Source of the DNA: an uncultured Bacteroidota bacterium
Lineage (GTDB): Bacteria > Bacteroidota > Bacteroidia > Bacteroidales > GCA-2748055
Assembly: GCA_937129385.1 (NCBI GenBank)
Contig: CAKZNC010000005.1
Location: 1 to 49,583, forward strand
Direction of reading: 5' to 3'
DNA length: 49,583 bases
How positions within the stretch are numbered: position 1 is the first letter of the stretch; each line of letters opens with the position of its first letter. Position numbers and translations under genes: made by a program. Shown piece by piece: positions 1-49,583 of the stretch. The notes under the pieces were generated by a model. That model ran no database searches and was not told the origin of the DNA. It worked only from the letters and a program-made list of their open reading frames with translations.

Positions 1-1411
1 GTCTGATCTCCACGTATACATTGGCCAGGAGATTATCGGAATAGTGCTGAAAATCCCTCACGGCAAGATATCCCCTGGGGTTGAATTTATCATTGCCGCC
101 GGTATTGACAATTACATCTGCAGTGCCATCGCCATCTGCATCGTCGCCCACACCATCGTTGTCCGGATCCCAAAGGTACCCGATCTGTGCTCCTTCAAAT
201 CCCTCTTTGTTATTTTCATTATAGACCCTCATCAGCGGAGAGGACTCCAGGGCCATTCCCCATGCAGAGCCACTTGACTGCTGCCACCTGCTCCGCGTGA
301 AATTCAGTGATTCTCCTACCTTGATATACTTCCCGATTTTGAAATCACTGTTGGCCCTGAAATTATATCTTTTTGTATTTGAAGTAAGTAGAATTCCTTT
401 TTCATCGTACAGGCGTGCAGATATGCTGTAGTTTGCAACCTCTCCCCCTTTCGATATCCTGAGGTGGGCATTGTTGGTGCGACTCGTCTGGAGGATCTCA
501 TCCTGCCAGTCGGTCCCGTCCTGCCAGCCTTCCCCGTAATACCACTGCCTGAATTCATCGGTATAGGCAAAAGGAACAGCATCACCATTGGCTTCTGCAA
601 CAGATCTGTAAAAATCAGCATACTGGTCGGCATTCATCAGGTTGAACTTCCGCGGACGGAAATTCATCCCGGTATACCCTGAAGCGCTCACATTCAGTTC
701 GTCACCCTGTCCGCGTTTTGTCGTAATCATTACCACGCCGTTTGCACCATTCGCACCATAAATGGCTGTTGCTGATGCGTCTTTCAGAACAGAAATGGAT
801 TCGATATCCTCGGGGGCAACGGAGTTTAGATTACCTCCTACAACGCCGTCTATCACGTAAAGTGGATCCGGATCGTTCGTAATTGAACCAATTCCCCTAA
901 CCCTGATATTTACGCTACCAGACGGATCTCCGCTTTGCATCACCACAACCCCGGAAGCACGGCCCTGGATGGCCTTGGCAATACTGGGAATCGGCGTCTT
1001 GTTCAGCTCTTCACTGGAGACAACGGAAACAGCACCGGTCAGATCCTCCTTTTTTACCGTTCCGTACCCGATCACGACAACATCGTCCAGCAACTCGGAA
1101 GAGAGCTCAAGTTGCACTGTGAGCTCACTCCTTCCTTCAAGAGGGATGGTCTTTGATTCGTACCCGATATATGAGAAAATCAGTGATGCATCGAGGTTCG
1201 GAACATCAATTGAAAAAGCCCCGTCCATATCGGTAATCGCCCCCGTCGTAGTCCCAACCACCACAACATTCACACCGATCAGTGGCTCATTGTTTTGATC
1301 CGTAACTGTTCCTGTAACAGTTTGCGCAGAGATTGCAGCACCGCCAGTCGCACTCAATAAAAGGAAAATGGCAGGCAACAGCAAACGCAAGGGATTGCTT
1401 TTAAAATTCAT
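1..1411 (-). CDS. SusC/RagA-family TonB-linked outer membrane protein, N-terminal 470 residues (cut by window edge)
   Basis: Outer-membrane TonB-dependent porin of the SusC/RagA type, which usually imports oligosaccharides or peptides together with a SusD-like lipoprotein. Only the first 470 codons lie in the window; the gene runs off position 1. The ATG at 1411-1409 gives a signal peptide of about 29 residues. Residues 31-110 form a carboxypeptidase-regulatory-like domain (TVTGTV, later DMDGAFSI). The family signature VVVIGYGTVKKEDLTGAV is near residues 111-128. The plug follows to about 235, with VNIRVRGIGS, YVIDGV and LKDASATAIYGANGANG. The rest is the beginning of the barrel. Residues 415-429 form an acidic DxDxDG run resembling thrombospondin type-3 calcium-binding repeats. 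The gene diverges from the GH9 gene, so a SusD partner, if present, would be outside the window. Family assignment is certain; the substrate is unknown. Confidence 0.95.
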   Translation of the reverse strand, partial: MNFKSNPLRLLLPAIFLLLSATGGAAISAQTVTGTVTDQNNEPLIGVNVVVVGTTTGAITDMDGAFSIDVPNLDASLIFSYIGYESKTIPLEGRSELTVQLELSSELLDDVVVIGYGTVKKEDLTGAVSVVSSEELNKTPIPSIAKAIQGRASGVVVMQSGDPSGSVNIRVRGIGSITNDPDPLYVIDGVVGGNLNSVAPEDIESISVLKDASATAIYGANGANGVVMITTKRGQGDELNVSASGYTGMNFRPRKFNLMNADQYADFYRSVAEANGDAVPFAYTDEFRQWYYGEGWQDGTDWQDEILQTSRTNNAHLRISKGGEVANYSISARLYDEKGILLTSNTKRYNFRANSDFKIGKYIKVGESLNFTRSRWQQSSGSAWGMALESSPLMRVYNENNKEGFEGAQIGYLWDPDNDGVGDDADGDGTADVIVNTGGNDKFNPRGYLAVRDFQHYSDNLLANVYVEIR

Positions 1412-1544
1412 CTTAGTCAGTTATTAGCTGTTAGTATTAAGTCGTTGTTCCTTGATTCTGAATACAGATTGTAAACTTACAAAAAAAGAAGTTTCTACAT
1501 ACTGCTTCAGTCTGAATTCGTTCCATGCTCTCATCCAAAATCCA

Positions 1545-1552
1545 TACCTTTG
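1545..1552 (+). promoter_or_regulatory. Candidate -7 box TAccTTTG upstream of the GH9 gene
   Basis: The octamer TACCTTTG matches the Bacteroidota -7 consensus TAnnTTTG exactly. No clear TTG is found 19 nt upstream, so the -33 element is weak. Transcription starting about 7 nt downstream would leave a leader of roughly 40 nt before the ATG at 1598. It would exclude the possible TTG start at 1550, which lies inside the box. Confidence 0.5.
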
Positions 1553-1597
1553 AAAATGTATATTGTTTGCATCCTCAAAACCAGTTATAACCAGAAC

Positions 1598-4500
1598 ATG
1601 AAAAAAAACCTCTTTATATTATTGTTTTTGCTAAGTCAGGTCATGATTTATGCCAGTGACCTGTCAGACATTTGGTTCATTAATGACAGTATCGTTGTCC
1701 TTTACTTTGATGATGGATATGTCGACCATTACACATTGAACCAGACCAAAGAGGATGATGTAATTCACTCCGATCCCCTCAACCTGTTGAATGCAATGAC
1801 TGCTTCGTCCTATGACATCACCTCAGAAGGAGATCCTGCCTACCAGCTGGTCTTAAAGCCAGACAGTGTTGGAAGGAAATCCAGGGGAAATGATTTTTCC
1901 GGGAGAACGGCCGAGGGGAATCCCGTCGTGATGGAACACCACATTTACCTTTTTCTTCCTCACCCGTTTGTGAACGGCCAGGAATACACGATCTCATGGA
2001 CGGACTTGAACAGTACAACCCAGGACACCACCTTCACCTGGAATTACAAGCGCTCCCGTTCAGAATCCATCCATGTCAATCAGCTCGGATATGCTCCGGA
2101 AGCACCTGCAAAACTGGCTTACATTTCACACTGGATGGGTGACAAGGGACCCATGGAATCATCCACACTGTCGGGTTTCCAATTCAAAGTGATAAGGACA
2201 GCTGATGAGGTGGATGTTTTTTCCGGCACCATTATGAAAAGGAAAGACCTGCAAACCGGTGGGGTTGATGGCAGCGGCGAGAAGGATACTCCATATGGCA
2301 GTTTTTCAGGTGCCGACGTCTGGGTTTGCGATTTCTCGGCATTCACAGAGCCGGGTGAATACCGGGTCACGGTTGAAGGAATGGGTTGCTCCTTTCCGTT
2401 CAGAATCGAAGCGGATATATACAGGCAACCCTATATTGAGACAGCGCGTGCCCTATACCATCAGCGATGTGGAACTGCCCTCATGAAGGCTTATACTGAA
2501 TGGACCAGGGACCGATGCCATCACCCCGATGAGAACCCGGAGGTGGAACTGTCGGACTGGCGCTATATGGATAAACGAAATGCGTTTTCAGAATTGCCTG
2601 CCAATGCTACAGGACAACACCGACCCTGCTACGGGGGCTGGCATGATGCAGCAGACTGGGACCGAAGAACAGAGCATCTCACCGGGATCAGGTCATTGCT
2701 GCTTGCATACGAACTGCGACCTTTCAATTTTAAGGATGGTGAACTGAATATACCGGAGAGTGGCAACGGGATCCCTGATATACTGGATGAAGCAAAATGG
2801 GGAGTCGATCTTTTCAGTAGGATGCAGGAAGAGGAGGGTGGAATTCATGGAGGTATAGAGACAACCGGACACCCCGAAGCGGGTGTTGCTTCCGCCCAGG
2901 ACCACGACCAGTGGTATGCATATGCAGTGGACCCGGTGGTCACATTCAGCTACGCCGGAACTGCTGCCCAGCTTGCCCTCTGCTGGCAAATGACCGGACA
3001 GGACAGTCTTGCAAATCTTTACCTGCTTTCAGCACAAAAGGCATATCAATACGGAATGGAAAATACCCCGGCAGGTGAGGTCGGCCTGACCAGCGTCAAG
3101 GAGAACAGGCATTATGCTTCGGCAGCACTCTTCAGGGCTACGGGTGAAGAAATCTACCAGGAACAGTTTATCACAGACAATGTCGTTACCACTCCTACAA
3201 GGAGTCTCTATAACTATTTATGGGGCACATGGATGATGGCACTGGACGACCGAACCGAGCCGGCCCTGCGTCAAACCCTTTCAGATGCCGCAATCCACTG
3301 GGCCAGGTTTAATCATACCGACTTTGCTGACAAGCGGGGGTACCGGTATGGCAGCCAGTGGTCATGGGGCACGGGCTGGGGGAATGCAACCACACCTGAT
3401 GTACTGCTGCTATTCGTGGCACACAGACTTTCAGGGAATCCTGAATTCCTCTCCTACGCATATACTTCCTGCGATTACACGCTGGGTGCCAATCCCCTGA
3501 ACATGTGCTGGGTGACCGGACAGGGAGATCGTTCCCCTGTGGAAGTGATGCATCTCGATTCAAGGTATTATCACAAGGAGACCGGGATCCTGCCCGGACT
3601 GGTACCTTTCGGACCTTCGGTATATGCAAATGATCCTGACCCGGGATTTTGGGAAGAGGGATATGCCCAGAACCTGGTTTACCCGGATGGCAGCCTTTGG
3701 CCCTCTCATGAATTGTATTCCGAAAGCCGCTATATTGCCAAAACAAATGAGTTTACTATACATTCCTCCATCATACCATCTGCTGTTGCATACGGACTTC
3801 TTTCCGAACCTGATTATGAAGATCTTTCGCTCCTGGCCATACAAGGGCCTGCTGTGACAGGACTCTTTGAAGAACACCTGGGATACAGTGTGGACAGCAT
3901 TCCCGGAGCAACATATAAATGGACCCTTCCCGCGACTGCCACCTCAGAGGGCAGTGATACACAGAGGCGGATTGAAGTGACATGGGGATGCCGCAGTGAT
4001 ACGATCAGCGTCGATGTTACAACCAGCGACACTACTTGGACCATCAGTAAGACTGTCCGCATAAAGCCATATCAAATATCAGGTCCCGGCTGGATACCGG
4101 ATACATTGGATACATATACTTACAGAGTGAACGGGGAGGGTTCTTATGATTATAACTGGAGTGCAGATGAAGGGATGGTTCTGCTGAGTGGACAGCTATC
4201 AAACGAGGCAGTCTTCAGCATTTCACAGGAGGGTTGCATCTATGTGGACCTGGTAACATCGTGCGAGACCATTACAGATTCTCTTTGTATTCAATTCGGC
4301 GATGGTCAGTTTGCCTATCCCGATTCAGTCCCTCATCATGTGCCGGGAACGATCAGGACGGCATACTATGATTTTGGCGGGGAAGGAGTTGCTTATCATG
4401 ATGCTGATCCGGTCAACAATGGCCCCGGGATCCGTCCCGAAGAGGGTGTTGACACCGAAACGAAGGAAGAGAGTGAGACTGTAGGATGGGTCCAGACCGG

Positions 4501-5068
4501 AGAATGGCTTGAGTATTCAGCATACATTGAAAAAGACTCTTTATATAATTTTAAGATACGAACCGGCGGAGAAGGAGACGGGGGATTGTTCAATATCTCA
4601 TTCAATAATTCACTACTTGCAGACAATATACCTGCCATCCACACGGGAAGCTGGGCCATTTATGAAGATGTGCGAATCGATAGCTTGTTTCTTGAAAAGG
4701 ATACAGGAGTCCTTCGAATTGACATCGTCCAGGGGGGCTTTAATATCGGAGATATGCAGATCTCTTTTTTTGAGAGCAGCACGACACCCATCGACACCAC
4801 GGGACTGCCGGCTATTGAATACCAGGGTCTTCAAATTTACCCGGTTCCTGCGACCACGCATTTATGGATCAGGAATGCGGACAGACTTTCACCGGGAACT
4901 CGTTACGACATCAGTGATCTTGCCGGGAGGGTATGGGAACAGGGTCGCGTCAGATCTGGTACTCCCATTGAGATCAACGGATTACCGGAGGGAATGTACG
5001 TGTTCAGGCTCAAAGCTGAAGGATTCCCGGCTATCCACTGCCTGCTGATAAAAAAAGAGGAGAAATAG
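1598..5068 (+). CDS. Secreted glycoside hydrolase family 9 (cellulase-type) with CelD_N, CBM6-like and T9SS sorting domains
   Basis: A 1156-residue multidomain enzyme predicted to cut beta-1,4-glucan or a related polysaccharide outside the cell. The ATG at 1598 gives a clean signal peptide (MKKNLFILLFLLSQVMIYA); an in-frame TTG at 1550 is disfavoured. Residues of about 155-270 form a CelD_N immunoglobulin-like domain (IHVNQLGYAP). The GH9 catalytic domain spans about 290-745. It shows YGGWHDAADWDRR near 345-355, with the Asp residues expected for the catalytic base. It also shows LGANPLNMCWVTGQGDRSP near 628, and TNEFTIHSSIIPSAVAYG near 716, holding the expected catalytic acid Glu. Ig/PKD-like segments follow. 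A CBM6-like module (FGGEGVAYHD, GWVQTGEWLEY) lies at about 922-1057. The C-terminal 80 residues (LQIYPVPATTHLWI, GLPEGMYVFRL) look like a type A T9SS sorting domain, implying surface display or release. Exact substrate is unknown. Confidence 0.93.
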   Translation: MKKNLFILLFLLSQVMIYASDLSDIWFINDSIVVLYFDDGYVDHYTLNQTKEDDVIHSDPLNLLNAMTASSYDITSEGDPAYQLVLKPDSVGRKSRGNDFSGRTAEGNPVVMEHHIYLFLPHPFVNGQEYTISWTDLNSTTQDTTFTWNYKRSRSESIHVNQLGYAPEAPAKLAYISHWMGDKGPMESSTLSGFQFKVIRTADEVDVFSGTIMKRKDLQTGGVDGSGEKDTPYGSFSGADVWVCDFSAFTEPGEYRVTVEGMGCSFPFRIEADIYRQPYIETARALYHQRCGTALMKAYTEWTRDRCHHPDENPEVELSDWRYMDKRNAFSELPANATGQHRPCYGGWHDAADWDRRTEHLTGIRSLLLAYELRPFNFKDGELNIPESGNGIPDILDEAKWGVDLFSRMQEEEGGIHGGIETTGHPEAGVASAQDHDQWYAYAVDPVVTFSYAGTAAQLALCWQMTGQDSLANLYLLSAQKAYQYGMENTPAGEVGLTSVKENRHYASAALFRATGEEIYQEQFITDNVVTTPTRSLYNYLWGTWMMALDDRTEPALRQTLSDAAIHWARFNHTDFADKRGYRYGSQWSWGTGWGNATTPDVLLLFVAHRLSGNPEFLSYAYTSCDYTLGANPLNMCWVTGQGDRSPVEVMHLDSRYYHKETGILPGLVPFGPSVYANDPDPGFWEEGYAQNLVYPDGSLWPSHELYSESRYIAKTNEFTIHSSIIPSAVAYGLLSEPDYEDLSLLAIQGPAVTGLFEEHLGYSVDSIPGATYKWTLPATATSEGSDTQRRIEVTWGCRSDTISVDVTTSDTTWTISKTVRIKPYQISGPGWIPDTLDTYTYRVNGEGSYDYNWSADEGMVLLSGQLSNEAVFSISQEGCIYVDLVTSCETITDSLCIQFGDGQFAYPDSVPHHVPGTIRTAYYDFGGEGVAYHDADPVNNGPGIRPEEGVDTETKEESETVGWVQTGEWLEYSAYIEKDSLYNFKIRTGGEGDGGLFNISFNNSLLADNIPAIHTGSWAIYEDVRIDSLFLEKDTGVLRIDIVQGGFNIGDMQISFFESSTTPIDTTGLPAIEYQGLQIYPVPATTHLWIRNADRLSPGTRYDISDLAGRVWEQGRVRSGTPIEINGLPEGMYVFRLKAEGFPAIHCLLIKKEEK

Positions 5069-5154
5069 CAGGATTTCCCAGCCCCGACCTGCCAGTACTT
5101 GGCATTCTGAAAAAAAATAGACAAATTTGCTGTGACTAACTAACTGACATTTCA

Positions 5155-5907
5155 ATGACCATCATCAGGTTGGGGGTTCTTTTTCTGCTCCTGAATCATA
5201 TCCACGTTCTGGTGAATTGCCAGGCCAGTGTTCCCGGAAGGATCAATCAGATCATGGATGACAGGAAGGAGTTTATCCTGTCATTACATGACTCGATCAA
5301 AGGTACGGACCGGATCCTGGTCAACGGCGAACTCTATTATCCGCATCAGCAGGGGGCGCTTAATCATCCTTTCTTCCGCAATGAATCCTGGTTAACCGGA
5401 AGTGTGACCATCGAAGACCAGCTGTATGAAGATTGCCTTCTCAGGTATGACCTGTTCCTTGACCAGCTGTTGTACCTTCATATTGCAGATGGTGCAAATA
5501 CACTTGCCTTGAACAGGGAGATGGTCGACAGCTTTGTCCTGGAGGGGTCGGAATTTGTATACTTCCATGCGCATCAACTGAACAGCACAAGGAACATGGA
5601 AGAGGGCTATTATGAAACGGTATTCGATGGCAGTACCGGACTGTATGCCCGGCGAACGAAAAGGAGACTGCGCAACGACGGATTCAGGAGAGATGAGTTC
5701 CAGCAGGATACGAAACTTTACCTGTATAAAGACAGTATATTCATGTTTTTCAGGAATGACAGGCAATTACGAAAGGCGCTGGGTGACTATGAGAAAGAGA
5801 TCAGACAATTCATGAGGGAGAAAAACATTCATGTCAAGATCGATCCTCCTTCAAAGGTAAGTCTTGTGATCGCATATTACCAGGAATTAAAAAGGCGGGG
5901 AAAATGA
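5155..5907 (+). CDS. Secreted protein of unknown function, first gene of a four-gene outer-membrane module
   Basis: This 250-residue protein is not recognised. It begins with a hydrophobic segment (about residues 2-22, LGVLFLLLNHIHVLVNCQA) that looks like a signal peptide, possibly a lipoprotein signal because a Cys occurs at about residue 22 in VNCQA. The body is rich in charged and aromatic residues and has no evident membrane segment. A central stretch resembles a beta-rich domain. The C-terminal part (ALGDYEKEIRQFMREKN) is likely helical and basic. Its last four bases overlap the start of the TonB-dependent transporter gene (ATGA), so the two are probably translationally coupled and work in the same envelope complex. 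No function is proposed beyond that. Confidence 0.85.
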   Translation: MTIIRLGVLFLLLNHIHVLVNCQASVPGRINQIMDDRKEFILSLHDSIKGTDRILVNGELYYPHQQGALNHPFFRNESWLTGSVTIEDQLYEDCLLRYDLFLDQLLYLHIADGANTLALNREMVDSFVLEGSEFVYFHAHQLNSTRNMEEGYYETVFDGSTGLYARRTKRRLRNDGFRRDEFQQDTKLYLYKDSIFMFFRNDRQLRKALGDYEKEIRQFMREKNIHVKIDPPSKVSLVIAYYQELKRRGK

Positions 5908-8663
5908 GTAAGAGGCTACTGATCATTTTCCAAATTGCCCTTTTGTTTTTCCTTTCCGAGGTTGCCGGTCAGGATCCCTGCCTGGAGTATAATTATGACG
6001 GGTTGCGATTTGAAGCCTTTGCCGATTCCCTTAACAGAGCAGAGAACATCCAGGTCTCATACCTTGCCCGGTGGGTGGAAGATGTTGTAATCGATCATCC
6101 GAAGGGAACCTGCAGCCTTGATGCGGTCCTTGGAAGAACGCTTGCCCCCCGGGGAATCCGCTACATCAAAGATCCGTCGGGGAATATTATCCTCACCGGG
6201 AACAGCGAGGTGGTTACAGCACTGCCTGAAAGCTTCTATAATGTTTCAACCAGGGAATCAGCCATTGTACTCGAAGACGAAGGTACGCAACCAGCTGGTG
6301 AAAGCCGTGTACTCAGCTCGACCATCGCAGCAAAACAGGTCACCATCGGGAATCCTGCAGAACGGATCCCCGGGAAACGGGCAAATTTTTCCGGGGTTAT
6401 CACTGAAAAGGAGACCGGGGAGCCGGTGATCGGGGCTGTGGTCTATGCCGAGAGTGCAGAGGTGGGATCAATCACCGACAACAATGGGTATTTTGTAATG
6501 ACCCTTCCATCGGGACAGCATACCATAACATTGAGGTGCGTGGGGATGGAGAACCAGACCATCAACCTCAACCTGAACGAATCGGGAAGCACAAAGATCG
6601 AAATGAAGGAGGAGATCACCGCTCTTCGTGGGGTCATCGTTGTGGCTGACAAAGGAAAGAATGTCTCCGGGATGCAGATCGGGCTGAACAAGATCAGCGT
6701 TGAACTGATCAAACAGATCCCTGCAGTAATGGGTGAATCAGATGTACTGAAGACAGCCATCCTGTTGCCGGGTGTTCAGACTGTCGGTGAGGGGGCAGCC
6801 GGATTCAACGTCCGGGGTGGATCCACCGATCAGAACCTGATACTTTTGAATTCCGCACCTGTATTCAACTCCTCCCATTTCTTCGGTTTCTTTTCAGCTT
6901 TCAACCCCGACCTGGTCAAAGAATTTGAACTCTACAAAAGCGGAATCCCCGCCGAGTTTGGGGGACGGATCTCCTCGGTTTTCCAGATCACTACAAAATC
7001 GGGAAACACAAAAAAACTCAGCGGCTCAGGGGGGATCAGTCCGGTTACTGCAAGATTGATGGTGGAAGGTCCGACCGTTGGTGAATCAGGATCCTTCCTG
7101 ATCGGGGCACGCAGTACATTCTCTGATTTACTGTTGAAGCAATTCAAAGTCTCGACGCTACAGAGAAGTTCTGCGGCTTTCTATGATGCCAACCTGATCG
7201 TCAGTCAGTCCATCAATGAAAACAACGACCTTGCGCTTTCGCTCTACACCAGCAACGACCAGTTCCAGTTGAGTTCAGACACCGTTTATAATTACAACAA
7301 TTTAAACGGTACGCTGGAATGGAAACATGATTTTTCTGATAAGCTCATCAGTGAGACAAAAGCGATTTTCAGTCATTACGATTACAATGTGAATTCCATG
7401 GATAACGAGATCAATGCTTTTGATCTCAATTATGCGATTGACTATATCGAAGGACGGACAGATTTCAGGTATTTCCTCTCCAATGTTCATACTTTGAAAT
7501 TTGGTATCTCATCATCCTGGTACCTCCTGGAGCCTGGAAGCCGATACCCTGTTGGGGAACAAAGCCTCGTTGAACCATTCCAGCTGGAAAAAGAAAACGC
7601 CAACGAGGTAGCATTTTATATAAGTGATGAGTACAATATCAACCAGCGATTGTCGGTCTACGGCGGACTGCGCTTCTCTTACTACAGGTACCTTGGGCCT
7701 AAGACAGTGAACTATTATTCAGAGGGACCACGCGAACCCTTTAATCTTATTTCATCGGTATATGAAACTGACCGTACCATCCAAAGATATGCTGGTCCGG
7801 CTGCCCGCTTCTCCCTGCGCTACAAGGTCGACAATGTCAGCTCACTTAAACTCAGTTACAACAGGATGCGCCAATACCTGCATATGCTCTCCAATACGAC
7901 GGCCATCTCCCCTACCGATATCTGGAAACTCAGCGATACGCATATCAGGCCCCAACTGGGTGACCAGGTGGCTTTGGGTTACTACAGGGACTTTAACAAC
8001 AATACCATCGAAACCTCGGCGGAGATCTACTATAAGCATATCCAGGATATGATTGAATACAAAGGTGGTGCCTCCCTGATCCTCAATGAAATGATCGAAA
8101 CGGACCTGATCGACGGGACCGGGAATGCCTATGGCCTCGAATTGCTGATCAAGAAAAAATATGGCCGCTTGAATGGCCTGATCAGCTACACCTATTCCCG
8201 CACCCTCATGAAGGTGGTGGGTGAATATGCGGAAGAGACCATCAACCGGGGCAACTATTACCCGGCCAATTACGATAAACCAAATGATCTGACCGCCGTG
8301 ATCTCGTACAAGTTCAGCAGGAGATTCAGTGTCTCGAGTAATATCACCTATTCCACAGGAAGACCCATTACCCTCCCGGTTGCCAAATATAAACTGCGTG
8401 GAAGTGAGTATGTGCACTACTCCTTCAGAAATGAGTACAGGGTGCCTGATTATTTCAGGTGCGACATATCCCTGAATCTCGAAGGTAACCTGAGAAGCAA
8501 GAAACTGGCACACAGCTCATGGTCTCTCTCTGTTTACAATGTCACAGGAAGAAACAATGTCTATTCCATCTATTTTGTGAGCCGCTCCGGGAAGATACAG
8601 GGATACAAACTTTCCATTTTCTCCGAACCGATTCCTACACTTACCTATTCATTCAGATTCTGA
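5904..8663 (+). CDS. TonB-dependent transporter with N-terminal STN domain and carboxypeptidase-regulatory-like domain
   Basis: A 919-residue outer-membrane active transporter. The signal peptide covers about residues 1-22. An STN (secretin/TonB short N-terminal) domain lies at about 28-97 with Cys26 and Cys70 flanking it. A CarboxypepD_reg-like domain covers about 163-245 (SGVITEKETGEPVIGAVV, ITDNNGYF). The plug covers about 262-380 (FNVRGGSTDQNLILLN, ELYKSGIPAEFGGRISSV). The remainder is a barrel ending in an aromatic residue (LTYSFRF). STN domains in FecA-like receptors signal to an anti-sigma factor, but none is encoded nearby. The ATG overlaps the previous stop (ATGA), and the stop overlaps the next start (TGATG). 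A following DUF4249 lipoprotein is typical of this transporter subgroup. Ligand unknown. Confidence 0.93.
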   Translation: MSKRLLIIFQIALLFFLSEVAGQDPCLEYNYDGLRFEAFADSLNRAENIQVSYLARWVEDVVIDHPKGTCSLDAVLGRTLAPRGIRYIKDPSGNIILTGNSEVVTALPESFYNVSTRESAIVLEDEGTQPAGESRVLSSTIAAKQVTIGNPAERIPGKRANFSGVITEKETGEPVIGAVVYAESAEVGSITDNNGYFVMTLPSGQHTITLRCVGMENQTINLNLNESGSTKIEMKEEITALRGVIVVADKGKNVSGMQIGLNKISVELIKQIPAVMGESDVLKTAILLPGVQTVGEGAAGFNVRGGSTDQNLILLNSAPVFNSSHFFGFFSAFNPDLVKEFELYKSGIPAEFGGRISSVFQITTKSGNTKKLSGSGGISPVTARLMVEGPTVGESGSFLIGARSTFSDLLLKQFKVSTLQRSSAAFYDANLIVSQSINENNDLALSLYTSNDQFQLSSDTVYNYNNLNGTLEWKHDFSDKLISETKAIFSHYDYNVNSMDNEINAFDLNYAIDYIEGRTDFRYFLSNVHTLKFGISSSWYLLEPGSRYPVGEQSLVEPFQLEKENANEVAFYISDEYNINQRLSVYGGLRFSYYRYLGPKTVNYYSEGPREPFNLISSVYETDRTIQRYAGPAARFSLRYKVDNVSSLKLSYNRMRQYLHMLSNTTAISPTDIWKLSDTHIRPQLGDQVALGYYRDFNNNTIETSAEIYYKHIQDMIEYKGGASLILNEMIETDLIDGTGNAYGLELLIKKKYGRLNGLISYTYSRTLMKVVGEYAEETINRGNYYPANYDKPNDLTAVISYKFSRRFSVSSNITYSTGRPITLPVAKYKLRGSEYVHYSFRNEYRVPDYFRCDISLNLEGNLRSKKLAHSSWSLSVYNVTGRNNVYSIYFVSRSGKIQGYKLSIFSEPIPTLTYSFRF

Positions 8664-9805
8664 TGCAACGAACCATTCGACATATCATCCTGTTCCTTGC
8701 ACCGGTATTTTTGGCGGGAGGTTGCATTGAGCCTTATTATCCAGAACTGGACCGGTATGAAGATGTGCTCGTGATAGATGGAACCTTCACCAATATTGAT
8801 GAAGACAGGTATGTTAACATAACGCGTACCTACGGATACTATGATGTCAAAGGGACGGAGGAGACAGGTGCCGTTGTGATGGTGCGCAGCGAGGATGGCA
8901 TCACTGCGACCTATACCGAAAAATCACCCGGGACGTATGTGCTCCCTGCAGGATCGATGGAGGGGGAGATCGGAAAAGAATACCAGTTGCTTATTGAAAC
9001 CTCTGATGGCAGTCAGTATACCTCCTCCTACCAGGCACTGAAAAAGCCGTCCGGCATCGATTCTGTCTATTATGAAAAGGAAGAGATAATGAGGATCGCA
9101 GATTCACCGCTGAATGGACTGCAGGTTTATGTGGACGGTTCGGACCCGGAGAATGAGACACATTACTACCAGTGGGAATTTACTGAGACCTGGGAGTTTA
9201 GCGTTGCCTTTCAGAAACCTGGCTACGACAACAAGTACACCTGTTGGAGAAGCAATGATTCAAAAGCTATTATTATTGCCAGCACAACGCAGCTCACTGA
9301 AGATGTGGCCTATCGTCAGCCACTGAATTTCATCTCCACCGAAAACCCCAGGCTCTCTCGCATGTACTCAATGAATGTTCGACAACTGTCACTCCCCCAG
9401 GAAGCATATGATTTCTGGAGAAAACTTGAACTGGCCAATGAACATGCGGGCTCACTTTTCGATCCTCCTCCCACCCCGGTGATCGGAAACATTGAAAATA
9501 TTGAGGATCCGGAAGAACCGGTACTTGGCTATTTCCGTGTTGCCGGGGCCAGTGAGAAGCGGATCTTCATAAGCAGGAATGAGATCCCTGCCGATCTCTC
9601 ACCGGCAACAGGGAATGAACATTGTGAATATCTCGAAGTGGTTGGTGAAGGAATAGATGAACTGCAACATGGCTGGTACCTGATCACCAGGTTTACTTAC
9701 ATGGATCTGCTCTGGACAGCACTTTCAAGTCACGTTGATTGCTACGACTGCACACAAAAAGGTACGAATATCAAACCCGAATTCTGGATTGATCCCGATG
9801 AATAG
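8663..9805 (+). CDS. DUF4249-family outer-membrane lipoprotein
   Basis: A 380-residue protein starting at the ATG that overlaps the upstream TGA (TGATG at 8661-8665). A longer frame begins at 8519 but would read back through the transporter gene. The N-terminus MQRTIRHIILFLAPVFLAGG is a lipoprotein signal with Cys21 as the lipidated residue (LAGGC). The mature part starts with IEPYYPELDRYEDVLVIDG, characteristic of DUF4249, followed by beta-rich sequence. DUF4249 proteins sit next to TonB-dependent transporters in Bacteroidota and may act like SusD, as surface lid or substrate-capture partners; that role is inference. The gene overlaps the next one by 8 nt, so all three genes are probably made together. 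Confidence 0.9.
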   Translation: MQRTIRHIILFLAPVFLAGGCIEPYYPELDRYEDVLVIDGTFTNIDEDRYVNITRTYGYYDVKGTEETGAVVMVRSEDGITATYTEKSPGTYVLPAGSMEGEIGKEYQLLIETSDGSQYTSSYQALKKPSGIDSVYYEKEEIMRIADSPLNGLQVYVDGSDPENETHYYQWEFTETWEFSVAFQKPGYDNKYTCWRSNDSKAIIIASTTQLTEDVAYRQPLNFISTENPRLSRMYSMNVRQLSLPQEAYDFWRKLELANEHAGSLFDPPPTPVIGNIENIEDPEEPVLGYFRVAGASEKRIFISRNEIPADLSPATGNEHCEYLEVVGEGIDELQHGWYLITRFTYMDLLWTALSSHVDCYDCTQKGTNIKPEFWIDPDE

Positions 9806-12086
9806 GAGAAACTGCATATCAATCATTTTTGTTCTGCTGTGTATGGCGGGATTCAAAACCAGCGGACAGGTATTCCTGAACGATCAGATAGCAACGATCC
9901 TGGACTACCATAACCGCAACGGTTATGGTGAACATGTGTATCTGGACATGGACAGGGACCTTTGGTTTTCAGGGGATGATATCAGGTTCAGCATTTTCCT
10001 TACAGAGTCGAAATACCATGTTCCTCAAGCCCTGAGCAGGATCGTCTCGGTGGAATTGCTCGATCCAACCAACCAGCCCCTGGTAAGGGAAAAGTTCATC
10101 ATCGACGAATCGGCGGGAGCCGGCATTATTCATATCCCCGAGAATCTTGCCACAGGGAACTACACGCTTCGCGCCTATACCAACTGGATGAGAAACGGTC
10201 GGCCAGAATACTATTACCACGGGACTGTCACGATTGTCAATCCCGAACGCCCCCCCGTTCACTCCTATAAAGGGCAGACCAAACCCCTGAAAGTCAATTT
10301 TCAACCCGAAGGCGGCTATCTTATTCCGGACTTCACGAACAGGGTAGCCATTCGCGTGCTCAACAAATTTAACCGCTCATTCATCAACCATTGTTATGTA
10401 GTCTCCTCAACAGGTGACACCATTGCCCGGGTTGAACTTGACGACCAGGGATGCGGATTGTTCAGCCTCACCCCCGGCACAGAGGTCACCTACGGTGTGT
10501 TCCTTGGTGATAGTCTGTACACCCTCCCCAAACCCAGCCCAAACTCCGCCGGGATGAAGGTCGACCAGATCAATAATAAAACGGTGGTTCAGCTATACAA
10601 CCTGACCGAGGCGGGAGATGACCGCCCCCTACATCTGCTGCTTCACCACCATGGCGATGTCATCCAATATGAAATGTTCGTCCCGGGAAAGGACCGTATT
10701 GAAAAGACCTTCGTGACGAATGAACTGCCTGGAGGCATCTCCGAGATCGTCCTTCTTGACCACAATTATCATCCTCTTGCCTCGAGGCTTGTGAATATCG
10801 AATCTCAGAAAACCGAAAGGCTCACTATCCAGCCTGGTGAAAAATCTGCCGGTAAGCGTCAGCCCGTTAAGCTGGAGGTGGAAACAGATCCGGGAGCCCT
10901 GGTATCCATAGCCGTTTATCTTCCGGCAGACTCACTGGCGGAAAAAAACCAGGCTGAAAAAATACTCTCGCTGAATGCGGATGCCGGTGCATGGATCAAA
11001 GCGAATCCCACGGATGCTGCACTGATCCTGGCCGGGGCTGGAAATGCCGGATACAGTGCCATTACAGCAGAACCTGTCACCGACTATCCCCCGGAGATCA
11101 GGTCGGATTTCATCTCCGGGATGCTTATGAACGGGAGTAAAAAAGCTGCCTCAGACTATCATCTGTACATGGCAACTGTTGGGCGGAATACCGACATAGA
11201 AAGTGTAAAATTCAGACCCGACGGATCCTTTATCATCTCCCCGGTCAGGCAAGCCGATCCCTCGCAGATCGTCTTCATCAATGATTCACTAAAAAAACTG
11301 AATATCCAGATCCACACGGAGTTCTCGAACATCTTTTCGACCTATTCCACTCCCGATCCGGATCCATGGGTATTCAGGACAGAAAATTTCAATAAGCTGA
11401 TGATTGCCAGCCAGGTCAAAAACATTTACAGTCAGACGGATACAATACAACCACATAAGACCACTTACAAATTCTATGGCAGGCCAGATGAACAGATCGA
11501 TCTCAAAGATTACATCGAGTTGCCGGTGATGGAAGAATTTTTCCGTGAATTGTTCAGGTATATTGTCTTCACACGCGAGAAAGGCGAGCTTAAGCTCAAT
11601 ATCCTTAGCAAATACAACAACAGGATACTGGGACCCGATCCGATGTACCTTGTCGACGGCATCCCTGTTTTCGATACCAAAACCATCCTTGACCTCGATC
11701 CGGAAGCGATCAGGCGTATCCAAATCAAAGCCAATCGATACATCTACGGAGGCACTGTAATGGACGGGATCATCGACATTGAATCCTATGAGGGCAATGC
11801 TGCAGTACTGGACCTGGAGGACAAAATTGCCACCTATGTTTACGAGCCGGCACGCAATATTGCCACCTCAGAGATCAGCAGGGTCAACAACCCCGATACC
11901 GCTACCGGACAGTCCGATCAGCGTCCGGTGATCTGCTGGGAACCCGCAAGGCGTGCAGGTCAGGATGGCAAACTGGAGTACAGTTTTACCACCTCAGATA
12001 TCACAGGCACTTTCCGGATCAAGGTAACCTCTATCTCACCCGGCGGCAAGATCAGGCAGGAATATGATACCATCACTGTTGAATGA
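9798..12086 (+). CDS. Secreted macroglobulin (MG2)-like protein with a plug-like C-terminal segment
   Basis: A 762-residue protein. The ATG at 9798 gives a signal peptide of about 24 residues (MNRRNCISIIFVLLCMAGFK) and overlaps the DUF4249 stop by 8 nt; the in-frame extension to 9735 is rejected for lack of a signal sequence. Residues of about 40-145 resemble the MG2 domain of alpha-2-macroglobulins (EHVYLDMDRDLWFSGDDIRF, NYTLRAYTNWMRN). Around 590-660 a segment resembles a TonB-receptor plug (PMYLVDGIPVFDTKTILDLD, then IQIKANRYIYGGTVMDGIID). No beta-barrel follows, and the last 60 residues look like a macroglobulin-type beta domain. Similar proteins are often annotated only as plug-domain proteins. 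The position suggests a periplasmic or surface partner of the upstream transporter. Its biochemical role is unknown. Confidence 0.85.
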   Translation: MNRRNCISIIFVLLCMAGFKTSGQVFLNDQIATILDYHNRNGYGEHVYLDMDRDLWFSGDDIRFSIFLTESKYHVPQALSRIVSVELLDPTNQPLVREKFIIDESAGAGIIHIPENLATGNYTLRAYTNWMRNGRPEYYYHGTVTIVNPERPPVHSYKGQTKPLKVNFQPEGGYLIPDFTNRVAIRVLNKFNRSFINHCYVVSSTGDTIARVELDDQGCGLFSLTPGTEVTYGVFLGDSLYTLPKPSPNSAGMKVDQINNKTVVQLYNLTEAGDDRPLHLLLHHHGDVIQYEMFVPGKDRIEKTFVTNELPGGISEIVLLDHNYHPLASRLVNIESQKTERLTIQPGEKSAGKRQPVKLEVETDPGALVSIAVYLPADSLAEKNQAEKILSLNADAGAWIKANPTDAALILAGAGNAGYSAITAEPVTDYPPEIRSDFISGMLMNGSKKAASDYHLYMATVGRNTDIESVKFRPDGSFIISPVRQADPSQIVFINDSLKKLNIQIHTEFSNIFSTYSTPDPDPWVFRTENFNKLMIASQVKNIYSQTDTIQPHKTTYKFYGRPDEQIDLKDYIELPVMEEFFRELFRYIVFTREKGELKLNILSKYNNRILGPDPMYLVDGIPVFDTKTILDLDPEAIRRIQIKANRYIYGGTVMDGIIDIESYEGNAAVLDLEDKIATYVYEPARNIATSEISRVNNPDTATGQSDQRPVICWEPARRAGQDGKLEYSFTTSDITGTFRIKVTSISPGGKIRQEYDTITVE

Positions 12087-12125
12087 TCAGTGGAAGGGAG
12101 AAAAGATGAATAGCAGAGGACAAGA

Positions 12126-13403
12126 TCAGGTCACGGCATGCCGCTCAGCAGAATAATCCAGGTATATTTTTTTCTCATCGATATATTTCAGCTCCTGCAC
12201 AGCCCTGTACAGGTCAATAAACCTGGTATAAAGCGGAGTGATCCCTATCCTGATATGGTCAGGTTCCCGGAAATCAGGCACCACCTCCCAGTTTCCTGCG
12301 CCCGGATCAATCAGGGCTTTACATATCCTGTATGCTTCCGGGTGTTTCAGTGAAACATGTGATCCGCGTTTCCCGGCATCATCAGGCGATCCGACTGAGA
12401 ATCCGAGCGCCCTCAATTTATGACCGACCAGTCCGACCAGGTACTCCGACTGCACAATGCTTTTCTCCCTGATCTGATGGATCCCTGCCCCGATCATCAT
12501 CTCCAGCGTCCGCTCCACCGGCACCATTGAAAGGATGGGGGGCGTACCTGCGAGAAAGCGCCGGATCCCTCGTGCAGGCCTGTAATCAAGTCCGAAATCA
12601 AACGGATCCTGCTCCCCGAACCATCCCTGTAGCGGTGAAGTAAGCTGGTTCTGCAAATCCCTCCTCACATAAAGAAATGCCGGTGAACCAGGCCCCCCGT
12701 TCAGGTATTTGTATGTACATCCTACTGCAAGGTCGGCACCTGAAGTATTCAGCTCAACAGGCACCGATCCAATGCTGTGGCTAAGGTCCCAGAGTGCCAG
12801 CGCACCATATTGATGCGCCATGTGGGTCACCTGCTCCATGTCATACATATAAGCACTTTTGAAAACCACATGCGAAAAACTCACCAGGGCAGTGTCGTCA
12901 TCGATCGCCTCCCGGACCTGTTCCGGTAAAATGGTCATCCCGTCGGCCGACTCAAGGACCACCACTTCATGTCCCTCGCCAAGCGATTCTGCCAGTCCCT
13001 TGAGAATATAGATATCCGACGGAAAATTGAGATCATCCGTAATGATCTTTTTCCTTCCCCGTTTCAGCCTGAGTGCCGCATATGCCAGCTTATACAAATT
13101 CACAGAGGTAGAATCGGCCACAGCTACCTCCCCCTTTGAAGCACCCGCAATCTCCGCGATCTTATCCCCGAGCACCAGCCCCTTTTCATACCACCCCTGG
13201 TTCCAGGAACGGATCAGCTGTGATCCCCATGCCTGTTCCACCTCCTCCTGCAGGTCCTTAGATGCAGCTTTTAAAAGCATCCCCAGCGAATTACCGTCGA
13301 GGTATATGAGGTTTTTATTTTGTATGCTGAATTTTTCGCGCAGTACGCCGAGCGGGTCTTCCCGGTCCATTTGCAACGCCTGCGCTTCGGTAAAATCTTT
13401 CAT
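12126..13403 (-). CDS. kynU: Kynureninase
   Basis: Cytosolic PLP enzyme that cleaves kynurenine or 3-hydroxykynurenine to anthranilate or 3-hydroxyanthranilate plus alanine, part of tryptophan breakdown and, in some bacteria, NAD synthesis. 425 residues from the ATG at 13403, a normal family length; an upstream in-frame TTG at 13424 would add seven residues. Visible features are LIYLDGNSLG at 32-41, the phosphate-binding region STSVNLYKL at 98-106, Asp206 in WDLSHS that should pair with the PLP nitrogen, and Lys232 in CTYKYLNGG as the PLP Schiff-base lysine. The family-typical C-terminal RIGITPLYTRFIDLYRAV is present. It stands alone between a convergent gene and a divergent lipoprotein; no other kynurenine-pathway gene is in the window. 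Confidence 0.95.
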   Translation of the reverse strand: MKDFTEAQALQMDREDPLGVLREKFSIQNKNLIYLDGNSLGMLLKAASKDLQEEVEQAWGSQLIRSWNQGWYEKGLVLGDKIAEIAGASKGEVAVADSTSVNLYKLAYAALRLKRGRKKIITDDLNFPSDIYILKGLAESLGEGHEVVVLESADGMTILPEQVREAIDDDTALVSFSHVVFKSAYMYDMEQVTHMAHQYGALALWDLSHSIGSVPVELNTSGADLAVGCTYKYLNGGPGSPAFLYVRRDLQNQLTSPLQGWFGEQDPFDFGLDYRPARGIRRFLAGTPPILSMVPVERTLEMMIGAGIHQIREKSIVQSEYLVGLVGHKLRALGFSVGSPDDAGKRGSHVSLKHPEAYRICKALIDPGAGNWEVVPDFREPDHIRIGITPLYTRFIDLYRAVQELKYIDEKKIYLDYSAERHAVT

Positions 13404-13472
13404 CCTGGAAATTGATTTTGACAATTTACAAATAATAGGGTTACTTGCCAGAATAAACCAACCATTTGTCCC

Positions 13473-13940
13473 ATGAAAATACTCACTGTGCTCTCCTCAA
13501 TCATACTCCTGGCAGTAGCCTGCAACGAAAATACAAAACAAGATGATGCTTACGAATTGATCAGGGTTGAAAAGATGTTTTCCGATATGTCTGCAAGCAA
13601 AGGGATGACGACAGCATTCAATTATTATTGTGCCAGTGACGGGGTTCTCCTCAGGACCAACAGCATGCCGGTGGTCGGCAAAAGTGAGGTTGTTGCTGCC
13701 CTGTCATCGGTAAGTGATGATCAGTTTACCCTTACCTGGAAACCCATTGAGGCAGTTCTGGCGAATTCCGGTGACCTCGGATACACCTTCGGTACCTACA
13801 AAATTGATTATACAGATGACCAGTATCCCGATGGAAAGGGTACCTATGTTACGATCTGGAGCAAGAATTCAGAAGGTGAATGGCGATTCCTGCTGGATAC
13901 AGGGAATGAAGGACTGGGCGACCAGGAAGATTCACTTTAA
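13473..13940 (+). CDS. Small lipoprotein with NTF2/SnoaL-like (DUF4440-type) fold
   Basis: A 155-residue protein with a lipoprotein signal (MKILTVLSSIILLAVAC, Cys17). The mature part shows an alpha helix (AYELIRVEKMFSDMSASKG) followed by beta-rich sequence with YTFGTYKID and GTYVTIWSKNSEGEWRFLLDTGN. This is the usual pattern of DUF4440/SnoaL-like proteins of the NTF2 superfamily, whose members may bind small ligands or act as enzymes; no activity can be assigned. It diverges from kynU over a 69-nt spacer, and its last 9 nt overlap the 3' end of the convergent pgl gene. Confidence 0.85.
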   Translation: MKILTVLSSIILLAVACNENTKQDDAYELIRVEKMFSDMSASKGMTTAFNYYCASDGVLLRTNSMPVVGKSEVVAALSSVSDDQFTLTWKPIEAVLANSGDLGYTFGTYKIDYTDDQYPDGKGTYVTIWSKNSEGEWRFLLDTGNEGLGDQEDSL

Positions 13941-14666
13941 AGATCCTGCCGCATCGCGATCCATATACCACTCCAGCTCACCCCGGACCGGTGCCACCAG
14001 TGAGGCAGGGTAGTTTTCCCATTGACCGGACCTCCTGATCACATCCCATGCAACCTGCGATTTCTCCCTGCCGGTGACCAGGAAAACAATTTTTCGTGCT
14101 GCATTGATCAGCTGCCCGGTAAATGTCACACGTTTTTGTCCGGTTTCCGGATGTATGCCCACTGTACAGAGCTGTTCAGCATTCCAGAGCTCCTTCTGGT
14201 ATGGAAATATCGATGCAGTATGACCATCCGTTCCCAATCCCAGGAAGATAATGTCGAAAACGGGGAAGGATTTGTCGGGAGTCACATTCTTCATGATCAG
14301 GTCACCGTATCGTGCAGCCTCCTTCCCAGGATCATCCTCTCCCCGGATCCTGGACCAGGTGTCCTCAGGTATGTCCAGGGGCTGCAGGAATTCCCTTTTG
14401 GCGGCACCGAAATTGCTTTCCGGATGCCCTGGCGGTACACAGCGTTCGTCGACCCAGTATAACCTGATTTTTTTCCAGTCAATCTCCGGCCCCAGGTCTG
14501 CCATGGCTTTAAAAAAAAGAGTGGGCGTGCTACCTCCAGAAAGTGCAATATTGACCTGCTCCTTTGATCGGGCAAGTTCTCCTGCCAGGCCGGCAAAATC
14601 CTGCGCCAGCTTCACCGCCAGCTGCTGCTTGTGGGCAAAGATATTTAAAACCGGTTTAGCGCTCAT
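13932..14666 (-). CDS. pgl: 6-phosphogluconolactonase
   Basis: Hydrolyses 6-phosphogluconolactone, the product of glucose-6-phosphate dehydrogenase, to 6-phosphogluconate in the oxidative pentose phosphate pathway. It is 244 residues long, the normal length of the DevB/SOL type. It carries ALSGGSTP at 41-48, the conserved WVDERCVPP at 71-79, and FLGLGTDGHTASIFP at 141-155, whose His is expected to be catalytic. The ATG overlaps the stop of zwf in ATGA, so the two enzymes are translationally coupled. The 3' end overlaps a convergent lipoprotein gene by 9 nt. Confidence 0.95.
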   Translation of the reverse strand: MSAKPVLNIFAHKQQLAVKLAQDFAGLAGELARSKEQVNIALSGGSTPTLFFKAMADLGPEIDWKKIRLYWVDERCVPPGHPESNFGAAKREFLQPLDIPEDTWSRIRGEDDPGKEAARYGDLIMKNVTPDKSFPVFDIIFLGLGTDGHTASIFPYQKELWNAEQLCTVGIHPETGQKRVTFTGQLINAARKIVFLVTGREKSQVAWDVIRRSGQWENYPASLVAPVRGELEWYMDRDAAGSLK

Positions 14667-16183
14667 AATTCACAATAGGTGCCGTCATCCGCAAGGTTCT
14701 TGCAGGGATAACGCCAGGTTCGCCGCTCGCCCTCGATCAGCAGATCGGCCTGCTCGGGGCCCCATGTGCCACACGGATAACCATAAAGCGGAAATTTGTT
14801 GTCCTGCTCCCAGCGCTCCAGGATCGGTGCTACGAACCTCCATGCCTCCTCAACAGCATCTCCCCTGGCATAAAGCGTGGAATCCCCCTGCATGCAATCC
14901 AGCAGCAACCGTTCATAGGCCTCGGGAATATCTGCATTCATCAGGTCCCGGTAATGGAAGTCCATGTTCACATTCTGTACATTGTATCCTGCGCCCTGTA
15001 CCTTCATCCCGAACTTCAGCAGAATTCCTTCATCAGGTTGTATACGGATGACCAGTTGGTTTTCTGAATTGTAACCGGCATCCTCGCTGCAGAATAGTGC
15101 ATGTGGTGAGGGCCTGAAATGGATCACGATCTCGGTCACCTTGGTGGGAAGACGCTTGCCGGTGCGAATATAAAACGGTACTCCGCCCCATCTCCAGTTA
15201 TCGATATACAATTTGAGTGCAGCAAAAGTTTCGGTTCGCGATTCTTCCGGCACTCCCTCTTCATCCCTGTATGCCTTCTGCAATTCGCCCCGCACATGAG
15301 ACTCCATGTATTGTCCGCGTACCAGGTAATCCTGCACCATTTCTTTCTTAATGGGACGAAGTGACTGGAACACCTTAAGCATCTCATTCCGGATCGTATG
15401 AGAACTGATCTCAGACGGGGGTTCCATGGCCACAAGTGCCACGAGCTGCAACAGGTGATTCTGCAACATGTCACGCAACGCCCCGGACCTGTCGTAATAA
15501 CCGCCACGATTGCCTACCCCGATGTTTTCCGCCGAGGTGATCTCTACGTAATCGATATAATTCCTGTTCCAGAGCGGTTCGTATATTCCGTTGGAGAACC
15601 TGGTGACCAGGATGTTCTGGACTGTTTCTTTTCCCAGGTAATGATCGATCCTGTAAAGCTGGTCCTCATCCAGCACCTTGAGCAAACTCCTGTTCAGGGA
15701 GATGGCCGATTCGAGGTCAAGACCAAAAGGTTTTTCAACGATCACCCTTTTCCAGGTACCGTCATGCTCACTGGTCAGACCATTTTTGGCCAGGTATCCC
15801 GGAATAACATCGTACAGGGAAGGCGGGGTGGCGAGGTAGAAAATGTAGTTTTCCGGGATTGAATGCCCCTCCCTGATCTCCTCAAGTTTTTGTGCAAGTA
15901 ATGGATAGCTATCTTCAACCGAAGGGTCGATCGACAGGTAATCCAGCTTCTCCAGGAACTGCTGGTCATCATGAAAATCATCTGAAAACTCTTCCAGTGA
16001 TTCGTCCATGTAATTCCTGAAAGATCCGGTATCATAAGCAGATCTCCCGATCCCAAGCACGGCAAACTTCTCCGGCAGCAGTCTGTTTACATGCAATGCA
16101 TACAATGCAGGGATCAGTTTCCGGCGGGCAAGGTCTCCCGACGCACCGAAGATCACCAGTATATGATTTCCGGGAGTCTCCAT
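14663..16183 (-). CDS. zwf: Glucose-6-phosphate 1-dehydrogenase
   Basis: Oxidises glucose-6-phosphate to 6-phosphogluconolactone with NADP+ or NAD+, the entry step of the oxidative pentose phosphate pathway. The ATG at 16183 gives 506 residues, the usual length. An in-frame TTG at 16216 would overlap the FKBP gene and is unlikely. The nucleotide-binding motif GASGDLARRK is at 13-22, EKPFG at 150-154, and the substrate-binding active-site motif RIDHYLGKE at 178-186. It starts 4 nt after the stop of the FKBP gene and overlaps pgl by 4 nt, so FKBP-zwf-pgl is likely one transcript. The commonly linked gnd is not in the window. Confidence 0.96.
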   Translation of the reverse strand: METPGNHILVIFGASGDLARRKLIPALYALHVNRLLPEKFAVLGIGRSAYDTGSFRNYMDESLEEFSDDFHDDQQFLEKLDYLSIDPSVEDSYPLLAQKLEEIREGHSIPENYIFYLATPPSLYDVIPGYLAKNGLTSEHDGTWKRVIVEKPFGLDLESAISLNRSLLKVLDEDQLYRIDHYLGKETVQNILVTRFSNGIYEPLWNRNYIDYVEITSAENIGVGNRGGYYDRSGALRDMLQNHLLQLVALVAMEPPSEISSHTIRNEMLKVFQSLRPIKKEMVQDYLVRGQYMESHVRGELQKAYRDEEGVPEESRTETFAALKLYIDNWRWGGVPFYIRTGKRLPTKVTEIVIHFRPSPHALFCSEDAGYNSENQLVIRIQPDEGILLKFGMKVQGAGYNVQNVNMDFHYRDLMNADIPEAYERLLLDCMQGDSTLYARGDAVEEAWRFVAPILERWEQDNKFPLYGYPCGTWGPEQADLLIEGERRTWRYPCKNLADDGTYCEL

Positions 16184-16187
16184 ACGC

Positions 16188-16853
16188 TCAGAGGACCTCG
16201 AGCAATTTGATTTCAAACATCAGGGACGATCCCGGAAGGATCTGGGGCCCGGCCTGCCTGTCACCATACGCAAGAAAGTAGGGAATGTACACCACATATT
16301 CAGCCCCGGGTTTCATCAGTTGCAATGCCTCTCCAAATCCCCGGATCATTCTGCTGACTACCATTTCAGCAGGCTGGTGCCTGTCATATGTAGATTCGAA
16401 TTTAGTGCCATCCAAAAGGTAGCCCGTATAGTGAACGCGTACCGTGTCATATGCCGTGGGAGACTCACCCGAGCCTTCACTGATCACCCTGTATTGCAGT
16501 CCTGTATGTGTGGTGACAATTCCTTCTTCCTTTTGGTTTTCAACGAAGAACCGTTCACCCACCATGATCCGTTTCATCTTCTCCTGCTCCCGGATCCTGG
16601 AACTAACGTCTGCAATGTATTCATTCGCCGATTCCGTATCCATGATGGCTGAACTCTCAGATGCAGCAAGGAATCCCTCAAGTACCCGATCCACATTCAC
16701 AGGGTTTTCAAACTGGGATACATGGTCGAACAGACTGATCCCAATGGCATAGGAAACACTGTCTGTCTGATTCTTCAAACCAGGCCCCTCCTGGGCATAT
16801 GTAACATTCATGACTAAGCACATGATGCTTCCAATGATTTTCAACTTTTTCAT
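16188..16853 (-). CDS. Exported FKBP-type peptidyl-prolyl cis-trans isomerase
   Basis: A 221-residue FklB/Mip-like isomerase predicted to act in the periplasm. The ATG at 16853 gives a signal peptide cleaved near residue 20 (NVTYA/QEG); the upstream extension to 16916 is unlikely. Residues of about 30-110 form the helical FKBP N-terminal domain (DSVSYAIGISLFDHV). The catalytic FKBP domain covers about 125-221, with VRVHYTGYLLDGTKFEST, GFGEALQLMKPG, and AYGDRQAGPQILPGSSLMFE. It probably assists folding of envelope proteins. Upstream, TATCTTCG at 16887-16880 resembles a -7 box with one mismatch. It is followed after 4 nt by zwf, an odd partner for a secreted isomerase. Confidence 0.92.
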   Translation of the reverse strand: MKKLKIIGSIMCLVMNVTYAQEGPGLKNQTDSVSYAIGISLFDHVSQFENPVNVDRVLEGFLAASESSAIMDTESANEYIADVSSRIREQEKMKRIMVGERFFVENQKEEGIVTTHTGLQYRVISEGSGESPTAYDTVRVHYTGYLLDGTKFESTYDRHQPAEMVVSRMIRGFGEALQLMKPGAEYVVYIPYFLAYGDRQAGPQILPGSSLMFEIKLLEVL

Positions 16854-16946
16854 ATCTGTAATTGTATTTTTTACTGGTTCGAAGATAACCACAAAGCAGG
16901 AGAAAAAAAATTTCAATGTGCCGGGGCCGGTGGTTCTGTCTGCCGG

Positions 16947-17315
16947 TCAGTCAGGCAACTCGACGTTGTTCCGGAAGATGCTGCTGTCGGAGGTGATCTT
17001 CATCTTCCTCAATCCTGAATAATAGAGATACACCATATAGGGTATAAATACTACCAGCAGCCAGTCAAGTCCGGCCATCAGTATAAAATCATAGATGCCA
17101 TGGAGAAGGAATGGAGCCAGGATGGCTTTCCGGAGATTGGCTTTTTTCAATTCAGGATACATATGAGCAATCCCGAAAAAGTATCCCATGCTTATGCCCA
17201 TGAGCGCATGACCCGGCACTGCGGTGAAGGCACGTGTAAGGCCGGTATTAACCCTCAACCAGACATAGAACAGGATGATCAGGACAGGTGCAAGGGCGAG
17301 GCTGACTAACATCAT
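16947..17315 (-). CDS. Internally deleted PrsW-family membrane protein (catalytic core missing)
   Basis: A 122-residue membrane protein. The first 21 residues (MMLVSLALAPVLIILFYVWL) look like the N-terminal helix of PrsW intramembrane proteases. From about residue 24 the sequence jumps to the C-terminal half of the family: GLTRAFTAVPGHALMGISMG, FLLHGIYDFILMAG, and YYSGLRKMKI. PrsW proteins are usually about 220 residues, and the missing 100 or so residues contain the paired glutamates of the active site. The frame is kept across the junction near 17250. It begins 3 nt after the stop of the upstream outer-membrane protein gene, so the two share a transcript. It may be a decaying gene, a non-catalytic derivative, or an assembly error. 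Confidence 0.75.
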   Translation of the reverse strand: MMLVSLALAPVLIILFYVWLRVNTGLTRAFTAVPGHALMGISMGYFFGIAHMYPELKKANLRKAILAPFLLHGIYDFILMAGLDWLLVVFIPYMVYLYYSGLRKMKITSDSSIFRNNVELPD

Positions 17316-17318
17316 GAA

Positions 17319-17921
17319 TTACCAGGATAATGGGGATCCAAACATCCCGTTGCCAAACGGGTAGCCGTAATAGGGCCTGTCGGTCCGGTGAATCGATGCT
17401 CCAATGGAAAAGTTACCAAAATCATAGGTGGCACCCACAGAAAAATCATAATACTCCAGGGCACGCAATTCGTTCCCCTCGGGGAGCATGGCAAAACTTT
17501 TTACGCCTGTTCCATGTATATACAGGTTTTCAGAGACCCGGTAGGAAGCGGAGGCAAATGCGGAGATACCTGTAAATCCATTGAAATTCGAGATTTCACC
17601 AGCTCCTGCATTCATAAGCGGTGTGGTCCTGGAGACCATGAGTCCGCCGTGGAATGCCAGTCGATCACTGGCTGCATAGCTGACATGCGGTGCAGTGTAC
17701 AACTGCATTGCTGATCCGAACCAGGGGCTGTAACTGAAACTTGTACCAACGGAGGTGCTGAGTGACCACGGACTGATATGCCGGGGTGGTGCAGGTGTTT
17801 GGACCGCAGATTTCACACTGTCGATCTCATTCCATATCCTGGCTACCGGGTCCTGGCTTTGAAGCGCCAGCGGTATGGTCAGTAAAACGAGCGTGATGAT
17901 ATGTTTGCTGTGTCTCTTCAT
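17319..17921 (-). CDS. Putative small outer-membrane beta-barrel protein
   Basis: A 200-residue exported protein. The ATG at 17921 gives a signal peptide (MKRHSKHIITLVLLTIPLAL, cleaved near LQSQ). A longer frame to 18032 adds 37 residues without a signal sequence. The mature part alternates polar and hydrophobic residues and is rich in Gly, Ser, Phe and Tyr (TSVGTSFSYSPWFGSAMQLY, ISAFASASYRVSENLYIHG), as in small outer-membrane barrels. The C-terminal stretch YGYPFGNGMFGSPLSW is unusually Gly/Pro/aromatic. Upstream, TATCTTTA matches seven of eight positions of the -7 consensus. It is followed by the truncated PrsW-like gene. No specific family was recognised. Confidence 0.75.
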   Translation of the reverse strand: MKRHSKHIITLVLLTIPLALQSQDPVARIWNEIDSVKSAVQTPAPPRHISPWSLSTSVGTSFSYSPWFGSAMQLYTAPHVSYAASDRLAFHGGLMVSRTTPLMNAGAGEISNFNGFTGISAFASASYRVSENLYIHGTGVKSFAMLPEGNELRALEYYDFSVGATYDFGNFSIGASIHRTDRPYYGYPFGNGMFGSPLSW

Positions 17922-18084
17922 CAATTGTAAAGATAACGAATTTCTTACAAAATTTGTTTGATTGAACTCCACAATACTTTTTCCGTCAGGGCCCGGTCCA
18001 TTCGGGGTTTTCCCCAGGTATATATGCATCAATGCTCCTTTTCCAGTCCTGCAACATGGCAGGCCGAAAAGACAATGATAAACT

Positions 18085-18117
18085 ATATGGCGATCAGTGG
18101 CACTTGCTTTGCCATAT
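18085..18117 (-). terminator. Weak stem-loop downstream of the minus-strand symporter
   Basis: ATATGGC at 18085-18091 can pair with GCCATAT at 18111-18117 around a 19-nt loop, 15 nt beyond the symporter stop codon. There is no strong T tract on the minus strand, so termination here is only a suggestion. The remainder of 17922-18131 shows no other clear element. Confidence 0.3.
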
Positions 18118-18131
18118 CAACCCTTTTGCAT

Positions 18132-19817
18132 TTACCAGAAGTAGATATAAAAGCCGATAATGAAAGCAATGATAATGGCTGAATTGATCACATCCCAATT
18201 GTTCCAGCTCGCCCTGGTGAGGGCCTTCTGCTCAGCGCTTGCCGAACCGAAATAGAGTCCCTCGATCGATTTCGGATCCTTGGCCTCTGTGAATGTACTT
18301 ACGATCATCATCAATACGATGATGATAAAGAAAAGTACGATCTCATAGTGCAGCCAGTTGGGGGCTACGATGAGGTTGTACAAAAATCCGTCACCGATAT
18401 CATCACCGTAGTAGACTTTCATACCCAGTCGGAGCATACCAAGGAAAAAACCAACTACCAAACCGGCCATCCCGGCCTTCGGTGTTGTCCGCTTGGAAAC
18501 CACTCCCAGGAGAAATACTGCTGCAATACCCGGAGCCAGTAATGATTGAACATCCTGGAGGTAGGCATACAATACCTTACCAAGGCTTTTCATTACAGGT
18601 ATCCATGCAATCCCCAGGATGACAATGACGATTGTGGCAAGTCTGCCCACGAGCACATAATGTTTCTCAGTTGCCTTTGGTTTGTATTTTTTATAGAAAT
18701 CAACCGTAAACAGCATCGCCGAGGAGTTGAACAGGGAGGCGAGTGAACTCATCAGGGCTGCGAGTATTCCGCCGACCACGATCCCGGTGAAGCCTTTAGG
18801 TAGCAGCTCCTTCACAAGGGTGGAGAAGGCCGCATCGCTGTTGGCCAGGTCGAGTAACGGACGTTGCGTTTCAGGATCGATCTTCTGTGTCATCGCAAAA
18901 GCGATCATCCCCGGAATGAGGAAAATAAATACCGGGGTTAGTTTCAGGTAAGCGCCAAAAATGGTACCCCGCCTGGCCTGTTTCTGATCACGTCCCGACA
19001 AAACACGCTGAACAATGAACTGGTCGGTACACCAATACCAGAATCCAATTATTGCTGATCCAAGCAATACCCCGGTCCAGGGGAAATTCCCATCTTTTGG
19101 GGACCTGATCAGGTCGGTCATGCTGTCGCCGAATTCATTGGCTGGTACTGCGCGGGTAATCTCCATCATTTCAGCCCATCCACCCAGCTTCACCAGGCCG
19201 ATCACCAGGATGGCAATGGATCCGAATAACAGGATCGGAGTCTGCAATACAGAGGTATAGAGTACAGCTTTCATCCCACCGAATGTGGTATACAACCCGG
19301 TGAGGACAACCAGTCCGATTGCACTCACCCAGAAGAAATCGATTTGCATGCTGCCGATGGTAATAAAATCTATTCCGAAGACATCTTTAAATACCACACC
19401 ACCAGCATATACAGTCACCGCCACCTTGGTCAGGATGTAACTTACGATGGAGATTACCGATAGAAAGGATCTTGCACTGGAGTTGTAGCGGCGCTCCAGG
19501 AATTCAGGCATGGTAAAAACCCCGGAACGTGCGTAGAACGGTACGAACAGCCACCCCAGCAACAGGATGAGCCACCCGTGCATTTCCCAGTGCGCCATTG
19601 CCATTCCACTGCTGGCACCTGCACCTGCGAGTCCGACCAGGTGTTCAGAACCTATATTTGAAGCAAATATGGAAGCACCGATGGCGATCCATGTGGCATC
19701 CCTGCCTGCAAGAAAATAATCAGATGTGTCTTTGTCCTTTTTTTTCAGGGTCCAGAGGATAATGCCCACAAGAGCAAGGGCAAACAGACCCAGTACGATC
19801 CAGTCTAAATTGGCCAT
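18132..19817 (-). CDS. Sodium:solute symporter family protein, SGLT-like (possible Na+/sugar cotransporter)
   Basis: A 561-residue inner-membrane protein of the solute:sodium symporter (SSS) family with about 14 hydrophobic segments. It starts MANLDWIVLGLFALALVG. Typical features are YFLAGRDATWIAIGASIFAS near 34-53, SNIGSEHLVGLAGAGA near 53-68, and GLYTTFGGMKAVLYTSVLQ near 190. WYWCTDQFIVQRVLSGRD lies near 275, and a GGILAALMSSLASLFNSSAM segment carries the serines expected near the second sodium site. The resemblance is closest to the vSGLT sugar-transporter branch, so a monosaccharide is a reasonable but unproven substrate. It diverges from a second SSS gene at 20141; both have AAACT-repeat leaders. 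Confidence 0.92.
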   Translation of the reverse strand: MANLDWIVLGLFALALVGIILWTLKKKDKDTSDYFLAGRDATWIAIGASIFASNIGSEHLVGLAGAGASSGMAMAHWEMHGWLILLLGWLFVPFYARSGVFTMPEFLERRYNSSARSFLSVISIVSYILTKVAVTVYAGGVVFKDVFGIDFITIGSMQIDFFWVSAIGLVVLTGLYTTFGGMKAVLYTSVLQTPILLFGSIAILVIGLVKLGGWAEMMEITRAVPANEFGDSMTDLIRSPKDGNFPWTGVLLGSAIIGFWYWCTDQFIVQRVLSGRDQKQARRGTIFGAYLKLTPVFIFLIPGMIAFAMTQKIDPETQRPLLDLANSDAAFSTLVKELLPKGFTGIVVGGILAALMSSLASLFNSSAMLFTVDFYKKYKPKATEKHYVLVGRLATIVIVILGIAWIPVMKSLGKVLYAYLQDVQSLLAPGIAAVFLLGVVSKRTTPKAGMAGLVVGFFLGMLRLGMKVYYGDDIGDGFLYNLIVAPNWLHYEIVLFFIIIVLMMIVSTFTEAKDPKSIEGLYFGSASAEQKALTRASWNNWDVINSAIIIAFIIGFYIYFW

Positions 19818-19820
19818 TGT

Positions 19821-19840
19821 AGTTTAGTTTAGTTTAAGTT
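19821..19840 (-). repeat. AAACT pentamer leader just upstream of the minus-strand symporter start
   Basis: On the minus strand the leader reads AACTTAAACTAAACTAAACT, with three AAACT units in tandem ending 3 nt before the ATG at 19817. A matching array in the opposite orientation precedes the divergent symporter at 20141. Confidence 0.7.
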
Positions 19841-20077
19841 CAGTGCAAATCCTGTGAATTTGCCATCGAAAGTTGCATTCGTCTCCTCGCAATAAAAAAG
19901 CTGATGTCTGCTGATTTTCAGCAATCTGCTCCTGGATATTCATGATTCCGGTCACGAGGGTAACCTCTTTTAAAATATCCACCAATAATAATTCATATTT
20001 CTAACATCACAAAGTGAATCCGGGTTATTTGGAACAATTATAACCCCTGTCAGAACATACAATGTGTGAAATGTTAT

Positions 20078-20085
20078 TATTTTTG
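20078..20085 (+). promoter_or_regulatory. Candidate -7 box TATTTTTG for the plus-strand symporter
   Basis: An exact TAnnTTTG match 55 nt upstream of the ATG at 20141. No TTG is seen at the expected 19-nt distance, so the -33 element is poor. The predicted transcript would carry a leader of about 50 nt that includes the AAACT array. Confidence 0.5.
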
Positions 20086-20116
20086 AGAGCTGATAGAAAA
20101 ATGTTTGCTGGACAAT

Positions 20117-20135
20117 AAACTAAACTTAAACTAAG
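20117..20135 (+). repeat. AAACT pentamer leader just upstream of the plus-strand symporter start
   Basis: The sequence AAACTAAACTTAAACTAAG contains three AAACT units and ends 5 nt before the ATG. It mirrors the leader of the divergent symporter. Confidence 0.7.
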
Positions 20136-20140
20136 AATTA

Positions 20141-21829
20141 ATGGAAGCATTCAATTTAACGTGGATCGATTATTCAATCATGATCATCTACTTCGCCTTT
20201 GTCCTGGGAATTGGATGGGCGTTGAAAAAATACATGAAAAATGCCACCGATTTCCTGGAGGCAGGCAGATCTTTGCCTGCCTGGGTGACCGGACTTGCTT
20301 TTATCTCAGCTAATCTCGGTGCGCTGGAGGTGATCGGAATGGCCGCATCAGGTGCCAAGTACGGGATGGCCACGGTACACTTCTACTGGATCGGCGCCAT
20401 CCCCGCCATGATCTTCCTGGCGATCTTCATGATGCCATTTTACTATGGCTCAAAGGCCAGGTCGGTCCCGGAATACCTGAAACTCAGGTTTGATGAAAAA
20501 ACACGGGGCTTTAATGCTTTCACATTTGCCATCATGACCATTTTTGCATCGGGGATCTCCATGTATGCACTTGCGCTCCTGATGGAAACGTTGCTCGGAT
20601 GGAATTTCCACATGAGCCTGTTCATCTCCGCCTTCATTGTCCTTGTATATACCTACCTGGGCGGACTGAGTTCTGCGATCTACAACGAGGTATTGCAGTT
20701 CTTCCTGATCGTAATTGGATTCCTTCCACTTGTCATCATCGGATTGATCAAAGTTGGCGGATGGGACGGCATGGTTGGGAAGCTGGCGCTGAATCCCGCG
20801 ACCTCGGGATTTGACCATTCCTGGTCCAACATCTCCCCTGAACATCCCATGGGAGGATGGATCGGAATCTTTTTCGGACTTGGTTTTGTGCTTTCATTCG
20901 GCTACTGGTGTACCAACTTCCTGGTTGTACAGCGTGCCATGGCTGCCGGCTCCATGAGTGATGCAAGGAAAACTCCACTGATCGGTGCCTTCCCGAAGAT
21001 GTTCATCCCTTTCCTTGTGATCATTCCCGGGATGATTGCAATTGCATTACTGAATTCAGGAGATCCGCTATTTGATCTGCCTGTCAAAGGAGCAGGATAT
21101 GACTATGACCTCGTGATCCCCATGATGCTGAAACGGTTTCTGCCCACCGGAGTGCTGGGACTTGGCCTGACCGCCCTGATGGCATCCTTTATGAGTGGCA
21201 TGGCCGGGAACGTAACGGCATTCAATACTGTATTTACATATGATATTTACCAGAGTTACCTGGTTCCCGGCAAAAGCGACAAGCATTATCTCCGCGTGGG
21301 TCAGCTCACCACTGTATTCGGCGTCCTTGTGAGTATCCTTACAGCGTATGTCGCGGCCCTGTTCAACAATATCATGGATTTCCTCCAGTTGATCTTTGCG
21401 TTTATCAATGCCCCCCTGTTTGCGGCATTCCTCATGGGAATGTTTACAAAACGAACAACAGGACATGGCGCATTCTGGGGATTGCTCACCGGAACATTCT
21501 CTGCCGCACTGGTCCATGGATTCACACAGCCGGCCGGGGCAGAAAGCCTGGTCAAAGGGGGATGGACCGGCACCGTATTGCAAACCTTCCCGAGTGAGAT
21601 GGCACAAAACTTCTGGATCGCAATTATTGCATTTTCAGTAGCACTTGTGGCTACCATCGTTATATCGCTGGCAACAAAACGTACCAAGACCGATGAGCAA
21701 TTGAAAGGTCTGGTCTACCAGCTCACCCCGAAGACGATCGATGACAGCAAACACTGGTATCAGCGTCCGGGCGCACTTGCATGGGCAGTGGGCATCATTG
21801 CCGTGATCTTAACTGTAATTTTCTGGTAA
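20141..21829 (+). CDS. Sodium:solute symporter family protein
   Basis: A second SSS-family inner-membrane transporter, 562 residues with about 14 hydrophobic segments. It starts MEAFNLTWIDYSIMIIYFAF. Features include FLEAGRSLPAWVTGLAFISA near 38-57, NLGALEVIGMAASGAKYGMA near 58-77, YTYLGGLSSAIYNEVLQFFL near 168, and GYWCTNFLVVQRAMAAGS near 255. GLTALMASFMSGMAGNVTAF lies near 345. It is clearly different from the leftward symporter despite the shared family, so it probably has its own substrate, perhaps a sugar or another neutral solute. It is followed 18 nt later by an 89-residue membrane protein that is probably co-transcribed. Confidence 0.92.
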   Translation: MEAFNLTWIDYSIMIIYFAFVLGIGWALKKYMKNATDFLEAGRSLPAWVTGLAFISANLGALEVIGMAASGAKYGMATVHFYWIGAIPAMIFLAIFMMPFYYGSKARSVPEYLKLRFDEKTRGFNAFTFAIMTIFASGISMYALALLMETLLGWNFHMSLFISAFIVLVYTYLGGLSSAIYNEVLQFFLIVIGFLPLVIIGLIKVGGWDGMVGKLALNPATSGFDHSWSNISPEHPMGGWIGIFFGLGFVLSFGYWCTNFLVVQRAMAAGSMSDARKTPLIGAFPKMFIPFLVIIPGMIAIALLNSGDPLFDLPVKGAGYDYDLVIPMMLKRFLPTGVLGLGLTALMASFMSGMAGNVTAFNTVFTYDIYQSYLVPGKSDKHYLRVGQLTTVFGVLVSILTAYVAALFNNIMDFLQLIFAFINAPLFAAFLMGMFTKRTTGHGAFWGLLTGTFSAALVHGFTQPAGAESLVKGGWTGTVLQTFPSEMAQNFWIAIIAFSVALVATIVISLATKRTKTDEQLKGLVYQLTPKTIDDSKHWYQRPGALAWAVGIIAVILTVIFW

Positions 21830-21847
21830 TCTGTAAAAACAAACATC

Positions 21848-22117
21848 ATGGGTTTAGATATAAAAATACCAATTGGTTTCATGTTCGTTGTATTCGGACT
21901 GATTCTGACTGTTTTTGGCATTGTAACACTGGGGGATGAGATGTACGAACTCTCCCTGGGAAAGAACATCAATCTTTATTCAGGGCTGGGAATGCTGGTG
22001 TTTGGTGCATTCATGCTGATCATTTCGGACCTGAAATTCGGAAAAAGGATCGATGAAACGTTGGGGATTGACGAAGAGGATCTGACCAAAGAAGCCAAAA
22101 AGGAGCTTGAAAATTAA
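21848..22117 (+). CDS. Small two-helix membrane protein downstream of a symporter
   Basis: An 89-residue protein with two hydrophobic helices, about residues 8-28 (PIGFMFVVFGLILTVFGIVT) and about 43-61 (LYSGLGMLVFGAFMLIISDL). A charged C-terminal tail follows (KFGKRIDETLGIDEEDLTKE). The 18-nt spacing after the symporter suggests one transcript and a possible accessory role, which is inference. No family was recognised. Its last 4 nt overlap the stop of the convergent EamA gene. Confidence 0.75.
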   Translation: MGLDIKIPIGFMFVVFGLILTVFGIVTLGDEMYELSLGKNINLYSGLGMLVFGAFMLIISDLKFGKRIDETLGIDEEDLTKEAKKELEN

Positions 22118-23031
22118 TTTCCAGGCCTCTTTTTCCGCCTTCCGGCAAGAATCACGGTGATCGCCCCGGAAAGCACAGTCAGTGCACCGGCAATACTCAG
22201 CACTGAAAAAGATTCAGGTTCGATCCACGATACATTCATCCTGGAAAGAATTGCCATGGTCACGAAGGTGATGATCGGGTTGAGCGTAATGATCACGCTC
22301 ACCTTGTTGGCTTCGGTGTATTTAATGGCCAGGGATAGGGATCCGTATGCCAGGACGGTATTCAGACCCAGGTAATAGAGCAGGACATATTCCCCGGTGT
22401 TCAGACCCGGGAGCTTACCGAACTGGGCGAAGGGAAGCAGCAACACTGCGCACATACTGTATATAAACAGGTTGAGCTGGTTGGGCGAATAGGTCTTGAG
22501 CAGCCGCTTCTGCAGGGAGGCGAAGATGGCCCATGACAACCCGCCGCCAAAGATCAGCAGCATGCCCCTGGTGAAATGGTTTTCGGCATTCACGAGGTCC
22601 CGGATCTGTTCGGAATAAAACAGGCCGATCCCGAGCACCACCAGCACAAAACCAATGATATGCTGAAGGTTTACCTTCTCCCTGAAGATCAATATTCCGG
22701 ACAATGCAAATGATACCGGGGCAACCATGATGAATACCTGTGATGAGGACGGACTTACGTATTTAATGCCGGAAATGAATCCCAGGTAATTGAACCCGAG
22801 AAAAACAGCTGCAAGCAGCAGCATCCAATGCAGGTTCCTGTATACGGCAAAGTCGCTTTTTCTGAATATCAGAGTGACCAGGGCCAGCGTAATGAATGCT
22901 GTTGAAAACCTGATCCATACAACAGTTACAGGAGACAACTCCATCACTGCCAGTTTGAGTGCTATGGCAAGAAAACCCCACAACGAGGCGGTGATGGAAG
23001 CATAGAGGATGCCTTTGGATTGATCGGTCAT
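22114..23031 (-). CDS. EamA/DMT-superfamily permease
   Basis: A 305-residue inner-membrane protein with about ten hydrophobic helices arranged as two EamA repeats (about residues 8-140 and 155-298). It starts MTDQSKGILYASITASLWGF; the second repeat includes LLIFGGGLSWAIFASLQKRL. Members export or import metabolites such as amino acids; the substrate here cannot be told. The lone gene is preceded by a perfect -7 box (TATATTTG) ending 17 nt before the ATG. It converges with the small membrane protein gene, with overlapping stops. Confidence 0.9.
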   Translation of the reverse strand: MTDQSKGILYASITASLWGFLAIALKLAVMELSPVTVVWIRFSTAFITLALVTLIFRKSDFAVYRNLHWMLLLAAVFLGFNYLGFISGIKYVSPSSSQVFIMVAPVSFALSGILIFREKVNLQHIIGFVLVVLGIGLFYSEQIRDLVNAENHFTRGMLLIFGGGLSWAIFASLQKRLLKTYSPNQLNLFIYSMCAVLLLPFAQFGKLPGLNTGEYVLLYYLGLNTVLAYGSLSLAIKYTEANKVSVIITLNPIITFVTMAILSRMNVSWIEPESFSVLSIAGALTVLSGAITVILAGRRKKRPGN

Positions 23032-23048
23032 GGACTGAAAATAAAATC

Positions 23049-23056
23049 CAAATATA
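23049..23056 (-). promoter_or_regulatory. Candidate -7 box TATATTTG for the EamA permease
   Basis: On the minus strand TATATTTG matches TAnnTTTG exactly, 17 nt before the ATG at 23031, implying a leader of about 12 nt. The -33 position lacks TTG. The remaining sequence to 23294 shows no gene I can support. Confidence 0.5.
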
Positions 23057-23294
23057 GGAAAGATTGTCTACCGGAACCGGGGTGCCCGGATCGGATGAAA
23101 CATTTTTTTGCTATCGGCCTCCTGGGCCTTGCTTTCACCCAGGATTCCTGGCGAATAGTCAATTTGCCAGTATGTCACCCCGGCTTTTATCCACCAGGGA
23201 CATGTGCCGGACAGGAGTACCGTTCAGCATAAAAAATTCCGGAAACAGGGACCGACCATTGACGACGAAAAAATTTAAACCATTATTCAATTGT

Positions 23295-23302
23295 TACGTT
23301 TA
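23295..23302 (+). promoter_or_regulatory. Near-consensus -7 box TACGTTTA for the small lipoprotein
   Basis: TACGTTTA matches seven of the eight TAnnTTTG positions and lies 19 nt before the ATG at 23322. An AT-rich stretch (ATTTAAAC) occupies the -33 region without a clean TTG. Confidence 0.35.
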
Positions 23303-23321
23303 CACTATAAAACAAGGGAAA

Positions 23322-23855
23322 ATGAAAAAACTTATCCTCGTCATACTTATCGGAAGCTTCTTTTTCACAGGATGTGAAAAGCTCTCTGAATTCACAAAAT
23401 TCAACCTGATCTACAATGATACGGTTGTCATCCCGGCATCAACCGGGATCAATCTTCCTTTCAATGTTTTCACCCCGGAGATCGAATCCGATGCCGAATC
23501 ACAGTTTGCTGTCAATGATACCAGGAAAGACCTGATCGAGGAGATCACCCTGACCACCCTGGACCTCTCGATCAACTCCCCTGCTGAAGGTGATTTCGGT
23601 TTTCTTGAATCGATTGAGATATTTCTCTCAGCCGACAGTCTGGATGAAGTCAGGATCGCCTGGAACGATGCGGTCCCAGCCGATGCTGGAAAAACACTGG
23701 AATTGGAAACAAGTGATGAAGATCTCCAGGAATACATCAAAAAGGATGCCTTTGATCTCAGGGTAAAAACGGTGACCGATGAACTGATCGGTTCGGATCA
23801 TGAGATCAAGATCCACTCAGTTTTCTTTGTGGATGCGAAAATCCTGGGGCAGTAG
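23322..23855 (+). CDS. Small lipoprotein of unknown function
   Basis: A 177-residue protein starting at the ATG at 23322, which gives a lipoprotein signal (MKKLILVILIGSFFFTGC, Cys18). A frame extending to 23064 lacks any signal. The mature part is acidic and beta-rich (FNLIYNDTVVIPASTGINLP, LTTLDLSINSPAEGDFGFLE, LIGSDHEIKIHSVFFVDAKI). It resembles a single beta-sandwich domain, but no named family was recognised. It converges with the nickel-receptor operon, with a stem-loop between the two 3' ends. Confidence 0.8.
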   Translation: MKKLILVILIGSFFFTGCEKLSEFTKFNLIYNDTVVIPASTGINLPFNVFTPEIESDAESQFAVNDTRKDLIEEITLTTLDLSINSPAEGDFGFLESIEIFLSADSLDEVRIAWNDAVPADAGKTLELETSDEDLQEYIKKDAFDLRVKTVTDELIGSDHEIKIHSVFFVDAKILGQ

Positions 23856-23856
23856 T

Positions 23857-23892
23857 AAAAAATTCCGGCAGGTAAATACTGACCTGCCGGAA
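23857..23892 (-). terminator. Rho-independent terminator of the nikR-receptor operon
   Basis: TTCCGGCAGGT (23863-23873) and ACCTGCCGGAA (23882-23892) form a perfect 11-bp stem with an 8-nt loop. On the minus strand it is followed by six T residues (A tract at 23857-23862), directly after the receptor gene. There is no T tract in the plus direction. Confidence 0.85.
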
Positions 23893-23924
23893 TCCTGACA
23901 TCACTAACAAAAAATACTGTAGGG

Positions 23925-25790
23925 TTAATTGAAATCTATTGATATTCCGCCCATCACGTTGATCCCGGGCATGGGATAGCCCCATACGGTTTCATATTCC
24001 TGGTTCAGGAGGTTTTTGCCTGCCACGAAAAGGGCGAGTCCGTCCAGCACATTGTACATTGCCTTGGCATCCATGAGTGTATAGGATTGCCTGACATCGT
24101 CTGAACTATCCACATTGCTGATGAAGGTATACAGACCTGAAACCTGTTTGACATTCAGTGCCAGCATGAATTTTCCCATGGTATAGACAGCCCCGACATA
24201 CAGCTGGTTCTCAGGAGAGAAGTAGCGTGGTGAATCCATATTGAGGTAACTGTATGAAAGATCCACCTTCAGATCCTGTACGGGCTCATATGTAGCCTCC
24301 ACCTCAACCCCGTAGTTTGTAAATGCCCCGCCATTGCCCCTGATCATCGGCGGTCCAGGATTGGGATTGGGTGCCATGGTGATCAGGTTTGAACCGTTGA
24401 TCATATAGCCGGTAACATTCAGTATACCTGAATATCCAAAACGCTGGGCATAGGAAAGTTCGTAATTCCACAACTGTTCCGGACCGAGATCTGCATTGGG
24501 TGCAAATAGGTACATTTCCATGATAGTCGGACTTCGAAAACCCTTGGACACCAATCCCTTGAAAGTTGTCCCCTGGACTGGCGTCACGGTGAGTCCCACC
24601 TGCGGAACAATTTCGCCTCCGAAATTGGAATGTTGCTCATACCGGGCACCGGCCGAAAGGGTCAGCAGGTTACCGATCTCCTGCTCAGCGAGCAGATAGC
24701 CGGCCGTTTCATTGACCGTGAGGAAGGTGTCTGCAAAAAATCCAAATGATCCTTCACCTCCGTAGTTTTTTACATCAAATCCGGCTGTGAGCAACGCTCC
24801 GGCCCAGGGCTTATATGCCTGGTAGACGTTCACCCCTTTGTTGACGTCATCGGACACCCATCCATCGGAAAAACTGTGATACCCTGTATTTATGAATGCA
24901 TAGATCCCTCCCATTGTATTTGCATAGCTGTTTTTCAAGGAGAAGGTGGCCATCTGCCTGTTGATATCGCCCTTGAAGGTCAGTTGCTCAAAACTCATGG
25001 TCGATCCGGGATCCATGAATGAATAATCGGCCCAGGTATACCCGATGCGGGCCGACCAGTTGGCGTCGATTTGGTATCCGGCGTAGGCATGCAAATTGGT
25101 GATATTGAAATCGGTGCTGTCACGATGACCATCGGTCTGGTTGTGATTGAAATTCACTCCCACAAAGAACCGGTCTCTCGTGTAGCCCACAGAAGCTCCC
25201 GTCTTCAGTGTGTTGAATGATCCATACGCTGCATGACCGCTCACATTAAGACCCTGTTTGGTATGTTGTTTTGTAATTACGTTGATGACACCCCCCATGG
25301 CATTGGAACCGTAGAGCAGGGATGCAGGTCCCCTGACAACCTCGACGCGTTCCACGTTGGAAGCCATGTGAAAATTGGGCAGCGGATGTCCGAAGACTCC
25401 CATATACTGTGGCTGACCGTCCACCAGCATCATGACGCGGGCATTGGGGGAACCTCCAACACCCCTGATGGAGATCTGTCCCGATGTGCCATTTCCGAGT
25501 GCATAACCTGCCACACCGATCTCACTGACGAACAGGCTCGGTGTGGTCCTGGCAACAACGGGGAGGATATTGGCCTCCTCCTGGCTCCTGATCTCGTCAC
25601 TGGTGATCACCGAGATGGACTGAGGGACACTTACTTTTGTAACTTCTACCCTGTTCCCGGAAATCACCACCTCGTTGATGTTGATGGTATCTGTAGGCTC
25701 AGCAGCAGATGCTGTAAGCGTGCCGGTTACAAGTGCGAAGATCAACAACTTCTTTTTCAATGGTACTTTCAGTCTGCTAGTCATTATCAT
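23925..25790 (-). CDS. TonB-dependent receptor, probable outer-membrane nickel (or nickel-chelate) importer
   Basis: A 621-residue outer-membrane receptor of the vitamin B12/siderophore size class, without carboxypeptidase-regulatory or STN domains. The signal peptide ends near residue 30 (TGTLTASAA). The N-terminus of the mature protein, INEVVISGNRVEV, resembles a TonB box region. The plug has QISIRGVGGSPNARVMMLVD and VERVEVVRGPASLLYGSNAM. The barrel ends with KNLLNQEYETVWGYPMPGIN and a C-terminal aromatic residue (MGGISIDFN). The gene starts 13 nt after nikR and ends at a strong terminator, so it is in the NikR operon. NikR-controlled TonB receptors are known in other bacteria (for example FrpB4 of Helicobacter), which supports nickel as cargo; this is inference from context. 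Confidence 0.9.
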   Translation of the reverse strand: MIMTSRLKVPLKKKLLIFALVTGTLTASAAEPTDTININEVVISGNRVEVTKVSVPQSISVITSDEIRSQEEANILPVVARTTPSLFVSEIGVAGYALGNGTSGQISIRGVGGSPNARVMMLVDGQPQYMGVFGHPLPNFHMASNVERVEVVRGPASLLYGSNAMGGVINVITKQHTKQGLNVSGHAAYGSFNTLKTGASVGYTRDRFFVGVNFNHNQTDGHRDSTDFNITNLHAYAGYQIDANWSARIGYTWADYSFMDPGSTMSFEQLTFKGDINRQMATFSLKNSYANTMGGIYAFINTGYHSFSDGWVSDDVNKGVNVYQAYKPWAGALLTAGFDVKNYGGEGSFGFFADTFLTVNETAGYLLAEQEIGNLLTLSAGARYEQHSNFGGEIVPQVGLTVTPVQGTTFKGLVSKGFRSPTIMEMYLFAPNADLGPEQLWNYELSYAQRFGYSGILNVTGYMINGSNLITMAPNPNPGPPMIRGNGGAFTNYGVEVEATYEPVQDLKVDLSYSYLNMDSPRYFSPENQLYVGAVYTMGKFMLALNVKQVSGLYTFISNVDSSDDVRQSYTLMDAKAMYNVLDGLALFVAGKNLLNQEYETVWGYPMPGINVMGGISIDFN

Positions 25791-25803
25791 ATTGGTTTGG
25801 GTA

Positions 25804-26208
25804 TTAATCGTCTGTTCCGCTCATGACGAGCTCAACATTCTTGATCCCTTTCAATCCCTTGTACTTGTTCCGCAATTTGATCAGCTTGTGCGCCTTTCCC
25901 CTTACAGTAATTACTTCCAGGCAGTTATGCTCATCGAGATGGATATGCTGACCGGAAAGGATCAGGCAATTGTAATTGTGCTGGATGGCGTTCACCTCCT
26001 TGTGCAGTTCCAGCTTGCTGTGGTCATAGACCACAACCACAGCCCCCGCCACTTCTTCATCGGAATTCCATTTCTGTTCAACGATGCTTTTCTTCACCAG
26101 GTACCCGATGGCCCTGGACCTGTTTGGATAGTTGTCCCGCTCTACCAGCTGATCCAGCTCGCTGAGCACATCCTCCTCCAGGCTCACTCCAAATCTTTTC
26201 AACGACAT
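25804..26208 (-). CDS. nikR: Nickel-responsive transcriptional regulator NikR
   Basis: A 134-residue ribbon-helix-helix repressor that binds DNA when loaded with nickel. The N-terminal ribbon-helix-helix covers about 1-45 (LKRFGVSLEEDVLSELDQLV, then NRSRAIGYLV). The ACT-like metal-binding domain covers about 53-130. The four square-planar nickel ligands of the E. coli protein (His76, His87, His89, Cys95) are matched by His77, His88, His90 and Cys96, in HNYNCLILSGQHIHLDEHNC. Length is typical. It is the first gene of an operon with a TonB-dependent receptor. Its own promoter is overlapped by a direct repeat, suggesting autoregulation. Confidence 0.97.
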   Translation of the reverse strand: MSLKRFGVSLEEDVLSELDQLVERDNYPNRSRAIGYLVKKSIVEQKWNSDEEVAGAVVVVYDHSKLELHKEVNAIQHNYNCLILSGQHIHLDEHNCLEVITVRGKAHKLIKLRNKYKGLKGIKNVELVMSGTDD

Positions 26209-26237
26209 CGTGCTACGTTTTATAATTTCGTGCTACG
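26208..26237 (-). promoter_or_regulatory. 10-bp direct repeat over the nikR start region, candidate NikR operator
   Basis: On the minus strand CGTAGCACGA occurs twice (26237-26228 and 26217-26208) separated by exactly 10 nt, giving a 20-bp period, about two helical turns. The first copy overlaps the end of the -7 box; the second runs into the A of the nikR ATG. The core GTAGCAC resembles operator half-sites proposed for other NikR proteins, but here the copies are direct rather than inverted. Confidence 0.6.
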
Positions 26238-26266
26238 AAAATAGTAGTTTCTTCAGAAAAGCCAAA
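26236..26266 (-). promoter_or_regulatory. nikR promoter: TTTG, 19 nt, TATTTTCG
   Basis: On the minus strand TTTG (26266-26263) is followed after exactly 19 nt by TATTTTCG (26243-26236). This is the Bacteroidota -33/-7 pattern with one mismatch in the -7 box. Transcription should begin near 26230, leaving a leader of about 20 nt. Confidence 0.75.
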
Positions 26267-26385
26267 CCGGACAGTGTTAAAACTTAAAAAAAATATACGG
26301 AATGAGATGGCAGCCAGTGAACTTTAGGTTCCGGATGTGTAAATCTTCGGAAATACAGGTTTTTTTCTATGATTACGGCAATTAA

Positions 26386-26455
26386 GGTCCGGAATTTGCA
26401 ATGATAAAAATAGCATCCTATTCATACGTATTAAGAGTTGCCGGTCGGAATTTGC
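26386..26455 (+). repeat. Imperfect direct repeat upstream of the PEGA lipoprotein
   Basis: GGTCCGGAATTTGC (26386-26399) recurs as GGTCGGAATTTGC (26443-26455). The 296-nt spacer between nikR and the PEGA gene contains nothing else I can name besides the nikR control region. No consensus promoter box was found for the PEGA gene. Confidence 0.45.
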
Positions 26456-26504
26456 TGAACAGGACCCTAAACTGAAGTAAGCCCTAATAAAAATCTATGA
26501 AACC

Positions 26505-26945
26505 ATGAAAAAAATTACTTTCCTGGCCATGGTAGCGCTTATGCTATCGGGCTGTGCAACAATATTTACAGGCACAAAGGACACCATCTATTTTGATTCT
26601 GATCCCGAAGGGGCCACTGTTTACCTGGATGGTCTTGAAATCTGCAGGACACCCTGCAGTTACCGGGTAGACAGGGAATTCAACAGCGTTGATATCCAAT
26701 ACAAATTAGACGGGTACGAAGCGAGGATTTTCACCCTGGACCAGGAGTTTAATGTAATCAGCGTCCTCAACCTGGCGAATCCGCTTGGCTGGGCAATAGA
26801 TATGATTTCAGGTTCCATCATGCGGTATGACAGGAAATCATATGACCTTGAACTTGACCCTGATACAAGGGCCATGCTGATGAATGCCAATGAGATCCAC
26901 ATTGACAGCAAGGAAGAAAAGGTGGATTTCTATGTTTATAAATAA
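26505..26945 (+). CDS. PEGA-domain lipoprotein
   Basis: A 146-residue lipoprotein (MKKITFLAMVALMLSGC, lipidated Cys17). Directly after the signal it reads ATIFTGTKDTIYFDSDPEGA, followed by TVYLDGLEICRTPCSYRVDR: a PEGA domain at about residues 27-75, with SDPEGATVYLDG as the family hallmark. Residues 84-110 are hydrophobic (NVISVLNLANPLGWAIDMIS), as in related small lipoproteins with a membrane-associated hairpin. PEGA domains are beta-sandwich modules of surface proteins; the role here is unknown. A strong terminator follows the stop. Confidence 0.88.
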   Translation: MKKITFLAMVALMLSGCATIFTGTKDTIYFDSDPEGATVYLDGLEICRTPCSYRVDREFNSVDIQYKLDGYEARIFTLDQEFNVISVLNLANPLGWAIDMISGSIMRYDRKSYDLELDPDTRAMLMNANEIHIDSKEEKVDFYVYK

Positions 26946-26949
26946 TTGA

Positions 26950-26988
26950 AGAGGCGGTCCCAATTGAAGTTGGGACCGCCTCTTTATC
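26950..26988 (+). terminator. Rho-independent terminator after the PEGA gene
   Basis: A 14-bp perfect stem (26950-26963 with 26970-26983, core GAGGCGGTCCCAA) closes a 6-nt loop and is followed by TTTATC. The stem may also stop transcription arriving from the minus-strand S46 operon, though that side has only a weak T tract. Confidence 0.85.
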
Positions 26989-27012
26989 TATTTGAACGTA
27001 TCGTCGCAGGTA

Positions 27013-29193
27013 TTAATTCATTCCGGCGTCAGCCTCAACGACTGTTGGAGCCTCTTCTTCCACCAGCACCATTTCATCCAGGAGGTATCCGGCACCTGCA
27101 AACCGGTCGATGATAAACAGGATATACCTGATATCCACCGCAATGTTACGGCACATTCCGGGATCATACATCTCATCACTCATGGTTCCGTGCCAGTTTC
27201 GGTCAAAATTTATACCAATCAGTCTGCCCTCGGCATCGATCACCGGGCTTCCGGAATTTCCCCCTGAAGTATGATTTGAAGCAGTGAAACACACCGGCAT
27301 GGTCCCGTCCACTCCATAATCGCCATAGTCCTTATCTTCATAAAGTTCCCGGAGCTTTTCCGGGATCACGTAATCGGGCTGGTCCTGCCTGCTTTTTTCG
27401 ATCACCCCTGACAGGGTGGTGTGGTACCCGAATTTCACAGCATCTTCAGGTGAATAACCCTTCACCTCTCCATAGGTGAGACGCATCGTGAAATTTGCAT
27501 CCGGATAGAACCGTTTGCCGGGTTTCATTTCAAATCGTGCTTTTACCCATCGTTTATAGAGATGCTCCAGCGATTCTGTCAGGACCGACTCTGCCGGCCT
27601 TACCCGCTGGGTGTATATATTTCTGAACTGGTCCAGTGCGATAAAGAGATCGTCCTTTTTCAGCTTTTTCATTGCTTTCCCCTGGTTTCTTTCGTAGATG
27701 CGCAGGAAATCGCCCAGAGCCTCCAGCGAGCGAACCGGTGTCTTATCATAGACATCCTCCGTCCATGCGTTGAAGTCTCCCTTGTATTTTTCATTGACCT
27801 CCTGTAAGATGTCCGGATGGAATTCTACAGGACTCAGGTCATTGTAATTCTCCATCATTGTCCTGAACATCTCCTTATCGAGCGGCAGGTGGATATCATC
27901 GTACATCCGCTTTGACCGGTTGAGGATCTCCTCTGCAGGGATGGAATCCATCATCATGTATTCCACGGCACTCGCTATCCTCAGTATCTCGATGGCAAAA
28001 ACAGCTTCCCCCATCAGGTCCCTGATCACATCAAAATGTTCGAGTTCGGTGTATATCTCCTCAAAGGAGGGAAGCAGATCGCCATATGCTTCGGTACGGT
28101 CCTCCGACTCACCTACCCATTCCCGGAATTCATTCTCAAATTTCACTTTTTTCTGCACAGCATCGAGCCGTTCCAGTCCGCGTATCGCTCCCTGCCATTT
28201 TTTCCACGCATTGGATACTCCCCTGTATTTGGATGCATACTGGATACGTACTTCATCCGATTGCTGCATGTACCTGTCCATGATCTCCATGCGTTCGGTA
28301 CGCAAATCCACGCGCATGGGCATACTGACCTCCGCGAAATGCTTCAGTGCCCTGGAATAGAGAAATTGCTGCGTCGATCCCGGGTACCCGAGGATCATGG
28401 TAAAATCTCCCTTTTCAATTCCGTCCATGGATATCTCAAAGAATTTCCTTGGCTGGTAAGGAACATTTTCGGCACTGTATCCTGCTGGTTCATTCTCACT
28501 ATTGGCATATATCCTGAAAACAGAAAAATCTCCTGTGTGCCTGGGCCACATCCAGTTGTCGTTATCGCGGCCAAAGTTCCCGATGGAACTGGGTGGTGCG
28601 CCTACGAGACGTACATCGTTGTATCGCTCATAAACAAAGAGAAAATACTGGTTGCCGTAAAACATCGGGCGGACCGTTGATTCATATTTCCCTTCAGCAT
28701 TTGCGACAGCAGCGATCGATGCGACATTGCCCTGGATGATGGCCTCATATTCTTCCCTGGTATCTGCATTTTCTGTCCCGTCAAGCACATCACCCGTGAC
28801 ATCATCCATATAGCGGAGGAACCTGACCGAAAGCCCGGGATTTGGCAATTCCTCCTCTCTGCTCATGGCCCAGAATCCATCTGTCAGGTAATCATTCTCA
28901 ACGGAAGAGTGTGATTGTATCGTTCCATATCCACAATGATGATTGGTAAGCAGCAGTCCATCCGGGGAGATCAATTCACCGGTACAACCGCCACCAAAAA
29001 TAACCACCGCATCTTTCAGGCAGGCCTGGTTCACACTATAAATATCTTCTGCTGTAAGTTTGAATCCTTTTGACTGCATGTCCTCAATGGTATAGCCATC
29101 CAACAAGGAGAGCAACCACATCCCTTCATCTGCCTTTGCATTGAAAGAGGCGATCAGTATCAGGATCGCCAAAAACTGTCTTTTCATAATCAT
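27013..29193 (-). CDS. S46-family dipeptidyl-peptidase, DPP11-like (Asp/Glu-specific type)
   Basis: An exported serine exopeptidase that removes dipeptides from peptides in the periplasm; 726 residues, the usual length. Start is ATG at 29193 (or 29187), and the signal peptide ends near residue 21 (FNAKA). The chymotrypsin-like triad is visible: His in LLTNHHCGYG (84-90), Asp222 in RHTGDFSVF, and Ser647 in GGNSGSPV. The S1 specificity position is Arg665 in GINFDRNWHGTMSD. Established work on Porphyromonas enzymes assigns Arg here to DPP11, which prefers Asp/Glu at P1, and Gly to DPP7. The gene is 9 nt downstream of maf in a minus-strand run. Confidence 0.93.
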   Translation of the reverse strand: MIMKRQFLAILILIASFNAKADEGMWLLSLLDGYTIEDMQSKGFKLTAEDIYSVNQACLKDAVVIFGGGCTGELISPDGLLLTNHHCGYGTIQSHSSVENDYLTDGFWAMSREEELPNPGLSVRFLRYMDDVTGDVLDGTENADTREEYEAIIQGNVASIAAVANAEGKYESTVRPMFYGNQYFLFVYERYNDVRLVGAPPSSIGNFGRDNDNWMWPRHTGDFSVFRIYANSENEPAGYSAENVPYQPRKFFEISMDGIEKGDFTMILGYPGSTQQFLYSRALKHFAEVSMPMRVDLRTERMEIMDRYMQQSDEVRIQYASKYRGVSNAWKKWQGAIRGLERLDAVQKKVKFENEFREWVGESEDRTEAYGDLLPSFEEIYTELEHFDVIRDLMGEAVFAIEILRIASAVEYMMMDSIPAEEILNRSKRMYDDIHLPLDKEMFRTMMENYNDLSPVEFHPDILQEVNEKYKGDFNAWTEDVYDKTPVRSLEALGDFLRIYERNQGKAMKKLKKDDLFIALDQFRNIYTQRVRPAESVLTESLEHLYKRWVKARFEMKPGKRFYPDANFTMRLTYGEVKGYSPEDAVKFGYHTTLSGVIEKSRQDQPDYVIPEKLRELYEDKDYGDYGVDGTMPVCFTASNHTSGGNSGSPVIDAEGRLIGINFDRNWHGTMSDEMYDPGMCRNIAVDIRYILFIIDRFAGAGYLLDEMVLVEEEAPTVVEADAGMN

Positions 29194-29202
29194 AATTGTT
29201 GG

Positions 29203-29793
29203 TTATATAATAAATGATTCAAGTTCCCTGTACAATTGATGAACAGGCAATCCCATCACGTTGAAATAGGACCCCCTGATCTCTTCAACTCCAATGAATC
29301 CGATCCATTCCTGGATCCCATAGCCCCCGGCTTTATCAAAAGGTTGATAATGCTGAATATAGTAATCGATTTCATCCTCAGAAACCGGTCCGAATAATAC
29401 TTCCGTTGCCGAAACAAATGTTTTTTCCTTTTCACCCGACCGCAGACATACGCCGGTATATACGTAATGAGCAGCGTTTGACAAACGCCGGAGGATCTGA
29501 GCTGCCTCATCCCTGCCGGCCGGCTTATGCAGCACCTGGCTGTCCTTCCAGACGATAGTGTCTGCAGTGACCAGTATCTCCATCTCTTTCAGAGGTTGGT
29601 CGAAAGCAGCTGATTTCTTCCTGGCAAGGAAACCTGCAATCTCCCTCCCGACAAGCGCTTCCGGATAACTTTCCTCAACACCCGGACCAGGCGCTGTACG
29701 GAAGCGAAATCCTGCATTTTCCATCAGCTCCTTTCTCCGGGGTGAACCAGAGGCCAGCACGAGGGTATATTTTTTCAGTCTTTCGAGAAGCAT
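29203..29793 (-). CDS. maf: Maf-family nucleoside triphosphate pyrophosphatase
   Basis: A 196-residue cytosolic enzyme that hydrolyses non-canonical or excess nucleoside triphosphates (dTTP/UTP for the YhdE-like branch) to the monophosphate and pyrophosphate. The signature LASGSPRRKEL lies at 13-23. VTADTIVWKDSQVLHKPAGR near 75-95 contains the catalytic Asp region. The C-terminal FDKAGGYGIQEWIGFIGVEE is typical. The ATG directly abuts the stop of the UbiA gene, so the genes are co-transcribed. The exact nucleotide preference cannot be fixed. Confidence 0.94.
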   Translation of the reverse strand: MLLERLKKYTLVLASGSPRRKELMENAGFRFRTAPGPGVEESYPEALVGREIAGFLARKKSAAFDQPLKEMEILVTADTIVWKDSQVLHKPAGRDEAAQILRRLSNAAHYVYTGVCLRSGEKEKTFVSATEVLFGPVSEDEIDYYIQHYQPFDKAGGYGIQEWIGFIGVEEIRGSYFNVMGLPVHQLYRELESFII

Positions 29794-30762
29794 TCAGATC
29801 CAGAACTTGATCAGGTAATATACAATTGCCGAATAGAGCACCCCAAGCAACATGATGATCTTGATCAGCACACTTGCACGGTGGTAATCCTTCCTGTTCC
29901 CTGCAATTATTACCAGTGTGAGCAGAATAATAAGCGGAATGACCAGGCATACCAGGAAATAGACCATCGAGATGAAATCCGGTGCATCGGCCGAGAACAT
30001 GATAAACTTTACCAGGACAAAAACGAGCAGAAAGACCGTCCCTGCGATCAGTGTTACCAGGATGGCCTTTGTGACGGGTGTTCCCACGACAATGGGAAGC
30101 GTTCTCATCCCGTAAGCGGCATCTCCCTCAAAATCCTCTGCATCCTTGATGATCTCACGGATCAGCGTCGTGACAAAAGCAAAACCACTGAATCCTGCCA
30201 CCCAGATAAAAATGTAATTAAAGCTGCTGTTATACTGAAGCATGATCTGCCCGTAGGCCTTGTTCAGCATGGGAATCTCGAACAGAACGACCACCAGTGG
30301 CACCATGGCCGTAAGGAATGCAACGGTAAGATTACCCACAAGGAACTGGCGTTTGTAGTTCGTGGAATAGAACCAGAGCAGTCCTGCTGCCAGGAAAAAA
30401 ATGAAACTCATTGAGAAGACCCCGACATGGATCGCAAGGTAGGTGCCGATCGCGATTCCAAGCAGATTAAAGACACTGTGCAGGGTCATGGCCGTCCTGC
30501 GATTCACGGTAACTCCAACCACCACCTTGTCAGGTTTATTGATCCGATCGGTACGTGTATCAAAATAGTCATTGATGATATATCCGGCTGCCGCAATGAA
30601 CAATGTAGCAGTTACGAGCAGCAGGAAATGCAAATCACTAAACTGCAGGGCAAAGCTTTCTGTCGGAAGCAGCGGTTCCATGATGAGATAGCGCATTGCA
30701 AATTGCGTCAATGCGATGATCAGCAGGTTGGGTAATCTTATCAGTTCAATGAAGCTCCTCAT
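29794..30762 (-). CDS. UbiA-family prenyltransferase (possibly geranylgeranylglycerol-phosphate synthase-like)
   Basis: A 322-residue inner-membrane prenyltransferase with about nine helices. The first Asp-rich motif is NDYFDTRTDRINKPDK (64-79), the second is IKDAEDFEGDAAYGMRTLPI (about 207-226). These motifs bind the prenyl diphosphate through magnesium. The sequence resembles the geranylgeranylglycerol-phosphate geranylgeranyltransferase-like branch that is common in Bacteroidota, rather than MenA or CtaB, but the acceptor is uncertain. It lies 76 nt downstream of the kdsC-like gene and abuts maf. Confidence 0.88.
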   Translation of the reverse strand: MRSFIELIRLPNLLIIALTQFAMRYLIMEPLLPTESFALQFSDLHFLLLVTATLFIAAAGYIINDYFDTRTDRINKPDKVVVGVTVNRRTAMTLHSVFNLLGIAIGTYLAIHVGVFSMSFIFFLAAGLLWFYSTNYKRQFLVGNLTVAFLTAMVPLVVVLFEIPMLNKAYGQIMLQYNSSFNYIFIWVAGFSGFAFVTTLIREIIKDAEDFEGDAAYGMRTLPIVVGTPVTKAILVTLIAGTVFLLVFVLVKFIMFSADAPDFISMVYFLVCLVIPLIILLTLVIIAGNRKDYHRASVLIKIIMLLGVLYSAIVYYLIKFWI

Positions 30763-30838
30763 AATTACACTCTCACATTTTCTGCATTAAAGTTAATCTC
30801 TTTTTATCAATTCACACAGTACCGTGGATCTTCTTCAC

Positions 30839-31366
30839 CTACCACGAAAATGCCTCTCCGTCCATCCATTTCCCATGCAGTCTGAGTACCTGTTCGATGA
30901 TGTCCCTTACACAGCCCTCTCCCCCTTTTACATGCGATATGTAAACCGAAAGAGATTTGATCTCCTCCACTGCATCTGCCGGACAGCAGGGGACTCCGCA
31001 GGCTTTCATCACCTCGTAATCGGGCAGGTCATCTCCCATGAATAGGATCTCATCATCCTGCAATTCGTATTTATCCCTGAATTCGTTGAAGTCCCTGATC
31101 TTTTCGGAGGCACCCAGGTAAATATCCTCTATCCCAAGGTTTGCAAAGCGCTGTCCCACGGATTCGGTCCTTCCCCCGGTAATAATTGCGATCGGGTATC
31201 CCCTTTTGGTTGCATACTGAATGGCATAGCCATCCTTCGTATTCATGGTCCGAAGCAGTTGTCCGTCAGCTGCCAGGTGTACTTTCGGGTCGCTCAGGAC
31301 TCCGTCCACATCGAATGCAAAGGCCTTGATCCTTTTCAGGTCCTCCTTAAAATTTTGTTTACTCAT
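30839..31366 (-). CDS. kdsC: KdsC-like HAD phosphatase (3-deoxy-D-manno-octulosonate 8-phosphate phosphatase)
   Basis: A 175-residue HAD-superfamily phosphatase of the YrbI/KdsC type that makes KDO from KDO-8-phosphate for lipopolysaccharide. The nucleophile motif FDVDGVLSD is at 18-26 (Asp19, Asp21). [13 protein letters not shown] is motif [11 protein letters not shown] contains the motif III lysine, and [12 protein letters not shown] is motif IV. The cap-less C1 subfamily length is normal. Its 5' end overlaps the DUF2520 gene by 8 nt. A related sugar-phosphate substrate is possible. Confidence 0.9.
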
Positions 31367-32156
31367 TGTGTTTGTTCCTGTATCTTAAAATATTCTCCGA
31401 CAAAAGTTTATAAAGTTCCTCATCCCGGGGTCTGTGCTTGAGTGCTTCCAAATGACTGTTAATGATATCCGTGTCGTTTCTCACCGCCGGTCCGGTTTGC
31501 GCAGTAACTGGATCCATCTTCTGCAATTTTTCCGTTGTTTCATTGATCAGCGGAACAAGCAATTCATAGTCAAAATCTATTTCACGCATCATATCAGCAG
31601 CGATCGATACCAGGTGATTGCTGAAATTGCATGCAAAAATGGCCGCTATATGGATCATTCTTCGCGCTTCAGAGTCGATTTCAAACACTTTGTCTGACAG
31701 CAATTTCGCCAGTGAGCCAAGCGTCTTTAAAAAGTCTGGGTCTGTTGCCTCCAGGAGAAAAGGAACCTTTGAATAATCCATTTCATTCCCTTTAGTAAAG
31801 GTCTGCAGCGGATAGAGCACGCCTGCGGGTATGGACAGTTTTGAGAGCACATTGATCCCTGTACTTCCTGAAGTGTGCACCAGGCGAGCCCCTGTACCCT
31901 TGAATTTATCTGCTATTGCTGAGATTGCATCATCACTGACACACACCAGGTACAGATCGGGATGATCTTCGATCGTCCCAGGATCCGATATGGGAATGGC
32001 GTCCACCAATGAAGCCAATTCCCTGGCATGTTCAGGCTTTCTGGAAACTACATGACATATAGTAATGCCGGCCCGGTAAAGTGCCGTGGCAAGATGCCAT
32101 CCCACATTACCGGTGCCAATTACAGATATCGTACTGACATTGGCCTCCTGGATCAT
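31359..32156 (-). CDS. Rossmann-fold DUF2520 protein (6-phosphogluconate dehydrogenase/ProC-like oxidoreductase family)
   Basis: A 265-residue protein. The dinucleotide-binding motif [12 protein letters not shown] is at 12-23. The middle segment [14 protein letters not shown] and the helical C-terminal half (DUF2520, with [20 protein letters not shown]) are family-typical. Members are annotated as F420/NADP-dependent oxidoreductase-like, but no reaction is established. It overlaps the kdsC-like gene by 8 nt, a pairing common in Bacteroidota. A perfect -7 box ends 7 nt before the ATG, leaving almost no leader. Confidence 0.9.
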
Positions 32157-32163
32157 AGGTCAG

Positions 32164-32171
32164 CAAAGATA
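32164..32171 (-). promoter_or_regulatory. Candidate -7 box TATCTTTG close to the DUF2520 start
   Basis: An exact TAnnTTTG match on the minus strand whose end is only 7 nt from the ATG at 32156, predicting an almost leaderless mRNA. No TTG lies 19 nt upstream. The 154-nt spacer to 32310 shows no other clear feature. Confidence 0.4.
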
Positions 32172-32310
32172 AGATAATTCTGTGCAAAGAGACTGTCTGA
32201 ACTGTCCTGAAAAGCAGGAGGTGTCAACCTCTTTCATCCCGCATTGCAAAGCCCTTACCCGGACATCTCCGGCCCTGCGTGATGTTAGTGGATCCTCTTA
32301 AGAAGTCAGG

Positions 32311-34029
32311 CTAAACGTACCTGAAAACACCAAGGTCTTTCGTTTCGCTGCTGGTGATGTAATCAGCCTTCTGTGCATTTTCGGATTTTCCACGCTTGAT
32401 GAATACCTCGGCCGATGTTTCAAACTCATCATTCTTACTACTGTCATGAAGCAGCAGGTATCCCATGACGATATTTCCGGCCATCTCAACCAATCTGCGC
32501 GCATGAAAGTCCAGGAACTCTGTATCGTCCTGCTCCAGCACCCATTTACTTACCTTTTCATACTCGGCGGTCATATTCACCAGGTATTTTTTCAGGTACT
32601 CAAGTTCGGGAGCTACCATTACCTCTTCAAATTCCCTGATCCTGTTCAGGAATCCACCTGCAGTGACTCCCCTGATGGCAGCAACTACCTGGAGCTGGGA
32701 CGTTCCTTCATAGATACTGGTGATTCTGGCATCCCTGTATATTCTTTCAATCGGAAAATCCTTCATGAATCCTGCTCCACCATGGATCTGCAGACTGTCA
32801 TATGCGATCTGGTTACAATATTCACTGGAAACAAGCTTCAGCAGCGGTGTGAACATATCTGCAAGCCGCTGGTATCTTTTCATCTCCTGCCGCTCCTCTT
32901 TTTCAAGCTGCCGTGTTTCAGATGTAAATTGATAATTCTTGTATATATCCACGTACCTGGCTGTTTCATATAACAGGGTACGAATGGCCTGTGTGCGCAC
33001 TTTCATGCTTGTAAGCATCTCGTAAACCGCCGGAAACCTGATAATGGTCTTTCCAAACTGCTGACGCTCATTTGCATATTTCAAAGCTTCCCGGTAGGCA
33101 GCTTCTGCGAGGCCCACTGATTGGGCTCCAATTCCCAAACGTGCTGAATTCATCAATGCCATCACATATTTGATCAGTCCGAGCTTCCTGTCTCCGACAA
33201 GCTTTGCCGGGGCGTTGGTAAAAACCATCTCACAAGTGGGTGATCCTTTGATGCCGAGCTTGTTTTCGATCCTCCTGATCTTCACCGCTGCATCTTTCCG
33301 GTCGTATACGAAAAGTGACAACCCCCGGCCATCACTGGTTCCTTCTTCAGACCTGGCAAGTACAAGTGAGATATCTGCATCTCCATTGGTGATAAACCGT
33401 TTCACACCATTCAAATAGTAGAGGTCCTTTTCAGGATCATAATTGGCACTTATCTGGCCTTTCAGCTGCACTGCCTGCAGGTCAGACCCTGCGTCAGGTT
33501 CCGTGAGCACCATTGCAGCAGTGGCCCCGTTGTTGAACCTGGGCAGGAACTCCTGTTTGATCTCTTCGCTGGCAAATTCATGGATGGTCTCTGCGCAATC
33601 CTGCAATCCCCATATATTGGCAAATCCTGCATCGGCACGTGAGACAATCTCAGCAGCCATCACATAAGGAACGATAGAAAAATTCAGTCCGCCATATTTC
33701 CTTGGCAACGACATTCCGATCAATCCTGCTTTTGTAAGCACATCATGATTCTCCTGTGTTCCTTTTGCATATTTTACTTCATTGTTGATGAGTTGAGGTC
33801 CCTCTTTATCCACACTTTCAGCATTGGGTTCGATCACCTCACCACTTATCTCACCAACAATTTCAAGAATCTTGTCATAGCTGTCTATTGCGTCTTCAAA
33901 ATCAATAGGAGCAAAATCAAACTCTTTGGACTCTTCGTAATTATTCTCCTTTAGTGCCACGATCTTTTCCATCAGGGGATGGTTCAGGTGAAACTTAAGG
34001 TCTTTGTTATCTGTATAAAAATTTTCCAT
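32311..34029 (-). CDS. Acyl-CoA dehydrogenase family protein
   Basis: A 572-residue flavoprotein that should oxidise an acyl-CoA and pass electrons to the ETF encoded just upstream. The acyl-CoA dehydrogenase core shows AAMVLTEPDAGSDLQAVQLK (FAD and substrate region), YLNGVKRFITNGDADISLVL, GIKGSPTCEMVFTNAPAKLV and YANERQQFGKTIIRFPAVYE. IYEGTSQLQVV near residue 440 holds the Glu in the position of the catalytic base of medium-chain enzymes. It is longer than classical enzymes of about 380 residues, because of an N-terminal domain of about 80 residues and a helical C-terminal extension after residue 455. It begins 23 nt after etfA. Confidence 0.93.
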   Translation of the reverse strand: MENFYTDNKDLKFHLNHPLMEKIVALKENNYEESKEFDFAPIDFEDAIDSYDKILEIVGEISGEVIEPNAESVDKEGPQLINNEVKYAKGTQENHDVLTKAGLIGMSLPRKYGGLNFSIVPYVMAAEIVSRADAGFANIWGLQDCAETIHEFASEEIKQEFLPRFNNGATAAMVLTEPDAGSDLQAVQLKGQISANYDPEKDLYYLNGVKRFITNGDADISLVLARSEEGTSDGRGLSLFVYDRKDAAVKIRRIENKLGIKGSPTCEMVFTNAPAKLVGDRKLGLIKYVMALMNSARLGIGAQSVGLAEAAYREALKYANERQQFGKTIIRFPAVYEMLTSMKVRTQAIRTLLYETARYVDIYKNYQFTSETRQLEKEERQEMKRYQRLADMFTPLLKLVSSEYCNQIAYDSLQIHGGAGFMKDFPIERIYRDARITSIYEGTSQLQVVAAIRGVTAGGFLNRIREFEEVMVAPELEYLKKYLVNMTAEYEKVSKWVLEQDDTEFLDFHARRLVEMAGNIVMGYLLLHDSSKNDEFETSAEVFIKRGKSENAQKADYITSSETKDLGVFRYV

Positions 34030-34052
34030 GATCTTAGCGTTTAATATTGTTC

Positions 34053-35072
34053 CTACTTGGAATTCTTCTTGTAATATCTGATCATCCTGGGGATTACCTC
34101 GGCAAAATCCCCTGTGATCACGTAATCAGCAATCGAATTGATCGGTGCATTCGCATCGGTATTGATGGAAATGATCATTGAAGATTCCATCATCCCTGCT
34201 CTGTGCTGAATTTGTCCGGAAATACCACAGGCAATATACAGTTTAGGCCTTACCGTCACACCGGTCTGCCCGATTTGCCTGTCATGCTCGATATACCCTG
34301 CATCCACAGCTGCACGTGTTCCGCCTACCTCTCCGCCCAGCACATCGGCGAGCTCATAGAGAATATTGAAATTTTCTTTAGAACCCACCCCGTAACCTCC
34401 GGCTACGATAATCTGGGCACCTTTGATATTCACCTTTTTATCTTCAACCTTGCGGTCAATGATCTCAATCACAAAATCATCTTTTCCGACAATCTCGTTT
34501 ACATCCCAGTTCTTCACTTTGCCCTTAACCGGCTGATCCATTTCTTCCCGTTTCATCACTCCTTCGCGCACTGTTGCCAGCTGGGGCCTTGTTTCCGGAT
34601 TTATGATCGTGGCCACGATATTCCCACCAAATGCAGGACGTATCTGATAAAGCAGGTCTTTATATGTGGTATCAGTCTTCTTTTCATAATGTTCTCCGAT
34701 CTCCAGGCTCGTACAGTCGGCTGTCAGTCCACTCTTCAGCGCAGATGCCACCCTGGGGGCCAGGTCACGACCTACCGTGGATGCTCCGAACAGTCCGATC
34801 TGCGGCTTCTCTTTCCCTATTATTTCACACACCACGCTCGTATGCGGAAGGGTCTGATAGAATTCAAGTCGTTTATCTTCGGCCTTGTGTACCACATTGG
34901 CACCATGTGCAAAAAGCGTTTTTTCCAGGCCCTTCAGATCATTTCCAATAAGGATACCTTCTACCTGCACCTTCAGTTGATTTGCAAGGCTTTTCGCCTT
35001 CGTCAACAGCTCAAGGCTTACATCTGCAACGGCATTGCCGTTGGTTTCGCAATAGACAATAATATTATTCAC
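34053..35072 (-). CDS. etfA: Electron transfer flavoprotein alpha subunit
   Basis: Alpha subunit of the heterodimeric ETF that takes electrons from acyl-CoA dehydrogenases. 339 residues. The N-terminal domain starts MNNIIVYCETNGNAVADVSL. The FAD-binding C-terminal domain begins near 215 (IIVAGGYGVGSKENF). It contains GGTRAAVDAGYIEHDRQIGQ, TGVTVRPKLYIACGISGQIQ and SIISI-type sequence followed by NTDANAPINSIADYVITGDF, all hallmarks of EtfA. It begins 22 nt after etfB and 23 nt before the acyl-CoA dehydrogenase, forming a three-gene operon. Confidence 0.97.
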   Translation of the reverse strand: MNNIIVYCETNGNAVADVSLELLTKAKSLANQLKVQVEGILIGNDLKGLEKTLFAHGANVVHKAEDKRLEFYQTLPHTSVVCEIIGKEKPQIGLFGASTVGRDLAPRVASALKSGLTADCTSLEIGEHYEKKTDTTYKDLLYQIRPAFGGNIVATIINPETRPQLATVREGVMKREEMDQPVKGKVKNWDVNEIVGKDDFVIEIIDRKVEDKKVNIKGAQIIVAGGYGVGSKENFNILYELADVLGGEVGGTRAAVDAGYIEHDRQIGQTGVTVRPKLYIACGISGQIQHRAGMMESSMIISINTDANAPINSIADYVITGDFAEVIPRMIRYYKKNSK

Positions 35073-35094
35073 GATTACTGGTTTTAGGTAGAGA

Positions 35095-35967
35095 CTATCC
35101 GATGGTATGGTTCTCTATCAGTTCAACAATAAGTTCTTCAATCTCTTTCTCATCCGAATTGATCACTTTGGCCTCTTTCGCTTTAAAGACTACGTTCTCA
35201 ATCTTTTTAACCTTGGTAGGAGACCCGGAGAGCCCGAGTGCTTCAACATTGGCCTCAATCTCATGCACGCCCATTTCCCTGATCTTCAGGTAAGGCCTGT
35301 CTTGGAACAACCTGGTATAATCCTCCGTTGCATCCTGTAGTTCTGTCAGGGTACGCGCGTGCTTGTATTTCATCACGTTTTTCGCGATACGCGGACGGCA
35401 ATCCGGTGCGGAGCTGTGTACGGTCAACAGCACCGGGAAAGGCGCTTTCACAACCTCAAATCCATTGTCAAGCCTGCGCCTGATGACCATTGATTTAGCA
35501 TCGATCTTTTCAATTTCCTCCACGTAGGTGACCTGGGGAATCTGCAATTTTTCTGCAACCTGAGGTCCAACCTGGGCGGTATCCCCATCAATGGCCTGGC
35601 GGCCTGCCACCACTACATCATATTTCATTTTGCCAATGGCTGTTGAGATTGCATAAGAGGTAGCCAGTGTATCCGATCCGGCAAATTTCCGGTCGGTAAG
35701 AAGTACACCTCCGTCGGCTCCTCGGTAAAGTCCTTCACGGATCACTTCTGCTGCACGACCAGGCCCCATTGTCAACAGGTGCACTTCAGAACCCGGGACC
35801 ATGTCCTTGATTCTAAGCGCCTGTTCGAGCGCATTGAGATCCTCCGGGTTAAATATGGCCTCCAGGGCGGCCCTGTTTACAGTCCCGTCTGCTTTCATGG
35901 CATCCTTACCCACATTTCGCGTATCAGGTACCTGTTTTGCTAAAACTATGATTTTTAGAGATTTCAC
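35095..35967 (-). CDS. etfB: Electron transfer flavoprotein beta subunit (GTG start)
   Basis: Beta subunit of ETF, 290 residues. The N-terminus MKSLKIIVLAKQVPDTRNVG and the internal NPEDLNALEQALRIKD are typical. So are AGRQAIDGDTAQVGPQVAEK and the C-terminal signature region TYVEEIEKID. The only start that gives the full N-terminus is a GTG at 35967-35965; no in-frame ATG lies nearby. It opens the etfB-etfA-acyl-CoA dehydrogenase operon. The best promoter lies about 260 nt upstream, so the mRNA should have a long leader. Confidence 0.96.
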   Translation of the reverse strand: MKSLKIIVLAKQVPDTRNVGKDAMKADGTVNRAALEAIFNPEDLNALEQALRIKDMVPGSEVHLLTMGPGRAAEVIREGLYRGADGGVLLTDRKFAGSDTLATSYAISTAIGKMKYDVVVAGRQAIDGDTAQVGPQVAEKLQIPQVTYVEEIEKIDAKSMVIRRRLDNGFEVVKAPFPVLLTVHSSAPDCRPRIAKNVMKYKHARTLTELQDATEDYTRLFQDRPYLKIREMGVHEIEANVEALGLSGSPTKVKKIENVVFKAKEAKVINSDEKEIEELIVELIENHTIG

Positions 35968-36229
35968 AAGTATATATTTTAGTTATAGTATTAGATTATG
36001 ATTTATTACAAATTTCATTTATTCTCAAGATGATTGGTTGCCTCTCATCAAAACGATATTATCAGCAGTGTTCGGTCAGGCCTCATCATGAGGCTCTTTA
36101 CTTCGATCTATCTATATGATCATTTGTCCTTGCTCCGCATAACCTGTAGCCCGGCGAAGCCAAATAACTATGTCCAAAGATGAGGGTATCATTCGGAATA
36201 GTTTATATCAACATCAATAGCATGGGTGG
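35968..36229 (-). promoter_or_regulatory. Long 5' leader of the etf operon, about 257 nt
   Basis: This gene-free stretch would be transcribed from the promoter at 36259-36230. It contains a 6-bp hairpin GCCTCA/TGAGGC (36080-36094). It also contains a more GC-rich segment (36140-36170) with GGCTTCGCCGGGC, unlike the AT-rich flanks. No known riboswitch class was recognised. A short plus-strand frame of about 31 codons at 36089-36184 has no supporting evidence. Confidence 0.45.
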
Positions 36230-36259
36230 CAAAATTAATAGTTTTTCCCTATTGAGCAA
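36230..36259 (-). promoter_or_regulatory. etf operon promoter: TTG, 19 nt, TAATTTTG
   Basis: On the minus strand TTG (36259-36257) precedes TAATTTTG (36237-36230) by exactly 19 nt, a full match to the Bacteroidota TTG-N19-TAnnTTTG consensus. No gene on this strand starts between it and etfB. Confidence 0.7.
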
Positions 36260-36280
36260 GATGGAGATATTGTTTTGTTC

Positions 36281-36308
36281 GAAAAAAAAACCCCTTCAAA
36301 TGAAGGGG
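36281..36308 (-). terminator. Rho-independent terminator of the rpoBC-DUF3467 operon
   Basis: CCCCTTC and GAAGGGG (36291-36297, 36302-36308) form a 7-bp stem with a 4-nt loop. On the minus strand it is followed by nine T residues (A tract 36282-36290), 32 nt beyond the DUF3467 stop. Confidence 0.88.
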
Positions 36309-36339
36309 TTCAGTAACTGATTTACAAGATCGTTCGAAA

Positions 36340-36660
36340 TTAAGCCTGGGCAGTTGGTCCGCCAAAATTCATTGGCATACCCGGTGTGCCGCCAGGCCCC
36401 GGATCTTTGATCTTTCCATGAACGTTTTCGAATTTCGCAACATTGTCCTTCAAAGCATTCAGCAGTCGCTTTGCATGTTCGGGAGTCAAGATCACCCTTG
36501 ATTTCACTTCTGCCTTGGGCAGTCCGGGCATTACCCGCACGAAATCAAGTACAAATTCTGACGTTGAATGGGTGATGACAGCCAGGTTTGCATAGGTACC
36601 CTGTGCCACATCCTCCTTCAATTCAATGCTGATCTGATTCTTCTTTTGTTTCTCTTCCAT
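36340..36660 (-). CDS. DUF3467-family protein
   Basis: A 106-residue cytosolic protein. ISIELKEDVAQGTYANLAVI, FVLDFVRVMPGLPKAEVKSR and VILTPEHAKRLLNALKDNVA match the DUF3467 family, which often follows rpoC in Bacteroidota. The last 22 residues are Gly/Pro/Met-rich and probably disordered. It starts 10 nt after the rpoC stop and ends at a strong terminator, so it is the last gene of the rpoBC transcript. Function unknown. Confidence 0.92.
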   Translation of the reverse strand: MEEKQKKNQISIELKEDVAQGTYANLAVITHSTSEFVLDFVRVMPGLPKAEVKSRVILTPEHAKRLLNALKDNVAKFENVHGKIKDPGPGGTPGMPMNFGGPTAQA

Positions 36661-36670
36661 GATCAGGATT

Positions 36671-39600
36671 TTAATCTTCCAACTTTTCGGAAGGTTCTTC
36701 TACTGTACCTTCAGCTTCCCCTGATGCTGTCAGTCGCTCATATTCCTCCTTGGATCCTACTACCAGGTTGTTGTACTTACGTATACCTGTTCCGGCAGGA
36801 ATAAGGTGTCCCACGATAACATTTTCCTTCAGTCCTTCCAGTTCATCCATACGGCCGAAGATTGCTGCTTCGTTCAATACCTTCGTGGTTTCCTGGAATG
36901 ATGCAGCAGAAATAAAGCTGTTTGTCTGCAACGCCGCTTTCGTAATCCCCTGGAGTTCCTGGGAAGATGTGGCAGGCACAGCATCCCTTGCCTCGATGAG
37001 TTTCAAATCCTTTCTTTTAAGGATCGAATTCTCATCCCTGAGTTTTCGCGCGGTAATGGTCTGTCCCTGACGATAGGAAGTTGATTCACCGACCTCCACG
37101 ATCACCTTCTTGCCGTAGATCCAGTCATTCTCATTCATAAAGTCAAGTTTATCAACCACTTGCTTTTCAAGGAATTTGGTGTCACCCGGATCAATGATCT
37201 CGACTTTCCGCATCATCTGTCTCACGATGATCTCAAAATGCTTGTCATTGATCTTCACACCTTGCATCCGGTATACTTCCTGAACTTCATTCACGATGTA
37301 TTCCTGTACCTTTGTCGGTCCTTTGATGGCCAGGATATCTGAAGGTGTAATGGCTCCGTCCGACAGCGGGATTCCTGCCCGCACATAGTCATTCTCCTGT
37401 ACCAGGATCTGTTTGGACAGCGGAACCAGGTATTTTTTCACCTCACCTGCTTTGGAGGTGATGATGATCTCCCTGTTACCACGCTTGATCTTCCCGAATG
37501 CCACTTCCCCGTCGATCTCCGAAACCACTGCCGGGTTGGATGGATTCCGTGCCTCGAAAAGTTCTGTAACACGTGGCAGACCACCGGTGATGTCACCCGA
37601 CTTACCAACAGCCCTTGGGATCTTTACAAGTACCTGTCCGGCATTTACCTTGTCACCTTCGCTGACAGCGATATGTGAACCAACCGGCAGGTTATAGGTC
37701 TTCTCTGTTCCCTTCGCGTCACTGATCATCACGATCGGGTTCTTGGTCCTGTCCCTTGTTTCAACGATCACCTTCTCTTTGAATCCTGTCTGTTCATCGG
37801 ACTCTTCGCGGAAGGTAACTCCTTCGATCACATTCTCAAACTTTACCTTTCCATCAACCTCACTGATGATCAGTGCATTATATGGGTCCCACTGACAGAT
37901 CAGGTCCCCCTTCTTCACCTCGGATCCCTCTTTTGAATAGAGGACTGATCCGTACGGAATATTGTGGGTTGTCAGTGCTATACCTGTATTCTTATCAAGG
38001 ATACGGAGTTCCGCAAGACGTCCGATTACCACTTCCACTTTATCTCCTGTATCCGGATCCTTTCGGGTAACGGTACGAAGTTCATCGATCTCGATCTTTC
38101 CGTCATACTTGGCGATCACGCTTGATTCTGCCGTAATATTGGAGGCAGTACCACCAACGTGGAAGGTACGCAGTGTCAGCTGTGTACCAGGTTCACCGAT
38201 TGACTGTGCTGCGATCACACCGACAGCCTCACCAATCTGAACCATTTTCCCTGTTGCCAGGTTACGTCCGTAGCACTTACTACACACTCCTCTTGTAGAT
38301 TCGCAGGTCAGTACTGACCGGATCTCCACTGAGTCGATGGGTGATTCTTCAATGGCAGCTGCCACATCTTCTGTGATCTCTTCTCCGGATTCCACGATCT
38401 GGTCTCCCGTCAGCGGATGGTAGACATCATGTACAGTTGTGCGGCCAAGAACTCTCTCATAGAGTGTTTCCACTACCTCTTCATTCTTCTTGATTGCAGT
38501 TGCGATCAATCCGCGTAGTGTTCCACAATCAAATTCATTGATAATCACATCCTGGGACACATCAACAAGCCGGCGGGTCAGGTACCCGGCATCAGCTGTT
38601 TTAAGTGCGGTATCGGCCAGACCTTTACGTGCACCGTGTGTGGAGATAAAATACTCAAGTACAGAAAGGCCTTCTTTAAAGTTGGAGAGGATCGGGTTTT
38701 CGATAATTTCAGATCCTGTGGCTCCTGATTTCTGTGGCTTTGCCATCAGTCCCCTCATCCCTGAGAGCTGACGGATCTGCTCCTTGGACCCCCTTGCACC
38801 AGAATCAAGCATCATGTAAACAGGGTTGAAACCCTGGTTATCTGTACTTAGCTGCTTCATCAGTGTCTGGGTCAGTTTTGCATTGGTATGTGTCCAGACA
38901 TCAATGATCTGGTTGTACCTCTCGTTATTGGTAATCACACCCATGTTATAGGAGTCCAGCACCTCATCAACCTGTTCATATCCTTCCTTCACGTAGATCT
39001 CCTTTTCGTCAGGCACGATCACATCATCCAGGTTAAATGAGAGACCACCCCTGAATGCCATACCGAAACCAAGGCTCTTGATATCGTCCAGGAACTGTGC
39101 TGTTGCAGCAGTTCCACTTGCTTTTAGTACGCGGCCAATGATATCACGCAATGATTTCTTGGTCAAAAGGTCGTTGATATAACCGATCTCCGGGGGAACA
39201 AATTCATTAAAGATCACACGTCCCACGGTAGTTTCGATCACTTCTGTCTCCCCATTCTCTGCACCGAGTTTTGGAATCTTCACCTTGATAACGGCGTGCA
39301 GGTCCACTTTCTTCTCATTATATGCTATGGTCACCTCCTCCGAAGAGTAGAAGGTCAGACCTTCTCCTTTCACCACCCTATCTTTTGAAGATTTCCTTGC
39401 CTTGGTGATGTAATACAGTCCGAGTACCATGTCCTGGGAAGGAACTGTGATCGGCGCACCATTGGCAGGGTTCAGGATGTTATGAGAGGCAAGCATCAGT
39501 ATCTGTGCTTCCAGTACTGCAGCATTTCCAAGCGGAAGGTGAACAGCCATCTGGTCACCATCAAAGTCGGCATTAAATGCGGTACAAACAAGCGGGTGTA

Positions 39601-40984
39601 ACTGTATTGCCTTGCCCTCGATCAGCTTTGGCTGGAATGCCTGGATACCGAGTCGGTGCAGTGTCGGTGCACGGTTCAGCAAAACAGGGTGTCCCTTGAG
39701 CACATTTTCAAGGATGTCCCAGACCACCGGATCTTTCCTGTCTACGATCTTTTTCGCAGATTTAACAGTCTTAACAATCCCTCTTTCGATCAGTTTACGT
39801 ATCACGAAGGGCTTGTAGAGTTCAGCCGCCATGTCTTTAGGCAGACCGCATTCATGCAATTGCAATTCAGGTCCGACCACGATCACGGAACGCGCGGAAT
39901 AGTCCACACGTTTACCGAGCAGGTTCTGACGGAACCGTCCCTGCTTACCTTTCAGACTGTCTGACAGAGATTTAAGCGGACGATTGGCATCAGTTTTTAC
40001 CGCATTTGATTTCCGTGAATTATCAAACAGGCTATCGACTGCTTCCTGCAGCATCCTCTTTTCATTCCTCAGGATCACTTCCGGCGCTTTGATCTCGATG
40101 AGACGTTTCAGCCTGTTGTTCCTGATGATCACTCTCCTGTAGAGGTCATTGAGGTCGGACGTTGCAAAACGCCCGCCATCCAGCGGCACCAGCGGCCTGA
40201 GTTCAGGCGGGATCACCGGGACCACTTTCACGATCATCCACTCCGGTTTGTTGATATTCTTTGAAGCCCTGAAAGCTTCCACCACCTGGAGACGTTTCAA
40301 AGCCTCGTTCTTTCTCTGCTGAGAAGTTTCGGTATTGGCCTTGTGACGCAATGAATATGACAGTTCATCCAGTTCGAGTCTTCCAAGAAGCATGTGCAAA
40401 GCTTCAGCTCCCATTCCGGCTACAAATTTTTCCGGGTCATCATCTTCGAGCATCTGGTTTTCCTTTGGTAATGTATTGAGGATATCCAGGTACTCATCCT
40501 CCGTGAGGAAGTCAAGGTAATTGATCCCATCTGCTTCTTTCACGCCCGGGTTGATCACCACGTAACGTTCATAATAGATGATTGAATCAAGCTTCTTGGT
40601 AGGCAATCCGAGCAGGTACCCGATCTTATTGGGCAATGAGCGGAAATACCAGATATGAGCGACCGGTACCACAAGGGAGATGTGCCCCATCCGTTCACGG
40701 CGAACCTTTTTCTCGGTCACCTCAACTCCACAACGGTCACATACGATCCCCTTATACCTGATCCTTTTATATTTACCACAATGACATTCGTAGTCTTTTA
40801 CAGGACCGAAGATCCGTTCACAGAACAGGCCGTCTCTTTCAGGCTTATATGTCCTGTAATTGATGGTCTCCGGTTTTAGGACCTCACCGCTGGATCTTTC
40901 CAGAATCTCTTCCGGGGAAGCCAGGCCAATAGTGATCTTTGTAAAAGAACTGCTTCTTGCCTTTGTGTCTTTCCTGAATGACAT
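36671..40984 (-). CDS. rpoC: DNA-directed RNA polymerase beta' subunit
   Basis: Largest RNA polymerase subunit, 1437 residues, a size common in Bacteroidota. The N-terminal zinc-binding site uses Cys67, Cys69, Cys82 and Cys85 ([14 protein letters not shown]). The catalytic magnesium motif [10 protein letters not shown] lies near residue 470. The second zinc site is [13 protein letters not shown] near 895. [18 protein letters not shown] follows, leading to the C-terminal jaw and clamp segments. The reading frame is intact throughout. It follows rpoB after a 71-nt spacer that can form a small stem-loop. Confidence 0.99.
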
Positions 40985-41017
40985 ATGCTAATAATTAAAT
41001 TGTTACAAATAAAAACG

Positions 41018-41042
41018 GAGGTTCCGGAAAATTACCGGCCTC
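41018..41042 (-). other. Small stem-loop in the rpoB-rpoC spacer
   Basis: GAGG (41018-41021) and CCGG (41024-41027) pair with CCGG (41035-41038) and CCTC (41039-41042) around a 7-nt loop. No T tract follows, so this is more likely an mRNA processing or stability element than a terminator. Confidence 0.35.
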
Positions 41043-41055
41043 ATTCAGTATACGG

Positions 41056-44000
41056 TTAGACCAGGTTCATGCTCAATCCAAGTCCGCGCAATTCATGCAG
41101 AAGTACGTTCAGTGATTCCGGGATGCCAGGTGTTGGCATCGGTTCACCTTTCACGATCGCTTCATAAGCCTTGGCTCTACCGATCACATCGTCTGATTTA
41201 ACTGTGAGGATCTCCTGCAGGATGTTGGCGGCACCAAAAGCTTCGAGTGCCCATACCTCCATTTCTCCAAAACGCTGTCCGCCAAACTGAGCTTTACCAC
41301 CCAATGGCTGCTGCGTAATCAGAGAATAAGGTCCGATGGAACGGGCGTGCATTTTGTCTTCCACCATGTGTCCCAGTTTCAGCATATAGATCACACCAAC
41401 GGTTGCAGGCTGATCGAATGGTTCACCGGTACCCCCGTCGATCAGGTTTGTTTTTCCAAACCTGGGCACTTCTGCCTTATCGGTAAGTTCGGTAATCTGA
41501 TCGATGCTTGCGCCGTCGAAGATGGGAGTTGCAAACTTCATTCCCAATCGTTTACCGGCCCATCCCAGGACAGTCTCATAGATCTGTCCGAGGTTCATCC
41601 TGGAAGGTACACCAAGTGGGTTCAGTACGATATCCACAGGGGTACCGTCCTTCAGGAACGGCATATCTTCCTGGCGAACGATCCTGGCAACAATACCTTT
41701 GTTACCGTGACGGCCAGCCATTTTATCCCCTACCGTGATCTTGCGCTTTTTCGCAACGTACACCTTCGCAAGCTGAACAATTCCCGTGGGCAGTTCATCT
41801 CCGCTGGTAACACTGTGTTTCTTGCGTTTGTAGAGACCATCGATCTCCTTGAACTTGATCATATAGTTATGGAGCAGGGTCCTGATCAGCTCATTCTTGG
41901 TTTTATCGGTGGTCCACTTATTGGGATTCACTGCATCATAGTTCAACTCCTGGAGAAGTTTCATTGTAAACTTCGTTCCTTTGGGGATGATGTCGGCATT
42001 GAGATAATCTTTAACACCCTGTGAAGTTTTTCCATTCACCAATGAAAAGAGTTTCTCTACCAGCAGTGATTTCAGTTCCTCTATATTCTTATTGTACACT
42101 TCGTCGATCTTATCGATGATCTGCTTGGTAGCAGGCTTCGACTTCCTGTCCTTCAGTGTACGTGAGAACAGTTTTTTATCGATCACCACCCCGTAAAGCG
42201 AAGGACCTGCTTTCAGCGAAGCATCCTTTACATCACCTGCCTTGTCTCCGAAGATTGCTCTGAGCAGCTTTTCTTCTGGCGAAGGATCTGATTCTCCTTT
42301 TGGTGTGATCTTTCCGATCAGAATATCACCCGGGGTGATCTCTGCACCAATCCGGATCAGTCCATTCTCATCCAGGTTCTTAGTCGCTTCCTCACTTACG
42401 TTTGGAATATCGGAAGTAAGTTCCTCAAGTCCGCGCTTGGTATCCCTGACTTCTAGCAGGTATTCATCCACATGGACTGACGTAAATACATCTTCCCTAA
42501 CGAGTCTTTCAGATACCACGATGGCATCCTCGAAGTTATACCCTTTCCAGGGCATGAAAGCCACCATCAGGTTCCTTCCCAATGCAACTTCTCCATTTTC
42601 CGTTGCATACCCCTGGGTCAGTGTCTGTCCTTTCTTCACCTTTTGTCCCCTCTTCACGATTGGCGTAAGATTGACACAGGTATTCTGATTGGTTTTCCGG
42701 AATTTAGGAAGTTTATATCTCCTGATATTGTCTTCGAAGCTTACAAACTCCTCGTCTTCGGTACGGTCATACCTGATGACGATCTCATTTGCATCCACAA
42801 AATCGATCACGCCGTCTCCTGCTGCGTTGATCTGCAGGCGGGAATCGGTTACCACACCTTCCTCAACACCAGTTCCCACGATGGGAGCTTCCGGTTTAAG
42901 CAATGGTACGGCCTGGCGCATCATATTGGATCCCATAAGTGCACGGTTTGCATCATCGTGTTCCAGGAATGGAATGAGTGATGCTGCAATGGATGCGATC
43001 TGGTTCGGAGCCACGTCCATCAGGTGCACTTCATCTTTTTCAGAAAGCGGGTAATCTGCCTCGAACCTTGCTTTTACACGCTGGTTCTTAAACGCGCCAT
43101 CATCAAGCAAAGGTGCGTTTGCCTGTGCGATCATTTTCCCCTCCTCCTCTTCAGCACTCAGGTAGACGACTCCCTTGTTGGAAATGTCTACTTTTCCAGC
43201 TTCAGCATGCCTGTAAGGTGTCTCGATAAAACCGAGCTTACTGATCTTGGCATATACACAGAGTGAAGAGATCAGCCCGATGTTCGGACCTTCAGGTGTT
43301 TCGATCGGACACAGTCTTCCATAGTGTGTGTAGTGCACGTCACGAACCTCGAATCCTGCTCGTTCCCTGGAGAGACCTCCCGGTCCGAGTGCAGACATCC
43401 TTCGCTTGTGGGTCATCTCAGCAAGCGGGTTGGTCTGGTCCATGAATTGTGACAACTGGTTTGTTCCAAAGAACGAGTTGATCACGGAAGAAAGGGTCTT
43501 GGAATTGATCAGGTCGGTAGGTGTAAACACCTCGTTGTCCCGTACATTCATCCTTTCCCTGATGGTTCTTGCCATACGGGCGAGTCCTACGCTGAACTGG
43601 TTCATCAGTTGTTCACCGACTGTACGTACCCTCCTGTTGCTCAGGTGGTCAATGTCATCCACATCGGTTTTCGAGTTGATCAGTTCGATCAGGTATTTAA
43701 TGATCTGGATAATGTCCTCCTTTGTGAGCACACGGTGATCCATATCAGTCTCCAGGTTCAGTTTCCTGTTCAGCCGGTATCGGCCCACTTCTCCCAGATC
43801 ATATCGTTTGTCCGAGAAGAAGAGCTTATCGATGACATCTCTTGCAGTTGTTTCATCCGGTGGTTCAGCATTTCTCAGCTGGCGGTAGATATGAAGCACA
43901 GCTTCTTTTTCCGAGTTACATGGATCTTTCTGCAGTGTATTGTAAATGATCGCGAAATCGGTAATGTTAGCCTCATCCTTGTGCAGCAGGATGGTTTTAC

Positions 44001-44868
44001 TTCCCGAATCCAGGATCTGATCGATATGTTCATTTTCCAGTACCGTTTCCCGGTCGATGACTACTTCATTTCTTTCTATGGATACAACTTCACCGGTATC
44101 TTCGTCAACAAAGTCTTCGATCCAGCTCTTCAGCACCCTGGCCGCAAGTTTACGACCGACAACTTTCTTTAGTCCGGTCTTTGACACCTTGATCTCATCT
44201 GCAAGTCCGAAGATCTCAAGGATATCCTTGTCACTTTCATAACCGATTGCCCTGAGGAGCGTGGTAACGGGTAATTTCTTTTTCCTGTCGATATACGCAT
44301 ACATCACGCTGTTGATGTCTGTCGCAAATTCGATCCAGGACCCCTTGAAGGGAATGATACGTGCCGAATAGAGTTTGGTTCCGTTGGCATGCAGGCTCTG
44401 TCCGAAGAAAACCCCGGGAGACCTGTGCAACTGGGAAACGACGACTCTTTCAGCACCGTTGATAATAAATGCACCTCTTTCTGTCATGTACGGTACAGTT
44501 CCCAGGTACACATCCTGGATCACTGTATCGAAATCCTCATGTTCAGGATCTGTACAATACAATTTCAGTTTTGCTTTTAAAGGCACACTGTAAGTGAGTC
44601 CCCTTTCGATACATTCATCGATGGAATACCTTGCCGGATCGATGGAGTAATCCAGAAATTCCAGCACGAAATTGTTCCGGGTATCGGTTATTGGGAAGTT
44701 TTCCTGAAAGACCCTGTATAGGCCTTCGTCTTTCCTGTTTTCAGGGGTGGTTTCCAGTTGGAAAAACTCCTGAAAAGATTTCAATTGTACTTCCAGAAAA
44801 TCGGGATATTCCAGTTGATTTTTAATGGAAGCAAAACTTACTCGTTTATTTGTTTGTGTTGATGACAT
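41056..44868 (-). CDS. rpoB: DNA-directed RNA polymerase beta subunit
   Basis: Second-largest RNA polymerase subunit. The ATG at 44868 ([20 protein letters not shown]) gives 1270 residues; an in-frame ATG at 44910 would add 14 residues lying in the upstream stem-loop. Family motifs include [20 protein letters not shown] and [20 protein letters not shown] of the rifampicin region. No obvious resistance-type change was seen there: the Asp-Gln, His and Ser positions are present. [18 protein letters not shown] and the C-terminal [20 protein letters not shown] are also present. A TAAATTTG octamer at 44888-44881 could be an internal promoter but lacks a -33 element. Confidence 0.99.
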
Positions 44869-44913
44869 CTCGATAAATTCCAAATTTAACCTAGATTTAA
44901 TAATATGCATAAA

Positions 44914-44954
44914 GGTTTAGACCCCACCTGTTGTTAAAAGTGGGGTACTAAACC
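44914..44954 (-). terminator. Stem-loop between rplL and rpoB, candidate attenuator
   Basis: GGTTTAG and CCCCAC (44914-44920, 44922-44927) pair with GTGGGG and CTAAACC (44940-44945, 44948-44954) around a 12-nt loop. On the minus strand only TTTAT follows. Partial termination between the ribosomal and polymerase genes is known from other bacteria and is a plausible role. Confidence 0.65.
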
Positions 44955-44975
44955 TATAGTGGAAATGCGAGTGCC

Positions 44976-45356
44976 TTATTTGAGTTCAACTTCTGCTCCA
45001 GCTTCTTCTAATTGAGTTTTGATTGATTCAGCTTCTTCCTTGCTTACACCTTCTTTAACAGGTGCAGGTGCAGAGTCAACTACAGCTTTAGCTTCTTTCA
45101 GTCCAAGTCCGGTAAGGTCTTTTACCAGTTTCACGATTTGGAGTTTTGCTCCACCTGGTGATGTGAGAACAACGTCGAATTCGGTTTTCTCAGCTTCACC
45201 ACCACCTTCACCGCCACCGGCAGCAGGTCCTGCAACTGCAACTGCAGCAGCAGCGGGTTCAATACCGTGCTCTTCTTTAAGAATATCGAGTAACTCGTTA
45301 ACTTCTTTAACAGTCAATTCTACCAACTGATCTGCGATTGCTTTTACGTCAGCCAT
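44976..45356 (-). CDS. rplL: 50S ribosomal protein L7/L12
   Basis: The stalk protein of the large ribosomal subunit that recruits translation factors; 126 residues, normal length. The N-terminal dimerisation part ([20 protein letters not shown]) is followed by an Ala/Gly-rich hinge near 34-57. The C-terminal factor-binding domain includes [20 protein letters not shown] and [20 protein letters not shown]. It lies 25 nt after rplJ, and a stem-loop separates it from rpoB. Confidence 0.98.
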
Positions 45357-45381
45357 TTTTTATTGATTTTTGTAAATGTTA

Positions 45382-45906
45382 TTAATTTTCTTCTTTTTCT
45401 GATAATGTCTTGAGGGCTCCTGCCAGGTTGCTTGCATTGCTGCCAAGTGCCGATGCCAGGTTTGTGGCTGGTGATTGCAGCAGTGAGAGCAGATCGGCAA
45501 GAAGTTCCTCCTTAGATTTAATCGTGGAGAGACTATCCAGCTGATTGTCACCAATGTAGATTGATTCTTCCACAAAGGCAGCTTTCAGGATAGGTCGGTC
45601 CATGGTTTTTCTGAATTCCTTGATCAGCTTCGCAGGGGCATTCCCTGTTTCGCAGAACATGATGGATGTTGAGTCTTTCAACACATCATACAAAGGATCA
45701 AAATCGCCCTCGGACTTCTCCATTGCTTTTTGGAGTAATGTATTCTTGACAACCAGCAGTCTGATCTGGCTTTCAAAACACTTTCTTCTCAGGTTTGATG
45801 TTTCCTCGGCGTTGAGCTCTGAAATATCGGTGAGATAGAAGTGCTTAGTCTCATTCAGGTCAGAAACCAGGTTATCAATAATTACATTTTTATCTTCTCT
45901 TCTCAT
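45382..45906 (-). CDS. rplJ: 50S ribosomal protein L10
   Basis: Binds 23S rRNA and anchors the L7/L12 dimers; 174 residues. The N-terminal part MRREDKNVIIDNLVSDLNET and LRRKCFESQIRLLVVKNTLL are typical, and the C-terminal helix region SPATNLASALGSNASNLAGA is where L12 dimers bind. It starts 21 nt after rplA. Only short spacers lie around it, so the classical L10 leader seen in some phyla is not obvious here. Confidence 0.98.
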   Translation of the reverse strand: MRREDKNVIIDNLVSDLNETKHFYLTDISELNAEETSNLRRKCFESQIRLLVVKNTLLQKAMEKSEGDFDPLYDVLKDSTSIMFCETGNAPAKLIKEFRKTMDRPILKAAFVEESIYIGDNQLDSLSTIKSKEELLADLLSLLQSPATNLASALGSNASNLAGALKTLSEKEEN

Positions 45907-45927
45907 TCTATAGAGATTCTTTAGCGA

Positions 45928-46629
45928 TTATTTTTTCTCTTCGATAGCTTTCGGGTCTAATCTGATACCAGGACTCATCGTACTGGACAGATACAAACTC
46001 CTGATATAAGTTCCTTTTGCAGACGCAGGTTTCAGTTTGATCACGTTCTGGACAAATTCCTTCACGTTTTCAGCGATCTGCGGTTCCTCAAATGAAACTT
46101 TTCCAACAGAGGTATGAATGATACCGTATTTGTCTACTTTGAAATCGATTTTACCCTTCTTCACTTCTTCAACTGCTTTACCGATTTCCATGGTTACGGT
46201 CCCGCTTTTAGGATTCGGCATCAGACCTCTTGGTCCGAGTACCCTACCCAGCTTACCGAGCTTTGCCATTACAGGGGGCATGGTAATGATGACATCCACA
46301 TCGGTCCAACCGCCTTCGATCTTCTCAATGTAGTCATCCAGCCCAACGTAATCAGCACCGGCTGCTTTGGCTTCTTCCTCTTTGTCAGGAGTACACAGTG
46401 CCAGAACGGTTTTTTCCTTTCCGGTACCATGGGGAAGCGTAATTACACCACGCACCATCTGATTTGCTTTCCTTGGGTCAACCCCAAGACGTATATCCAG
46501 ATCGAGGGAAGCGTCAAATTTGGAGTTGGAAATTTCCTTCACCAGCTTTGCTGCCTCCTTGAGTGTATATTGCTTGTCCTTGTCTAACTTCTCAAAAGCT
46601 AACTTCCTGTTTTTAGTAAGTTTACCCAT
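45928..46629 (-). CDS. rplA: 50S ribosomal protein L1
   Basis: L1 stalk protein, 233 residues, contacting 23S rRNA and, in many bacteria, repressing its own operon by binding the rplK leader. [37 protein letters not shown] and the C-terminal [20 protein letters not shown] are conserved family segments. It lies 12 nt after rplK. Confidence 0.98.
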
Positions 46630-46641
46630 TATTATTCAAAA

Positions 46642-47085
46642 TTAATTGTTAGACGGGAATTCTCCCTGAACAGTTATTCCCATACTCCTGGCGGTTCCAG
46701 CTACCATCTTCATTGCAGACTCAACAGTAAACGCATTCAGGTCAGGCATCTTGGCTTCAGCAATCGTTTTTACCTGGTCCCATGTAACGGCCGCTACTTT
46801 CACCCTGTTGGATTCAGCAGATCCGCTTTTAATTCTGGCCATCTCCAGCAGCTGTACAGCAACGGGAGGTGTCTTCACGATAAAGTCAAAAGACTTATCG
46901 CTATAGACGGTAATGATCACTGGCAAGAGTTTCCCGGCCTGGTCCTGGGTTCTGCCATTAAACTGCTTGCAGAACTCCATGATGTTTACACCCTTAGCAC
47001 CCAGTGCAGGTCCTACGGGAGGGGACGGATTAGCAGCTCCTCCCCTGATCTGTAACTTAATTAAGCCTTCTACTTCTTTTGCCAT
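46642..47085 (-). CDS. rplK: 50S ribosomal protein L11
   Basis: Part of the GTPase-associated centre of the large subunit, 147 residues. [36 protein letters not shown] and the C-terminal Lys/Ala-rich [11 protein letters not shown] match the family, including the Pro residues of the thiostrepton-binding region. It opens the rplK-rplA-rplJ-rplL run after a 110-nt leader. Confidence 0.98.
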
Positions 47086-47195
47086 TTCAAATTATTATTA
47101 TTACGTATGGAGTTTAATCACAAACCTTCTCGCGATAAATGTACAGGAAGCATTTACATGGACATACATTTACCAGGTTCGCAATGTTTTAAATT
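47086..47195 (-). promoter_or_regulatory. rplK leader with a possible L1-binding structure
   Basis: TAAATGTA and TACATTTA can form an 8-bp stem (about 47135-47174). Closer to the ATG, GGTTT pairs with AAACT around GTGATT. L1-dependent autoregulation through the rplK leader is established in other bacteria; whether these helices are that site here is inference. No consensus promoter box was found. Confidence 0.3.
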
Positions 47196-47747
47196 CTATC
47201 CTTCTTTTTCAACCTGCATAAAGCTCAGCTCCAGTGGAGTTTTCCGCCCAAAGATCTTCACCATCACTTTGAGTTTCTTTTTCTCCTCGTTCACCTCTTC
47301 AATTATGCCGGTAAAACTATTGAACGGTCCGTCAATCACTTTCACGGATTCGCCCACAAAATAGGGTACTGTGATCTCCTCTTCTCCTGCGGTAAGCTCA
47401 TCGACCTTACCTAATATTCTGTTCACCTCAGAATCACGGAGTGGGATGGGTTCCTGTTCCCCCTGGGTACCCAGGAATCCAATCACATTGGGGATATTCC
47501 GAAGAATATGTGGTATCTCTCCTGTAAGGACAGCCTCTACCAATACATATCCCGGGAAATAGTTTCTTTCTTTACTGATCTTCTTCCCGTTCCTGATCTG
47601 GTAAACCTTTTCAGTAGGAATCAATACCTGCGCGATATAATCCTGCAGGTTCAGTCTTGATACTTCACTTTCGATATATTCTTTGGCTTTCTTTTCTTTC
47701 CCGCCGATTGCCCGCAGAACATACCACTTTTTTTCGAGATCGCTCAT
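47196..47747 (-). CDS. nusG: Transcription termination/antitermination protein NusG
   Basis: A 183-residue elongation factor that binds RNA polymerase and links it to the ribosome or Rho. The N-terminal NGN domain starts [20 protein letters not shown] and includes [14 protein letters not shown]; the C-terminal KOW domain covers [20 protein letters not shown]. It starts 8 nt after the secE stop. An acidic linker ([20 protein letters not shown]) joins the domains. Confidence 0.98.
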
Positions 47748-47755
47748 TTCTAAAA

Positions 47756-47947
47756 TCAGACTATTTTATAGATGCCTTCAAGTATGGTTTGAAACGAGAT
47801 ATCCATTACAAAGACCACCATCGCAAAGATCAGTGATGCGATCATCACGATGATCGCACTGTTCTGTAACTCTTTCCATGTAGGCCAGGTGACTTTGTGC
47901 ACCAGTTCTGTATAGGAATCCTTGAGGTAATTTATTATTCTTCTCAT
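47756..47947 (-). CDS. secE: Preprotein translocase subunit SecE
   Basis: A 63-residue single-span subunit of the SecYEG channel. The amphipathic helix [20 protein letters not shown] carries the conserved WP pair, followed by a transmembrane helix ([20 protein letters not shown]). It lies 19 nt downstream of tRNA-Trp and 8 nt upstream of nusG, the usual order. Confidence 0.96.
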
Positions 47948-47966
47948 TTCTTAAAGGATAATTTCG

Positions 47967-48039
47967 CACGGGAGGAGCGACTCGAACGCCCGACACCTGG
48001 TTTTGGAGACCAGTGCTCTACCAACTGAGCTACACCCGT
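47967..48039 (-). tRNA. tRNA-Trp (CCA anticodon)
   Basis: A 73-nt cloverleaf. The anticodon loop CTCCAAA is closed by CTGGT/ACCAG; the D arm GCTC/GAGC and T arm GGGCG/CGCTC with TTCGAGT are regular. The acceptor stem ACGGGTG/CTCCCGT has one U-U mismatch at the sixth pair. The discriminator base is G, and the CCA tail is not encoded. Confidence 0.95.
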
Positions 48040-48054
48040 TTATGCCTAAACACT

Positions 48055-48097
48055 CAAAAAGAGGCCGGTCCAAAACTACATTCGGACCGATCTCTTT
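48055..48097 (-). terminator. Terminator after tuf
   Basis: CGGTCC (48066-48071) pairs with GGACCG (48084-48089), and the outer AAAGAG/CTCTTT extends the stem past a short internal mismatch. Five T residues follow on the minus strand. It stands between tuf and tRNA-Trp. Confidence 0.75.
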
Positions 48098-48120
48098 AAA
48101 TTAAGTTGAATATCAATATC

Positions 48121-49308
48121 TTACTCAACGATATCAATAACCTGACCGGCTCCAACTGTACGTCCACCTTCGCGGATTGCAAAGCGGAGTCCTTTGTTGA
48201 TCGCCACAGGATAGATCAGGGAAACGGTGATTGTTACATTGTCACCAGGCATTACCATCTCTGTTCCTTCAGGAAGTTGGATCTCACCAGTAACATCAAG
48301 TGTTCTCAGGTAAAACTGGGGACGGTAGTTATTGTGGAAAGGAGTGTGACGTCCACCTTCTTCTTTCTTCAATACGTATACCTCAGCTTTGAACTTGGTA
48401 TGTGGTGTAATGGAACCTGGCTTGGCAAGTACCATTCCTCTTTTGATCTCTTTCTTATCAACACCCCTGAGCAGGAGTCCGACGTTGTCACCAGCTTCTC
48501 CCCTGTCAAGAATTTTACGGAACATCTCAACTCCAGTACAAACAGTCTTGCGAGCTTCAGCTCCAAGTCCGATCATTGAAAGTTCGTCAGCAGTGTTTAC
48601 AACACCAGTTTCGATTCTACCTGTGGCAACTGTACCACGACCAGTAATTGAAAATACATCCTCAACCGGCATCAGAAAATCCTTTTCAACTTCACGCGGT
48701 GGAATCGGGATATAGCTGTCAACTGCTTCCATCAGTTCCATTACTTTATCTTCCCACTTCTCTTCTCCGTTCAGTGCTCCAAGAGCAGAACCATGAATTA
48801 CAGGTGCATTCTCACCGTCAAATTCATAAAAATCAAGCAGTTCACGAACCTCCATGTCAACAAGCTCCAGGAGTTCATCATCATCAACCATGTCAACCTT
48901 GTTCAGGAAAACAACAATTTTAGGAACGTTCACCTGGCGTGCAAGGAGGATGTGCTCCCTTGTTTGTGGCATTGGTCCGTCAGTACCAGCAACAACAAGA
49001 ATGGCTCCGTCCATTTGCGCAGCACCTGTTACCATGTTCTTCACATAGTCAGCGTGTCCCGGGCAGTCAACGTGTGCATAGTGACGCGTCGCTGTCTGGT
49101 ACTCAACGTGAGCGGTGTTGATTGTGATACCTCTTTCTTTTTCCTCAGGAGCGTTGTCAATCGAGTCAAAATCCCTGATTTCAGAGAGACCCTTTTTCGC
49201 AAGCACCTGCGTAATGGCAGCGGTCAATGTTGTCTTACCGTGGTCTACGTGACCGATGGTACCAATATTGACGTGCGCTTTGGACCTATCAAATTTTTCT
49301 TTAGCCAT
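48121..49308 (-). CDS. tuf: Elongation factor Tu
   Basis: GTPase that carries aminoacyl-tRNA to the ribosome; 395 residues. G1 motif GHVDHGKT is at 19-26, G3 is DCPGH, G4 is NKVD, and G5 is in [19 protein letters not shown] is the switch I region. C-terminal barrel domains are complete, ending in [14 protein letters not shown]. It follows tRNA-Gly and tRNA-Thr, as is usual near tuf in this phylum. Confidence 0.99.
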
Positions 49309-49363
49309 AACTTAATTTAAATTAATATTGATACTTGTAAATAGTTACTTCAAAACAATTTTG

Positions 49364-49435
<72 letters not shown>

Positions 49436-49513
49436 AACGTTTCCGGGTAGCCCGCCTATTCCGATTGCAGGGGGAACATCACGAACCATACCCGATTAAG
49501 AACTCTTACCTTG

Positions 49514-49583
49514 AGCGGGAAACGAGATTCGAACTCGCGACCCCAACCTTGGAAGGGTTGTGCTCTACCAACTGAGCTATTCC
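49514..49583 (-). tRNA. tRNA-Gly (TCC anticodon), 5' end cut by window edge
   Basis: All but the first three bases are present. Anticodon stem CAACC/GGTTG encloses CTTCCAA, giving anticodon TCC. T arm GCGAG/CTCGT with TTCGAAT, acceptor 3' strand TTCCCGC and discriminator U are regular. The missing 5' bases are expected to be GCG. Confidence 0.92.

Follow-up and report, generated by a model that had tools for sequence, protein, structure and literature searches.

A tandem pair of half-sites over the nikR promoter of an uncultured Bacteroidota bacterium is probably an orientation variant of the known NikR operator

Results

A repeated element at the start of nikR

The window analysed here is a 49,583-nucleotide stretch of DNA from an uncultured Bacteroidota bacterium, and it carries on its minus strand a nikR gene (25804..26208) encoding a ribbon–helix–helix nickel repressor of 134 amino acids. 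The product matches PF08753 with 86 bits (cut-off 22, residues 54–129) and the NikR equivalog NF003381 with 135.5 bits (cut-off 105, residues 2–132), matches solved NikR structures with E values down to 3.1e-30, and aligns with the solved chain 2bj1 over residues 1–132 and with 2ca9 over residues 2–129, which we take to be the NikR chains of P. horikoshii and H. pylori, respectively. The ribbon–helix–helix domain and the NikR_C nickel domain together extend across the whole protein. Residues H77, H88, H90, and C96 (window numbering), presumably the nickel ligands (three histidines and one cysteine), are invariant in a six-sequence alignment that was given without the window's first codon. The presumed DNA-reading strand has the form R-[FI]-[GS]-[VI]-S in all 119 distinct NikR proteins compared below; in the window it reads R-F-G-V-S, unlike the R-x-T-x-T that we take to be the recognition strand of E. 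coli NikR.

A TonB-dependent receptor gene (23925..25790, minus strand; 621 amino acids, PF00593 and PF07715) starts 13 bp after nikR, and the two are presumably on one transcript. The best NCBIfam matches of the receptor lie far below cut-off; its cargo may be nickel. A co-directional receptor homologue starts within 500 nt after nikR at 27 of the 114 related loci that have at least 700 nt of downstream sequence, a count from which more divergent receptors would escape, and 19 of these 27 are among the 64 operator-bearing rows described below (60 of the 64 having enough sequence).

Two exact copies of CGTAGCACGA stand on the minus (nikR) strand at 26208-26217 and 26228-26237, 20 bp from start to start; on the plus strand the same copies read TCGTGCTACG. 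The downstream copy ends on an A that is also the first letter of the nikR ATG, and the original prediction of a repeat with a 20-bp period, lying over the nikR promoter and running into the start codon, is thereby confirmed with coordinates read off the sequence itself. It is the only exact 10-mer repeat in the window at a spacing of exactly 20 (mean 0.0 in 20 shuffles), and one of four at any spacing from 12 to 40 (shuffled mean 1.7). The degenerate pattern CGTRGCACGA-N8..12-CGTRGCACGA has this single match in the 4.28-Mb genome of the organism, and none in the reversed control. Taken by itself the 10-mer repeat is only mildly unusual, and its significance comes from its place and its conservation.

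The unit that relatives keep is a 7-mer, GTAGCAC (26210-26216 and 26230-26236); the 10-mer first proposed as the repeat unit is thus present exactly, but it is not what is conserved. The upstream (left) putative NikR half-site (26230..26236, minus strand) fits GTRNYAC at −28 from the ATG, and the downstream (right) putative half-site (26210..26216, minus strand) occupies −8 to −2. Together they make up a predicted operator, GTAGCAC-N13-GTAGCAC, of 27 bp (26210..26236, minus strand), the length of the published NikR signal, placed before nikR and the receptor gene; it is the only zero-mismatch place of its spacing with supporting gene context in the organism's genome.

The left half adjoins a promoter. 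A Bacteroidota-type −7 box, TATTTTCG (26236..26243, minus strand), has five of the six fixed letters of TAnnTTTG, which we take to be the Bacteroidota −7 consensus, and its final base doubles as the first of the left half-site. A TTTG at 26263..26266 (minus strand), 19 bp before the −7 box, is a possible −33 element. The TTTG-N19-TATTTTCG promoter proposed from the sequence alone was accordingly found on the minus strand, with 19 bases between its elements and with the repeat overlapping it. Among the 64 related operators described below, 37 have a TAnnTTTG match (at least five of six letters) whose end coincides with the left half's first base, and none of 25 other offsets gives more than six. 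Support in relatives for the −33 TTTG is weak: it stands 18 to 20 bp before the −7 box in nine of the 40 operators whose −7 match is at least four of six (three, four, and two cases for spacers of 18, 19, and 20).

The core and spacing recur before nikR in relatives

Related NikR loci were drawn from a contig search, from which 80 of 132 loci were taken; from 198 genomes of the order, of which 46 had a match (at least four of these short or broken), giving 29 loci beyond the window's own; and from the family, where 21 of 28 genomes had a match and gave 20 further loci. The resulting 129 loci (the organism's own locus, L084, being excluded) and the window yield 119 distinct proteins. Their upstream regions were scanned, without regard to direction, for a pair of GTRNYAC words with a period of 20 or 21 bp, placed at −32 to −26 relative to the start codon. 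The pair GTRNYAC-N13/14-GTRNYAC was found with no mismatch in 26 regions, with one in 38, with two in five, and with three or more in 50, against 0.00, 0.00, and 0.34 expected for zero, one, and two mismatches from 50 shuffles of each region. The pair is thus held with at most one mismatch by 64 of 119 regions, and no site within two mismatches was found at that place in the remaining 50 of the 119 that score three or more.

The 64 regions with at most one mismatch, to which the orientation counts and the tree below are restricted, are closely anchored: the right half begins at −8 in 56 of them, with a 20-bp period in 35 of the 64 and a 21-bp period in 29. Of the 38 single mismatches, 27 affect the outer G, 10 the outer C, and one R3; T2, Y5, and A6 are always kept, an invariance that is partly built in by a selection filter that prescribes the core. 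The comparison suggests that the degenerate palindromic core TRNYA is what is conserved. At one locus (L013) the site adjoins an upstream ATG, which leaves the start codon used in doubt. At another (L027:3850-3986) the nikR start has no adjoining site, and a GTGTCAC-like pair lies about 100–130 bp upstream, perhaps serving a divergent gene.

Close relatives keep the place and vary the letters. The window's genus is represented by four genomes, with nikR in the window's own and two others; the fourth genome is 68% complete. The relative whose NikR is 89% identical has GTAGCAC-N13-GTAACAC, and the one whose NikR is 87% identical has GTGGCAC-N13-GTGTTAT, both at the same distance from the ATG, so that core and spacing are kept in both species and the exact repeat in neither. 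Two Nitrospirae loci (L073 and L080) carry GTAGCAC-N13-GTAGCAC, the window's exact half-sites.

Half-site direction looks free, and direct pairs cluster on the tree

We read the direction of a half-site from letters 3 and 5, scoring A..C as '<', G..T as '>', and G..C or A..T as symmetric. The 64 left halves comprise 28 '<', 16 '>', 18 G..C, one A..T, and one other, and the 64 right halves 46 '<', four '>', 11 G..C, and three A..T. The rarity of A..T half-sites (one left and three right), beside common G..C ones, gives the impression that each dimer needs at least one quarter-site with GTG. As pairs, 25 are direct (24 '<<' and one '>>'), nine inverted, one everted, and 29 with one or both halves unoriented; when the two halves are compared simply letter by letter, the direct arrangement fits better in 33 and the inverted in 16, with 15 tied.

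Re-dealing the right halves among the left gave a mean of 21.1 direct pairs, with P = 0.06 for the observed 25 or more; when ten rows of one related genus were removed, 15 direct pairs stood against 13.2 expected (P = 0.27). Direct pairs therefore show no clear excess, and their frequency is about what independent halves would give. On a quickly built tree of the 64 NikR proteins, left direction among the 44 oriented rows requires at least 11 changes (mean 13.3, minimum 10, in 200 shuffles), and direct-or-not requires 11 (shuffled mean 20.1, minimum 16). The state of being direct turns over often but clusters on the tree, and orientation is not wholly random. Half-site direction looks evolutionarily free.

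Sites elsewhere in the genome and in the order

In the organism's own genome the strict pair pattern, which is its own reverse complement, occurs at four places against five in the reversed control; allowing one mismatch at period 20 gives 17 per strand, where the control has 25 and 28. A wider NikR regulon in this genome was rejected, as counts do not rise above control and supporting context is found at the nikR site only; a further place in the window, 17428-17454, is likewise not claimed as a NikR site, one-mismatch matches not exceeding control. No further half-site pair was detected beside the nikR operator in this genome, and searches of it with PF00374 ([NiFe]-hydrogenase) and PF01891 (CbiM/NikM) found none of either. 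A second, weak NikR_C match (22.1 bits) lies at L003:1501-1707 (contig C102:35699-35905, minus strand), and corresponds to a TM1266-family putative regulator of iron-only hydrogenase systems (TIGR03959, 86.1 bits, cut-off 60.8).

Across the 198 genomes of the order, perfect GTAACAC/GTGTTAC pairs occur in direct form in 24 genomes, inverted in eight, and everted in eight, against 27, seven, and four genomes with a hit in the reversed control; the direct, inverted, and everted counts are 10, four, and six for the 46 genomes with a NikR match and 14, four, and two for the 152 without. Since direct pairs are no commoner than in the control, only sites with gene context were used, and the argument from receptor genes depends on that context. 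In NikR-bearing genomes, receptor genes are immediately preceded by perfect sites in direct (L174, L183, L188, L196), inverted (L203), or everted (L207, L208, L209) form, which indicates that no one orientation is tied to this kind of gene. Identity to the window's receptor is 32–40% for the receptors at L188, L203, and L207–L209, and at L183, L196, and L174 the match to it is partial.

Among the direct sites of NikR-bearing genomes that became loci, plausible targets follow L174, L178, L180, L183, L188, and L196, and no plausible target gene was found at L168, L173, L177, L181, L185, or L195. At L180 (1082-2867), an FmdE-domain protein, possibly a nickel-linked target, is encoded directly after nikR behind its own perfect direct NikR-type site. 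At L178 (1501-2194), a perfect direct site stands 19 bp before the gene of a 215-residue membrane-like protein that resembles a small permease and had no family match above cut-off. One genome with no NikR match (G090) has six perfect direct GTAACAC pairs on different contigs, maybe a dispersed repeat or the sites of another regulator.

Comparison with known NikR signals

The signal predicted for delta-proteobacterial NikR is GTGTTAC-[N13/14]-GTAACAC, and Table 4 of the same study lists inverted and everted pairs (GTAACAC-N13-GTGTTAC) together with a GTGccAC-[N13]-GTAACAC site that resembles many of those found here (PMC545781). Like the window's element, that signal has 7-bp halves of the GTRNYAC kind separated by N13 or N14; the delta-proteobacterial sites precede nickel genes. 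Each window half-site differs from GTAACAC at one position, and GTAGCAC-N13-GTAGCAC agrees with the consensus in half-site and spacing but not in being inverted, both halves pointing the same way. Direct pairing is absent from the sites of that table, and the element described here differs further in standing before nikR and a TonB receptor gene, abutting the start codon, in Bacteroidota. We treat direction as non-defining because PMC545781 lists everted sites and because 25 of the 64 related operators are direct. The statement in the original prediction that characterised NikR sites are inverted repeats was too strict in light of these predicted everted sites.

In H. pylori, NikR recognizes the pentamers TRTTA and TAWTA, which are separated by 15 nt and together approximate a TRWYA dyad, and the 20 nt between their centres accord with one tetramer lying over two helix turns (PMC5385501); by our count the H. 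pylori ureA probe of PMC4464171 holds TAACA-N15-TAATA. The window's element shares the TRNYA core and the centre distance with the H. pylori operator, and it differs in that the H. pylori consensus does not include the outer G and C and that the H. pylori receptor responds within a much larger regulon (PMC5385501). By our own comparison of the letters, the degenerate palindrome of the H. pylori core returns in TRNYA, the inner five letters of GTRNYAC. The E. coli operator, GTATGA-N16-TCATAC, likewise has two NikR-bound half-sites about two helix turns apart, although these are inverted and of other sequence (PMC7055735). Among the titles and abstract openings listed for NikR direct repeats or half-sites, none describes a direct NikR site; work on Geobacter uraniireducens NikR or on the E. 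coli NikR–operator structure may contain one.

Discussion

Published signals with the same core and spacing (PMC545781, PMC5385501) lead us to read the repeat as the autoregulatory operator of nikR and its receptor gene, bound by one NikR tetramer, with its tandem look being one of several roughly equivalent orientations; from comparative evidence we would give this reading a probability of roughly 0.85. The direct orientation would most likely be a recurrent variant of the known NikR operator, for which a second tetramer is not needed. That a NikR operator overlies the nikR promoter, as the original prediction had it, is strongly supported by the 64 of 119 upstream regions that share it; its further suggestion of a new architecture or of two tetramers finds no support, the length, spacing, and half-site being those of the published signals (PMC545781, PMC5385501). 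The proposed check on conservation divided similarly: the direct orientation does recur, in kind, before nikR and receptor genes elsewhere, but the two other genus species with nikR lack the exact repeat and direct pairs are in no clear excess.

NikR is a tetramer with two dimeric ribbon–helix–helix domains (PMC4486848). One nickel-loaded tetramer would insert its two dimers into the major groove at the two 7-bp half-sites, which lie 20 bp, or two helical turns, apart and would place both dimers on one face of the DNA. Bound in this way, NikR would lie over the −7 box and the transcription start, extend as far as the start codon, and block RNA polymerase, turning nikR and the TonB receptor off when nickel is plentiful; here we infer the binding, its nickel dependence, the single tetramer, and the repression. 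A ribbon–helix–helix dimer is nearly two-fold symmetric, and a palindromic degenerate half-site should therefore be readable either way: the half-site G-TRNYA-C would be such a palindrome, with an apparent direction arising from letters 3 and 5 only.

The main competitor is a distinct direct-repeat NikR operator, in which both dimers dock the same way, the overall dyad is broken, and the direct form is kept by selection. The 24 '<<' pairs among the 64, spread over Bacteroidota and Nitrospirae and with 11 species rows coming from one related genus, speak for it, as do the clustering of direct-or-not on the tree (11 changes against 20.1) and the Nitrospirae loci with the window's exact half-sites. 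We nonetheless consider it decidedly unlikely for this operator, given that direct pairs are near the number expected of independent halves (P = 0.06, or 0.27 without the ten rows of one genus), that the site is different in the genus's two other nikR-bearing species, in one of which the right half is reversed, and that receptor genes show all three orientations. An unlikely prospect is that several lineages, the window's family among them, maintain a true direct-repeat operator, a non-dyad site on which the two dimers of one tetramer face the same way, with half-site direction tuning affinity or cooperativity.

Two NikR tetramers side by side, each repeat belonging to a full site of its own, had been offered as a second reading of the element. 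The repeat itself, and nothing else, favours such an arrangement, which we regard as highly improbable, since the 27-bp element has the length of one published two-half NikR site (PMC545781), the 20-nt centre distance is tied to one tetramer (PMC5385501), and no additional half-site pair accompanies it in the genome. We also give very little credence to an accidental repeat, or to one that serves another regulator or the promoter only: the window does hold other exact 10-mer repeats at spacings of 12-40 (four against 1.7 in shuffles) and the genome no second copy above noise, but position-anchored conservation before nikR (64 of 119, against 0.00 from shuffles) and the match to a NikR signal that was published independently (PMC545781) both argue against it.

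If the one-tetramer reading with free half-site direction is true, the inverted repeat in the written NikR consensus would be partly incidental, and what is conserved would be a palindromic TRNYA core at a period of 20–21 bp whose direction is largely free. The delta-proteobacterial, Bacteroidota, Nitrospirae, and H. pylori signals would then be joined in one model. Site prediction would improve, as searches for dyads only would miss direct sites, and the locus would offer a clean experimental test of the way in which asymmetric half-sites are read by a symmetric dimer.
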